Shown here in pieces: positions 1-64,000 of a DNA stretch of 64,000 bases (the stretch's first letter is position 1; each line of letters opens with the position of its first letter). A program made the translations under genes and the position numbers. The DNA comes from an uncultured Pelagibacteraceae bacterium (GTDB taxonomy: Bacteria > Pseudomonadota > Alphaproteobacteria > Pelagibacterales > Pelagibacteraceae): assembly GCA_902581695.1 (NCBI GenBank), contig CACHOW010000001.1:1-64000 (forward strand). Direction: 5' to 3'. Below the pieces are notes generated by a model, which worked only from the letters and a program-made list of their open reading frames with translations, ran no database searches and was not told the origin of the DNA.

Positions 1-1
1 C

Positions 2-352
2 AAAATTTTGGATTATAAAAAAAATGTAATTAATTATATTAACAATGCTAAATTAATTATATCAAGTTCATTATGGGAAGATCCAGGTTTTATAATGGTT
101 GAGGCTGCATCAGTAGGTACTCCAATTTTAACTTCAAATTGTCCAAGTGGTCCTAAAGAATTTATAGGTAATAACGAAAACGGTTTCATATTTGACACGA
201 ATAATGAGAAGAGTTTTAAAATGGCATTAGATAATTTTTTAAAAATTTCAGAAAAAGATTTAAACCATAAACTAATTTGTGCAAAAAAAAAATCAAAGCG
301 TTATACTGAAATATATAATGCAAAAAAATTTGCAAATTTACTTAAAATCTAA
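2..352 (+). CDS. Glycosyltransferase family 4 C-terminal part, truncated by window start
   Basis: Open frame from the window edge; 'SSLWEDPGFIMVEAASVGTPILTSNCPSGPKEFI' is the typical GT4/GT-B donor-binding motif (E-x7-E region). Confidence 0.8.
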   Translation, partial: KILDYKKNVINYINNAKLIISSSLWEDPGFIMVEAASVGTPILTSNCPSGPKEFIGNNENGFIFDTNNEKSFKMALDNFLKISEKDLNHKLICAKKKSKRYTEIYNAKKFANLLKI

Positions 353-354
353 AC

Positions 355-1191
355 CTACTTGAAATATTTTTTCATTTTGCTTGAATTTACAATATTGAAA
401 CGTCTAATTTTAGTAATATAAAAAAAATGATTTATTTTATTTAAAATTTGAAATTTTTTTAAAAAATTTTTTATAATTTCTATTTTTGGGTTCTTTAACA
501 TTTTTTTTTTATAACCATATCTTAAATCCTCATGGTTATTTTTTTTTTTATTATTAGTGATAATTTTGTTAAACGCACATTGTTTTCTATCAACCTTGAA
601 AACCACAATACTTTCAAAAAATTCAATTGAATGAACATAATTATTTAAGGAAAATTTAAATTTTCCAATACCTGGAAATTTAAAGTTAATATCATCTATT
701 GTTTTTTTACAAAAATTTATAAAAGAATATTTGCTTGGATTGCCAAAATTAAAAAAATAGCTACACATGACATCTTCTGTAACCAAAATTCCTCCATCTT
801 TAATAAATGGTATACATGATATAGCAGTATTAATTTGTTGAGTGTTAGTGTGGCCTCCGTCATCAATTACTATATCCACATTTTGATGTTTATAAAAAAA
901 ATCTTTCCAAAATTCTCGTGAACTTTGGTCACCTATTTCTATAATAAAGCCATCTTTTTCAAATTTTTTACATTCAATATTCAAGTCTATCCCTATTATC
1001 TTTGCATGTGGAAATAGTTTTTGCCAAATAAAAAGGCTTCCACCATCTTTAACGCCTATTTCGACAACAGTTAAATCTTTTCTCAATTTATATTTTGATA
1101 AAATTAACTCATAAACATGAAAATATTTTTCAAGTTTCATTGAAAAATATTTACTTTCTTCAAAGTATTTTTTAATTATATTACTCATCAT
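355..1191 (-). CDS. Class I SAM-dependent methyltransferase (CmcI / cephalosporin-hydroxylase-like fold)
   Basis: 'TVVEIGVKDGGSLFIWQKLFPHAKIIGIDLNIE' SAM motif I and 'VDIVIDDGGHTNTQQ' motif. Confidence 0.75.
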   Translation of the reverse strand: MMSNIIKKYFEESKYFSMKLEKYFHVYELILSKYKLRKDLTVVEIGVKDGGSLFIWQKLFPHAKIIGIDLNIECKKFEKDGFIIEIGDQSSREFWKDFFYKHQNVDIVIDDGGHTNTQQINTAISCIPFIKDGGILVTEDVMCSYFFNFGNPSKYSFINFCKKTIDDINFKFPGIGKFKFSLNNYVHSIEFFESIVVFKVDRKQCAFNKIITNNKKKNNHEDLRYGYKKKMLKNPKIEIIKNFLKKFQILNKINHFFYITKIRRFNIVNSSKMKKYFK

Positions 1192-1205
1192 CTTCCATAA
1201 ATATT

Positions 1206-2690
1206 TTAGTAATTATTTTTCAAACATTTAATCAAATAGTTTGTAACTTGAACATTATTAAGCCCTTCCGGTATAGAAGTTTCACATTGTATGTTATTTT
1301 TAATTAAACTAAAAATTTGTCTTCTATTTCCATATTTAGCTTCTGAAATTTTTGACATTTCCCAACTGTGATCTGATTGAAATATTACCATGGCATCTTT
1401 ATCTAATTTATCAATTATTTCCATTATACTTGTTATATTTTTAATTACACACAAATAAGAATTCTTATAACCCTCAAAATTTGTGTTTCCTGGAAAATAT
1501 TTATAATTACATTGTTCATCATGTTTATAAGGCCAGTGAGGGTGCATATGATGGATAAAGTAAAAAGTTGATTTTGTTTCAATGTATTCTTTGTTTGAAA
1601 TTAAAAATTTTTTAAGTTTTCCAATTGCATCACCACGTTGATTTATTTTCAAATATTTTTGAATAATATTCTGCTCAGTTATTTTATTAAAAATTTGTAA
1701 GAGTGGTGATTTTTTCAAAAAAGCTTGTAGAAGATATAAATCTATATATTCTTCTTTTTTATCTGATAGACAATATCTATAATTATATCTTGAACAACCT
1801 GCAAAACTATTGCCAATCCATTTAAACTCATATCCCAGTTTATTCAGTTCAGAAATTAATACAGGGTTATATTTTTTACTTAGTAGCTTAGGAAACCTTT
1901 GATAAATATTTTTTTTTAAATTATCAGCTTCATAATTGTCATCTTTTACATAAATCTTATCTAAAAAAAATAGGGATGTTAGTACATCCTGTGTATAAGG
2001 ATAGAAATTAAGAGTATCGTTAAAGTATATGTATTTTTTTTGATTATAAAAATTTTCAAATTTTGTTAAGTCTTTTTGGTAAAAATCTTTAAATTCGTTG
2101 AGTGGCATCATAGCATCTAGGATAAAGAAATAAATATTTGGTCTTTTAACATTCTTGATAAGACTTACTTTGTTTTCTTTAGTATAATCATTTTTTTCTT
2201 GAGAAAAAAATTCTTTACTAAATTGAGCTATAGAGAAAAAAAGATTAAAGGTTAAAAAAAATAGAAAAAATATTGTATAAATCTTTTTTTTTTGAATAAG
2301 TTTAAAAAAAAGATAAACAAATAATAATATAATAATTAATGCAATTTCAGAACTGTACTCATATGACATGTTTGTATTTTGAAAAAAAACTTTAGCTTTA
2401 TTATTTAAAAAGTTATGTTGAAATAAAGTCCATATAGAAATCAAAATAAATGTAATTAAAGAATATTCTTTTAAAGAAAGAAAATTTTTTAAGATAAAAT
2501 AAATCGAAAATATCAAAAGAAAATATAAAGATAATAAAATGACAAAGTTATCATTAAATATAAAATCTAATTCATTAAAGTTAGAGTTAATAAATTCAAT
2601 CCACGGAATAAGACTTAATGATAAAAGAACTACTGTTAAAATAATATTTTGAAAATACTTATTGAAATTTGTTATCTTTAATATATTCAT
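1206..2690 (-). CDS. Membrane protein with C-terminal sulfatase / alkaline-phosphatase-fold domain (LtaS/EptA-like phospho- or sulfo-transferase)
   Basis: Several N-terminal TM segments; 'RPNIYFFILDAMMP', 'YPYTQDVLTSLF' (candidate Thr nucleophile), 'FIHHMHPHWPY' and 'MVIFQSDHSW' metal-site motifs. Confidence 0.65.
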   Translation of the reverse strand: MNILKITNFNKYFQNIILTVVLLSLSLIPWIEFINSNFNELDFIFNDNFVILLSLYFLLIFSIYFILKNFLSLKEYSLITFILISIWTLFQHNFLNNKAKVFFQNTNMSYEYSSEIALIIILLFVYLFFKLIQKKKIYTIFFLFFLTFNLFFSIAQFSKEFFSQEKNDYTKENKVSLIKNVKRPNIYFFILDAMMPLNEFKDFYQKDLTKFENFYNQKKYIYFNDTLNFYPYTQDVLTSLFFLDKIYVKDDNYEADNLKKNIYQRFPKLLSKKYNPVLISELNKLGYEFKWIGNSFAGCSRYNYRYCLSDKKEEYIDLYLLQAFLKKSPLLQIFNKITEQNIIQKYLKINQRGDAIGKLKKFLISNKEYIETKSTFYFIHHMHPHWPYKHDEQCNYKYFPGNTNFEGYKNSYLCVIKNITSIMEIIDKLDKDAMVIFQSDHSWEMSKISEAKYGNRRQIFSLIKNNIQCETSIPEGLNNVQVTNYLIKCLKNNY

Positions 2691-2696
2691 CTGATA

Positions 2697-2927
2697 ATGA
2701 AAAAAACTTTAATTTATTTAACCTCAAATATTATAGCAATTTTTTTAATTGTTACTAATGCTTATGCCTATCTAGATCCAGGCACTGGTAGCTTTATTCT
2801 TCAGGCAATCATTGGATTTTTAGCAGCTTTATCTGCTGGTTTTTTATATTATTGGACAAAAGTAAAAAATTTTTTCTTAAAATTTTTTAAGAAAAATAAT
2901 AATGATGAAAAAACTGACAATAGATGA
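2697..2927 (+). CDS. Small secreted/membrane protein with YLDPGTGS motif
   Basis: 76 aa: signal-peptide-like N-terminus 'MKKTLIYLTSNIIAIFLIVTNAYA', then 'YLDPGTGSFILQAIIGFLAALSAGFLYYW' and a basic tail. Confidence 0.75.
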   Translation: MKKTLIYLTSNIIAIFLIVTNAYAYLDPGTGSFILQAIIGFLAALSAGFLYYWTKVKNFFLKFFKKNNNDEKTDNR

Positions 2928-4293
2928 GGGATCATTTAGAGATCCAGACGCTAGAGTAGCCTATTTAAATAATTCTGTTTATAGAATTGTATATCCAAAT
3001 GGATTTGAGAAATTCGATTTTATTAAAAGAATTTTAGAAAATAAATCAATTTCTGAATACCTAATTGAAACAGAGGAGGTTAGTCAGCAAGAAGTTAAAT
3101 TACTGGAATTAGATATTGATACAAATTTTAAGGTATTTAAGCATAAAAAAATCGATTATATTTCTTACCCATACGAATGGAGTTTCCATAGATTAAAAGA
3201 TGCCGCTCTTCATCATCTTAATTTGCATATTAATCTTCTTAAAAATGATGCAACATTAATTGATGCATATAGTTATAATATTCAATTCAACAATTATTCA
3301 CCAATTTTTATAGATTTAATGTCAATAAAAAAATATTCAGAAGGGGAATTCTGGGTAGGTCATAAACAATTTTGTGAAAGTTTTTTAAACCCATTAGTTT
3401 TAAAATCAAAATTAGGAGTAAATTATAATAATTGGTTCAAAGGGAATTTAGAGGGTATCAATACAGGTGAATTATCGAAATTACTTAAATTTAGACATAT
3501 GTTTTCGTGGAATATTTTTTATAACATATTTCTTTTAGATTATTTTGAAAAAAAATATAAAAAAAATGAGGATTTGAAGATAACAAAAAATAAGAAATTA
3601 AAAAAAAATTACTATTTATCAATTTTATCTAATTTAGTTAATTTTATAGGGAGTTTAAAACCTAAAAAAGAAAGAAGTATTTGGGGAGAGTATTCGAGAG
3701 ATAATACTTATGACAATGAAGAAAAAAAAAATAAGCATGAATTCATTTCAAATTATTTTAATAAAACCAAATTCAATAGAGTTTTAGATCTGGGTTGTAA
3801 TAACGGAGAATACTCCAAACTAGCACTAAATTCAGGTTGTAAAAGTGTAATTGGTCTTGATTACGATTTAAATGCTATTGACGAAGCTTATTTAATTTCT
3901 AAAAGAGAAAAACTAAATTTTTTACCTTTATATTTTGATGTTTCTAACCCAAGCTCAAATATTGGATGGCGTCAAAAAGAACGAAAAGGATTTATAGAAA
4001 GATTAAATTTTGATACAGTATTAGCTCTTGCATTTGAACACCATTTAGCAATTGCTAAGAATATACCGTTAGAGGATGTAATAAATTGGATAACTTCATT
4101 AGCACCCAAAGGTATAATAGAGTTTGTTCCTAAAAATGATGTAACGATACAATCTATGATGAGATTAAAAGGTGATATTTTTCCAAATTACAATCTTGAA
4201 AATTTTAAAAGACTACTATCAAATAAGACAAAAATAACTTCAGAAAAAATTGTTAGCAAATCAGGTAGGACCTTATTTTGTTTTGAAAAATAA
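2902..4293 (+). CDS. Class I SAM-dependent methyltransferase (NoeA-like architecture)
   Basis: 463 aa; SAM motif 'RVLDLGCNNGEYSKLALNSGCKSVIGLDYD'; overlaps the upstream gene by 26 bp. Confidence 0.7.
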   Translation: MMKKLTIDEGSFRDPDARVAYLNNSVYRIVYPNGFEKFDFIKRILENKSISEYLIETEEVSQQEVKLLELDIDTNFKVFKHKKIDYISYPYEWSFHRLKDAALHHLNLHINLLKNDATLIDAYSYNIQFNNYSPIFIDLMSIKKYSEGEFWVGHKQFCESFLNPLVLKSKLGVNYNNWFKGNLEGINTGELSKLLKFRHMFSWNIFYNIFLLDYFEKKYKKNEDLKITKNKKLKKNYYLSILSNLVNFIGSLKPKKERSIWGEYSRDNTYDNEEKKNKHEFISNYFNKTKFNRVLDLGCNNGEYSKLALNSGCKSVIGLDYDLNAIDEAYLISKREKLNFLPLYFDVSNPSSNIGWRQKERKGFIERLNFDTVLALAFEHHLAIAKNIPLEDVINWITSLAPKGIIEFVPKNDVTIQSMMRLKGDIFPNYNLENFKRLLSNKTKITSEKIVSKSGRTLFCFEK

Positions 4294-4406
4294 AAATTAA
4301 ATGTATTATAAATATTTTTAAAAGAAAGGGATATCATTGACAAGGGAGCAAAATTTATTTTACATTTGTCTTCACCACATATTTACAGATCAAAGAAAAA
4401 AATTTA

Positions 4407-5372
4407 ATGAATAAAATTTTGATAACTGGAGTCGCTGGTTTTATAGGCTTTTCTTTAGCAAGAAAGATCTTAAGGAATAAAAATACTGAAATCGTAGGGA
4501 TAGATAATTTAAATTTATATTATAGTAAAAATTTGAAGTTAAAAAGACTTAGTATTTTAAAAAAAAATAAAAATTTTAAATTTTTAAAAGTTGATCTAAC
4601 AGATAGAAAAAAATTAATTAAGATATTTGAGAGTCAAAAATTTAATTGTGTCTTTAATTTAGCAGCTCAGGCTGGTGTTCGTTATTCATATGAAAACCCC
4701 AAGTCCTATACAGACTCAAATATAATAGGATTTATTAATTTGGTTGAATTTATAAAAACTTTTAAAGTAAAAAAATTTATTTTTGCATCATCTAGCTCGG
4801 TTTATGGTGATCAAAAACCATTTCCCAAATTAGAACAATCTGAGTTGAATCCAATAAATCTTTATTCTTTATCAAAGTTATCCAATGAACAATTTGCAAG
4901 ATCAATGAGCAAAAGCATGAATACAAAGTTTGTTGGTTTAAGATTTTTTACAATTTATGGACCGTGGGGAAGACCTGATATGCTTATAATAAAATATTTA
5001 ATTGCTTCCACAAAAAAAATAAAATTTTTACTTTATAATAAAGGAGATCACTATAGAGATTTTACATACATTGATGATGCAGTAAATATTTGTGAATCAT
5101 TAGTGAAAATGAATTTAAAAAAAAAATACGATATTTTCAATATCTGTTCTTCTAAACCTTTGTTGATTACAAAAGTGCTTAATGAAGTTAACAAATATTC
5201 AAAAAGTCCTTTTGTAATCAAAAAACCTAGAGACAAAGCCGATGTATACAAAACTTATGGCGATAATAAAAAGATAAGAATTTTTTTAGGGAAAAAAATA
5301 AGCTTTACAAACTTTAAATTTGGTATCAAGGAAACTTGTAAATGGTATTTTAAAAATTATAAGTTGTTTTAA
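4407..5372 (+). CDS. NAD-dependent epimerase/dehydratase (UDP-glucuronate 4-epimerase-like)
   Basis: 'ITGVAGFIGFSLARKIL' Rossmann motif; SSSSVYGD and Y-S-L-S-K catalytic motif; 'GLRFFTIYGPWGRPDM'. Confidence 0.85.
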   Translation: MNKILITGVAGFIGFSLARKILRNKNTEIVGIDNLNLYYSKNLKLKRLSILKKNKNFKFLKVDLTDRKKLIKIFESQKFNCVFNLAAQAGVRYSYENPKSYTDSNIIGFINLVEFIKTFKVKKFIFASSSSVYGDQKPFPKLEQSELNPINLYSLSKLSNEQFARSMSKSMNTKFVGLRFFTIYGPWGRPDMLIIKYLIASTKKIKFLLYNKGDHYRDFTYIDDAVNICESLVKMNLKKKYDIFNICSSKPLLITKVLNEVNKYSKSPFVIKKPRDKADVYKTYGDNKKIRIFLGKKISFTNFKFGIKETCKWYFKNYKLF

Positions 5373-6454
5373 ATTTTTTTTGAAAAAAAAATTATTTTTT
5401 TACAACGATTTTCCCAACTGAATTTTTTGGCAGTAGCTAAAGCGTTTCTTTTTAATTTATATTTTTTTCTATAATTTTTAAATAACTTTTGAATATTTTG
5501 TGACCAAAGGGCGTCATTATTAACTTTAATTAAGACACAATTATAATTATTTTTTAAAATATGTTTATAAACTTTTAAATCAGATGCGACTATAATCATT
5601 TTAGCAGCAAGATAATCAAACATTTTTAGAGGTGACATGTATTTTTCTAACCAAATTGAGCTGCGACCTTTAACTTTATTTTGATAAGGCATTAAGGCAA
5701 TTTCATATTTAGACAAAATACTAGGTATTTTATTATAACTTATAAAATCAAAGACTTTTATATTCTTTAATATTTGGTGTGTATTTAAAAATTTTTTATC
5801 TCCATAGAGATGAAAGTTTATATTTTTGTTTAATTTTGCAAGTCTAAAAATTTGCTCGATACCTTTACCCTCAAAAAAACTGCCAATATAAACGCAAGTT
5901 TTTTTATATTTTAGACCCTGTTTAACTTTGAAGTCTTCTAAATTGACAGCATCATCTAAAACTAAATATTTTTCCTTTTCAATTTTATAAATGTGATTGA
6001 GGTTTTTATTTAAAAATATAAATTTTAAATCATTGATTAAATTTAAATTTTTAAAAAAAAAATACATTATTTTTGAAAATCCTGTTATTTCATGATGTAG
6101 TTCTAGAATTACTTTTTTTTTAAAAAGGCAGGCAAGTAAAGAAAAAATTATACTTCTTGAAAGAAAAATACATTCCTTATCAAATTTTTTTGAAAGAATT
6201 TTTAAAGAAAATTTAATTCGTAGGATGAAATTAAGTAATACAAAACTATCAAATATTGAAAAAACTTTAAATTTGTATTTTATATTATATTTTTTATTAA
6301 CTTGATTAATATTTTTGTTATTTATAACAAATAAATTGATATCATATTTGAGTTTTGAAAATGCTTCACACATTTTCATCACATGAATAGAGTATGCAGA
6401 TTTACTTGGAAGATTTAATTCTGCAATATAATAAATTTTTTTTCTTTCTTGCAT
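5369..6454 (-). CDS. Glycosyltransferase (GT4-like)
   Basis: 'CVYIGSFFEGKGIEQIFRLAKLN' and 'SPLKMFDYLAAKMIIVASDLKVYKHIL' GT-B motifs. Confidence 0.8.
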   Translation of the reverse strand: MQERKKIYYIAELNLPSKSAYSIHVMKMCEAFSKLKYDINLFVINNKNINQVNKKYNIKYKFKVFSIFDSFVLLNFILRIKFSLKILSKKFDKECIFLSRSIIFSLLACLFKKKVILELHHEITGFSKIMYFFFKNLNLINDLKFIFLNKNLNHIYKIEKEKYLVLDDAVNLEDFKVKQGLKYKKTCVYIGSFFEGKGIEQIFRLAKLNKNINFHLYGDKKFLNTHQILKNIKVFDFISYNKIPSILSKYEIALMPYQNKVKGRSSIWLEKYMSPLKMFDYLAAKMIIVASDLKVYKHILKNNYNCVLIKVNNDALWSQNIQKLFKNYRKKYKLKRNALATAKKFSWENRCKKIIFFSKKI

Positions 6455-6494
6455 ATTTTTTTAAGAACTAACTAATTTAGTGTATTTTTTTCAA

Positions 6495-6505
6495 CCCCCC
6501 CCCCC
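6495..6505. repeat. Homopolymer C11 tract (G11 on the minus strand)
   Basis: Direct read: 'ttcaaCCCCCCCCCCCtccaacc' in an otherwise very AT-rich intergenic region, about 41 bp upstream of the minus-strand GT start codon. Confidence 0.95.
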
Positions 6506-6647
6506 TCCAACCATAGGGACGAAGAGTAATACGTTTTTTTTTAATCATTATTTTTGGTTCAAAATAGCTTAATTTCTTGAAATTAATTATCAGAATTTAT
6601 TAAAATTAACATCTTTTAATATAAAAATTAAAGTTATAAATATAATA

Positions 6648-6908
6648 ATGAGCTTTCAAAGATTTTTTGAAAAAAAAATTGGTCCAAATAGAAAATTTGT
6701 GAAAAAATTGAAAAGTTTTTCCAAAAAGGCTGGTTTAAATTTAGAAAATTGGGAACGATATCCAATATACAAACAAGTAAAAAATGCGTCATATCTAATC
6801 TTAGAAATGATGATAGTTGATCTAGAATATGGTTTTATAGAAGTCTTAAGGCTGAAAAAAAACTTCCTGTACAAGTTTGGGCAATTGCCAAAAAAGATTA
6901 AAATATAG
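6648..6908 (+). pseudogene. Probable degenerate gene remnant (frameshift plus in-frame stop)
   Basis: ORF begins 'MSFQRFFEKKIGPNRKFVKKLKSFSKKAGLNLENWERYPIYKQVKNASYL'. The downstream part looks more protein-like in another frame: 'SNLRNDDS*SRIWFYRSLKAEKKLPVQVWAIAKKD*'. Confidence 0.45.
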
Positions 6909-6911
6909 AAA

Positions 6912-7652
6912 ATGGATTTAATAAGCGTAATCATCCCTTATTTTAAAAAGAAAAAATTTATTGAGGAAGCTGTAAATTCAATTCTCAATCAATCTTATAC
7001 AAACATTGAAATATTAATTGTATATGATGACAAGGATGTTGATGACTTGAATTATCTAAATGAAATTTTTAATTTAAATAAAAAGATAAGAATTATTGTT
7101 AACGAAAAAAATATCGGTGCTGGTTTATCTAGAAACAAAGGTATTTCTCTTGCAAATGGAAAATACATTGGCTTTTTGGATGCAGATGATTATTGGCATC
7201 AAGAAAAAGTTTTTAAACAAATTCAATTTATGAAAGAAAATAATTTTAAGGCGTCACACACATCATATCAAATAATTGATGAAAAGAAGAATATTTTAGA
7301 TGTGAGAAGGGCAAGAGGGTTTAATAGTTATAAGGATATAATAAAGTCATGTGACATTGGATTATCTACAGTGATTATTGAAAAATCAATTATAAAAGAC
7401 GATATAAAGTTTGTAGAGTTAAAAACTAAAGAAGATTTTGTTTTATGGTTAAAAATATTATATTCAGGAATTGCTATTGGGGCATTGGATGAAAATCTAA
7501 CATTTTGGAGAAAACTTGAAAACTCTCTATCAAGTTCTTTCTTTCAAAAAATGATTGACGGATATAGAGTTTATAGAAAATACATGAAATTTAACAGTTT
7601 ATTATCATTGTATCTTCTTTTGTGTCTTTCAATTAATTTCCTCAGAAAATAA
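6912..7652 (+). CDS. Glycosyltransferase family 2
   Basis: 'ISVIIPYFKKKKFIEEAVNSILNQSYTNIEILIVYDD' and 'GKYIGFLDADDYW' GT-A motifs. Confidence 0.93.
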   Translation: MDLISVIIPYFKKKKFIEEAVNSILNQSYTNIEILIVYDDKDVDDLNYLNEIFNLNKKIRIIVNEKNIGAGLSRNKGISLANGKYIGFLDADDYWHQEKVFKQIQFMKENNFKASHTSYQIIDEKKNILDVRRARGFNSYKDIIKSCDIGLSTVIIEKSIIKDDIKFVELKTKEDFVLWLKILYSGIAIGALDENLTFWRKLENSLSSSFFQKMIDGYRVYRKYMKFNSLLSLYLLLCLSINFLRK

Positions 7653-8675
7653 ATGGTAGAAAATTTTATATTTTTTGTTTTTGCATTAGCATTAACTTAT
7701 ATAGCAAATAGAAAAAATTTATTTCCAAATTTTACAGGCGATATTCATCAAAAATTTTTCAATGAAAAAAAAATACCCCTTATTGGAGGAGTTTTAGTTT
7801 TAGTTACATTATTAAGATTTTACTATGCACACGATTATTTTATTAACTTAGTATTTTTGAGCATATTTTTAATAGGTTTTTTTTCAGACTCTAAAATTTT
7901 ATCTTCACCCAGATTAAGACTCTATCTACAGTTGTTAATTACGATATTTTTTGTCCTTTATTTTAAAATAGAAGTTACCCCAACAAAATTAAATTTTTTT
8001 GATAATTTACTACAGAACCATTATTTAAGTTATTCATTCACAATTTTCTGTTTTATGATTTTGATCAATGGATCAAACTTTATTGATGGTTTAAATGGTC
8101 TTTTATTAGGATATATCTTGTTAATATTTTTTGCTTTAACAACAAACAATCTAATTTTATTTTCAGGACTAGATGAATTAGCAATAAATTATTTATTTTA
8201 CTCTTTAATTTTAATAATTGTTTTAAATTATTCTAATTTTTTATATCTAGGAGATAGTGGAGCATATTTGTTAGGTTTGTTCACTGGATATATTTTGATA
8301 ACAATTTATAATTCACCTGCAATAGTTTCACCTTATTATATAATTTTATTATTATGGTATCCATGTTTTGAAAACTTATTTTCTCTATTAAGAAAATTTT
8401 TGAATTCTAAATCACCAGTAAAACCTGATAATAGACATTTACATCAAATAATATTCTTATTTTTAAAATATAAATTTAAATCTAAAAATATTCTTCTGAT
8501 AAATATCATTTCAAGTTTGATGATAAATTTTTATAATTTAGTTATTTTTTTTATAGCTTCAAAAAATCCTAATTTAACAATTCTGCAATTAAAACTGATA
8601 TTAGTAAGTATCTTTATTTATTGCATTTTGTATTATATTTTGAATAAAAGAATTCATTTATTTATTAAAAAATAA
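7653..8675 (+). CDS. MraY/WecA-like polyprenyl-phosphate sugar-1-phosphate transferase
   Basis: Polytopic; 'NGSNFIDGLNGLLLGY', 'LGDSGAYLLG' and 'PDNRHLHQ' family motifs. Confidence 0.88.
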   Translation: MVENFIFFVFALALTYIANRKNLFPNFTGDIHQKFFNEKKIPLIGGVLVLVTLLRFYYAHDYFINLVFLSIFLIGFFSDSKILSSPRLRLYLQLLITIFFVLYFKIEVTPTKLNFFDNLLQNHYLSYSFTIFCFMILINGSNFIDGLNGLLLGYILLIFFALTTNNLILFSGLDELAINYLFYSLILIIVLNYSNFLYLGDSGAYLLGLFTGYILITIYNSPAIVSPYYIILLLWYPCFENLFSLLRKFLNSKSPVKPDNRHLHQIIFLFLKYKFKSKNILLINIISSLMINFYNLVIFFIASKNPNLTILQLKLILVSIFIYCILYYILNKRIHLFIKK

Positions 8676-9326
8676 TCTGACCATCGCGAGAAGTATGAGA
8701 AATCCATCTTTAAATGCATTTACCTTTTTTTTCCCACCAATTCTTGATCTTTCATAAGCTTTAGAATTTGCTAATTTATAACCTTTCCTTTTTGCTTTGA
8801 TTGGTAACTCAACACAAAATTTGAAATCTTTAGATTTTAAATTTAAATCTTTAGCTTTAGATGTTTTTCCTAAGACGTAAGTGTATAAAATGTCAGTAAT
8901 ATTAAGATTAAAAAATAATTTTCCAATTTTGGTAAATATATAGTTGCCAATTAAAGTTATAATAGTGTCATCATCACTTCCACAATCTTTTTCGTATCTA
9001 GTTCCAAAAATAAAATCAGCTTTAGTTGTGTTAATTTGCTCATGCATTTTAATTAACTCGTTCGGATTGAATGATCCATCTGCATTAAATATACAAAATA
9101 ATTCTGTATCCACTGAATTAATACCAGTAATTAATGCATCACCATAACCCTTCCCATGTTGAAATACAATTCTACAATTATGGTTTTTTGTAGATTGAAT
9201 TGTTTCTTCATCCTCTTTTTCCAAAACAATCAAAATTTTTAAATCGTAGTTTTTTAACTCATCCAATACTTTAGGGAGAGACTCTTTTTCATTTTTTGCA
9301 GGAATTATTAATGTGAGATTATTCAT
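8658..9326 (-). CDS. Glycosyltransferase family 2 (dolichol-phosphate mannosyltransferase-like)
   Basis: 'LTLIIPAKNEKESLPKVLDEL' and 'ELFCIFNADGSFNPNEL'. Confidence 0.85.
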   Translation of the reverse strand: MNNLTLIIPAKNEKESLPKVLDELKNYDLKILIVLEKEDEETIQSTKNHNCRIVFQHGKGYGDALITGINSVDTELFCIFNADGSFNPNELIKMHEQINTTKADFIFGTRYEKDCGSDDDTIITLIGNYIFTKIGKLFFNLNITDILYTYVLGKTSKAKDLNLKSKDFKFCVELPIKAKRKGYKLANSKAYERSRIGGKKKVNAFKDGFLILLAMVRLFFNK

Positions 9327-9464
9327 AAATACTTTAATTATTTATAATTTTTTTATGTTAATAATGGTAAATTTGACTTATCTTAAAATATTTACTTTTT
9401 ATATAGAATTCTTCAATAATTTTTTTTTGATAATATTAATTAAAAAAAATAGAGTAATATATTA

Positions 9465-11129
9465 ATGAATTTTACAATTTATCTATTATCTTACTTTATA
9501 ATCATAATATCAGTAATTGGATATGGTTTACTATTTCAAAACACTTTAAGAAATATTATAGACATAGAATTTGAGTATAACTTGATTGGAAGTTTACTTT
9601 TTTTGATATTTCTATCATTTCTTACTCACTTTTTTTTTAATCATGGATATATTCATAATACGATCATTTTACTAATAGGATTAATTTCATATATATTTTT
9701 TTATTTTAAAGAAAAAAAAATATTTAAAAGATATTCAAAATATCTTTTTTTTATATTTGGAATACTCACGATTGCACTACTAACATCTAAAACTCATGAT
9801 GATTTTCCTTATTATCATTTTCCCTACACTTATTATTTAACTCAAGAAAATTTAATAATTGGAATGGGAAATCTTGTTCACGGTTTCAGAACTCCGTCAT
9901 CAATTTTTTATTTAAATTCGTTGTTTTATCTACCAGTTATTGAATATTTTTTATTTAATTTGGGGGTAATTCTAATATTTGGATTTTCTAATTTAATCTT
10001 AATTTTTAAATTAAAAAATGACTACAAAAATAAAAGATATGATTTTATTTTTTTTTTAACTCTTTTGTCTTTTTTATTTATAAATATATTTTTTTATAGA
10101 ATAGCTGAACATGGAACAGATCGTTCTGCACAAATACTGATTCTTATTTTGTTTATTGAAGTTTTTAGTTTATATAGAAAATCTGCAATTATAGAAAAAC
10201 TTTTTTCTAAAATTTTTATTTTATTAGGTCTGATAATTACACTTAAAGCTTTTTACGTTTTGTATTTATTAATACTTATTCCTGTATTTTTTCATTTTAG
10301 AAAAAATAATTTATTTTTAAGTTTTTTTAAAAATTTTTATTTCTTTCTTTTTTGTTCTGTTGGTTTACTTTTGATGCTCATAAATATTTTTAATTCAGGT
10401 TGTATTTTGTATCCTGTGAACATTACTTGTTTTTCTAATTTTGAGTGGTCATTGTTTAATGAGGCAAAATCATCAAATGATTGGTATGAACAATGGGCCA
10501 AGGCTGGAGCTGGGCCAAACCATTTAGTTGATAACCCTGAAAACTACATTAAAGGATTTAATTGGTTAGCAAATTGGATTGACATGTATTTTTTTAATAA
10601 AGTTAGTGATTTTATAATTGGTTTACTTATTTTATTATTAATAGTTAATTTTACATTTAAATCAAAAAACAAAAATAATATAAAAATAAAAAAACAAAAT
10701 TACTTAGTTTATTCAATAATTATTATTTTGTTTTTTGAATGGTTTTATAACCACCCAAGTCTTAGATATGGAGGTTTTAGTCTTATTGCGTTAATTTTAT
10801 TTATACCATTCTCAATATACATCTCAAAATTTATCTCAATCAAATATTTCAAAGAGAAAATTATTTTTTTGATTGTATTATCTTTGGTCATTTTTGTTGG
10901 AAGAAATGCAAACAGAATTCATAACGAGGTTAAAAAATATAATTATCATTTATTTTCATACCCATATTATTATTTAGATAAAGTCCATTTTAGAGTAGAT
11001 ACGTTTGTAAATAGAATATTGGTAAATTACCAAAATTGTATGGACGAAAATAAAATAAATTGTGAACGTTTTGAGGGAATATCCGTTTCTAAAAAAAATA
11101 TTTACTATATCTTAAAAAAGTATAAATGA
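9465..11129 (+). CDS. Polytopic membrane protein, candidate GT-C-type glycosyltransferase
   Basis: About 12 hydrophobic segments; acidic loop motif 'KTHDDFPYYHFPYTYYLTQ' after an early TM, as in polyprenyl-phosphate-dependent GT-C enzymes. Confidence 0.55.
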   Translation: MNFTIYLLSYFIIIISVIGYGLLFQNTLRNIIDIEFEYNLIGSLLFLIFLSFLTHFFFNHGYIHNTIILLIGLISYIFFYFKEKKIFKRYSKYLFFIFGILTIALLTSKTHDDFPYYHFPYTYYLTQENLIIGMGNLVHGFRTPSSIFYLNSLFYLPVIEYFLFNLGVILIFGFSNLILIFKLKNDYKNKRYDFIFFLTLLSFLFINIFFYRIAEHGTDRSAQILILILFIEVFSLYRKSAIIEKLFSKIFILLGLIITLKAFYVLYLLILIPVFFHFRKNNLFLSFFKNFYFFLFCSVGLLLMLINIFNSGCILYPVNITCFSNFEWSLFNEAKSSNDWYEQWAKAGAGPNHLVDNPENYIKGFNWLANWIDMYFFNKVSDFIIGLLILLLIVNFTFKSKNKNNIKIKKQNYLVYSIIIILFFEWFYNHPSLRYGGFSLIALILFIPFSIYISKFISIKYFKEKIIFLIVLSLVIFVGRNANRIHNEVKKYNYHLFSYPYYYLDKVHFRVDTFVNRILVNYQNCMDENKINCERFEGISVSKKNIYYILKKYK

Positions 11130-11179
11130 TTATATTCATATTAAGAACACTTTTTAATTAAAAAATAAATTTTTAAAAA

Positions 11180-12226
11180 ATGAAAAAAAAAGTTGCTTTA
11201 ATATTTGGTATTACTGGTCAAGATGGATCTTACTTGGCTGAAATATTGTTGAAAAAAAAATATATAGTGCATGGAGTAAAAAGAAGATCTTCAAGTATAA
11301 ATACTCTCAGAGTGGACCACATCTACCAAGATCCTCATGATAGAAATTATAGATTTAGACTTCATTATGGTGATGTTACAGACTCTTTATCTGTTTCAAA
11401 CATTATAAAAAAAACGAGACCTCATGAAATATATAATTTAGCAGCTCAATCTCATGTAGCGGTTTCATTTGAAGTCCCAGAGTATACTGCCAATGCTGAT
11501 GCATTAGGTGCTCTTAGAATTTTAGAGGCAATAAAATTTCACAAACTAGAAAAAAAAACAAAATTTTATCAGGCAGGTACTTCAGAAATGTATGGCAAAG
11601 TTCAAAGTTCACCTCAAAATGAAAAAACTTCTTTTTATCCTTTAAGTCCTTATGGAGTTGCAAAATTATATGCTCATTGGATTACAAAAAATTATAGAGA
11701 AGCTTATGAAATTTTTGCTTGTAATGGAATTTTATTTAATCATGAAAGTCCAAGAAGAGGAGAAACGTTTGTTACAAAAAAAATTATTTCTGCCCTTTGT
11801 AAGATTAAAGAAGGAAAGCAAAAAAAATTATTTTTGGGAAATTTAAATTCAAAAAGGGATTGGGGACATGCCAAAGATTATTGTTATGCAATGTGGAAAA
11901 TGCTTCAGCAAAAAAAACCTGATGATTATGTTATAGCAACGGGCAAACAGTACTCAATTAAACAATTTATAAACTTAACAGCAAAAAAATTGAATATGAA
12001 AGTTATTTGGAAAGGAAAAGGGATAAAAGAAAAAGGTTATAATGAATTTGGGTTTCCTATAATTGAATGTGATAAAAACTATTTTAGACCATTAGATGTA
12101 GATACACTTTTAGGTGACGCAAAAAAAGCTAGAAAATTACTTAAATGGAAACCTAAAAATGACATTAATTTATTAATTAATGAAATGATTGAGTCTGAAT
12201 ATAAAATTTTAAATGCAGTTAAATAA
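11180..12226 (+). CDS. gmd: GDP-mannose 4,6-dehydratase
   Basis: '[19 protein letters not shown]', '[22 protein letters not shown]', '[14 protein letters not shown]', '[12 protein letters not shown]', '[16 protein letters not shown]'. Confidence 0.96.
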
Positions 12227-13154
12227 GAAAAGTAAAATATTCATTGCTGGACATAATGGCATGGTTGGTTCATCAGTAGTGAGACATTTTAAAAAAAAAG
12301 GCTATAAAAAATTATTTTTCAAAAATCGAAAATCTCTAGACTTAACAGATCAAAAAAAAACACATTCTTACATAAAAAAAATAAAACCAGATTTTGTTAT
12401 AATTGCTGCAGCAAAAGTGGGTGGGATATTTGCTAATAATGAGCAGAAGGCTAAATTTATTTATGAAAATATTATGATACAAACTAATTTAATCCATTCA
12501 TCTTATTTAACTGGAGTAAAAAAACTTATTTTTTTAGGATCAAGCTGTATCTATCCTAAATATTCAAAACAACCAATTAAAGAAGATTATCTAATGACAG
12601 GAAAACTTGAAGAGACCAATGACTCTTATGCTATTGCCAAGATAGCAGGATATAAAATGTGTGAAGCTTATAATAAACAATATAAAACAAATTATGTATG
12701 TTTAATGCCTACAAACCTTTACGGACCAAATGATAATTATGATTTGAAGAATTCTCATTTTTTTTCTGCTTTAATTGCAAAAATACATTTCGCATTAAAA
12801 AAAAAAACCAAAATGATTAAAATTTGGGGAGACGGCTCTCCGAAAAGAGAATTAATGTATGTTGATGATCTAGCAGATGCTTGTGAATTTTTTTTAAAAA
12901 AAAAGACAAAACATTCATTAATTAATATTGGCAGTGGAGAAGAAAAAACAATCTTAGGGTATTGTAAATTTGTTATAAAGAAATTAGATGTTAATATAAA
13001 GATAAAGTTTGAAATAAAAAAACCAAATGGAACTCCGAGAAAAAAACTAGATCTTAGTTTAGCAAATAAGTATGGATGGAAATCAAAATATAATTTAAAT
13101 AAAGGTTTTAATTTAACCTATCAAGACTATCTAAAAAAGATTGGTAATAAATAA
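12213..13154 (+). CDS. fcl: GDP-L-fucose synthase
   Basis: '[17 protein letters not shown]', '[23 protein letters not shown]', '[19 protein letters not shown]', '[12 protein letters not shown]'; overlaps gmd by 14 bp. Confidence 0.96.
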
Positions 13155-13157
13155 AAA

Positions 13158-14045
13158 ATGAAAAAATTTATTATTGTTACTGGAGGCTGTGGTTTTGTTG
13201 GAAGTAATTTGATAAAATATTTAATCAAAAAATCTTCTTATAATATTATTAGCTTAGATGATTATTCTTCTGGAACTAGAAAAAATCATATTAAAGATAA
13301 AAGAGCAGTATATATTAAAGGCAATACCAAAGATATTGATTATATTTTAAGAAAATATGTTGGTAAAATTCACTCAATTTTCCATTTTGGGGAATTTTCA
13401 AGAATTTACCAAAGCTTTTTACAAATGAACAAATGCATACAATCTAATTCAATTGGAACAAATGCTGTTTTTGACTTTTGTCTAAAAAATAAGATTAAAT
13501 TAATTTATTCAGCGACTTCTGCATCTTTGGGTAATAAGGGAAAGGATAAAAACCTTTCTCCATATGCATTTACAAAAGCTAAAAATTTAGAGCTTTTAGA
13601 GAACTTGAGACGATGGTTTAATTTTAAATATGAAGTAATTTTTTTTTACAATGTTTACGGCCCAGGTCAGATTAAAAAAGGGAATATGTCAACTGTGATA
13701 GGAATATTTGAGGATTGTTATTTAAAAAATTTACCTTTACCGGTGGTAAAACCTGGATCTCAATCTAGAAGATTTACGCACATCACAGACACTATTAAAG
13801 TTTGTTATAAAGCTTGGAAAAACAACAAATCACGATTTTATAGTATTTCAAATAGAGAGAGTTTTACCATTTTAGAAGTTGCAAAAATGTTTGGAAAAAA
13901 GATAAAATTTTTACCTCAGAGAAAAGGTGAAAGATATGCATCCGCCCTAACTACCTTAAGTTTATCAAATAAGATTTATAGAACTTACGGCAAAATAAAT
14001 TTAAAAAATTATGTTAATGACTTTGTGAAAAATACTAGAAAATAG
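13158..14045 (+). CDS. NAD-dependent epimerase/dehydratase
   Basis: 'VTGGCGFVGSNLIKYL', 'YSATSASLG', Y-A-F-T-K, 'FYNVYGPGQ'. Confidence 0.88.
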   Translation: MKKFIIVTGGCGFVGSNLIKYLIKKSSYNIISLDDYSSGTRKNHIKDKRAVYIKGNTKDIDYILRKYVGKIHSIFHFGEFSRIYQSFLQMNKCIQSNSIGTNAVFDFCLKNKIKLIYSATSASLGNKGKDKNLSPYAFTKAKNLELLENLRRWFNFKYEVIFFYNVYGPGQIKKGNMSTVIGIFEDCYLKNLPLPVVKPGSQSRRFTHITDTIKVCYKAWKNNKSRFYSISNRESFTILEVAKMFGKKIKFLPQRKGERYASALTTLSLSNKIYRTYGKINLKNYVNDFVKNTRK

Positions 14046-14069
14046 GGTTTTTCTTAACATAAATGCTTG

Positions 14070-14097
14070 TTTACATTAAATAAATTATCTGTATAAG
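14070..14097 (+). promoter_or_regulatory. Sigma70-type promoter candidate for 5S rRNA
   Basis: TTTACA (14070-14075), 16-bp spacer, TATAAG (14092-14097), ending about 6 nt before the predicted 5S 5' end. Confidence 0.55.
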
Positions 14098-14102
14098 TCA
14101 CT

Positions 14103-14218
14103 CGCCGGTGATTATTGCGAAAGTGTTACACCCGATCCCATTTCGAACTCGGAAGTTAAGCCTTTCAGCGCCGATGGTACTTTGTCTTAAGACACGGGAG
14201 AGTAGGTCATTGCCGGCA
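14103..14218 (+). rRNA. rrf: 5S ribosomal RNA
   Basis: 'ACACCCGATCCCATTTCGAACTCGGAAGTTAAGC...GCCGATGGTACT...GGGAGAGTAGGTC' core; terminal stem GCCGGTGA / TCATTGCCGGC closes the ends. Confidence 0.95.
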
Positions 14219-14229
14219 TACAAATTTTT

Positions 14230-14355
14230 ATGAAAATTAAAAGTTCTTTAAAATCTATCAAAAAAAGAGACCTTAACTCAAAATTAGTAAGGCGAAGAGG
14301 TAGAGTTTATATTATTAATAAAACTAATCCAAAATTTAAAGCAAGACAAAAATAG
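14230..14355 (+). CDS. rpmJ: 50S ribosomal protein L36 (not in the ORF track)
   Basis: 41 aa [41 protein letters not shown], typical alphaproteobacterial bL36. Confidence 0.95.
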
Positions 14356-14360
14356 TTTTT

Positions 14361-14471
14361 ATGGATAACGAAAACCATAAAAATACTTGGAACAACTTCA
14401 CTAAATTTGTATTGTGGGGAACTGTCGCTGTTATCCTAGTTTTAATATTAATGGCAATATTCTTGTTGTAG
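14361..14471 (+). CDS. Small single-TM protein, aa3-type cytochrome c oxidase subunit IV-like (not in the ORF track)
   Basis: 36 aa MDNENHKNTWNNFTKFVLWGTVAVILVLILMAIFLL, resembles the bacterial COX4_pro family. Confidence 0.7.
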   Translation: MDNENHKNTWNNFTKFVLWGTVAVILVLILMAIFLL

Positions 14472-14482
14472 ACTAATCAACT

Positions 14483-15571
14483 ATGAAAATTGTTTCTTTA
14501 TCTGAAAATTTAAATATAGAAAAAAGAATTGCTATAACTCCTGATATAGCAAAAAAATATAAATCCTTGGGTTTTGAAGTTATGCTTCCTAAAGATTATG
14601 GTCTTCATTTAGGTTTTGATAATGATCATTATAAATCTCAGGGAGTGAATATTATAGAGAACGAGAAAGATCTTTTGGTTGATAGTGATGTAATTTTACA
14701 ATTAGGATTACTATCAGATGAAAACCTTTCCTCATTAAGAGAGAATCAAAATTTAATTGGAGTTTTAAACCCATTTACAAATAAGGAAAAATTACAAGAT
14801 TTATTAAAAAAAAAAGTAAACAGTTTTTCTTTGGAATTATTACCTAGAATAACAAGAGCTCAATCTATGGATATTCTTTCTTCTCAAGCAAATCTGGCAG
14901 GGTATAAAGCTGTAATAGAATCATTTGCTTGTTTCGAAAAAGCTATACCAATGATGATGACAGCCGCTGGGACTGTTCCAGCAGCAAAGGTTCTAGTAGT
15001 AGGTGCTGGTGTTGCTGGTCTACAAGCTATAGCAACTGCCAAAAGAATGGGAGCAATTGTTTTTGCTACGGATGTTAGAATGGCCTCTAAGGAACAAGTT
15101 GAAAGTTTAGGGGGTAAGTTTTTAACGGTAGAGGGTTCTGAAAATCTTGAAACTGAAGGTGGTTATGCTAAAGAAGCCTCAGAAGATTTTAAGCAAAAAC
15201 AAGAAGACTTATTAAGTGAAACATTAAAAAAAATAGATATTGTAATCTGCACAGCTTTAATACCGGGCAAAAAAGCTCCAGTGATAATTAAAGAAAATAT
15301 GATTAAAAATATGCAAATAGGATCTGTAATTTATGACTTGGCTGCTGTTCAAGGAGGAAATACAGCATACACAGAAGTTGATAAATTAATTGATAGAAAT
15401 GGTGTTAAAATTATGGGAGAGATGAATATTCTTAATAAGCTTCCAATTTCTGCTTCTTCCTTATACTCAAAAAATTTATTTAATTTTGTTTCAAATTTAT
15501 TAGATAAAAAGACTGGTAAAATTAATATTAATTTAGAGGACGAGATAATCGATAAAACCTTGGTTAAATAG
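14483..15571 (+). CDS. pntAA: NAD(P) transhydrogenase subunit alpha part 1
   Basis: 'EKRIAITPDIAKKYKSLGFEV', 'PRITRAQSMDILSSQANLAGYKAV', 'VVGAGVAGLQAIATAKRMGA'. Confidence 0.95.
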   Translation: MKIVSLSENLNIEKRIAITPDIAKKYKSLGFEVMLPKDYGLHLGFDNDHYKSQGVNIIENEKDLLVDSDVILQLGLLSDENLSSLRENQNLIGVLNPFTNKEKLQDLLKKKVNSFSLELLPRITRAQSMDILSSQANLAGYKAVIESFACFEKAIPMMMTAAGTVPAAKVLVVGAGVAGLQAIATAKRMGAIVFATDVRMASKEQVESLGGKFLTVEGSENLETEGGYAKEASEDFKQKQEDLLSETLKKIDIVICTALIPGKKAPVIIKENMIKNMQIGSVIYDLAAVQGGNTAYTEVDKLIDRNGVKIMGEMNILNKLPISASSLYSKNLFNFVSNLLDKKTGKININLEDEIIDKTLVK

Positions 15572-15573
15572 TT

Positions 15574-15885
15574 ATGGAAATAGATCCTTTTATATTTAGA
15601 TTAAGTATATTCATTTTATCAATTTTTGTTGGTTATTATGTCGTTTGGAGTGTTACACCTTCTCTACATACACCCTTAATGTCTGTAACTAATGCAATTT
15701 CTTCTGTAATTATTGTAGGTGCTATAATTGCTGCTCTTGCAAACAATGAGGGAAGCATTTTTAATTCATCAACTTTATTTGGATATTTAGCAATTACACT
15801 TGCAGCAGTAAATATTTTTGGAGGATTCTTAGTAACTCAAAGAATGTTGGCAATGTATAAAAAAAAAAAGAAAGATAAAAAATGA
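15574..15885 (+). CDS. pntAB: NAD(P) transhydrogenase subunit alpha part 2
   Basis: 'YYVVWSVTPSLHTPLMSVTNAISSVIIVGAI' membrane domain; position between pntAA and pntB. Confidence 0.95.
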   Translation: MEIDPFIFRLSIFILSIFVGYYVVWSVTPSLHTPLMSVTNAISSVIIVGAIIAALANNEGSIFNSSTLFGYLAITLAAVNIFGGFLVTQRMLAMYKKKKKDKK

Positions 15886-17279
15886 TATCAGGAAATTTGT
15901 CAGCAACGTTTTATTTGATTTCTGGAGTACTTTTTATTCTCGCATTAAGAGGGCTTTCTTCTCCCGAAACATCTAGACAAGGAAATTTTTATGGCATAAT
16001 TGGAATGATAATAGCTATATCTGTCACTTTTCTGTCTGTTGGAAACTTTTCCTCAGGGTTTGTTTATGTAATAATTTTTTTATTAGCTGGAGGTGCAATA
16101 GGAGCGTTTATAGCATTTAAAATTCCAATGACCGCGATGCCAGAACTTGTGGCCGGATTCCACAGCCTAGTGGGTCTTGCTGCTGTTTTTGTAGCAATTT
16201 CAGCTTTCATAAATCCAGAAGCTTTCAACCTTGGTTCTCCAGGCAATATCAAACTTGCAAGCCTTATTGAAATGTCAATTGGAGCAGCTGTTGGTGCGAT
16301 CACTTTCTCCGGTTCAATTATAGCTTTTTTAAAACTTCAAGGCATTATGTCAGGTGCGCCTATTACATTTAAAGGTCAACATTTATTAAATGCCCTAATA
16401 CTTATTTCGATAATAGTTTTAACTTATCTACTTTGTGTATCACAATCCTCTCATTTATTTTGGCTTTTACTTTTTATATCTTTTTTAATTGGTTTTTTAT
16501 TAATTATTCCGATAGGTGGTGCAGATATGCCAGTAGTTATCTCAATGCTGAACTCTTATTCTGGTTGGGCTGCTGCAGGTATTGGTTTTACATTGGAAAA
16601 TACTGCTTTAATAATTACAGGAGCACTCGTTGGATCATCTGGAGCAATTTTATCATATATAATGTGTAAAGGAATGAATAGATCATTCTTTAATGTAATC
16701 TTAGGAGGATTTGGTGTAACAGAACAATCCTCAAAGGACCAAAATAAAGAACAACGACCAGTTAAAAGTGGAAATGCAGATGATGCTGCCTTTTTAATGA
16801 AAAACGCTTCTTCAGTTATTATTGTTCCTGGTTATGGTATGGCTGTTGCTCAAGCTCAGCACGCATTAAGGGAAATGGTAGATACTCTAAAGAAAAATGA
16901 TATTAAAGTATCTTATGCGATCCACCCAGTTGCAGGACGTATGCCTGGACACATGAATGTTTTACTAGCTGAAGCCAATGTTCCCTACGACGAGGTATTT
17001 GAACTAGAGGAGATTAATAATGATTTCGCTAATGCAGATGTTGCTTTTGTAATTGGTGCTAATGATGTTACTAATCCTGTCGCAAAAACAGATCCTCAAA
17101 GCCCAATTTATGGGATGCCTGTATTAGATGTTGAAAAATGTAAGTCAGTCCTATTTGTTAAAAGAAGTCTGTCTCCTGGTTATGCTGGAATTGATAATGA
17201 TCTTTTTTATAAAGAAAATACACTAATGTTATTTGCAGATGCAAAGAAAATGACTGAGGATATTACTAAAAATTTATAG
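15882..17279 (+). CDS. pntB: NAD(P) transhydrogenase subunit beta
   Basis: 'MTAMPELVAGFHSLVGLAAVFVAI', 'IVPGYGMAVAQAQHALREM', 'FVIGANDVTNPVAK'; ATGA overlap with pntAB. Confidence 0.96.
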   Translation: MISGNLSATFYLISGVLFILALRGLSSPETSRQGNFYGIIGMIIAISVTFLSVGNFSSGFVYVIIFLLAGGAIGAFIAFKIPMTAMPELVAGFHSLVGLAAVFVAISAFINPEAFNLGSPGNIKLASLIEMSIGAAVGAITFSGSIIAFLKLQGIMSGAPITFKGQHLLNALILISIIVLTYLLCVSQSSHLFWLLLFISFLIGFLLIIPIGGADMPVVISMLNSYSGWAAAGIGFTLENTALIITGALVGSSGAILSYIMCKGMNRSFFNVILGGFGVTEQSSKDQNKEQRPVKSGNADDAAFLMKNASSVIIVPGYGMAVAQAQHALREMVDTLKKNDIKVSYAIHPVAGRMPGHMNVLLAEANVPYDEVFELEEINNDFANADVAFVIGANDVTNPVAKTDPQSPIYGMPVLDVEKCKSVLFVKRSLSPGYAGIDNDLFYKENTLMLFADAKKMTEDITKNL

Positions 17280-17285
17280 TTAATA

Positions 17286-17981
17286 ATGAATACAAAAATT
17301 TTTTGTGATATTGCAGATTTAAAATTAATTAAAAAGTTCAACAAAAAAAAAATTGTCAAAGGCTTTACAACAAATCCTAGCTTAATGAGAAAAGCAGGTG
17401 CCAAAGATTATAAATTATACTGTAAGAAAATACTTAATTTAACATCAAAACCCATTTCATTCGAAGTTTTTGATGACGATGAAAAAAAAATGATTAAACA
17501 AGGTCAAGAAATTAGTAAATGGGGGAAAAATATTTATGTGAAGGTTCCTGTTACGAATTCTAAAGGTAAGTTTATGGGTGGGGTAATAAATTTTCTGAAT
17601 AAAAAAAAAATTAAGCTTAATATAACCGCGGTTTATAATGCAAAACAAACAAATAAAATACTAAACAAAATTGACAAAAAAACAAAAGTTATAATATCAA
17701 TTTTTGCTGGAAGGGCAGCTGACGCCGGTAAAGATCCAATACCAGAGTTTCATAAAAGTATCAAACTCTCTAAGAAATTTAAAAATGTTGAAATTTTGTG
17801 GGCCAGTGTAAGAGAGCCTTATAATTACACACAATCAAAACAACTAGGATGTCACATAATTACTGTTCCTCCATTAATTATAGAGAAAATAGAAAAATTT
17901 GGAAAAACTTTTGATAAACTTACTACTGAAACTGTTAAAGCTTTTTTAGTTGATAGCAAAAAATCGAAGTTTAAAATTTAA
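17286..17981 (+). CDS. tal: Transaldolase family protein
   Basis: 'FCDIADLKLIKKFNKKKIVKGFTTNPSLMRKAG', 'VKVPVTNSKGK', 'NITAVYNAKQ', 'SIFAGRAADAGKDP'. Confidence 0.88.
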   Translation: MNTKIFCDIADLKLIKKFNKKKIVKGFTTNPSLMRKAGAKDYKLYCKKILNLTSKPISFEVFDDDEKKMIKQGQEISKWGKNIYVKVPVTNSKGKFMGGVINFLNKKKIKLNITAVYNAKQTNKILNKIDKKTKVIISIFAGRAADAGKDPIPEFHKSIKLSKKFKNVEILWASVREPYNYTQSKQLGCHIITVPPLIIEKIEKFGKTFDKLTTETVKAFLVDSKKSKFKI

Positions 17982-17988
17982 AAATTTT

Positions 17989-19257
17989 TTAAAATTTTAT
18001 ATAATAATAATTAATCCAACTTACCAAATAGTAAGATATATAAAATCCAAATAGAAAAAAAATGTTAATCTTATTACTAAAAAAATCCTTTTTAATTCCC
18101 AAATTTAAAATCGTAAAACCAATAATCAAAACTAGTGGATCGTAATATTTATGAAATATATGATACTGTGGGGTTAAAATAAATAATAATAAAAAAATAA
18201 TACTGTTTTGAATTTTTTCATAATAAGCAAATTTAAATATTATATATAAAAAAATTGGTATCGAAAAAAAGAACAAAATATTATTATTGAAGAAAATTTT
18301 CGATACATGTAAAAAAATTCCACCACCAGCTCTATCAAGGTCATAATTAAAATTTAATGCACAAAAGATAGCAACAAATGTTAATAATACTACCAAAATG
18401 ATATCTTTAGATTTAAACTTTAAATATAGAAAATTTTTTTTATAAAAAATTAATGGAAGCATATGAAAAAAAATTATCGATGAAATTATTGATATTTTAT
18501 TGAAGATATTAAAATTAAGATCTCCTGCACTGAATTTAATAAAATTAATATCTAAAAAAAAAATATAATAGACTGCAGGAAAAGCTAGTAATAAATTAAC
18601 CAAAATTATTTGTATAATAAATTTTTGTGTGATGTGATTTGTCAGATATTTATAAAAGAAAAATATTGAAAAAACACAAAACGATGGTCGTATGTAGGAA
18701 GCAATTGCTAAAAAAAAAATATTAAAAAAAATGTTGAATTTACTAGGTTTATTCAAATTTTTTAAGAAAAAATACAGAGAAAATAAAAAAAACAAAAGAC
18801 CCAACATAGCACTCTCGGGCCATATAATATTAGATCTAAAAGAGGGAGAAATTAAAATTACACAACTTATTAAGAATAAAATTTTTTTATCAATTTTAAA
18901 TTTCTTATGAAAAATCTCTTTTAAACACTTGTAAAATAAAAATTGATTTAAAATTAATATATTTAATAAGATTAAACGAACTACGTCTATATTGATAAAT
19001 ATCTTTTTGAATATAAATATTACTAAAATGAATAGTGGAGAAATTCTTGTTGGACTTTCAATTTTATCGTAATTTAAAAAGGTATAAATAAAATTTTCAT
19101 CAAATAACTTTACTTGCTTCAATGCAAATTCAAAATCAATTTTTGGTCCAAAAGTAGTACTTTCATTGTTATAAAAACCGAATAAAAGACTTAAATATAA
19201 TAAAATAAAAGTTGTTATATGATAATTTCTTTTTATAAATGCAAAATTCATAATCAA
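17989..19257 (-). CDS. Polytopic membrane protein of unknown function (GT-C-like topology)
   Basis: Many hydrophobic segments; no specific family motif recognised. Confidence 0.5.
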   Translation of the reverse strand: MIMNFAFIKRNYHITTFILLYLSLLFGFYNNESTTFGPKIDFEFALKQVKLFDENFIYTFLNYDKIESPTRISPLFILVIFIFKKIFINIDVVRLILLNILILNQFLFYKCLKEIFHKKFKIDKKILFLISCVILISPSFRSNIIWPESAMLGLLFFLFSLYFFLKNLNKPSKFNIFFNIFFLAIASYIRPSFCVFSIFFFYKYLTNHITQKFIIQIILVNLLLAFPAVYYIFFLDINFIKFSAGDLNFNIFNKISIISSIIFFHMLPLIFYKKNFLYLKFKSKDIILVVLLTFVAIFCALNFNYDLDRAGGGIFLHVSKIFFNNNILFFFSIPIFLYIIFKFAYYEKIQNSIIFLLLFILTPQYHIFHKYYDPLVLIIGFTILNLGIKKDFFSNKINIFFLFGFYISYYLVSWINYYYIKF

Positions 19258-19295
19258 CTTTTAAATAAATTGATATATGATTCAATAAGAATATT

Positions 19296-19994
19296 ATGAT
19301 ATTAAAATATTATCAAAAGTTAGATGACGCTTTATCTTATTTATTTTCATCGGTAAGTGATGAAAAAAAGCTTTTAAAATCAATTTTAAAAAAAAAAGAA
19401 ATCTTCTACGTAGATATAGGCACGAATGAGGGCAGTTATTTAGAATTTTTGATGAAACACTTTAAATTAAAAAAAGCTGTCTGTTTTGAACCCATAAAAG
19501 AGCTAGTAGAAAAAGTAAGGAAGAAATTTAAAAAATATAATATAGAAGTTCATAATTTTGCTTTATCAAGTAAAAGAATTAAAAATAGAAAATTTTATCA
19601 CTATAATATTTCATCACAGTCAAGCCTTTATGAGCAAAACAATCTTTTTCAATCTTTAAAAAATTTAAAGAATATTAAAAAAATAGATTGTAAAAAATTT
19701 GATGATTGTTTTAAAAATACAGAACAAATTGATTTTTGTAAAATCGATGTTCAAGGTGAAGAAGTTAATGTTTTAAGGGGAATGGAAAAAAATTTAAAGA
19801 AAAGAAAAATTAATTTAATAAAGATAGAAATTTCTTTTACTGAAAGATATAAAAATGTGAATTCAAATTTTTATGATATAGTTTTTTTTTTAAAGAAATA
19901 TAATTATAACTTAATATCTATCTCAAAAATTAAATATAAAAATGAAAGAATACTACTGATGGATGCTTTCTTTTTAAGTTCTAATTTTAAATAA
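19296..19994 (+). CDS. FkbM-family SAM-dependent methyltransferase
   Basis: 'FYVDIGTNEGSYLEFLMKHF', 'AVCFEPIKELVEKV', 'IDFCKIDVQGEEVNVLRGM'. Confidence 0.88.
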   Translation: MILKYYQKLDDALSYLFSSVSDEKKLLKSILKKKEIFYVDIGTNEGSYLEFLMKHFKLKKAVCFEPIKELVEKVRKKFKKYNIEVHNFALSSKRIKNRKFYHYNISSQSSLYEQNNLFQSLKNLKNIKKIDCKKFDDCFKNTEQIDFCKIDVQGEEVNVLRGMEKNLKKRKINLIKIEISFTERYKNVNSNFYDIVFFLKKYNYNLISISKIKYKNERILLMDAFFLSSNFK

Positions 19995-20007
19995 CTAAAA
20001 ATTAAAT

Positions 20008-20084
<77 letters not shown>

Positions 20085-20090
20085 ATATAT

Positions 20091-20297
20091 TTAAATTCTA
20101 TTCTTTAGTTTATTTAACTTCTTAACTCTTTTAATATTTTCTTGAAGAATGCGTTTTTTTTTCTCTGAGGGTTTTTCGTAAGTATTTTTTAATTTTATAA
20201 TTTTAAAAAAACCATCTCTTTGAAGTTTTCTCTTTAAAACTCTCAGAGCCTGTTCAACATTATTATCTTTAACTTCTATCTTAATAAATACCTCCAA
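20091..20297 (-). CDS. rpsU: 30S ribosomal protein S21
   Basis: 'EQALRVLKRKLQRDGFFKIIKLKNTYEKPSEKKKR'. Confidence 0.93.
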   Translation of the reverse strand: MEVFIKIEVKDNNVEQALRVLKRKLQRDGFFKIIKLKNTYEKPSEKKKRILQENIKRVKKLNKLKNRI

Positions 20298-20348
20298 AAA
20301 AGCGATTAGATATCACTTTTAAAAAAAGATGTCTATTAATTTTCATAA

Positions 20349-20924
20349 TTAAATTGTGTTAGTCTTTTGTTGTTTTTCTTTTTCTTTTTTTTCTCTTTTT
20401 ATACGTCTTTCAGCTTTTTCAGTAGCTTCAACCAAGTCCTTTTGAGAAAAAAGATTTAGAGCAACTGGATCTTTTGGATTTAAATTATTGTAGTTCCAAT
20501 AGCTTTTATTTCTTATAGAAGTGACAGTATTTTTTGTTATGCTAACCAACCTTGCTATTTGAGAATCTTTTAGAATGTTATGATTCTTAATTAACCAAAG
20601 AGCGGAGTCTGGTTTGTCCTGTCTTTTTGATAGAGGGATATATTTTTTAATCTTTTGCTCACTATTAGAAATTTCTATATCAGTATTTTTAATTTGGAGA
20701 GGTCTATTTTCATCTTTAGATGAAAGTTGAATTTCTTCCCTTGAAAGCTGACCAGAAATTATAGGATTATAAGCCTTAATACCTTTTGCAACCTCACCAT
20801 CTGCTATACCTTGGATTTCAACTTCATGCATATTACAGAAATTTGCAATTTGTTTAAATGTTAGTGTAGTATTTTCAACTAACCAAACAGCTGTTGCCAT
20901 TGGCATTAGTGGAGTGTTAGACAT
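20349..20924 (-). CDS. DUF1013 family transcriptional regulator (TrcR-like)
   Basis: 'LMPMATAVWLVENTTLTFKQIANFCNMHEVEIQGIADGEV' and a second helix-turn-helix 'LIKNHNILKDSQIARLVSITKNTVTSIRNKSYWN'. Confidence 0.85.
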   Translation of the reverse strand: MSNTPLMPMATAVWLVENTTLTFKQIANFCNMHEVEIQGIADGEVAKGIKAYNPIISGQLSREEIQLSSKDENRPLQIKNTDIEISNSEQKIKKYIPLSKRQDKPDSALWLIKNHNILKDSQIARLVSITKNTVTSIRNKSYWNYNNLNPKDPVALNLFSQKDLVEATEKAERRIKREKKEKEKQQKTNTI

Positions 20925-21154
20925 TAGTCTTTCTTTTCAGATTTAAAGTTTTGAAATTTTTTATTAAATTTACTAATTCTACCTTTATCCATTAATTTTT
21001 GTTTTCCACCAGTCCAAGCAGAATGAGACTTTGGGTCAATTTCTAATTTTAGGATTTCTCCCTCCTTACCCCATGTTGACCTTGTCTCAAATTGACTGCC
21101 ATCTGTCATTTCAACTTTAATATTATGATAATTTGGATGAATATTTTTTTTCAT
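20924..21154 (-). CDS. rpmE: 50S ribosomal protein L31
   Basis: '[32 protein letters not shown]...HSAWTGG'. Confidence 0.95.
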
Positions 21155-21189
21155 GACGAGATTTATAACAAAAGAATTTTTTAAAACAA

Positions 21190-21930
21190 TTAAAAGTTAT
21201 TAAGTTTTTCTGACAATTTTGAACTAATATCTGTACTAGACGCTATTATTTTAATATTCTTATTAGTTGAAAGATCAATATTATTAATTACCCCTCCCGC
21301 TTCTTTAACTAAAATAATTCCAGCAGCAATATCCCAAAGATTTAAATTATCTTGAAAGTAACCATCATATCTCCCTGAAGCTACATAAGCCATATCTAGT
21401 GCGGCACAACCAGATTTTCTATAAGGTAGATCTGGCTCATTTTTTATTTTTCCTCCAGTAACAAATAAACAATCATTGAGTTGATTTTTTTTTGATACTC
21501 TAATTCTGTGATTGTTATAAAAAGCTCCGTTATTTTTTTCTGCATAAAAAATTTCATTTTTTATTGGATCAAATATTACTCCAGAAACTATTTCTTCTTT
21601 TGATCTCAAAGCAATAGATATTGCAAAGTGGGGTATTCCGTGTAAGAAATTAACTGTACCGTCGATAGGATCAATTATCCAAGTATTAGTTTTATCTTTA
21701 TTATTTTCTGTTCCGTTTTCCTCACTAATAATTGAGTAATTGGGTTTAGCTTTTTTTAGTTCTTCAATAATTATTTTTTCAGCTTTTAAATCCGAATTTG
21801 TTACGAAATCTGTAGGACCTTTTTTTGATACTTGTAATTTTTCAATTTCACCAAAATCTCTAATTAATATTTTTGATGCTTTTTCACTAGCTTTAATCAT
21901 TATATTTAAGTTTGCAGAAATAGAATTCAT
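21190..21930 (-). CDS. suhB: Inositol monophosphatase family protein
   Basis: 'IISEENG', '[25 protein letters not shown]', '[16 protein letters not shown]'. Confidence 0.93.
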
Positions 21931-21934
21931 AGAA

Positions 21935-22495
21935 TTAAATTTTTTTTATGTACTCAAGATTTCGAGTATCAACCATTACCTCATCCCCAGACTCAATAAA
22001 CGGAGGCACTTGAATATTTAAACCATTGCTTAAAACTGCAGGTTTATATGAGGACGAAACTGTTTGTCCTTTTAAAGCAACATCTGTCGTCTCAATTTTA
22101 CAAGTTACTTGATTTGGTAAATCTACAGCTATAGGAAGCTCGTTGTAAAAACTTATAGACACCCTCAAATTTTCAGTAAGTAATTTTCCCTTCTCACCTA
22201 TTATATCTTTCTTGATTTCTATTTGTTCGAACGTTTTTGGGTCCATAAAGAAATAGTTGATTTCATCTTTATATAAAAAATTGTAACTTACCTCTTCCAA
22301 GGAAGCTTTTTCTACGTTTTCACTAGATCTAAACCTTTCGTTAAGTTTGGTATTTTTGCTTACACTTTTCATCTCAACTTGAGCAAATGCACCACCTTTA
22401 CCAGGTTTAACATGTTGAGTTTTAAGTACTTGCCATAAATCATTTTTATATTCCAGCAGCATACCTATTCTTATTTCACCAGCATTAATTTTCAT
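21935..22495 (-). CDS. efp: Elongation factor P
   Basis: 'QHVKPGKGGAFAQVEMKS', 'GDEVMVDTRNLEY'; EF-P KOW/OB layout. Confidence 0.95.
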   Translation of the reverse strand: MKINAGEIRIGMLLEYKNDLWQVLKTQHVKPGKGGAFAQVEMKSVSKNTKLNERFRSSENVEKASLEEVSYNFLYKDEINYFFMDPKTFEQIEIKKDIIGEKGKLLTENLRVSISFYNELPIAVDLPNQVTCKIETTDVALKGQTVSSSYKPAVLSNGLNIQVPPFIESGDEVMVDTRNLEYIKKI

Positions 22496-23106
22496 TTTAA
22501 TTTTTTAATTGCCTCTATTGGTTTTAATTTTTTATTATTCCAAACGTAGCCTGAGATAGCTAAAAAGTTAGCTTTATTCAATAGTAGTTTTTTATAATTG
22601 TTTGAATTGATACCACCAATAGCTACAATTGGAGTTTTTGTAATCGTTTTTACCTTTTTCAATAAATTTAGATTTGCTTTGTACTTAGTTTTTTTTGTTG
22701 TTGAATCGTAAAATGCCCCAAATGCTAAATAGTCAGCCTTATCTTTAATAGCTAATTTCGCAAGTTTGATAGAATTATGACAGGTGACTCCAATAATTTT
22801 ATTTTTAATAATTTTTCTAGCTTTAGTTATTTTCATATCATTTTGACCTAAATGACATCCATCTGAATTTAGTTTTTTTGCGAGCAAAACATCATCATTT
22901 ACCAAAAATTTCGTTTTATATTTCTTGCAAATTTTTTGAGTTTTTTTTCCTATAGAAAATTTCTTCTTAAAAGATAGGTTTTTCAGTCTTAGTTGAAAAA
23001 AGACAATTTTTTTTTGTTTTAAAATTTTGTCTAAATCATCATAAAAAAACCTATTAATTCTATTTGGGGAAATTAGGTAAATAAACTTTTTTTTATTAAT
23101 TCTCAA
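22492..23106 (-). CDS. thiE: Thiamine phosphate synthase
   Basis: 'FLVNDDVLLAKKLNSDGCHLGQNDM', 'IIGVTCHN', 'ADYLAFGAFYDSTTK', 'PIVAIGGI'. Confidence 0.9.
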   Translation of the reverse strand: MRINKKKFIYLISPNRINRFFYDDLDKILKQKKIVFFQLRLKNLSFKKKFSIGKKTQKICKKYKTKFLVNDDVLLAKKLNSDGCHLGQNDMKITKARKIIKNKIIGVTCHNSIKLAKLAIKDKADYLAFGAFYDSTTKKTKYKANLNLLKKVKTITKTPIVAIGGINSNNYKKLLLNKANFLAISGYVWNNKKLKPIEAIKKLK

Positions 23107-24103
23107 TTTCCTTGGACCATTTTCCTTTAGCGGCCAAAGTATTCATCTTTGCCCGATGATTAAATACTTTTTGAGTACCCTCTAAATCTTGAATATTTTT
23201 CGACCAAAACCTTAGAGCACTTTGTTGAAGAGCTCGACCATATGAATAGCTCATTATAAAATTAGTTGTGTTGATCTTATTTATCAAATTGAGATTTTCT
23301 GTTGCCTTTATTTCTGATTGTCCTCCAGATAAAAAGGCAATACCCGGTACTTCTGATGGTACTGAGTTTTTTAGACACTCCAAAGTTAATTTTGCTACAT
23401 CTTCACTAGAAATTTGATCTTTTGAATTGTTTCCAGCCAAAATCATATTAGGTTTCAATATGATACCCTTTAAGTCAACTTTATGTAAGATAAGTTCCTC
23501 AAAACATTTTTTTATAACATCAGACGTTTTTTTAAGACAATCTTTTGCTGAATGATCTCCTTCCATTAAAACCTCTGGTTCAACAATCGGAACCATATTA
23601 CATTCTTGAACTAATGCGGAGTATCGAGCCAGAGCATGCGCATTAGTCTCCATTGATAGTTTGCTAGGATATTTCTTAGATATACTATAAACACCTCGCC
23701 ATTTTGTAAATTTTGCTCCAAGATTATTATATTCTTTTAATCTTTCTCTAAGACCATCCAAACCTTCAGTTATTTTTTCCCCTGGTGAGCCAGCTAAAAC
23801 TTTAGCACCAGTATCAACTTTTATACCTGGATGAGATCCCATACTTGAAATTAATTCTGGAATTTTATTTTTTTTTGAAGATATCTGCTTAATTGTTTCA
23901 TCATATAAGATAACACCACCAATACAATCTCTCATACTTGAAGAGCTAAAGAGAGTTTCCCTGAACAACAATCTATTTTCTGGAGTTGAAGGTACATTGA
24001 CGCCATCCAATCTTTTTGTCATTGTTCCTGTACTCTCATCAGCAGCTAAAATACCTTTTCCATTTCCAAGAATTTCTAATGCAATATTATTTAGTTCAGA
24101 CAT
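23096..24103 (-). CDS. Fructose-bisphosphate aldolase class I
   Basis: 'GILAADESTGTMTKRL', 'KFTKWRGVYSI', 'GIILKPNMILAG', 'GIAFLSGGQSE'. Confidence 0.96.
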   Translation of the reverse strand: MSELNNIALEILGNGKGILAADESTGTMTKRLDGVNVPSTPENRLLFRETLFSSSSMRDCIGGVILYDETIKQISSKKNKIPELISSMGSHPGIKVDTGAKVLAGSPGEKITEGLDGLRERLKEYNNLGAKFTKWRGVYSISKKYPSKLSMETNAHALARYSALVQECNMVPIVEPEVLMEGDHSAKDCLKKTSDVIKKCFEELILHKVDLKGIILKPNMILAGNNSKDQISSEDVAKLTLECLKNSVPSEVPGIAFLSGGQSEIKATENLNLINKINTTNFIMSYSYGRALQQSALRFWSKNIQDLEGTQKVFNHRAKMNTLAAKGKWSKEIEN

Positions 24104-24104
24104 A

Positions 24105-25283
24105 TTAATTTAAAGCTTTTATACCAGGAAGCTCTTTTCCTTCAAGATATTCTAAAAACGCACCACCAGCAGTTGAAACAAAGTTAAAATTATTAATTGC
24201 GTTTATTTGATTTAAAACTGCAATGGTGTCTCCACCTCCCGCAACAGAATAAATAGAATTATCAATATTTTTTTTTTTAATTTTTTCTGCAATTTCATAA
24301 CTACCTTTAGCAAAGTGTTTATTTTCAAAATAACCAGCGGGACCATTCCATAGAATTGTTTCACTTTGTTCAATAATATTTTTAATTTTATCTATAGTTT
24401 TTGGTCCAATATCTAAAATTAAATCATCATTTGTTACCTCATTTAGCTCTTTAATTCGAGCTTTGTCGTTCATATTTTTTCCCACAACAACATCTTCAGG
24501 ATAAATGACTGAACAAGAATTAGTTTTTGCTTTTTCAAAGATATCATCAATAATTGACTTGCAATTATCCTCTTTGATTGATTTGCCTATTGGATTTCCT
24601 AGATAGTCAAGGATATTATTTGCCATTCCTCCCACAATAATAATGTTATCAAACTTAGGAATTAAATTTTTGATCATGCCAATTTTAGTCGAGATTTTTG
24701 AACCTCCAATAATACATGAAATTGGCTTTTTAATTTCACTTGTTACTTTTTTTAATGCATTAATCTCGGTTTCTAGTTGTAGTCCTGCATAAGATGGTAA
24801 AAATTCAGTAATTCTACTTACTGAGGCATGAGCCCTGTGAGAACAAGAAAATGCATCATTCACAAACATATCTGCAAGTGTTGCTAGATGTTTTGAAAAA
24901 TTTAAATCATTTTCTTCCTCTTCTTTATAAAATCTAATATTTTCAAAAAAAACTATTTGATCTTTTGAGTTTTTAAACAAATCCTCTTTTTTTAATTTAA
25001 AAATATCTTCTTCAATTAAGCTGACTTTTTGATTAATTTTTTTTTCTAAATATTTACAGATTGGCTTTAGAGAAAGGTCTTTGTTAATTTTACCTTTTGG
25101 TCGTCCGACATGAGAAATAACTAAAATTTTAGATTTTTTTTTGATTAAAAAATTAATTACTGGCAATATTTTATCAATTCTTGTTTGGTCAATAATAATT
25201 TTATTTTTTAAAGGGACATTTAAATCAAGTCTTAGTAGAATATTTTTATCTTTGAGATTTTCTTGATCTTTAATGTAATTCAT
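24105..25283 (-). CDS. pgk: Phosphoglycerate kinase
   Basis: 'LLRLDLNVPLKN', 'SHVGRPKG', 'FVNDAFSCSHRAHAS', 'VAGGGDTIAVL'. Confidence 0.97.
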   Translation of the reverse strand: MNYIKDQENLKDKNILLRLDLNVPLKNKIIIDQTRIDKILPVINFLIKKKSKILVISHVGRPKGKINKDLSLKPICKYLEKKINQKVSLIEEDIFKLKKEDLFKNSKDQIVFFENIRFYKEEEENDLNFSKHLATLADMFVNDAFSCSHRAHASVSRITEFLPSYAGLQLETEINALKKVTSEIKKPISCIIGGSKISTKIGMIKNLIPKFDNIIIVGGMANNILDYLGNPIGKSIKEDNCKSIIDDIFEKAKTNSCSVIYPEDVVVGKNMNDKARIKELNEVTNDDLILDIGPKTIDKIKNIIEQSETILWNGPAGYFENKHFAKGSYEIAEKIKKKNIDNSIYSVAGGGDTIAVLNQINAINNFNFVSTAGGAFLEYLEGKELPGIKALN

Positions 25284-26284
25284 TAAGAAATTTTATGAAG
25301 GTATTGAACTATATCACACATTCTATTAGAAAAGCCCCACTCATTATCGTACCAAGCTGAAATTTTACCCATATTTTTTCCAACAACATTAGTCAAACTT
25401 GCATCAACAATTGATGAAGCAGGGTGGTGGTTAAAGTCTATGGATACTAGTTTCTCTTTAGTAATTTCAAGTATCTTATTTTCTTTACTAAAACTTTCAA
25501 AAGCTGAATTAATTTTTTCAATACTTAAATCTTTTTTTGTGCAAAAAACAAGTTCGATCAAAGAAACATTTGGAGTAGGTACTCTCATTGCTACACCCTC
25601 TAATTTCCCTTTTAAAGAGGGGATAATTTCACCAATTGTTTTGGATGCACCAGTTGAAGTTGGTACAATAGATTGGCCTGCAGAACGAGCCCTTCTTGGA
25701 TCTTTGTGGGAATTATCTAAAATTCTTTGATCACTTGTAAAAGCGTGGATCGTTGTCATAAAACCTTTTTCTATTTCAAAATTTTCATTTAAAACATGAG
25801 CCACTGGAGCAAGACAATTTGTTGTGCATGATGCAGCTGAAATTATCTTATCATTTTTTTTCAATTCTGACTCATTTACTCCAAATACAATAGTTTTATC
25901 TGCATTTTTACAAGGAGCTGAAACAATAACTTTTTTTGCTCCATTATTTAGATGAGGCTCTAATTTATCTTTAGAGTTAAATTTGCCAGTGCATTCAAAA
26001 ACATAATCTACGTTATATTTTTTCCAATCAATATTATCCAAATCCGTTTCTTGACTAAATGTAATTTTATTTTTGTTGATGATTAAATGCTTTTCATCAT
26101 AACCTATGTTTGCATTAAATTTCCCATGAATTGAGTCATATTTTAATAGAGCTGAACAAGCTTCAGAATTTGTTCTATTATTAATATGTTTAATTTCAAT
26201 ATTTTTATTATCATTTTCTATTACAGATCGAATAATCATTCTTCCAATTCTTCCCATTCCATTTATTCCAATTTTTATTTTCAT
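25283..26284 (-). CDS. gap: Glyceraldehyde-3-phosphate dehydrogenase
   Basis: '[16 protein letters not shown]', '[17 protein letters not shown]', '[12 protein letters not shown]'. Confidence 0.97.
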
Positions 26285-28284
26285 AATTTTTCTTTAATTT
26301 TTTTAATTATATTATCGGCATCCAATCCAAAATGATTGTAGATCACTTTATATGGTGCACTTTTTCCAAAATCATTAATTCCAAAGTTTAATCCTTTTGC
26401 TCCTGTGTACTTTTTCCAGTAATGGGTTTCAGAGGCCTCTATTGAAACAACAAATTCAGTCTCATTTAAAATTTTGTTTTTGTAGTTTTCACTTTGTTGG
26501 TCAAATAATTCCTGACAAGGCATTGATATTACTTTTGAATAAATATTCTCTGTGGCTAATTTATGACAAATATCACTCGCTAAACTTGTTTCGGATCCAG
26601 ATGCTATTATTGTTAATTTTATATTATCTCCGGATCTTAAAACTTCATAAGCTCCAAACGATGACTTGTTCTCAGAAGAATCTTTAATTCTTATAGGATT
26701 AATTGCTTGCCTAGTTAGAGCAATAACACTTGGAGAATTTTCACTTTCAAGAGCTTTTTGCCAACATTCAAACGTTTCAATAAAATCAGCTGGTCTAAAA
26801 ACGTTTAAATTTGGAATTGATCTTAAACTAGTTAATTGTTCAATTGGTTGATGAGTGGGACCATCTTCTCCTAAGCCGATTGAATCATGAGTAAAAACAT
26901 AAATAACTTTTTGTTTCATCATTGCAGCTAATCTGATTGATGGTTTACAATAATCACTAAAAATTAAAAAAGTTCCTCCATATGGTATTAATCCACTATG
27001 AAGTGCAATACCATTCATTATTCCGCACATCGCATGCTCTCGTACACCATAATGAATATAATTTCCCAAAAAGTCGTTTGGTTTTATAATTTTATGATTT
27101 TTAGTTTTTGTATTATTTGAACCAGCTAGATCTGCTGAGCCACCAATTAAGTTTGGAAGTTTTGAAACAATTTCTAAAAATTTTTCAGAACATTTTCTTG
27201 TTGCCAGAGGCTCTAAAGTTTTTAAATAATTCGCTTTTACTTTTTCAATTGACCCAATAATGGTATCTCTAGAAAGGTTATATCCCGGGGGAAAATCTTT
27301 TTTGAATTTATTAGATATAGACCATCCTAGCCAACCTAATTTCTTGATTTTATTAATATAAATTTTTTCATGTTTCTCCGCTTTTTTTAATGCTTTATCA
27401 CCAATTGATTTCCACTCATTACTTAATTTTTTTGGAATTTCAAAAGCCCCAAAATTCCAATTTAATTTTTTTCTGACTAACTTAATTTCCTCATCACCTA
27501 AAGGACTTCCATGCGATGAGGCTTTGCCACCTTTATTTGGAGATCCATAACCGATTGTTGTTTTACATGAAATCGCAATAGGTTTTTTTGATTTTTGCGC
27601 TTTTTTAAGAGCCTTTGATATTTCTTTAAAATTATGACCGTTTATTTTTAGATAATCCCATCCATAGCTTTTGAATCTTTTTTCATGATCATCTGAAACT
27701 GCCAAACTAGTTGGACCATCAATTGAAATAGAATTATTGTCAAAAAGTAAAATAAGATTTTTTAACTTCAGGTGTCCTGCAAGACTTAAAGCTTCATGAC
27801 TAATCCCCTCCATTAAACAACCATCACCAGCTAAGACATAGGTTTTATGATCAATTATTTTTTTTCCAACTTGTTTTTTTAAAATTTCTTCTGAAATTGC
27901 AAAGCCAACTGCGTTAGATATTCCTTGCCCTAATGGTCCGGTAGTAGTTTCTATTCCAGTGTTAGGATGATACTCTGGATGACCTGCGCATATTGAGTCT
28001 AATTTTCTAAAATTTTTTATATTGTTTAATGATACACTTTTGTATCCTGTCAAATACAGAAGTGAGTATAACAACATAGATCCGTGACCAGCAGAAAGAA
28101 CAAATCTGTCTCTGTTAATCCAGTTTGGGTTTTTTGGGTTAAAATTTAAAAAATCTTTAAAAAGAACTGTTGCAACGTCAGCCATACCCATAGGCATTCC
28201 TGGATGTCCAGAATTAGCCTTCTGAACTGCATCAATAGATAAAAATCTAATACAATTAGCTAATTCTTTATATTGTTTACTCAA
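26281..28284 (-). CDS. tkt: Transketolase
   Basis: '[21 protein letters not shown]', '[14 protein letters not shown]', '[18 protein letters not shown]'. Confidence 0.97.
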
Positions 28285-28342
28285 AAAATTATCCTGTCTA
28301 GACTAAGAAGATTTTATTTAATAATAATATAATTATATATAT

Positions 28343-28666
28343 ATGAATTCTGTAATCGAAAAAGAAAAAAAATTAAATTTAGCGTTAACAAAATTAAAAA
28401 ATCTCAATCTAAAAAATACTGGTATAAAAAAAAACATTGAAAATTTAGATGCACAGAAAAATCAATTAGAAATTGAAAAACAGGAATTAGAGGAAAAATA
28501 CAAAAGTTTGGTTAATGACTATAATGATTTAAGTAATAAACTGAGTGAAATTCAGAATCATGAAAAACATGAGATAAAAAAGCAAGAGCAGTTTTCAGAA
28601 AAAATTGATGAATTAAATCAAGAAACAGATAATTTACTAGACGAAATAGATAAATGGCAAACGTAA
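28343..28666 (+). CDS. Short coiled-coil protein in operon with zapA (candidate ZauP-like partner)
   Basis: Almost entirely heptad-rich E/K/L/N; overlaps zapA by 13 bp. Confidence 0.55.
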   Translation: MNSVIEKEKKLNLALTKLKNLNLKNTGIKKNIENLDAQKNQLEIEKQELEEKYKSLVNDYNDLSNKLSEIQNHEKHEIKKQEQFSEKIDELNQETDNLLDEIDKWQT

Positions 28667-29100
28667 GTATAAAATTTAATGGAAAAGAATTTTTGCTATC
28701 TTGTGATGATGGTCAAGAAGAGCATCTCGAGGAGCTGTTAATTCAAATTAATAAAAAATTTAATCAACTCAAAGATGATCTAGGAAATCTTGGAGAGAAT
28801 AAGCTTTTATTAATTACAGCAGTAAAAGTAATGGACGAATATCACGAAACAAAAAAAAAAGTTGAACAAAAAAAAGAAGAATTAAAAAATCTTTCTAATA
28901 AATTTAAAGAATTAAAATCTTTAATATATGAATATAGAGATAAAAAGGAAATGGAAATTATTGAAATAAATAAAAACCACAATGAACTAAAAGATGAAAT
29001 TGAAAAAAATCAAAAAAATTATGAAAAATTAATTGATGAAGCTGCTAATGAAATTTCAAGTTTTGTTGAAAAGGCAAGCTTAGAAGATTTATCTAAATAA
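28654..29100 (+). CDS. zapA: Cell division protein ZapA
   Basis: 'ANVSIKFNGKEFLLSCDDGQEEHLEELLIQINKKF...GENKLLLITAVKVMDEYHE' plus a long coiled-coil tail. Confidence 0.85.
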   Translation: MANVSIKFNGKEFLLSCDDGQEEHLEELLIQINKKFNQLKDDLGNLGENKLLLITAVKVMDEYHETKKKVEQKKEELKNLSNKFKELKSLIYEYRDKKEMEIIEINKNHNELKDEIEKNQKNYEKLIDEAANEISSFVEKASLEDLSK

Positions 29101-29106
29101 ATTCCT

Positions 29107-29658
29107 GTGAATAAATCAGAAATTAGAAAAGAAATATTAAAAATTAGAAAAAAAAATAGTTCTAAAAATCTAAAGATTAATTTTAAATCCATACTTCAGG
29201 TCTTAAAAAAATTCAGAAACACTGGCAAAATTATAGGTGGATACTATCCATATAATTATGAGGTTGATGTTATACAGATTTTAAAAAGACTTGATAAACA
29301 TAATTACCAGCTTTCATTACCAAAGATAAAAAAAAATTCTCAAATGGATTTTTTTCAATGGTCCCTAAAAGATCCACTTGATATAAATAAATACGGGATT
29401 CCCGAACCTGTTTCCGATGTAATTAAACATCCAGATATTTTATTATTACCCCTAGTAGCCTTTGATAAAGATTTAAATAGAATTGGTTATGGTGGTGGAT
29501 TTTATGACAGATATATAGAGAGATTAAAAAAAAAGAAAAAGATTCTATTAATAGGTTTGGCTTATTCTTTTCAAAAAGTAAAAAAAATACCAATAAATAA
29601 ACATGATATCCAATTAGATTGTATAATCACAAACAAGTTTAAGATTTTAAAAAATTAA
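29107..29658 (+). CDS. 5-formyltetrahydrofolate cyclo-ligase
   Basis: GTG start; 'KNTGKIIGGYYPYNYEVD', 'LLPLVAFDKDLNRIGYGGGFYDRYI'. Confidence 0.93.
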   Translation: MNKSEIRKEILKIRKKNSSKNLKINFKSILQVLKKFRNTGKIIGGYYPYNYEVDVIQILKRLDKHNYQLSLPKIKKNSQMDFFQWSLKDPLDINKYGIPEPVSDVIKHPDILLLPLVAFDKDLNRIGYGGGFYDRYIERLKKKKKILLIGLAYSFQKVKKIPINKHDIQLDCIITNKFKILKN

Positions 29659-30461
29659 TGAGAATATTATTTTTAGGAGATGTGGTGGGGATTTCTGGTT
29701 GTTCTAAGGTAACGAATAATCTTCTTGATCAAATAGAAAAAAATAAAATTGATTTTGTAATTATAAATGCAGAAAATGCTGCTGAAGCAGGAGTGGGGTT
29801 AACAAAAGAAATTTGTGAGGATTTTTTTAAATGTGGAGTAAACGTAATTACAACGGGAAATCATGTTTGGGACCAAAAAGAAATTATGAATTTTATTGAA
29901 AATGAAAATAGGTTACTTAGACCTAAAAATTTATTTGAACCTGCTCCTGGATTAGGATTTCAGATTTATACAATTGAAAATAACATAAAAGTTGGTGTTC
30001 TAAATTTAATGGGAAACGTTTTTATGAAAAAAAGTGACGACGTTTTTGAAACTTCAAAAAAATTTTTGAATAACTATAAATTAAAAGAAGATTATGATTA
30101 TCTTATAGTTGACTTTCATGGAGAAATCACGAGTGAAAAAAATGCTATAGGACATTTTTTTGATGGCAAAGCTACGCTTGTAATTGGTACTCATACACAT
30201 ATACCAACAAACGATGCTAGACTTTTGAAAAATGGCACAGCTTATCAAACAGACGCAGGAATGTGTGGTGATTATGATTCAGTCATTGGAATGAATAAAG
30301 ATAATTCGTTAAATAGATTTCTGAAAAAAGACTCTGTAAAACATTTTCCTGCGAAAGGTGATGCTACTTTAAGTGGAGTAATAGTTGATTGTGATTTAGA
30401 AACTGGATTAGCTAAAAAAATTAAAAGCTATATTTATGGAGGCATGTTAAATAATACATAA
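29658..30461 (+). CDS. YmdB-like metallophosphoesterase (TIGR00282 family)
   Basis: 'MRILFLGDVVGISG', 'VIINAENAAEAGVGLT', 'TTGNHVWDQKEI', 'DFHGEITSEKNAIGHFFDGKATLVIGTHTHIPTNDARLL'. Confidence 0.94.
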   Translation: MRILFLGDVVGISGCSKVTNNLLDQIEKNKIDFVIINAENAAEAGVGLTKEICEDFFKCGVNVITTGNHVWDQKEIMNFIENENRLLRPKNLFEPAPGLGFQIYTIENNIKVGVLNLMGNVFMKKSDDVFETSKKFLNNYKLKEDYDYLIVDFHGEITSEKNAIGHFFDGKATLVIGTHTHIPTNDARLLKNGTAYQTDAGMCGDYDSVIGMNKDNSLNRFLKKDSVKHFPAKGDATLSGVIVDCDLETGLAKKIKSYIYGGMLNNT

Positions 30462-30468
30462 TGAATTT

Positions 30469-31191
30469 ATGGCAGGTCATTCGCATTGGGCAGGTATCAA
30501 ACATAAAAAAGGAAAGGCTGATAAACAAAGGTCTAAAATTTTTTCAAAACTATCTAAGGAAATCACTGTAGCTGCAAAGCTTGGTGATAAAGATCCTGGT
30601 ATGAATCCAAGATTAAGATCTGCAATTCAAGCAGCAAGATCTGCAAATATGCCTAAAGATAATATTGATAGAGCTATAGATAAATCATCAATAAACAATG
30701 AAATTAATTTTGAAAATTTAAGATATGAAGGATTTGGACCTGAAAAAGTAGCAGTTATAGTAGAGGCTCTCACAGATAATAAAAATAGAACAGCTTCAAA
30801 AATCAGAACTATTTTTCATAAAGCAGGAGGCAGTCTAGGTACCCAAGGATCAGCTTCGCACAACTTTAATCAATTAGGGGTAATTAAAATTGATAAAAAG
30901 GAGGTTTCTGAAGAACGTATTTTTGAATTAGCTATTGATGCGGGTGCTGATGAATGCAAATCAAAATCAGATTTTCATGAAATTCAATGTTCAGTTAATG
31001 ATATTTATAATGTCAAAAAAGAATTAGAAAAAGAAATTTCCAATTTTGTATCTACCGAAATAGAATGGATACCTCTTAATAGTGTTAAAGTTACTGATGA
31101 AAAAAAAGAGGATTTGATAAACTTTTTTATGTCCTTAGAGGAGGAGGATGATGTACAAAACGTTTATTCAAATGTGGAGTTAAAAAAGTAA
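30469..31191 (+). CDS. yebC: YebC/PmpR family transcriptional/translation regulator
   Basis: 'MAGHSHWAGIKHKKGKADKQRSKIFSKLSKEI', 'YEGFGPEKVAVIVEALTDNKNRTASKIR'. Confidence 0.97.
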   Translation: MAGHSHWAGIKHKKGKADKQRSKIFSKLSKEITVAAKLGDKDPGMNPRLRSAIQAARSANMPKDNIDRAIDKSSINNEINFENLRYEGFGPEKVAVIVEALTDNKNRTASKIRTIFHKAGGSLGTQGSASHNFNQLGVIKIDKKEVSEERIFELAIDAGADECKSKSDFHEIQCSVNDIYNVKKELEKEISNFVSTEIEWIPLNSVKVTDEKKEDLINFFMSLEEEDDVQNVYSNVELKK

Positions 31192-31194
31192 ATT

Positions 31195-31689
31195 ATGTTA
31201 ATTATTGGAATAGACCCTGGTATTTCTGGATCCATCTGTTTTTTTGAAGATGGTAAGATTCTTGATGTTATTGAAATGCCCACAATGGCAGAAGGAAAAA
31301 AAAATAAAAAGCAAGTTAATGGATCTCAAATTTATAATGAAATTTTAAAAAGAATAACTAAAACTAAAAATCAGGAAATTAGAATTGTAATTGAGCAGGT
31401 TTCTGCAATGCCTGGCCAAGGAGTTACTAGTATGTTTAACTTTGGCCAATCTTTTGGTATACTAAAAGGCATTTGTTCAGCAATGCAATTACCAATGTAT
31501 TTTGTAAGACCTGCAAAATGGAAAAAATATTTTAATCTTATAAATTCAGAAAAAGATGCTAGTAGGACTAAAGCAATTGAGATATTTCCTTACTTTTCAC
31601 AACAATTATCTAAAAAAAAGGATTCTAATAAAGCTGATGCAATTTTAATTTCAAGTTTTTATCACGAAACTTACAAAATAGACGGTTAA
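31195..31689 (+). CDS. RuvC-like Holliday-junction resolvase (phage-type lineage)
   Basis: Catalytic motifs 'IIGIDPGISGSI', 'IVIEQVSAMPGQGVTSMFNFGQSFGILKG', 'SNKADAILISSFY'; MPGQG...FGxSFG motif resembles phage RuvC-like proteins. Confidence 0.8.
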   Translation: MLIIGIDPGISGSICFFEDGKILDVIEMPTMAEGKKNKKQVNGSQIYNEILKRITKTKNQEIRIVIEQVSAMPGQGVTSMFNFGQSFGILKGICSAMQLPMYFVRPAKWKKYFNLINSEKDASRTKAIEIFPYFSQQLSKKKDSNKADAILISSFYHETYKIDG

Positions 31690-31741
31690 TACTAAGAGTA
31701 TTAAGACAAAATCATGACACATTTAAGTGTGAGAAGACACC

Positions 31742-32416
31742 ATGGAAGCAGATATTTCAACACAAGCGGTCGGCCTAGCATCTAGCGCTGATTTCTCCTT
31801 AATAAATTTATTTATCAGAGCAGACATTATTGTAAAATCGGTAATTATTTTATTAATTCTTTGTTCAATTTATTCTTGGGCAGTAATTATAGAAAAATTT
31901 AGATTATTCAAAAAAATAAATGAATCATCCGAAGAATTTGAAAAAAAGTTTTGGAATTCTAAATCTGCTGAGTCCATGTATAATAGTCTACCAACAGCCC
32001 TTGAAGACCCAATGGCATTAGTTTTCAAAGAAGCTATGCAAAGTTTACTTAAAAGAAAATCAAAGATAGATTTAAATGCAAGAATGACCACAATGTTAGA
32101 AACAGGAATTGAAAAACAAATGTCTAAAATTAGTAAAGGTTTTACATTTTTAGCTACAGTAGGCTCCACAGCACCGTTTATTGGATTGTTTGGAACTGTT
32201 TGGGGTATTATGAATTCATTTCAGTCTATTGCAATCTCAAGAAACACAAGCTTAGCAATAGTCGCTCCTGGTATTGCTGAGGCACTTTTTGCAACTGCTC
32301 TTGGATTACTAGCAGCTATACCTGCGGTTATTGCCTACAATAAATTTAATTATGACTCGATTAAATATTCCCAAAAGTTAGAAAATTTCTCAAAAAGGTT
32401 TCTAACAATAATTTAA
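31742..32416 (+). CDS. tolQ: TolQ
   Basis: 'LATVGSTAPFIGLFGTVWGIMNSFQSIA', 'VAPGIAEALFATALGLLAAIPAVIAYN'. Confidence 0.96.
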   Translation: MEADISTQAVGLASSADFSLINLFIRADIIVKSVIILLILCSIYSWAVIIEKFRLFKKINESSEEFEKKFWNSKSAESMYNSLPTALEDPMALVFKEAMQSLLKRKSKIDLNARMTTMLETGIEKQMSKISKGFTFLATVGSTAPFIGLFGTVWGIMNSFQSIAISRNTSLAIVAPGIAEALFATALGLLAAIPAVIAYNKFNYDSIKYSQKLENFSKRFLTII

Positions 32417-32417
32417 A

Positions 32418-32834
32418 ATGGCTTTTAAATTAAATCGTTCATCAAAAGAACCTATGAGTGAAATAAATGTTACTCCTTTTGTAGATGTGATGTTAGTGCT
32501 TTTGATTATATTCATGGTTACTGCTCCTTTGTTGACCGTAGGAGTACAAGTTGATTTACCAGAAAGTTCCGCAGATTCTCTTCCGGAGGAGACGGAACCT
32601 CTTACACTTACTATTAACTCCAAAGGTGAAATTTTTATACAGGAATCCAAAGTAGAATATGAGAAAATTATTGCAAAGGTTTTAGCTGTCTCAAAAAATA
32701 GGACGGATACAAGAATTTATGTTAGAGGCGACAAAACTATTAACTATGGAAGGGTACTTGAAATTATGGGTCTTCTGTCTGGATCTGGCTTCACTAAAGT
32801 AGCACTTATCTCAGAACCATATAAAGAAAGGTAA
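32418..32834 (+). CDS. tolR: TolR
   Basis: 'SEINVTPFVDVMLVLLIIFMVTAPLLTVGVQVDLP'. Confidence 0.96.
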   Translation: MAFKLNRSSKEPMSEINVTPFVDVMLVLLIIFMVTAPLLTVGVQVDLPESSADSLPEETEPLTLTINSKGEIFIQESKVEYEKIIAKVLAVSKNRTDTRIYVRGDKTINYGRVLEIMGLLSGSGFTKVALISEPYKER

Positions 32835-32840
32835 ACAAAA

Positions 32841-33650
32841 GTGAGTAGAAGCATACTTATCTCTTCTGTTTTACATTTTATTTTGATTATTATTACAGCA
32901 ATAAGCTTACCTTTTTTAGCAAAAAAACCAATTGACCTTCCTCCGATAGTATCTGTTGAGCTAATACAAATAACAGACAAAACAAATATTCCATTTGCTC
33001 CAAAAGCAAAAAAAACAATTGAAAAAATTAAGGAAAAAGAAAAAAAACTTGTTTCAGAACAGGCGCCACCCAAAAAGGTAAAGAAAATAAAACCAGATTC
33101 AATTCCAATGCCAGACGACAATGTTAAAAAAGTTAAAAAAATTGAGGAAGATAAACAAAATCCAGAGAAGATTGATAATGAAGTCAAGCAAGTTTCAGAA
33201 TTTGAGAAGAAGGAATTATTTGACCCTAACAACATCGCAGCACTTATTGATAAGTCTAAAGTTGAAAGTTCTGATAGTATAAAAAAGACAAATAAAGTTT
33301 CACAGGATCAAGATAAAAATATTGAAAATAGTGGTTTAAGTTTAAGTGAAGAAGATGCACTTAAAGCTCAAATATTTGGTTGTTGGAGTATACCGTTAGG
33401 ATTGCCTTACAACGAAAATTTGCTGGTTAGAATAAAATTGGAATTAAAACCTGACGGTAGTATTATTAGCTCAGAGATTTTAGACCATGCTAGAATGAAT
33501 AAGCCAGGACAAGGTTTTTATAAAGTTTTAGCGGAAAGCGCTTTAAGAGCCATAAAACTTTGTCAACCACTAAGAGTCCCTTCGACAGGTTACGAAAGAT
33601 GGAAGGATTTACAGTTGAATTTTGATGCAAGAGAGATGTTAGAGGGTTAA
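32841..33650 (+). CDS. tolA: TolA-like protein
   Basis: GTG start, N-terminal TM, K/E/P-rich linker, TolA-like C-terminal domain; syntenic. Confidence 0.85.
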
Positions 33651-33658
33651 TATCAATT

Positions 33659-34999
33659 ATGATAAAAAAAATATTCTTACTTATTTTAATTTTTTTCCCA
33701 TTTAATTCACACGGCTTAATTAAGGTTGATATTACCAGAGGAAACTTAGATCCTTTACCTTTGGCAGTTTCACCTTTAGCAATTGATGAAGAGTCAAAAA
33801 AACAGTTCGAAAAAATTTTAAGTAAAAAAGATATTGGATCAGAGATTTCGATAATTGTAGAGAGTAATCTTAAAACTTCTGGTTTATTTAATCCTTTAGA
33901 TAAAGAGGCTTTTCTTCAAAAACCTGACATTGCAAACCTAAAACCTAGATTTGAAGACTGGAAATTAATAAAAGCTCAGGCATTAATTACTGGTAAAGTA
34001 AATTTCGTAGATGAAAAATTAAGAGTTGAATTTAGGTTATGGGATATTTTAGCTGGAAGAGAAATGATGGCATTAGCATTCACTACAGTCCCAACTAATT
34101 GGCGCAGAGTTGGTCATATTATTTCAGATAAAGTTTATGAAAGATTAACAGGGGAAAAAGGTTATTTTGATACAAGAATTATTTATGTAGCAGAGGAAGG
34201 CCCAAAAACACAAAGGGTTAAAAAATTGGCAATTATGGATCAAGATGGATTTAATAATAAATTTTTAACTCTTGGAAATGAACTAGTTCTTACTCCGAGA
34301 TTTAACAAAACAAGTCAAATGGTAACCTACCTTTCCTATTTTAGAAATCTTCCAAGAGTTTATTTACTTGATATAGAGACAGGAACTCAAGAGGTGGTAG
34401 GTGATTTTCCAGGCATGACTTTTGCCCCAAGATTTTCTCCTGATGGAAAAAAGATCATTATGAGTTTTGCTAAGGATGGAAACTCTGATATTTACACGAT
34501 GGATTTAGAAAACAGAGTTGTTGATAGAATTACAAATCATCCTTCAATAGATACTTCACCATCTTATTCTCCAGATGGAAAATATATTTCTTTTAACTCA
34601 GATAGAAGTGGTTACCAACAAATATATGTCATGGAAAGCAATGGAAAAAATGTTAAGAGAATTTCTTTTGGAAGAGGACTTTACGGTACTCCTGTGTGGT
34701 CACCAAGAGGGGATTTAATTGCTTTTACAAAATTACACAAAGGTAAATTTTACATTGGCGTAATGAGAACGGATGGATCGGGAGAGAGATTATTGACAGA
34801 AAATTTTTATCAAGAAGCACCATCTTGGTCTCCTAATGGAAGAGTTTTAATTTTTTATAGAGAAACAAAAACAGATGACAAAGGTGAGGGTTTCACCGCA
34901 AAATTATGGTCTATAGACCTTACAGGCTATAATGAGCGTCAGGTAAAGACTCCAACAGATGCTTCAGACCCATCTTGGTCATCTTTATTAAGTAATTAG
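33659..34999 (+). CDS. tolB: TolB
   Basis: '[64 protein letters not shown]' beta-propeller repeats. Confidence 0.97.
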
Positions 35000-35080
35000 A
35001 TAAATTAGCTTGATTTTTAGACTTGAAACATCTATCTAATTGTGGAAGATTAAGATTAAGCAAATTGATCAAGGAGTTTT

Positions 35081-35560
35081 ATGGAATTTAATAAAGTTTT
35101 AAAAAATGCAATTTTAGTTATTGTTGCATGTTTAGCACTATCTGCTTGTGCAACTAAAAAAGCAGGAACAGGCCAAATGCAAGGAGATGTATATACCGGC
35201 AATGACACTGTCGAATATTTAGCTTCTGGTGTACCTGACAGAGTATTTTTTGCTACAAATGAATCAGTATTAACTACTGCATCTAGAGAAACTTTACGAA
35301 AACAAGCTGCATGGTTAAGAAAAAATTCTAAAATTAATATTGTATTAGAAGGTCATGCAGATGAAAGAGGCACAAGAGAATATAACTTGGCTTTAGGAGA
35401 AAGAAGAGCTAATTCTGCTAAAGACTACCTTATGACATACGGCATTTCTTCTGAAAGAATTTCAGTTTTGAGTTATGGAAAAGAAAGACCAGTAGACTCA
35501 GGATCGAATCCATTGTCATGGTCTAAAAATAGAAGATCAGTTACTGTAAAAGCCAACTAA
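35081..35560 (+). CDS. pal: Peptidoglycan-associated lipoprotein Pal
   Basis: Lipobox 'LSACATKK'; 'INIVLEGHADERGTREYNLALGERRANSAKDYL'. Confidence 0.97.
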   Translation: MEFNKVLKNAILVIVACLALSACATKKAGTGQMQGDVYTGNDTVEYLASGVPDRVFFATNESVLTTASRETLRKQAAWLRKNSKINIVLEGHADERGTREYNLALGERRANSAKDYLMTYGISSERISVLSYGKERPVDSGSNPLSWSKNRRSVTVKAN

Positions 35561-35576
35561 TAAAATAAAATTTCAA

Positions 35577-35611
35577 GATCCCTAAGCTCAAAACTTAGGG
35601 GTCTTTTTTTT
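35577..35611 (+). terminator. Rho-independent terminator after pal
   Basis: GATCCCTAAG-ctcaaaa-CTTAGGGGTC stem followed by T8. Confidence 0.88.
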
Positions 35612-35640
35612 GCCATCATTATCTTTACTAATAATTAATT

Positions 35641-36624
35641 ATGAAGTTTAAAAAAAAATTTATATTTTTAAAATCATTATTAATAACAAGTATATTAATA
35701 AATTTTAATGCAAAAGCTGATAACCACAATATTTACGAAGTTTTAAGTTTACTTCAAAAAGATCTAAAAACTTTAGAAAAAGCAGTTTACTCTCAGTCTA
35801 CAATTTCATCTGAGGAAAACTCGTCTAGCTCTGTCTCTTCCGAGTCGAACTCTGAAGACGTATTAACAAGACATCTATTAAAACTCTCTGAAATTGAAAA
35901 TCAATTTCAAGTTTTGACAAATAAGTTTGAAGAGATTAATTTTAAATTGGATAAATTATCCAATAGACTTTCAAAAGTGCAAGCTGATAATCAAATTAGA
36001 TTTCAAGATTTAGAAAATTTAACACCACAAAATGATGCTAATAAAAAGGTTTCAAAAAATACTCAAGAAGAGTTGTTACCAGGAAGTTCTCAACCTCAAG
36101 ATTTAGGAACAATTTCTTATAAAGACTCTTCAACAGAAGAAAAAACTCAAAAAATTGAGTCAGTTGAAACAACCGCATCAATTGTGACTGAAACATTTCA
36201 AGCAGAAGAGAAGATATTACCTAAAGTAACAATAGAAAAACAATATGCCTTTGCTACTAGTTTTTTAAAAAATGGTGATTATCCAACCGCCGAGAGAGCT
36301 TTTAGAGAATTTGTTTTAACAAACCCAGAACATGACTTAGCTGGTAATGCTCAATATTGGTATGCAGAAACTTTTAGAATTAGACAGCTTTATACTGATG
36401 CCGCGTCAGCTTATTTGGAGGGATATCAAAAATACCCTAAAGGGGAAAAAGCTCCTATAAATTTATTAAAGCTTGGTGTATCTATGGTTCAGATTGGAGA
36501 AAAGGATCAGGGTTGTAAAATGATAAATGGAGTTGAGAAGCAATATCCAGATGCAAAGCAATCTGTAATTCAAAAAGCAAAATATGAGTCTCAAAAATTT
36601 GAATGTAATAACCAAAATTCCTAA
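35641..36624 (+). CDS. cpoB: Tol-Pal coordinator CpoB/YbgF
   Basis: Signal peptide, N-terminal coiled coil, C-terminal TPR 'YAFATSFLKNGDYPTAERAFREFVLTNPEHDLAGNAQYWYAETF'. Confidence 0.92.
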   Translation: MKFKKKFIFLKSLLITSILINFNAKADNHNIYEVLSLLQKDLKTLEKAVYSQSTISSEENSSSSVSSESNSEDVLTRHLLKLSEIENQFQVLTNKFEEINFKLDKLSNRLSKVQADNQIRFQDLENLTPQNDANKKVSKNTQEELLPGSSQPQDLGTISYKDSSTEEKTQKIESVETTASIVTETFQAEEKILPKVTIEKQYAFATSFLKNGDYPTAERAFREFVLTNPEHDLAGNAQYWYAETFRIRQLYTDAASAYLEGYQKYPKGEKAPINLLKLGVSMVQIGEKDQGCKMINGVEKQYPDAKQSVIQKAKYESQKFECNNQNS

Positions 36625-37612
36625 GCATTTTGAAAATAATTTAAAGAATCAAAAAATTAACCAAATTTATAGAAGGTTTGAAAAGAGATTAAATATCTCT
36701 AATAATTTTATTGTAGCAGTTTCAGGTGGTCCAGATAGCTTAGCATTAGCTTTTTTATCTAAAATATATTCAATTAAAAAAAGGTTAATAGCGAAGTTTT
36801 TTATAGTTGATCACAAGTTAAGACCGGAGTCCACCAAAGAGGCAAAAAAAGTGCAGAATATTTTAAAAAAACATTCAATTAGTTCTAAAATTTTAACCTG
36901 GGTTGGAAAAAAACCCCACAAAAATATTCAGTCAATAGCTAGGAAGAAAAGATATGAATTATTATTTGCTGAATCTAATAAACTTAAAATAAATAATATT
37001 TTATTAGGACATCACCAAAATGATTTGTTTGAGAACTTCATTATAAGAATGATAAGGGGTAGCGGTTTAAAAGGATTGGTATCTTTAGATAAAATAAAAA
37101 AAACTAATGGTAAAAATTTATTGAGGCCTTTAATCGATGAAAAAAAAGATGACTTAATGTTAGTTTCCAAAAAAGTTTTTAGTACTTATATCAATGACCC
37201 TACCAATCATGACGAAAAATATTTAAGAATTCATGTAAGAAAATTAATTAAAGAGTTTGAAAAAAAAGGTTTAGATAAAAAAAAATTTATCACTACTATT
37301 AAAAACTTAAAGCATTCTAACAATGTTGTAGATTTTTATGTGAAACAAAATTTAGAAAAAAACACTTTTTTCTCTAAAAAGGAAGATAAGTTATTTCTTA
37401 AAAAAGAGTATTTTGATCAACCGTTTGAGATAATTTTTAGGTCTCTTTCTGAGTCAATTAAACTTGTTGGTAAAAAATACAATTTTGTTAGGGGAAGGAA
37501 ATTGAATAAGATTATATCAAATATTGAAAATAATCGAAAATATAAGCAAACTATAGGCGGTTGCATCATTGAAAAAGTAAATCAAACGATAATAATCTCA
37601 AAAGAGCGTTAG
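36584..37612 (+). CDS. tilS: tRNA(Ile)-lysidine synthase (start may lie downstream of the annotated ATG)
   Basis: 'FIVAVSGGPDSLALAFLSKIY' PP-loop; 'LGHHQNDLFENFIIRMIRGSGLKGL'. Confidence 0.92.
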   Translation: MSLKNLNVITKIPKHFENNLKNQKINQIYRRFEKRLNISNNFIVAVSGGPDSLALAFLSKIYSIKKRLIAKFFIVDHKLRPESTKEAKKVQNILKKHSISSKILTWVGKKPHKNIQSIARKKRYELLFAESNKLKINNILLGHHQNDLFENFIIRMIRGSGLKGLVSLDKIKKTNGKNLLRPLIDEKKDDLMLVSKKVFSTYINDPTNHDEKYLRIHVRKLIKEFEKKGLDKKKFITTIKNLKHSNNVVDFYVKQNLEKNTFFSKKEDKLFLKKEYFDQPFEIIFRSLSESIKLVGKKYNFVRGRKLNKIISNIENNRKYKQTIGGCIIEKVNQTIIISKER

Positions 37613-37675
37613 ATTATTTACACATTGACCTAAATTGCCACTTGTTTAATTTATAATAATTCTTATTTTATACTC

Positions 37676-39577
37676 ATGAATATGAAAAATATAGCAATGT
37701 GGGCAATAATAGTTTTTTTGACTATAGGTCTCTATAATATGTTTAAAAATCCTCAGACTAATAATAGAGGAGGAAATAAAGTTATATTCTCAGAATTCTT
37801 GACATCAGTTGAAAATGGTGAAGTTTTGAAAGTAGAAATTCAAGGCAATAATATAAAAGGGGTTTATTCAAACGGGAATAATTTCTCGACTTATTCACCT
37901 AACGATCCAAACCTTATAGAAAAACTTTCTGATAAGGGGGTAAGTATCTCAGCTGCACCTCTAGAGGAAAAAATGCCATCACTGTTTGGTGTTTTGCTCT
38001 CATGGTTTCCTATGCTTTTATTAATTGCAGTTTGGATTTTCTTTATGAGACAAATGCAAGGTGGCAAAGGTGGAGCAATGGGGTTTGGAAGGTCAAAAGC
38101 CAAAATGATGAATGAACTTAAAGGTAAAGTTACATTTAACGACGTTGCAGGTGTGGAGGAAGCAAAAGAAGAAGTAGAAGAAATAGTTGAATTTTTAAAA
38201 GATCCAAAAAAATTTAGCAGACTTGGTGGAAAAATACCGAGAGGTGCATTACTAGTTGGACCTCCTGGGACTGGGAAAACTTTATTAGCAAGAGCTATTG
38301 CTGGTGAAGCAGGAGTTCCTTTCTTCACAATTTCTGGATCTGACTTTGTAGAAATGTTTGTTGGAGTTGGAGCTTCAAGAGTAAGAGACATGTTTGAACA
38401 AGGTAAAAAAAATTCTCCTTGTATAATTTTTATTGATGAAATAGATGCAGTTGGAAGAAGTAGAGGCGCTGGGCTTGGTGGAGGAAATGATGAAAGAGAG
38501 CAAACATTAAATCAGTTACTTGTTGAAATGGATGGTTTTGACACTAACGAGGGAGTTATAATAATTGCTGCTACTAATAGGCCCGATGTCTTAGATCCTG
38601 CATTACTGAGACCAGGAAGATTTGACAGACAAGTGGTGGTTTCAAATCCAGATATAATTGGTAGAGAAAAAATTTTAAAGGTGCATGTTAAAAAAATTAA
38701 AATGGCTCCAGATGTTAATTTAAGAACTATTGCGAGAGGAACTCCAGGTTTTTCAGGGGCAGATCTTGCAAATTTAGTTAACGAGGCAGCATTATTGGCT
38801 GCTCGGAAAAATAAAAGAATAGTCACTTTAAATGAATTTGAGGATGCTAAGGATAAAGTAATGATGGGAGCAGAAAGACGCTCGATGGTTATGACAGAAG
38901 ATGAGAAAAAATTAACTGCTTATCATGAGGGAGGGCATGCTTTGGTATCGTTTAATATGCCAAGTTACGACCCAATACATAAAGCTACGATAATTCCAAG
39001 AGGTAGAGCATTAGGTATGGTGATGAATTTGCCTGAGAGAGATAAACATGGACACTCAATTAAATATTTAAAAGCAAGATTGGCAGTATGTTTTGGTGGA
39101 AGAGTTGCAGAAGAAGTGATTTTCGGAAAAGACAATATCTCAACTGGAGCCGGTGGGGGAAACGGATCGGATATTAATCAAGCTACTCAGCTTGCTAGAG
39201 CAATGGTTACAAAATATGGAATGAGTGAAGAAATGGGTCCGGTGGAATATGGAGAAAATCAGGAAGAAGTATTCTTGGGAAGATCCGTTACTCAGACGCA
39301 ATCTGTTTCTGAAGAAGTTGCCCGAAAAATAGATAAAGAAATAAGAAAATTAGTTGATGAAGGTTATAATAAGGCTAGACAAATTTTAACTGACAAAATT
39401 GATGATTTACATAAAATTGCCAAAGCTCTTATCACTTACGAAACTTTAACAGGTGAAGAAATTGAAAATATAATTAATAAAAATGTATATCCTACTGACA
39501 AACAAAATTTACAAGTCGAAGAAGATAAAGGTTCTGCCATGGGAGCGTTAGGCCTTAAACCAAAAATAGTTCACTAA
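37676..39577 (+). CDS. ftsH: ATP-dependent zinc metalloprotease FtsH
   Basis: '[23 protein letters not shown]', '[11 protein letters not shown]' (HExxH), SRH '[21 protein letters not shown]'. Confidence 0.98.
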
Positions 39578-39582
39578 TTTTA

Positions 39583-40632
39583 ATGCTTAGATATTACACA
39601 AGAGCGTGTAATTTCTACTATGGATCTAAATCAAAACTTTTAGTAAAAAAAAAAAAATCAATACCTTTAAGTGGTAATAATCAAATTTCATTTGATCATG
39701 TAGAATTGATTTCAAGAAAATCAAAAAAAAAAATTTGCATCAGTGAATTAAGTAAAGTATCTAAGTTTAAATTGAGGCAGATCAAAGAGGATCTAAAAAA
39801 AATTAGTTCAAAAAAAAAAAATTTTGCAAAATTAAAATTTTCAAAATTACCCAATATAATGGGTATACTAAATCTCACCCCAGATAGCTTTTCTGATGGA
39901 GGTAAATTTAATAAAAAAAATAAAGGGATTAAGCAAGCATTTAAGATGTACAATTCTGGAGCAAGTATAATAGATGTTGGGGGAGAGTCTACGAGGCCAG
40001 GCTCTAAAGGAGTAAATACTAAAGTAGAATGGAATAGAATAAACAAAATATTAAGATCCATTTGTAAAAAATTCCCTGTATCATTAGATACCAGAAAATC
40101 TGAAATTATGGAAAAAGGAATTAATTATGGTGTAAAGATAATAAACGATGTGTCTGGTTTTAATTATGACTTGAACACTCTAAATATTTTAAAAAAAAAC
40201 AAGACTCCTTTCGTTATTCATCACTCGCGTGGCACACCTGATAATATGCAAAAAAATCCAATTTATAAAAATGAATTATTAGATATTTATGATTTTTTTG
40301 AAAAAAAAATTACATTTTTAAGATCTATTGGCATAAAGCATAACAATATTATAATTGATCCAGGTATTGGATTCGGAAAAAATTTGAAACATAATATGAG
40401 TTTAATCAAGAATATTTCTATTTTCCACTCCCTTGGTTTTCCTATACTTGTTGGTAATTCAAAAAAAAAATTTATAAAAGAATTGTCAGGAAAAAATGAT
40501 ACAAAAAAAAGATCTGGAGGAACTGTGGCCTCATCTCTATATCTTATGATGCAAGGAGTGCAAATTCTAAGAATTCATGACGTTGATGAAATATTTCAAG
40601 GGATAAAAGTTTTTAAAGAATTAATAAAATAA
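39583..40632 (+). CDS. folP: Dihydropteroate synthase with N-terminal extension
   Basis: 'IMGILNLTPDSFSDGGKF', 'VDVGGESTRPGSK' (here IDVGGESTRPG), 'IIDPGIGFGKN'; about 85-aa N-terminal extension. Confidence 0.95.
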   Translation: MLRYYTRACNFYYGSKSKLLVKKKKSIPLSGNNQISFDHVELISRKSKKKICISELSKVSKFKLRQIKEDLKKISSKKKNFAKLKFSKLPNIMGILNLTPDSFSDGGKFNKKNKGIKQAFKMYNSGASIIDVGGESTRPGSKGVNTKVEWNRINKILRSICKKFPVSLDTRKSEIMEKGINYGVKIINDVSGFNYDLNTLNILKKNKTPFVIHHSRGTPDNMQKNPIYKNELLDIYDFFEKKITFLRSIGIKHNNIIIDPGIGFGKNLKHNMSLIKNISIFHSLGFPILVGNSKKKFIKELSGKNDTKKRSGGTVASSLYLMMQGVQILRIHDVDEIFQGIKVFKELIK

Positions 40633-40634
40633 GA

Positions 40635-41966
40635 ATGACAAAAAAATATTTTGGTACAGACGGAATAAGGGGAGCAATCAATAGTAAAAACATAAATGGT
40701 GATATGTTTTTTAAATTTGGTTTAGCTTCAGGGACATATTTTAAGTCACAAAAAAAAAAAACACAGACCGCTATAATTGCCAAGGATACGAGATTGTCAG
40801 GTTACACTTTAGAGCCAGCATTAGTTTCGGGATTAACTTCTGCTGGAATGCATGTTTATACACTAGGACCTTTGCCAACAAATGGTTTAGCTATGCTTAC
40901 CAAGGCTATGCGAGCCAATATGGGTATAATGATTACTGCGTCTCATAATCAACATTATGACAATGGACTTAAATTATTTGGTCCTGATGGAATGAAATTG
41001 TCTGACAAAATAGAAAAGAGGATTGAAAATTTGATTGACAAAAAAATTTATAAAAATCTTTCTAACCCTGAAAAGTTGGGCAGAGTAAAGAGATTAGAAA
41101 GTGGCACAAAGAATTATATTAAGATTTTAAAAAAAAACTTTACAAAAGCTTTTAATCTTAGGGGGTTAAGGATCGTAATTGATTGCGCGAATGGAGCAGG
41201 ATATAAAGCGGGACCAGAATTGTTGAGATCTTTAGGAGCAACAGTTTTTTCAATAGGTGTAAATCCTAATGGACTCAATATAAATAAAAATTGTGGTTCA
41301 ACTTTTCCAAACAATATCAGAAATGCAGTAAAGAAGTATCGGGCACATATAGGTATTTCTTTAGATGGAGACGCAGATAGAATTATCATGTGTGATGAAC
41401 TAAGCAATATTGTAGATGGTGATCAAATTATTGCTGCAATTGCGACTCGATGGAAAAATAAAAGAATGCTCAAAGGAGGGGTGGTTGGCACTTTAATGTC
41501 TAATTATGGTTTAGAAAAGTATTTAAAACTTCAAAACATTAAATTTATCAGAGCAAACGTTGGGGACAGATATGTTAAAGAAAAAATGCAAAAAAATAAT
41601 TTCAATCTAGGTGGGGAACAGTCTGGACATATTATTTTAGGAAAATTTGCAACAACTGGGGATGGATTATTGGTTGCGCTAGAATCTCTTTTTGCAATAA
41701 GAAAAGGTAAAAAGGCAAGTGAATTTTTCAATAAATTCCAAAAAATTCCTCAAGTTTTAAAAAATATTGAAGTAAAAGATAGATCAATAATCAACAACAT
41801 TGAGGTAAAAAGATCAATTAAAATTGCAGAAAGATTAATGAAAGGTCATGGAAGGATATTAGTAAGAAAATCGGGAACGGAATTGAAAATTAGAGTTATG
41901 GGAGAGAGTGAAAATAAAAAGCTTCTTAATCAATGTATAGATATTATTTCAAAAAAAATTAGATAA
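40635..41966 (+). CDS. glmM: Phosphoglucosamine mutase
   Basis: 'YFGTDGIRG', 'ITASHNQHYDNGLKLFG', 'SLDGDADRIIMCDE', 'LVRKSGTELKIRVM'. Confidence 0.97.
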   Translation: MTKKYFGTDGIRGAINSKNINGDMFFKFGLASGTYFKSQKKKTQTAIIAKDTRLSGYTLEPALVSGLTSAGMHVYTLGPLPTNGLAMLTKAMRANMGIMITASHNQHYDNGLKLFGPDGMKLSDKIEKRIENLIDKKIYKNLSNPEKLGRVKRLESGTKNYIKILKKNFTKAFNLRGLRIVIDCANGAGYKAGPELLRSLGATVFSIGVNPNGLNINKNCGSTFPNNIRNAVKKYRAHIGISLDGDADRIIMCDELSNIVDGDQIIAAIATRWKNKRMLKGGVVGTLMSNYGLEKYLKLQNIKFIRANVGDRYVKEKMQKNNFNLGGEQSGHIILGKFATTGDGLLVALESLFAIRKGKKASEFFNKFQKIPQVLKNIEVKDRSIINNIEVKRSIKIAERLMKGHGRILVRKSGTELKIRVMGESENKKLLNQCIDIISKKIR

Positions 41967-41967
41967 A

Positions 41968-44962
<2,995 letters not shown>

Positions 44963-45002
44963 TATCAGTTTATCTAATTAATATTTATTTTTTTTCAATA
45001 TT

Positions 45003-45983
45003 TTATTTTCTAGTATTTCTAAGTAATTTTATAATTATCTTAAGTTCTTGTGGCAAAATTGAGTTAAATATCATTTCTTTGTTCTTTTTTGGATGAATAA
45101 AACCAATAGTTTTTGCATGAAGAAATTGCCGATTAAGATTCATAAGACAATCCTTTAACAATGGATCTATATTATTTATTTTTTTAAATTTTTTTTTATA
45201 TTTATCATCACCTACAATACTGTTGCCTAAATAATTCATATGAACTCTTATTTGGTGTGTTCTTCCAGTTTCTAATTTGCACTCTAGCAAGCTTAAGGTT
45301 GGGGTATTTTTATTTTCAAAAAGTTCAATTGTTTTATAATTTGTAATAGCCTTTTTACCTTTTGAATTGCTGACTTCCATCATTTGTCTATTCTTTGAAC
45401 TTCTGCTAATTAAAGTTTCAATCCTACCTTTTGAGGGTCTAATTTTTCCCCAAATTAATAGTTGATAAATCCTTGTAATAGAATGCTTACTAAATTGCAT
45501 TGATAAATCTTCGTGAGCTTGATTATTTTTTGCTATTACTACTAAGCCAGAAGTATTTTTATCTATCCTATGAACTATCCCAGGCCTAAGTTCATCACCA
45601 ATATTTGATAAAGAATTTTTATCATAATTAATCAGCGCATTAACAATTGTGTTATCAAAATTCCCTGCACCAGGGTGCATTATTATTCCAGAGGGTTTAT
45701 TTAAAACTATTAGATCTTCATCTTCATATACAATGTCTAATTTAAATTTGAAGGGCTTGAGTGAAGCCTTTTTAGGCTCAGGTATTATCAAGTTTATATT
45801 GTCACCGAAATTAATTTTTTTAGAGGGATCTATTATAATTCTATCATTGAGACTTAAATGTTTGTCTAAAATTAAATTTTTAACCCTTGTTCTACTTATG
45901 CTCTTTTCTTTTTTGTTGATAAAAACATCAACACGAAGGTTTTTATCCTTTTCCTCTACAATCAAATTTATTTTTTTTTTCAT
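45003..45983 (-). CDS. rluD: RluA-family pseudouridine synthase (RluD-like)
   Basis: S4-like N-terminus; 'GIVHRIDKNTSGLVVIAKN', 'ETGRTHQIRVHMNYLGNSIVGDDKY'. Confidence 0.92.
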   Translation of the reverse strand: MKKKINLIVEEKDKNLRVDVFINKKEKSISRTRVKNLILDKHLSLNDRIIIDPSKKINFGDNINLIIPEPKKASLKPFKFKLDIVYEDEDLIVLNKPSGIIMHPGAGNFDNTIVNALINYDKNSLSNIGDELRPGIVHRIDKNTSGLVVIAKNNQAHEDLSMQFSKHSITRIYQLLIWGKIRPSKGRIETLISRSSKNRQMMEVSNSKGKKAITNYKTIELFENKNTPTLSLLECKLETGRTHQIRVHMNYLGNSIVGDDKYKKKFKKINNIDPLLKDCLMNLNRQFLHAKTIGFIHPKKNKEMIFNSILPQELKIIIKLLRNTRK

Positions 45984-46006
45984 AAAATGTTATATTAATA
46001 TTATAT

Positions 46007-46083
46007 GCGCTTGTAGCTCAACTGGATAGAGCGCCTGACTTCGGATCAGGAGGTTCTGGGTTCGACTCCTAGCAGGCGCACCA
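46007..46083 (+). tRNA. tRNA-Arg (TCG)
   Basis: GCGCTTGTAGCTCAACTGGATAGAGCGCCTGACTTCGGATCAGGAGGTTCTGGGTTCGACTCCTAGCAGGCGCACCA; cloverleaf folds, CCA encoded. Confidence 0.96.
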
Positions 46084-46084
46084 A

Positions 46085-46876
46085 TCACTCACCCATATTT
46101 ATTAAAGTTCCTTTAATACGCGCTCTCAAAAAAGAGAAATAAAATAAACTTATTCCTAAAGATAGATAGATTAAATTCAATAAATAAGCCTGCTTTAAAT
46201 TCTCATAATTAATAGAATTGTTTAAAAGAATGTTTCTTGTTTCATCAAATATATAAACTAAAGGAAGTCCTTTTGCTATAATTTGAAAAAAGTTTGGCAA
46301 AATTTCTATAGGGTAATATATACAACCTAGCGGAGCTAATAAAAATAGAGATGACCAAGCAATATTTTCAAAGGAGGGACCAAATCTCATAAGGCCCGCA
46401 CTAACAAATAAACCTAAAGTTATTCCAAAGATATATAAACTTAAAAACAATAATAGCAAGGGAAGCCCTAATTCTAAAATTGAAATCCCAAAGAGAGGAG
46501 ATGTTAAGATGATAGCAGGAACTAATCCGATTAAAGTTCTTATTAAGGCAGTAAAGATTAGAGAAATAATAATTTCTTTAAGTTTTAAGGGTGCAATAAA
46601 TAAATTAGTAAAATTTCTACTCCAAATTTCCTCTAAAAATAGCATATTAAAACTAATACTTGATCTAAAAAGAATGTCATAAAGTATTGCACATGTAAGG
46701 ATCACTCCAAGAGTATCATTATAATAATCGCTATAAATTGAAAAAAATTTAGAAATAAAACCCCAAAGAATTATTTGTATCGTTGGCCAATAAACAAGAT
46801 CTAATATCCTTGGTAAAGAACTTTTAATTAAATAAAAATGTCTTAGAAATAGACCATGCATTTTATTTAGATTCAT
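46085..46876 (-). CDS. ABC-2 type transporter permease
   Basis: Polytopic, ABC-2 family pattern; overlaps the downstream ATPase gene by 4 bp. Confidence 0.85.
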   Translation of the reverse strand: MNLNKMHGLFLRHFYLIKSSLPRILDLVYWPTIQIILWGFISKFFSIYSDYYNDTLGVILTCAILYDILFRSSISFNMLFLEEIWSRNFTNLFIAPLKLKEIIISLIFTALIRTLIGLVPAIILTSPLFGISILELGLPLLLLFLSLYIFGITLGLFVSAGLMRFGPSFENIAWSSLFLLAPLGCIYYPIEILPNFFQIIAKGLPLVYIFDETRNILLNNSINYENLKQAYLLNLIYLSLGISLFYFSFLRARIKGTLINMGE

Positions 46877-47601
46877 ATTTTTTTCCTTGTAAGTTTTAAA
46901 AAAACTTCTTCCATATTTTTTCGACCATGTTTTTTTATTAATTTTTCAGTACTACCCTGATCTATGATAGAGCCACTATTCATCATTAAGACTGAAGAGC
47001 ACAATCTCTCTACTTCTGACATATTATGTGAAGCAAGCAAAATTGAAGTTCCTTTTTCCTTTTGATAATCCTCTAAAAAACTCCTGACAAAATCGCCTGT
47101 TTCAGGATCTAGAGAAGCTGTAGGTTCGTCTAATAATAATACTGGCGGATCATTAATAATTGATTTAGCAAGACTCACTCTATTTTTTTGTCCAGAAGAA
47201 AGCTCTCCTGTAATCTTATTTATAATCTCATCTAGCCTTAATTTTTCAGAAAGATATTCAATTTTTGATACGAGATTTTTTACGTCGTAAAGTTTTCCAT
47301 ATACGACTAGATTTTGTTTAACAGTTAATTTTTTTGGCAGCTCAACATAAGGTGAAATAAAATTAAGATTATTTAATAATTCAACTCTTTCTTTTTCTAT
47401 GTCTATTCCATTTATCAGCACTTTGCCACTTGTAGGCTTTAATAACCCTAGGATCATTCCGATAGTAGTTGTTTTTCCGCAACCGTTAGGTCCAAGAATT
47501 CCAATAATTTCATTTTTATTTACTTTAAAAGAAATATCTTTTACAGCTTTTTTTTTTTCGTAAAATTTTGATAATCCAATAACTTCTAGAGGTGTCTGCA
47601 T
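46873..47601 (-). CDS. ABC transporter ATP-binding protein
   Basis: Walker A 'GPNGCGKTT', signature 'ELSSGQKNRVSLAKS', Walker B 'VLLLDEPTASLDP'. Confidence 0.95.
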   Translation of the reverse strand: MQTPLEVIGLSKFYEKKKAVKDISFKVNKNEIIGILGPNGCGKTTTIGMILGLLKPTSGKVLINGIDIEKERVELLNNLNFISPYVELPKKLTVKQNLVVYGKLYDVKNLVSKIEYLSEKLRLDEIINKITGELSSGQKNRVSLAKSIINDPPVLLLDEPTASLDPETGDFVRSFLEDYQKEKGTSILLASHNMSEVERLCSSVLMMNSGSIIDQGSTEKLIKKHGRKNMEEVFLKLTRKKI

Positions 47602-48533
47602 TAAAATTTTGAAGCTCTTATTAATCTATCGTTTATAGTTTTACCTAATCCTTTATTTGGAATTTTGGCAACTGCTATAGATTTATATTTTTTTTTTTTT
47701 ATTTTTCTTAAAACACTGTATAAATTTTTTGCAGCTTCTTTCAAGTTATCTGTTTTTGATAAATAATAATGATTTGGTTGAGCTTCTTTTTTTTTATTAA
47801 TTAATAAAAAAGCTTCCTTGTCTTTAGTATTTTTTGCATTTAATCTTATTGGAATGCCAGGAGAATAATGAAGTTTTATTTGACCTGGGGCAGAAATTTT
47901 AGAAGGTTTATTATTTATTAAAATTTTTTTATTTAATGCTTTTTCAATAGTAGCAACATCTAAACCGCCTAATCTTAAAATTTTTGGTTTATTTCTAATA
48001 TCAATTATTGTTGACTCAAGACCAATAGACGATTTTCCACCTTCTAGAACAAATTTTATTTTTTTCCCAAAATCTTCTTTCACATCATTTGTACAAACAG
48101 GGCTAATTTGAGATGAAATATTAGCACTAGGGGCTGCAAGAGGAAATTTTAGCACTTTAAGTAAACTTCTCGTGATAATGTGTTTTGGAAACCTAACTGC
48201 AAGAGACTTTTTTTTGTTAGTAGCAATTTTTGAGATTTTAGAATTTTTTTTTAAATTCAAGATGAATGTGATTGGGCCAGGACAAAATCTTTTATATAGC
48301 TTAAGAAAATTATCATTAAAATTACAATCTTTTTTCATTTTTTTATAATTATAGTAATGCACTATGAGAGGGTTGTATTTTGGTCTTTTTTTTAATCTAA
48401 ATATTTTCTGACAGGCTTGATCTGAATAAGCGTTTCCTGCCAGTCCATAAACTGTCTCTGTGGGAATAGCCACACACTCCTTTTTATTTAAGAGATTTTG
48501 TGCTTTTTTAATATTTGCAAGATTAATTTTCAT
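47601..48533 (-). CDS. L-threonylcarbamoyladenylate synthase (Sua5/YwlC type)
   Basis: 'CVAIPTETVYGLAGNAYSDQACQKIFRLKKRPKYNPLIVHYY', 'LAAPSANISSQISPVC', Sua5-like C-terminal extension. Confidence 0.94.
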   Translation of the reverse strand: MKINLANIKKAQNLLNKKECVAIPTETVYGLAGNAYSDQACQKIFRLKKRPKYNPLIVHYYNYKKMKKDCNFNDNFLKLYKRFCPGPITFILNLKKNSKISKIATNKKKSLAVRFPKHIITRSLLKVLKFPLAAPSANISSQISPVCTNDVKEDFGKKIKFVLEGGKSSIGLESTIIDIRNKPKILRLGGLDVATIEKALNKKILINNKPSKISAPGQIKLHYSPGIPIRLNAKNTKDKEAFLLINKKKEAQPNHYYLSKTDNLKEAAKNLYSVLRKIKKKKYKSIAVAKIPNKGLGKTINDRLIRASKF

Positions 48534-48553
48534 GTATTAATTGAGAGTAATAT

Positions 48554-48808
48554 ATGAAAGATAAAAATTTTCCAAATAATTATGAGTCATTATCTCTTGA
48601 AGAATTAACCAATAAAGCTAACAAGATGATTGAGGATTTAGAAAGTCAAAAAAATTTAGATACTTCTAAAGAAAAATATCAAAGATTATTAAAACTTAAC
48701 AATATTATTGAAAAGAAATTTAAAAATAGTGCTAAAAATATTAATGAAAAAACGAAAGAAAATATATTGAAGATTATATCTAAGAAAAATGCAAAAAAAG
48801 TTAAATAA
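48554..48808 (+). CDS. xseB: Exodeoxyribonuclease VII small subunit
   Basis: 'NYESLSLEELTNKANKMIEDLES...' and position upstream of ispA-dxs. Confidence 0.75.
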   Translation: MKDKNFPNNYESLSLEELTNKANKMIEDLESQKNLDTSKEKYQRLLKLNNIIEKKFKNSAKNINEKTKENILKIISKKNAKKVK

Positions 48809-49661
48809 AATCGCTAAAGACACTAATTCATTTTTAAAAAGTTTTATAAATAAACAAAAAAAATCAGAATTAATCACTGCTATGCAATATGGTTTATTTT
48901 CAGGTGGTAAAAAAATTAGATCAAAAATTTTAGTTGATATTGGCTATCTATTTAAAATAAACTACAAGTCATTAATTATAATAGGTTCTGCAATAGAATG
49001 TATTCATGCTTATTCACTAATTCATGATGATCTACCTTGTATGGATAATGACACTATTAGAAGAGGAAAGCCTTCCACACATGTTAAATTTGGAGAGTCA
49101 ACAGCTGTCTTAGCTGGCAACTCTCTTTTAACTATGGCATTTGAAATTTTAAGTCATAAAGATTTAAAAATTTCTGAAAAAACTAAGATTAATTTGATTA
49201 ATAAAATTTCTAAAAGCTCAGGACACCTTGGTATTGCGGGTGGTCAGTACTTAGATTTAAGTTACGAACATAAAAAAATTTCAGAAAAAAAAATTATCGA
49301 AATGGAAATAAAAAAAACAGGAAAACTTTTTAGTTTTTGCTGCGCTGTTCCTTTAATTCTTAAAAAAAAGAATAAAAAAGAAATTAAAAAATTTGAAAAT
49401 ATAGGTGCAGATATCGGTCTACTATTTCAAGTTGCTGATGATTTGATTGATTATAAAGGAAATGCAAAAACTGCTGGAAAAAAAACTGGAAAAGATAAAA
49501 AAAAGGGTAAAGCGACACTAATTAGTTTACTAGGATATAAAAATACTATTAAATATGCTAATAAGTTAATTTTTAAGACAAATAATAAATTAAAAAAATA
49601 TGGTTCAAATTCAAAAAATTTGAATGAAACATTAGATTATATTTTAAATAGAAATAAATGA
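48789..49661 (+). CDS. ispA: Short-chain polyprenyl (farnesyl/geranyl) diphosphate synthase
   Basis: '[28 protein letters not shown]' (DDxxxxD) and '[14 protein letters not shown]' (DDxxD). Confidence 0.95.
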
Positions 49662-51571
49662 AAAGTAATTACGAATTTTTAGATCAAATTAATTTTCCAT
49701 CAGATTTAAAAAAAATACCCGAGTCTAAATTGCAAAAAGTAGCTGATGAATTAAGAGAAGAAATGATAGAAGCTGTATCGGTTACGGGAGGACACTTGGG
49801 TGCAAGCCTCGGCGTTGTTGAACTAAGTGTTGCAATACATTATATTTTCAATACCCCAAATGATAAATTGATATGGGATGTTGGGCATCAATCTTACCCT
49901 CATAAAATTTTAACTGGAAGAAAAGATAAAATCAGATCAATAAGACAAGGAAAAGGTCTTTCTGGTTTTACTAAAAGATCAGAAAGTGAATATGATCCTT
50001 TTGGAGCAGCACATAGCTCAACTTCAATATCATCTGCTCTTGGTATAGCAGTAGCAAATAAACTATCTAATAAATCAGATAATGTAATCGCTGTAATTGG
50101 AGATGGTGCTATGAGTGCTGGTATGGCTTATGAAGCAATGAATAATGCAGGTGCGTCTAAAACTAAAATGATTGTCATTTTAAATGATAATGATATGTCA
50201 ATTGCTAGACCAGTTGGGGCAATGGGCACATATTTGGCTAAGATTTTTTCTGGCAAAATTTATTTTAGCTTGAGAGAAACTATTAAATTAATTACATCAG
50301 CTTTTTCAAAAAGATTCAGTGCCAAAGCAGGAAAGGCAGAAGATTTACTTAGATCAGCTGTAACAGGTGGAACATTATTTAGTTCATTAGGATTTTATTA
50401 TATTGGACCTATTGATGGACATGATTTAAATTCTTTAATTCCAATTTTAAAGAATGCCAGAGACACAAAACATGATGGGCCAATATTAATTCATATTAAA
50501 ACAAAAAAAGGAAAAGGATATTCATTTGCGGAAGAGGCAAAAGATCACTTTCATGGGGTATCTAAATTCAATGTTAAAACTGGGCAACAAGCTAAAAGTA
50601 TAAGTAAAATACCTTCTTATACCAAAGTATTTTCTGATACTTTGATACAACATGCTAAGAAAGATAGTAAAATTGTAGCTATAACTGCAGCTATGCCCGA
50701 CGGAACAGGTTTAGGAAACTTTGGTAAAGAATTTCCTGAAAGAACTTTTGATGTTGGAATTGCTGAACAACATGCTGTGACATTTGCAGCAGGTTTGGCA
50801 ACTGAAAACTATAAGCCTTATGCAGCGATTTATTCTACATTTTTACAAAGAGCATATGATCAAGTAGTCCATGATGTAGCAATCCAAAGTTTGCCAGTTA
50901 GATTTGCAATAGACAGAGCAGGACTTGTAGGTGCAGATGGATCTACACATGCTGGAAGTTTTGACATTACTTATTTATCAACACTTCCAAATTTTGTTAT
51001 AATGGCCCCAAGTGATGAGGCAGAATTAGTTAAAATGATAAATACTTCAATTGAAATAAATGATAGACCCAGTGCATTTAGATATCCACGAGGAATTGGC
51101 ATAGGTTCTGTTTTGCCCCCAATTAATGAGAAAATAGAGATTGGAAAGTCTAAAGTTATTCAAGAAGGAAAAAAATTAGCCATATTAAACTTTGGGACAA
51201 GATTGAATGAGACTTTAAAAGCTTCTGAAAATTTAAAAAAAAAAGGAATTGATGTTACAATTGTGGATGCAAGATTTGCAAAACCCTTAGATGAAAACCT
51301 TATTTGGCAATTGGCCACTACGCATGAAGCTATTATGACTATTGAGGAGGGATCCATAGGAGGTTTTGGATCTCATGTAATTAATTTTTTAACAAAAAAA
51401 GGGTTAATGGATAACAATTTAAAGTTTAGATCAATGATTTTACCAGATATTTTTATTGATCAAGATACACAAGATAATATGTATAAATTTGCAAATCTAG
51501 ACTCAATATCAATAGAAGAGAAAGTTTTAGATTTACTAAATTCTAATATCATTTTACAAAAACAAAAATAA
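49658..51571 (+). CDS. dxs: 1-deoxy-D-xylulose-5-phosphate synthase
   Basis: '[45 protein letters not shown]', '[18 protein letters not shown]'. Confidence 0.98.
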
Positions 51572-51576
51572 TTATT

Positions 51577-52659
51577 TCAACTACATTGTGCTTTGTTCAT
51601 TAGATAATGATCAAGCAAAACACAAGACAACATAGCTTCACCAACCGGTACAGCTCTAATACCTACGCAAGGATCATGCCTGCCTGTTACGGATATGGTA
51701 GTATTTTTTCCAAATTTATTAATTGTTTTTCTACTCTTTAGAATTGAGGAAGTAGGTTTTACAGCAAATGATACGATTATTTGTTGTCCAGATGAAATAC
51801 CTCCAAGAATTCCACCAGCATTATTTGAACTAAAATTCATATTTTTTTTATTTTGTGAAATTTCGTCGGAATTTTCTTCACCAGACAATTGAGCAGAATT
51901 CATGCCTGACCCTATATTGACTCCTTTGACAGCATTTATGCTCATCATAGCTGAAGCAATATCTGAGTCTAATTTTGAATAAATAGGTGCACCTAAACCT
52001 GCTGGGATACCATCAGCTCTTACTTCGATTATTGCACCACAAGAAGATCCAGCTTTTCTTATACTTAGTAAATATTTTTCCCATATCTTTAACATTGATT
52101 TATCTGGGCAAAAAAATGGGTTTTTATTTATAATTTTATTACTCCATTTTGTTGTATCGCAACCAAGAATACCAAGTTGTGTTACTGCACCAGAAATTTG
52201 AAATTTTTTACCCAATTTTTTTTCTAAAACTTTTTTAGCAATTGCTCCAGCAGCAACTCTTGCTGCTGTCTCCCTAGCAGAGGATCTTCCACCTCCTCTA
52301 TAATCTCTAATTCCATATTTTTTATAATAAGTAAAATCAGCATGCCCTGGTCGAAATTTATCTTTGATATTTTTATAATCCTTTGATCTTACATCTTCAT
52401 TATAAATTATTAGAGAAATGGGGGTTCCTGTGGTTTTACCCTCGAAGACACCAGATAAAATATGAACTTTATCATTTTCTTTCCTTTGAGTAGTGAACTT
52501 AGACTGACCCGGTTTCCTCTTGTCCAATTCCTTCTGAATATCTTGATCTTTTAGCTGAATTAATGGAGGACAGCCATCAATTATACAGCCAATTGCAGGT
52601 CCATGGGACTCTCCCCATGTAGTAAAACGAAATAACTTTCCAAAAGTATTAAATGACAT
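51577..52659 (-). CDS. aroC: Chorismate synthase
   Basis: '[19 protein letters not shown]', '[23 protein letters not shown]', '[18 protein letters not shown]'. Confidence 0.98.
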
Positions 52660-52692
52660 TATCTATATTGTATAGATTATTTTGTTAAAATT

Positions 52693-53319
52693 ATGAATCA
52701 AAAAAACTCATTAGGCCTAAATAAATGCTTTCTAGAACTCGATGATCCTTTTGAGTTATTCGAAAAATGGTTTGACGAGGCTAAAAAGAAAGAAATAAAT
52801 GACCCTAATGCATTGGCTTTAGGAACTGCCAATAAGGAGAGCATTCCATCAGTAAGAATGGTTCTACTTAAGGGTTTTGATAAAAATGGATTTGTTTTTT
52901 ATACTAATTTAAATAGTCAAAAGGGAAATGAGTTAAAAGAAAATCCAAATGCTTCAATGTGTTTTCACTGGAAAAGTTTGTTGAGACAAATAAGAATTGT
53001 TGGAACTTTAAAACAAGTAGAAGATAAAGTTGCTGATGATTACTATAATACTAGAGCGTATGAAAGTAGGATAGGGGCTTGGGCATCTAAACAAAGTAGT
53101 ATATTAAAAAGTAGGAACGAATTATTAAATAATTTAGAAAATTATAAAAAAAAATATAATGATAAAGACAACGTACCAAGACCTAATTATTGGACTGGAT
53201 GGAATTTAAAACCATCTAGTATTGAATTTTGGCTTGATGGAGAAAATAGAATACATGAAAGGCTGAAATACATTTTAGATAAAAACAATAATTGGGGTAA
53301 AAGCCTTTTAAGTCCCTAA
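52693..53319 (+). CDS. pdxH: Pyridoxamine 5'-phosphate oxidase
   Basis: 'MVLLKGFDKNGFVFYTNLNSQKGNEL', 'WKSLLRQIRIVG', 'ESRIGAWASKQSS', 'EFWLDGENRIHER'. Confidence 0.97.
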   Translation: MNQKNSLGLNKCFLELDDPFELFEKWFDEAKKKEINDPNALALGTANKESIPSVRMVLLKGFDKNGFVFYTNLNSQKGNELKENPNASMCFHWKSLLRQIRIVGTLKQVEDKVADDYYNTRAYESRIGAWASKQSSILKSRNELLNNLENYKKKYNDKDNVPRPNYWTGWNLKPSSIEFWLDGENRIHERLKYILDKNNNWGKSLLSP

Positions 53320-54329
53320 AAATTTCTTGTCAAACTAAAAGATGTTAAGTTTTCAAGAATATTTTTTTCTTCACAATCGTTAAAAACTGATAAAGAATTA
53401 GATGCTATATTGATATAGTGTTTAGCTTTTTGATAGCAAGCTTCAATAATATTATATTTTTTTATTAAGGATAAAGAATAAGCTAAATCATTAGCATCTC
53501 TAAGGTTCTTAGAAAAAACATCTTTAAGTTTTACTTTCTCTAAATCATTAGCTTTTTGAAATAATAAAATTATAGGAAGAGTTATTTTACCCTCATAAAA
53601 ATCTTGCCCAATTTTTTTCCCAAATAATTTAAGATCTGAATTATAATCTAAAGTGTCATCAGCTATTTGAAATGTAAGACCTAAATTTCTTCCATAAAAT
53701 TCTAAAGCTTCTTTTTCTTTAGTTTTCATATCAGATAAAATAGCTCCTACCTTTGTAGCAGCAGCAAATAATTCAGCAGTTTTTGCTGATATAATTTTTA
53801 AATACGTTTCTTCTAACATGTCAACTTCCCCCTGATGTTGAAGTTGTAAAATTTCACCTTGAGCAATTTTTGATGACGTTGAAGATAATAATTTTAAAAC
53901 TTCTATATTTCCATCTTCCACCATCATTTCAAAACATCTACTAAGCAAATAATCCCCAACCAAAACTGAGGAGTGATTATCCCAAATTCTATTCAAAGTT
54001 TTTTTGCCTCTTCTAACAGAACCATTATCTATAACATCATCATGCATTAAAGTTGCTGCATGAATTAATTCAACACATGCAGCCAGATTTATATCTCTAG
54101 TACCTTTTGAATAACCACACATTTTAGCAGAACCTAAAGTCAGTAACGCTCTAAGTCTTTTGCCGCCTGTATCTAAGTGGTAATTTGTCATTTTTTGGAC
54201 TAATTCTACATTACTCGTTAGTTTAAATTTTATCTTTTCTTCAACTAATAATAATTTATCCTCAACCGAGTCTTTGAGTTGAAAATATGAATTATTAATT
54301 TGGTTTTTAAGCTGAATTACAGTTCCCAT
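53316..54329 (-). CDS. ispB: Octaprenyl-type polyprenyl diphosphate synthase
   Basis: 'GGKRLRALLTLGSAKMCGY', 'ATLMHDDVIDNGSVRRGKKTLNRIWDN', 'TFQIADDTLDYNSD'. Confidence 0.93.
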   Translation of the reverse strand: MGTVIQLKNQINNSYFQLKDSVEDKLLLVEEKIKFKLTSNVELVQKMTNYHLDTGGKRLRALLTLGSAKMCGYSKGTRDINLAACVELIHAATLMHDDVIDNGSVRRGKKTLNRIWDNHSSVLVGDYLLSRCFEMMVEDGNIEVLKLLSSTSSKIAQGEILQLQHQGEVDMLEETYLKIISAKTAELFAAATKVGAILSDMKTKEKEALEFYGRNLGLTFQIADDTLDYNSDLKLFGKKIGQDFYEGKITLPIILLFQKANDLEKVKLKDVFSKNLRDANDLAYSLSLIKKYNIIEACYQKAKHYINIASNSLSVFNDCEEKNILENLTSFSLTRNF

Positions 54330-54444
54330 TTAATAGAGCAAACTAGTATAATAACTTTATTTTTATTACTTATCAATTGACGCACCTGAAACTTCAATTA
54401 TAAGGTGTCTTTATATTCATTAAAAAATTCTATAAGGATAAAAA

Positions 54445-55251
54445 ATGTTCTCATTTTTTAAAAAGAAAAAAATTATTCCACATATTAAATTAAGTGGAGT
54501 TATTGGTAACGTCGGAAAGTTTAAGCAGGGAATAGATTTTTCTGGTCAAGAGGATATTATTTTAAAAGCTTTTTCGGTCAAAAAAGCACCTTGTGTTGCA
54601 ATTACAATAAATTCACCTGGTGGATCTCCAGTTCAATCTCATTTGATTTATAATTTTATAAGGCAACAAGCTAAAAAAAATAAAAAAAAAGTTATAGTTT
54701 TTGCTGAAGATGTTGCGGCATCTGGCGGGTACTTAATTGCATGCGCTGGTGATGAGATATATGCAAATTCTAGTTCAATCATTGGCTCTATAGGAGTAAT
54801 TTATTCTTCTTTTGGTTTCACTGAACTAATCAAAAAAATTGGTGTTGAAAGAAGAGTTCATACTGCGGGTAAAAATAAAAGTACTCTGGACCCTTTTCTT
54901 GATGAAAAAAAAGAGGATATAGAAAGACTTAAAAATATCCAGTTAGATTTGCACAAAGATTTTATAGAAGTTGTCGAAAAAAGTAGAGGATCTAAACTTA
55001 AAAAATTAGAATTAGAATTATTCTCAGGAGAGTTTTGGTCTGGCAGCAAAGCCAAAGAGCTTGGTTTAATAGATGAAGTTGGAGATGCCAATAAAGTATT
55101 AAGAGAAAAATTTGGAGAAGATATAGTAATTAAAAAATTTGAAAAATCTAAAAGCTGGTTAAGTAAAAAATTATCATCATCAAATGATAATCTAGATCAA
55201 TTGGTAAATATACTAGATGAAAAGTCTGTCTGGCAAAGATATGGTCTCTAA
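54445..55251 (+). CDS. S49 family serine peptidase (SppA/SohB-like)
   Basis: '[20 protein letters not shown]', '[32 protein letters not shown]'. Confidence 0.93.
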
Positions 55252-56119
55252 AAAAAATAAAAAACCAAAGTTTCAAACTTTTCAAGATACAATTTTAAAT
55301 CTTCAAAAGTTTTGGAGCAAGCATGGTTGTATAATTTTGCAACCATACGATATGGAAATTGGAGCAGGAACATTTCACCCTGCTACTACCCTAAGGTCTC
55401 TTGGACCTAAACCATGGAAGGCGGCTTATGTGCAACCCTCAAGAAGACCATCGGATGGAAGATATGGTGACAATCCAAATAGACTTCAACATTATTATCA
55501 ATTTCAAGTAATAATAAAACCTTCTCCTTCTAATATTAAAAAATTATATTTAAATAGTTTATCTGTAATAGGCATTGATCACAGAAATCATGATATTAGA
55601 TTTGTTGAGGATGATTGGGAGAGTCCGACCTTAGGAGCTGCCGGACTAGGTTGGGAGGTTTGGTGTGATGGTATGGAGATAACTCAATTTACTTATTTTC
55701 AACAAATGGCTAGCTTTGAATGTAAACCAGTTTCTGTAGAAATCACATATGGTTTAGAAAGAATTTGTATGTTCACACAACAGAAAAAAAATGTTTATGA
55801 TTTGGTTTGGAATAACGAAAATGTTGAATATAGAGAAGTTTTTTATCAATCTGAAAAAGAGTTTTCAGCTTATAATTTTGAATACGCTAATACAGAAAAT
55901 CTTTTTAATATGTTTGATATGTTTGAAGGTGAGGCAAAAGCATTGGTATCAAAAAAAATATCCTTGCCTGCATATGATCAATGCTTAAAAGCAAGCCATA
56001 TATTTAATGTTCTCGATGCTAGAGGTGCAATAAGTGTTGCTCAAAGAGCTGAGTATATTGGTAGAATAAGAGAAATTACAAAATCAGCTGCCTCAATATG
56101 GATTGATACTCAAATATAA
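55241..56119 (+). CDS. glyQ: Glycine--tRNA ligase alpha subunit
   Basis: '[36 protein letters not shown]'; start chosen at MVSKKNKK rather than the ORF-track start at 55217. Confidence 0.97.
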
Positions 56120-56120
56120 A

Positions 56121-58193
56121 ATGGCAGAATTTTTTTTAGAGTTATTTAGTGAAGAAATTCCCGCAGGACTTCAAAAAAATTTGCGAGAAAAACTTTTAGA
56201 TGATTTTCAAGAATATTTTTTAAAAAAATCAATTCGATCAAAAAAAAATTTTTCATTATCCACTCCCAATAGATTAATCATAGTATTTGAAGGTTTAGAT
56301 AAAGAAATAAAGATCCCATCTGAAGAAATAAGAGGTCCAAAAGTTGAAGCCCCAGCACAAGCGCTGGATGGTTTTATGAGATCAAACAAAATAGAAAAAA
56401 AAGATTTATTTAAAAAAAGTATTGAAAAGGGTGAGTTTTATTATTTTAAAACAAAAACTAAAAAATTAAAAATTTTTGATCTATTAATAGACTTAATTCC
56501 AAAATTATTGGCAAACTATCAATGGAAAAAATCTATGAAATGGGGAGAGCATGATCTAAGTTGGGGAAGACCACTTAAGTCAATCTTATCAATATTTGAT
56601 AAAAAAATAGTTAGTTTTAATTTTCATCACATTAAATCTTCAAATTCGACTTATTTAGATAGTACTTTTGAGGATAAAAAAAAAACTTTCACAGACTTTA
56701 AGACATATCAGCAATATTTGAAAAAGCAGGGAACAATAATTGACCAGAATAAAAGAGAAGAGTTCATAAATAAAGAATTTACAAAAATATTAAATAAAAA
56801 AAGATTAACCACTAACAGCAACCCAAAACTATTAGATGAAGTAGTCAATTTAGTAGAAAAGCCTAATGTTTTGCTTTGTAACTTTGATAAAAAATTTTTA
56901 TCTATTCCAAAAGAAATATTAATCCTAACTATGCAGTCTCACCAAAAATATTTTCCAACTTTTGATAGCAAAAAAGAAATAACAAATGAATTTTTGGTTG
57001 TGTCAAACAAAAAAGATCGAAAAGGATTGATAAAAATTGGAAACGAAAGAGTGGTTGAGGCTAGACTTAGTGATGCGGAATTTTTTTGGAATAAAGATAA
57101 AACTCAAAATTTAGTTAAAAAAGTATCCAAATTAAAATCAATAAATTTTTTTAAAGGCCTAGGCACATATTTTGATAAAGTTCAAAGAATGAGAAAATTA
57201 GGTGGAATGATTTCTGATGAATTATTGATAAGTAAAGAAAAAGTTGAGTTATTAGCATCGATTTGTAAAACAGATTTAACTTCTGACTTAGTTGGAGAGT
57301 TCCCAGAATTACAAGGTGTTATGGGTGGATACTTTTCATCATATCAGGGATTTGATAAAGATATTTCACTAGCAATAACTGAGCAATATTTACCTGTAGG
57401 ATTAGACTCTCTTGCTCCAAAAAAACCTTTTAGTGTTACTTTGTCTGTCACCGATAAAATTGATACCCTAGTTGGCTTTTTTGGTATTAATGAAAAGCCT
57501 ACAAGCTCAAAAGATCCTTTCGCACTAAGAAGACTAGCTTTAGGTATTATAAGAACAGTAATCGAAAATAAAAAAGATTTACGAATAAATGACTTATTAA
57601 GTTATTCATCAAGTCTATATCAAGATCAAGGTCATAATTTAGCTAATAAAGATTTACAAAAAGAATTAAATAATTTTTTGAAAGAAAGATTTAGATATTA
57701 CATGAAAGAAAAGCAAATCCGTTTTGACATAATTGAAGCCTCAATTTCATCTTTTTCCCTTAACAAATTATTTACATCTTTTGAAAAAGCCAAATGCCTA
57801 AATAAAATTATTTATAATCAAGCTGGAATTGATATTACATCTAGCTATAAAAGAGCATCAAATATTTTAGAAAGCGAGATGAAGAACAATAAAGTTGAAA
57901 TAACAAATACAACTGACCCTGGTATTTTCAAAACAGATTTTGAGAAAAATTTATTTAAAAAGATTAGTGAAATTAAAAAATATTATTCAAATGTAAATAA
58001 TGACGAAAACTATGAAAAATCATTATCTATTTTAGCAGAATCTAAGAAAGAGGTTTTCGAGTTCTTTGATAATGTGAAAGTAAATGAAGAAAACGAATCT
58101 TTAAGAAAAAACAGATTGGAACTTATCAATATGTTATGTAAAACCTTTCAAAATTTTATAAACTTTCAGTTATTAAAACCCAATAATGAATAA
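56121..58193 (+). CDS. glyS: Glycine--tRNA ligase beta subunit
   Basis: 'MAEFFLELFSEEIPAGLQ'; start chosen at MAEFF (ORF track starts 56103); 'ICKTDLTSDLVGEFPELQGVMGGYFSSYQG'. Confidence 0.97.
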   Translation: MAEFFLELFSEEIPAGLQKNLREKLLDDFQEYFLKKSIRSKKNFSLSTPNRLIIVFEGLDKEIKIPSEEIRGPKVEAPAQALDGFMRSNKIEKKDLFKKSIEKGEFYYFKTKTKKLKIFDLLIDLIPKLLANYQWKKSMKWGEHDLSWGRPLKSILSIFDKKIVSFNFHHIKSSNSTYLDSTFEDKKKTFTDFKTYQQYLKKQGTIIDQNKREEFINKEFTKILNKKRLTTNSNPKLLDEVVNLVEKPNVLLCNFDKKFLSIPKEILILTMQSHQKYFPTFDSKKEITNEFLVVSNKKDRKGLIKIGNERVVEARLSDAEFFWNKDKTQNLVKKVSKLKSINFFKGLGTYFDKVQRMRKLGGMISDELLISKEKVELLASICKTDLTSDLVGEFPELQGVMGGYFSSYQGFDKDISLAITEQYLPVGLDSLAPKKPFSVTLSVTDKIDTLVGFFGINEKPTSSKDPFALRRLALGIIRTVIENKKDLRINDLLSYSSSLYQDQGHNLANKDLQKELNNFLKERFRYYMKEKQIRFDIIEASISSFSLNKLFTSFEKAKCLNKIIYNQAGIDITSSYKRASNILESEMKNNKVEITNTTDPGIFKTDFEKNLFKKISEIKKYYSNVNNDENYEKSLSILAESKKEVFEFFDNVKVNEENESLRKNRLELINMLCKTFQNFINFQLLKPNNE

Positions 58194-60852
58194 ATTAATT
58201 TTAAATTTTAACTCAAAAGAAATAAGAAAAATCAAGTATCCAAAAAATTTTTTAGGTGGCAAAGGAGCAAATTTGTCTGAAATGGGAAGAATGGGCCTAC
58301 CTGTGCCACCAGGCTTTACAATTTCAACTAAGGTTTGTGAAATTTTTTACAAAAATAGAAAGAAATTAAACTCAAAATTAATTAACCAGATTAAAAAAGA
58401 ATTAAAATTAATTGAAAAGGATGTATCTAAAAAATTTGGAGACTTAAAAAACCCCCTTTTATTGTCGGTCAGGTCTGGTGCTAGAGTTTCAATGCCAGGT
58501 ATGATGGACACAATTCTAAATCTTGGGCTTAATGACAAAACTGTAATCGCCTTAGGGAATAAAACTTTAAATGGTAGATTTGCCAAAGATAGTTATAGAA
58601 GATTTATTCAAATGTATGGCAATGTTGTTATGGGTGTTGAAAGCTATCATTTCGAAGAACTAATAGAAAATTACAAATTAACAAAAGGTGTATTGTTAGA
58701 CACTGAGCTTGATGAAGATGACTGGGACGGTTTAATTAAAGATTTTAAAAACACAATTAAAGCTAAAGCTAATAAAGAATTTCCCCAAGATGTGTATGAA
58801 CAGTTATTAGGTGCAATTAATGCAGTATTTTTATCTTGGGAAAGTAATCGAGCAAAAGTTTATAGAAAATTAAATCATATTCCTGCTGAATGGGGTACAG
58901 CTGTAAATGTGCAGTCTATGGTATTTGGAAATATGGGAGATGATTGTGCTACTGGAGTAGTATTTACAAGAAACCCCTCAGATGGTTTGAATGAAATTTA
59001 TGGAGAATACTTAATAAACGCACAAGGAGAGGATGTTGTTGCAGGAACGAGAACTCCGCAATACATAACAAAAAAAGCAAAAAAAGATGCTGAGGTTAAA
59101 GAACTTTCCATGGAAGAATCTATGCCAAAAGTTTATGAGGAACTTTATAAGATCCTAAAAAAATTGGAAAAACACTATAAAGATATGCAGGATGTTGAGT
59201 TTACAGTCGAAAATAATAAACTTTGGATATTGCAAACTCGTTCAGGAAAAAGAACTGCAAAATCAGCTGTTAAAATTGCAGTCGACATGGTTAAAGAAAA
59301 ATTGATTTCAAAAAAAAATGCAGTTTTAAGAATTGATCCAAATTCTTTAGATACCTTGTTACATCCTACATTAGATGAAAAAAGCTCTATAAATATTATT
59401 GCAAATGGTCTTCCTGCATCTCCAGGTGCAGCTAGTGGTAAAGTGGTTTTTACCTCTGAAGAAGCTGAAAGATTAAATGACATGATGCAAGATACTATTT
59501 TAGTAAGAGTAGAGACATCTCCAGAAGACATCCAAGGTATGCATGCCGCAAAAGGAATTTTGACGGCAAGAGGTGGTATGACCAGCCATGCAGCTGTAGT
59601 AGCTAGAGGGATGGGGAGACCTTGTGTGTCAGGTTCAAGTGAAATTGACATTAATTATGAACAAAAAATTTTTAAAACTTCATCGGGAGAAATTAAAGCG
59701 GGTGATATAATTACTATCGATGGTTCCACAGGGAGAATTATTTTAGGAAATGTTCCAACAGTAAAGCCTGAAATTTCTGGAGATTTTTCACAATTAATGG
59801 GTTGGGCTGATAATATTAGAAAATTAAAAGTTAGAACAAATTCTGAAACTCCAATTGATACTAAAACTGCTAGAGATTTTGGTGCTGAGGGAATCGGTCT
59901 TTGCAGAACTGAACATATGTTTTTCGATGAAGAGCGAATTTTATCAGTAAGAGAAATGATTTTGTCTAAAACTGAAGAGGATAGAGCCAAAGCTCTAAAA
60001 AAACTTTTGCCCCATCAAAAAAAAGACTTTATAAAAATATTTAAGATTATGCATGGTCTTCCAGTGACAGTAAGATTGTTGGATCCTCCCCTTCATGAAT
60101 TTTTACCTAAATCAGAAAAAGAAATTTATGAAGTTGCAAATGTTGTTGGTTTAGATAAAAAAGAAGTTGAGAGCAGAATAGAAGAACTTCATGAACAAAA
60201 TCCAATGCTTGGTCATAGAGGCTGTAGATTAGGTATTTCTTTTCCAGAAATTTATGAAATGCAATGTAGAGCAATATTTGAAGCTTTATCAGAACTTAAA
60301 AAAAATAAACAAAAATCAGCTTTTCCTGAGATAATGATACCATTAGTATCAACAGAGGCAGAAATCAAAATAATGAAAGATCTTGTAATTAATACTGCTA
60401 AAAAAGTTCAAGATGAAAATAAAATCAAAATAGAATTTTTAGTAGGTACAATGATTGAATTACCCAGAGCAGCAATTAAAGCTAAAGATATTGCAAAACA
60501 TGCAGAGTTTTTTAGTTTTGGTACGAATGACTTAACTCAAACTACTTTTGGAATAAGTCGTGATGATAGTAGTAAATTTTTAAATGATTATATTGATAAT
60601 AAGATTTTCACTATTGATCCTTTTGTATCAATTGATGATGGGGTTAAAGATCTTGTTAAGATAGCTGTTGAAAAAGGTAAGCAACAAAACAAAAAAATTA
60701 AACTAGGTATTTGTGGAGAACATGGAGGTGATCCTGAGAGTATTAATTTTTGCTCAAAAATAGGTTTAAATTATGTATCTTGTTCGCCTTACAGAGTCCC
60801 AATAGCAAGATTAGCTGCTGCACAAGCAGAGTTACAAAAAAATAAGAATTAA
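58186..60852 (+). CDS. ppdK: Pyruvate, phosphate dikinase
   Basis: 'GGKGANLSEMGRMGLPVPPGFTIST', 'LTARGGMTSHAAVVARGMGRPCVSG' (catalytic His), 'FSFGTNDLTQTTFGISRDD'. Confidence 0.98.
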   Translation: MNKLILNFNSKEIRKIKYPKNFLGGKGANLSEMGRMGLPVPPGFTISTKVCEIFYKNRKKLNSKLINQIKKELKLIEKDVSKKFGDLKNPLLLSVRSGARVSMPGMMDTILNLGLNDKTVIALGNKTLNGRFAKDSYRRFIQMYGNVVMGVESYHFEELIENYKLTKGVLLDTELDEDDWDGLIKDFKNTIKAKANKEFPQDVYEQLLGAINAVFLSWESNRAKVYRKLNHIPAEWGTAVNVQSMVFGNMGDDCATGVVFTRNPSDGLNEIYGEYLINAQGEDVVAGTRTPQYITKKAKKDAEVKELSMEESMPKVYEELYKILKKLEKHYKDMQDVEFTVENNKLWILQTRSGKRTAKSAVKIAVDMVKEKLISKKNAVLRIDPNSLDTLLHPTLDEKSSINIIANGLPASPGAASGKVVFTSEEAERLNDMMQDTILVRVETSPEDIQGMHAAKGILTARGGMTSHAAVVARGMGRPCVSGSSEIDINYEQKIFKTSSGEIKAGDIITIDGSTGRIILGNVPTVKPEISGDFSQLMGWADNIRKLKVRTNSETPIDTKTARDFGAEGIGLCRTEHMFFDEERILSVREMILSKTEEDRAKALKKLLPHQKKDFIKIFKIMHGLPVTVRLLDPPLHEFLPKSEKEIYEVANVVGLDKKEVESRIEELHEQNPMLGHRGCRLGISFPEIYEMQCRAIFEALSELKKNKQKSAFPEIMIPLVSTEAEIKIMKDLVINTAKKVQDENKIKIEFLVGTMIELPRAAIKAKDIAKHAEFFSFGTNDLTQTTFGISRDDSSKFLNDYIDNKIFTIDPFVSIDDGVKDLVKIAVEKGKQQNKKIKLGICGEHGGDPESINFCSKIGLNYVSCSPYRVPIARLAAAQAELQKNKN

Positions 60853-60866
60853 TAATATTAGATAAT

Positions 60867-61700
60867 TTAAAATTCTAATTTTAAATCAACAGCTGGAGCA
60901 CTATGAGTAATACTTCCAATTGAAACTCTATCAACCCCAGTCGAGGCGATTGATTTTATAGTTTTAAGGTTTATATTTCCTGAAGCTTCTGTTTCATAGT
61001 ACTTTTTTGCAATTTTAACACCCGCTTTTAAATTTTTAATATTCATATTATCAAACAAAACAGTATTAAATTTGAGACCAATTATTTTTTTTAATTGATC
61101 TAAATTATCAACTTCAACGGTTATCTTTTTACCTCTATTATTTTTTATAGCTAAGGAGACTAATTCTTTTATATTTGAGCTAGCAATATGATTGTCTTTA
61201 ATTAAAAATTCATCACTCAAATTAAACCTGTGATTTGTTCCACCTCCTAATTTTACAGCATATTTTTGAATAACTCTTAAATTCGGTATTGTTTTTCTAG
61301 TACAACAAACCTTACATTTTTTTCCAGCTAATTTTACAAATAGATTTGTTTTCGTAGCAATACCAGAAATATGAGATATGAAATTTAAAGCAACTCTTTC
61401 AGCAATTAATATATTTCTAGCCTTACCATGTATGGTTGCAATTAAAGAATTTTTTTTAACAAATGATCCATCTTTTTTTTTCGCGATAAACTTAATTTTA
61501 CTATCAACTAAATGGAAAGCATTTTTTGCAAATAATAAACCTCCAATAATAGCATTCTGATTTGATATTAATTTAATTTTAATGGTTTCTTTTTTTTTTA
61601 TTAAATTTGATGTTATATCTCCTGAGGGATATAAATCTTCATTAAGAGCAAGCTTAACTACATTCTTTATAAAATTTTTACTAAGTTTAATTTTTGACAC
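60867..61700 (-). CDS. nadC: Nicotinate-nucleotide diphosphorylase (carboxylating)
   Basis: 'LYPSGDITSNLI', 'RVALNFISHISGIAT', 'CCTRKTIPNLRVIQKYAVKLGGGTNHRFNLSDEFLIKDNH'. Confidence 0.96.
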   Translation of the reverse strand: MSKIKLSKNFIKNVVKLALNEDLYPSGDITSNLIKKKETIKIKLISNQNAIIGGLLFAKNAFHLVDSKIKFIAKKKDGSFVKKNSLIATIHGKARNILIAERVALNFISHISGIATKTNLFVKLAGKKCKVCCTRKTIPNLRVIQKYAVKLGGGTNHRFNLSDEFLIKDNHIASSNIKELVSLAIKNNRGKKITVEVDNLDQLKKIIGLKFNTVLFDNMNIKNLKAGVKIAKKYYETEASGNINLKTIKSIASTGVDRVSIGSITHSAPAVDLKLEF

Positions 61701-61706
61701 AAATTG

Positions 61707-62711
61707 TTATCTACCGATAGCAACCATTTTTTCAACTGATAATCTTGCTTTACTAATTGTTTCTTGATCCATAATAATCTCACCAGTTTCATTTTTTAAA
61801 CAACCTAAGATTTTTGGTAGAGTTATTTTTTTCATATGAGGACACATGTTACAAGGTCTAATAAATTCTACATCTGGATTTTCTACTTGAATATTATCGC
61901 TCATCGAACATTCAGTGACCATCATTACCTTTTTAGGTTGATTATCTTTTACATAATTAATCATTCCCGAAGTTGAACCAGTAAAATCACTCGCTTTAAT
62001 AACTTCAGGTGGACATTCTGGGTGTGCAATTATCTTTATTCCAGGATTATTTTTTCTAACATTGATTATTTCATTTTTACTAAATTGATCATGAACAATA
62101 CAAATTCCTTTCCAAGATATTATTTCAACATTAGTTTGTGAAGCAACATATTTTGCAAGATAATCATCAGGTAAGAAAATTACTTTATTGACACCTAAAG
62201 AATTTACAATCTTAACTGCATTTGCAGAAGTACAACAGACATCTGTTTCAGCTTTTACATCAGCAGATGTATTTACATAAGAAACGACAGGTACCCCAGG
62301 ATATTTTTGTTTTAAAAGTCGAACATCTTTTCCTGTGATTGAAGATGATAATGAGCAGCCTGCTTCCATATCAGGTAATAGAACTTTTTTATTTGGACTC
62401 ATCAATTTAGCTGTCTCAGCCATAAAATGCACTCCTGCCATTACAATTATTTCTGCTGAAGTTTTTGATGCTTCTACTGCAAGCGCCAAAGAGTCTGCAG
62501 AAAAATCTGCAATACCATGATATATCTCAGGTGTTTGATAATTATGAGCTAAAATAACTGCATTTTTTTCTTTTTTTAATTTATTAATTTCATGAATATA
62601 TGGTGCATGAATTGACCATTCAATTTCAGGCATAACCTTTGAAATCTTTTGATAAATTGGATCAGTAGCTTTTTTTACTTCTTGATTAAATTCCATATCA
62701 AAATTTATCAA
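61707..62711 (-). CDS. nadA: Quinolinate synthase
   Basis: 'VILAHNYQTPEIYHGIADFSADSLALA', 'VVSYVNTSADVKAETDVCCTSANAVKIV', 'RPCNMCPHMKKITL'. Confidence 0.97.
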   Translation of the reverse strand: MINFDMEFNQEVKKATDPIYQKISKVMPEIEWSIHAPYIHEINKLKKEKNAVILAHNYQTPEIYHGIADFSADSLALAVEASKTSAEIIVMAGVHFMAETAKLMSPNKKVLLPDMEAGCSLSSSITGKDVRLLKQKYPGVPVVSYVNTSADVKAETDVCCTSANAVKIVNSLGVNKVIFLPDDYLAKYVASQTNVEIISWKGICIVHDQFSKNEIINVRKNNPGIKIIAHPECPPEVIKASDFTGSTSGMINYVKDNQPKKVMMVTECSMSDNIQVENPDVEFIRPCNMCPHMKKITLPKILGCLKNETGEIIMDQETISKARLSVEKMVAIGR

Positions 62712-62751
62712 TTTGAAACCTTCTTGTCATTGATTTAATGTGGGGCATATT

Positions 62752-62837
62752 GCGGTCATGCTGAAATTGGTAGACAGGCACGGTTGAGGGCCGTGTGGAT
62801 TTAGTCCATGAGAGTTCGAGTCTCTCTGACCGCACCA
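62752..62837 (+). tRNA. tRNA-Leu (GAG)
   Basis: GCGGTCATGCTGAAATTGGTAGACAGGCACGGTTGAGGGCCGTGTGGATTTAGTCCATGAGAGTTCGAGTCTCTCTGACCGCACCA; class II variable arm, CCA encoded. Confidence 0.96.
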
Positions 62838-62873
62838 AGAATGATAAAGATTTTTGCATAAAATTAAAATTAA

Positions 62874-63118
62874 GGGGCGTTCTGTTGCCAGGTGCCCCAA
62901 ACCCCGTTTACTTAATTAACAAAGTTAATTAAGCAGCAAGTGCGTAACTTTCGTTAGCAATTATAAATTAGCCCGTTACGGTGGAACAATTCCGAACGAA
63001 AGAATAACTTTTAGTCATCCGTCGAATCTAGTTCACCCCCATAAGTTGTAAATGGTGGAGGTGGTGGGTACTGCCCCCACGTCCGCAATGGTTATTACGA
63101 AATTCGTTTATCGTCGTA
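62874..63118 (-). ncRNA. ssrA: Permuted two-piece tmRNA: coding piece about 62874-63040, 12-nt spacer 63041-63052, acceptor piece 63053 to about 63118
   Basis: Minus strand: tag frame GCT AAC GAA AGT TAC GCA CTT GCT GCT TAA (62958-62929) = ANESYALAA*; 'AGATTCGACGG' tmRNA 5' signature; acceptor stem GGGGGTG (63040-63034) pairs with CACCTCC-A-CCA (63063-63053), which lies upstream in the transcript, i.e. circular permutation; 'GCGGACGTGGG' matches the 3' tRNA-like domain. Confidence 0.93.
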
Positions 63119-63174
63119 GTTGGCAAGCCAACAGTATTAATATAAAAGCAATTAAAAGAGATTCAATAAAAATC

Positions 63175-64000
63175 ATGAAATTAACTAAAGAACAATCACA
63201 AGAGATTAAAGATCAACAATCACAACAAAATCCTACTAAAAGAGTTACTGCTCCTGAACTTGAAAAAATACTTTATGAGGCAATCCCAGCATTAGATCAT
63301 GGATTTGTAAGAGTAATCGATTATATGGGTGATGATACGTCAATTGTACAGTCTGCAAGAGTTTCATATGGAAAAGGAACTAAACAAGTTTCAACAGACT
63401 CTGGATTAATAAAATATTTGATGAGACACTGGCATAGCACACCATTCGAAATGTGTGAAATTAAGTATCATGTTAAGCTTCCAATATTTATTGCTCGACA
63501 ATGGATTAGGCATAGGACAGCCAATGTAAACGAATATTCTGCTAGATATTCTATTTTAGATAAAGAATTTTATTTACCTTCAAAAGAAAATTTAGCTGCG
63601 CAATCATCTAGCAACAGACAGGGTAGAGGAGAAGTCATTGAAGGAGATCAAGCAAAAGAAGTTTTAGAACTTTTAAAAAATGATGCAGAAAGAACTTATG
63701 ATAATTATGAAATGATGCTAAACGAAAGATTTGATGGTTCTACAATTGATGAAAATAAAAAAGGATTAGCAAGAGAATTAGCTAGAATGAATTTGACTTT
63801 AAATACTTATACTCAGTGGTATTGGAAAACTGATCTACTTAATCTAATGAATTTTTTGAGATTAAGAGCTGATAGTCATGCTCAATACGAAATAAGAGTT
63901 TATGCAGATATTATGTTAGATACCGTTAAAAAATGGGTCCCTATTACATATGATGCATTTATGGATTATAGAGTTGGTGGCACAGAAGTCTCAGCAAAAG
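63175..64000 (+). CDS. thyX: FAD-dependent thymidylate synthase, 3' end beyond window
   Basis: Not in the ORF track (no stop in window); '[43 protein letters not shown]' contains the ThyX signature. Confidence 0.96.

Follow-up and report, generated by a model that had tools for sequence, protein, structure and literature searches.

Background

The window analysed here, a 64,000-nucleotide stretch from an uncultured Pelagibacteraceae bacterium (contig CACHOW010000001.1, positions 1 to 64,000), carries near its start three neighbouring genes, for a membrane enzyme, a tiny protein and a methyltransferase, and raises the question of whether they form one functional unit and which reaction such a unit would carry out. 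A preliminary description regarded them as a candidate dedicated unit for the modification of envelope polysaccharides. We propose, with slightly less than even confidence, that the trio is a module of the noeA-noeB type together with a near-constant small partner, and that it would act on a surface or secreted glycan. Since 1995 noeA and noeB have counted among the host-range genes for Medicago, and to date their descriptions go no further than a hypothesised role in modifying Nod factors. The NoeA-NoeB linkage (published in 2022) and the kinase-methyltransferase architecture are already in the literature (PMC9758233). Three points appear to be new: that NoeA almost always comes with a small subunit, that this subunit has other partners as well, and that the active-site residues form a pattern suggestive of a methyl-phosphate product like that of WbdD.

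Locus structure and genomic setting

All three open reading frames were found as previously described. The small gene (2697–2927, plus strand) encodes 76 aa and overlaps by 26 bp the gene for a 463-aa protein (2902–4293, plus strand), while a 494-aa membrane protein is encoded head-to-head with them (1206–2690, minus strand). The start codons of the two divergent genes are separated by 6 bp (window 2688–2699), so that promoters or ribosome-binding sites do not fit between them; the same divergent 6-bp arrangement occurs in the closest relative (locus L063). A Methyltransf_24/CmcI-like methyltransferase gene (355–1191, minus strand) lies 14 bp downstream of the gene for the membrane protein, on the same strand, and is a possible operon partner of it; this gene was not seen in L063.

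The region from 4407 to 14045 is occupied by surface-polysaccharide genes (nucleotide-sugar epimerases/dehydratases, glycosyltransferases and a Glycos_transf_4 protein), followed by a 5S rRNA gene identified with Rfam (14104–14218, plus strand) at which the HVR2 island of SAR11 ends. HVR2 is the largest hypervariable region of SAR11, is flanked by the 23S and 5S genes and contains mainly cell-surface genes (PMC2217521). As the nearest relatives of the window module belong to the Pelagibacteraceae (L063, 83% identity), we place it near the 5S edge of this island. The gene for the 463-aa protein is accessory within the family, being present in 7 of 247 Pelagibacteraceae genomes (the window's own counted).

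A phage origin of the module was considered and dropped: viral contigs and phage genomes contained no homologue of the 463-aa protein. An AT-rich, SAR11-like module with 54% identity was also observed on a contig labelled as an Acidimicrobiaceae MAG (L064); the label is doubtful and the contig is probably mis-binned. Other features of the window include a permuted tmRNA gene of the alphaproteobacterial type (62871–63170, minus strand) and a match to RF01810, the pntA sRNA family (14357–14418), just upstream of a pntA-like gene at 14483.

Homology to noeA-noeB and the Legionella homologues

Homology of the 463-aa protein to S. meliloti NoeA extends over 98% of its length, with 40% identity and an E-value of about 1e-105. 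In the S. meliloti pSymA record the gene order is nodL, an unnamed 71-aa ORF, noeA and noeB. The 71-aa ORF (locus L040, 5748–5960) reads MPIIMSVVGFLILSIVPAHAYLDPGTGSMLVQ..., is of the YLDPGTGS type and overlaps the start of noeA by 23 bp, and S. meliloti NoeB is a Pfam Sulfatase-family protein. The homology to NoeA and this gene order together identify the trio in the window as the noeA-noeB module plus a small gene, one that is unnamed in the usual description of nodL-noeA-noeB as a three-gene operon.

Full-length homology, the kinase residues and methyltransferase domain described below, as well as the NoeB-like neighbour, also place the 463-aa protein in the NoeA/Lani_1194 family. For this family, the kinase-methyltransferase architecture has been described with the Legionella protein Lani_1194, as has an alkaline-phosphatase fold for NoeB/Lani_1195; among 816 neighbourhoods, Lani_1193 and Lani_1195 were conserved neighbours in 65% and 38%, respectively (PMC9758233). 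Judging from the gene order, Lani_1193, whose nature the main text of that paper leaves unstated, is probably the YLDPGTGS protein. Lani_1193, 1194 and 1195 were all predicted to be effectors (PMC9758233), and one could suppose by extension that the module proteins are secreted effectors in general. We regard this as barely plausible: conservation of the module extends to free-living SAR11, Planctomycetota, Chloroflexota and Nitrospirota, TM helices occur both in the NoeB-like protein (as a bundle) and in the small protein (one segment, besides a signal peptide), and in the window the module is situated within a surface-polysaccharide island. Modification of an envelope glycan, as originally suggested, is well supported by both context and homology.

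The NoeA-like kinase-methyltransferase

The 463-aa protein consists of an N-terminal kinase-like domain (about residues 1–250) and a C-terminal class I SAM methyltransferase domain (about 260–463); its first naming as a methyltransferase was thus correct for the C-terminal half and missed the kinase-like one. The AlphaFold model of the protein (pLDDT 92.6) displays in the kinase half a strand-loop-strand-strand-Asp arrangement, as would be expected for the catalytic loop of a kinase. R28, D121-x4-N126 and D138 are kept in 63/63 NoeA-type sequences, and the equivalent residues have been assigned to the kinase site of a family homologue (PMC9758233). A profile search of the kinase half against the PDB returned no match, and no kinase was found among the 50 Foldseek matches listed for the full-length model.

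Of the residues in the methyltransferase half, Y264, H380 and H381 are present in all 63 sequences and R456 in 62, with one gap. In WbdD, methylation of the sugar phosphate depends on each of Y16, H132, H133 and R203 (PMC3482155). Counted along each protein, the spacing from the Tyr to the first His is 116 in both the NoeA-like protein and WbdD, and that from the first His to the Arg is 71 and 76, respectively. A profile of the methyltransferase domain matched WbdD weakly (E 7.5e-4), while a profile restricted to the later part of this domain, where the His pair lies, gave no match to WbdD, and for this reason the correspondence of residues is only suggestive; the His pair is present in further methyltransferases too (e.g., NodS, RebM). 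As a pattern of residues, the active site suggests that NoeA could make a WbdD-like methyl-phosphate product. In favour of such a product, the 7SK methylphosphate capping enzyme came 2nd and WbdD 13th in the Foldseek ranking of PDB matches, amid many class I methyltransferases.

It is also conceivable, if unlikely in our estimation, that the glycan is modified without any methyl phosphate, the kinase-like domain only binding substrate or nucleotide and the methyltransferase acting on a sugar hydroxyl, amine or carboxyl. The fold matches would be in line with this, as the top ones are generic class I methyltransferases, the Nod-factor N-methyltransferase NodS included; so would the missing profile match to solved kinases and the helix alpha-C glutamate, which is not identifiable in the NoeA family (PMC9758233). 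On the other hand, the putative catalytic and metal residues of the kinase are invariant, unlike those of a decayed pseudokinase, and the Y/HH/R set resembles that of the phosphate-methylating WbdD.

The NoeB-like alkaline-phosphatase-fold enzyme

The 494-aa protein reaches the curated cut-off of the Pfam Sulfatase family (25 bits), and its conserved residues, structural model and Foldseek matches agree with a NoeB-like protein. D192, T233, H380, H385 and D440 are conserved, H441 mostly so, and a Thr is found at position 233 in 89% of homologues. The model, of moderate confidence (pLDDT 76), combines an N-terminal TM bundle with an alkaline-phosphatase-fold domain, for which the best Foldseek matches were PbgA, MCR-1 and other phosphoethanolamine transferases (EptA), with LtaP and sulfatases lower. 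The structural hallmarks of the MCR/EptA/LtaS enzymes (TM bundle, alkaline-phosphatase fold, Thr nucleophile, Asp/His ligand pattern) are all found in it. A formylglycine-type sulfatase was rejected, as a Thr nucleophile replaces the Cys/Ser of C/S-x-P-x-R. With Thr and not formylglycine at the nucleophile position, phosphoryl chemistry is more likely than sulfate chemistry, and the modelled protein is likelier to be a phosphoryl-handling membrane enzyme of the alkaline-phosphatase superfamily. What had been called a sulfatase-fold membrane enzyme is accordingly still a membrane enzyme of that superfamily, now specified as NoeB-like and with the Thr nucleophile of phosphotransferases.

The small protein and its linkage to noeA across genomes

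The signal peptide of the small protein in the window ends in AYA, and the mature protein starts with YLDPGTGSFILQ, followed by one TM segment and a basic tail, in agreement with what had been read from this ORF at the outset. Among 79 small-protein sequences Tyr-1, Asp-3 and Gln-12 are invariant, P4 is found in 71 and S8 in 72. In 78 of them Tyr-1 directly follows a signal-peptidase site of the AxA type; the tail, predicted to be cytosolic, is variable. A hydrophobic segment followed by a basic tail is expected to give an N-out, C-in topology, and the YLDPGTGS end is thus predicted to be periplasmic and the basic tail cytosolic. No Pfam or NCBIfam family matched the protein, and the YLDPGTGS motif was not found printed in the literature searched.

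An alignment of NoeA-type sequences was scanned against about 85,000 species genomes; the 80 loci used here have the highest scores within a larger set. They include Alpha- and Gammaproteobacteria, Acidobacteria, Planctomycetota, Nitrospirota, Chloroflexota (Anaerolineales, Dehalococcoidia), Zixibacteria, Binatia, a cyanobacterial MAG and others. By profile, the small gene adjoins the noeA-like gene in 79/80 of these best-scoring loci (counted, like all loci here, without phylogenetic weighting, and with adjacency profiles built partly from related loci), the sole exception being a contig that begins at the noeA-like gene itself (L107). When the small-protein profile was run on the 14,152 stop-to-stop ORFs of the 80 loci, 80 matches had E < 1e-8 (one beside noeA in each of the 79 loci and a second copy in L065) and one more fell between 1e-8 and 1. 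The strong matches being nearly confined to positions beside noeA, the association of the small ORF is not a chance one. At 78 junctions measured between the two genes, 49 overlap and 25 are spaced by 0–30 nt. Further surveys, with genomes partly shared with the first set, found the small gene in nearly all NoeA-like loci, Planctomycetota and Chloroflexota included, where often only a few residues of the protein precede the motif and where the gene is sometimes downstream of noeA. In these surveys it was undetected in L165, L183, L185 and L211; of these, L183 and L185 match NoeA weakly or in part. In L173 the contig ends.

An alkaline-phosphatase-fold gene is present in 65/80 of the best-scoring loci, mostly directly adjacent, and the other 15 had none in the stretch examined; in Acidobacteriota and Chloroflexota, for example, noeA retains the adjacent small gene in loci where no NoeB-like gene is detected. 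The co-occurrence predicted for the three families is thus real, and the idea of a dedicated module holds in full for the small protein, a near-obligate partner of NoeA, and in part for the alkaline-phosphatase-fold enzyme, which is frequent and not obligate. The latter gene is on the noeA strand in 61/65 loci, which makes the head-to-head order of the window, correctly recognised beforehand, an exception.

In two Rhizobiales loci (L132 3163–5452, L082 3193–5491) the module was observed to diverge from genes for a Wzm/Wzt O-antigen ABC transporter, with no NoeB-like gene nearby, a setting closer to that of WbdD. A Wzm/Wzt neighbour as a general rule was rejected: a profile for which these two loci served as seed found the transporter in only 2/80.

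Other partners of the small protein

Searches for the small protein by class and phylum gave 21 strong matches outside the window, of which 16 lie beside a NoeA-like gene, 4 accompany a PF04464 glycerophosphotransferase-like enzyme and 1 neither; weak matches of the YLGPGVGG type (L034, L038) have different neighbours and were excluded. The 4 PF04464 partners are within 4 kb of the small protein and one is fused to it (L031 8633–9931, minus strand), as is the enzyme of a weaker match (L036 8851–10209, minus strand), the YLDPGTGS segment and TM helix forming the enzyme N-terminus in both. One SAR11 locus (L065 3970–7383) contains two YLDPGTGS genes head-to-head, one beside an alkaline-phosphatase-fold gene and the other beside a noeA-like gene. 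The fusions and this two-copy locus suggest that the small protein may be a membrane adaptor serving several phospho-enzymes.

Alternatively, the small protein could be a subunit of the NoeB-like enzyme or of a channel for a lipid substrate, its link to noeA being mere operon structure. Its conserved end is predicted to be periplasmic, where the NoeB catalytic domain lies, and an alkaline-phosphatase-fold gene is usual in the PF04464-type loci with the small protein (4/5, in the stretch examined); we nonetheless consider this quite unlikely, as the small gene stays beside noeA where a NoeB-like gene is undetectable, and as it is fused to cytosolic-type enzymes, with no fusion to a NoeB-like protein seen in the same locus set. 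That the small protein is itself the peptide substrate of the kinase-methyltransferase would account for the translational coupling and the nearly one-to-one linkage, yet seems very improbable with an invariant end predicted outside, away from the cytosolic enzyme, a variable cytosolic tail, a Nod-factor host range linked to noeA/noeB and the occurrence of the small gene with PF04464 enzymes.

Extending the adaptor reading, we tentatively entertain, at rather less than even confidence, that the YLDPGTGS peptide is the tiny-adaptor core of widespread, undescribed envelope phosphoryl-modification machines, in which it would couple interchangeable cytosolic phospho-enzymes (NoeA or PF04464, sometimes fused) to a periplasmic alkaline-phosphatase-fold transferase, and that it is also an overlooked fourth gene of nodL-noeA-noeB.

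Proposed reaction

The genes, their joint conservation, the conserved residues and the fold models have been shown above; what follows on substrate, order of reactions, product, adaptor role and topology is inferred. The cytosolic kinase domain of the NoeA-like protein would phosphorylate a hydroxyl of a lipid-linked or free glycan, and its methyltransferase domain would then methylate this phosphate to give a methyl-phosphate group, as WbdD does. The single-pass YLDPGTGS adaptor would hold the soluble NoeA-like enzyme at the inner membrane with its YLDPGTGS end facing the periplasm, on which side the NoeB-like enzyme may use its Thr either to transfer or to hydrolyse a phosphoryl group, acting on the modified glycan or on a phospholipid that serves as donor.

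In this way a specific, testable reaction (sugar phosphorylation, then methylation of the sugar phosphate) is proposed for noeA/noeB, and the noeA-noeB module, present in many phyla and in a SAR11 surface-polysaccharide island as well, gains a small gene. If true, the enzymes that make glycan methyl phosphates would gain a further family, and the tiny membrane adaptors would constitute a new one.

Comparison with known systems

The S. meliloti nodL-noeA-noeB operon (host-range genes of nod box n5) shares with the window a full-length NoeA homologue, a NoeB-like gene and an overlapping YLDPGTGS ORF, whereas the window has no nodL or nod context, belongs to a marine SAR11 surface-polysaccharide island and has its NoeB-like gene head-to-head where that of S. 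meliloti is downstream. Lani_1194 and Lani_1195 resemble the window proteins in the kinase-then-methyltransferase order, the same catalytic residues and the alkaline-phosphatase-fold neighbour; the main text of PMC9758233 treats the Lani genes as possible effectors and gives no description of the YLDPGTGS protein, its motif, its near-obligate linkage or its PF04464 partners. MCR-1/EptA, LtaS/LtaP and PbgA have the TM bundle, fold, Thr nucleophile and Asp/His metal pattern of the NoeB-like protein, but the identity in fold alignments is only 10–16%, and the NoeB-like gene is linked to noeA.

WbdD of E. coli O9a and ORF6 of K. pneumoniae O7 are likewise encoded at glycan loci and contain a kinase as well as a methyltransferase in a single protein; ORF6, an unrelated kinase-methyltransferase, also makes a methyl-phosphate glycan terminus (PMC11231755). 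The order in WbdD is methyltransferase, kinase and coiled coil, whereas in the window protein the kinase comes first, no coiled coil is present, the kinase half is unrelated by profile to the WbdD-type one, and a small membrane partner is found instead. With its kinase first and no coiled coil, the 463-aa protein is not a WbdD, though it may work like one.
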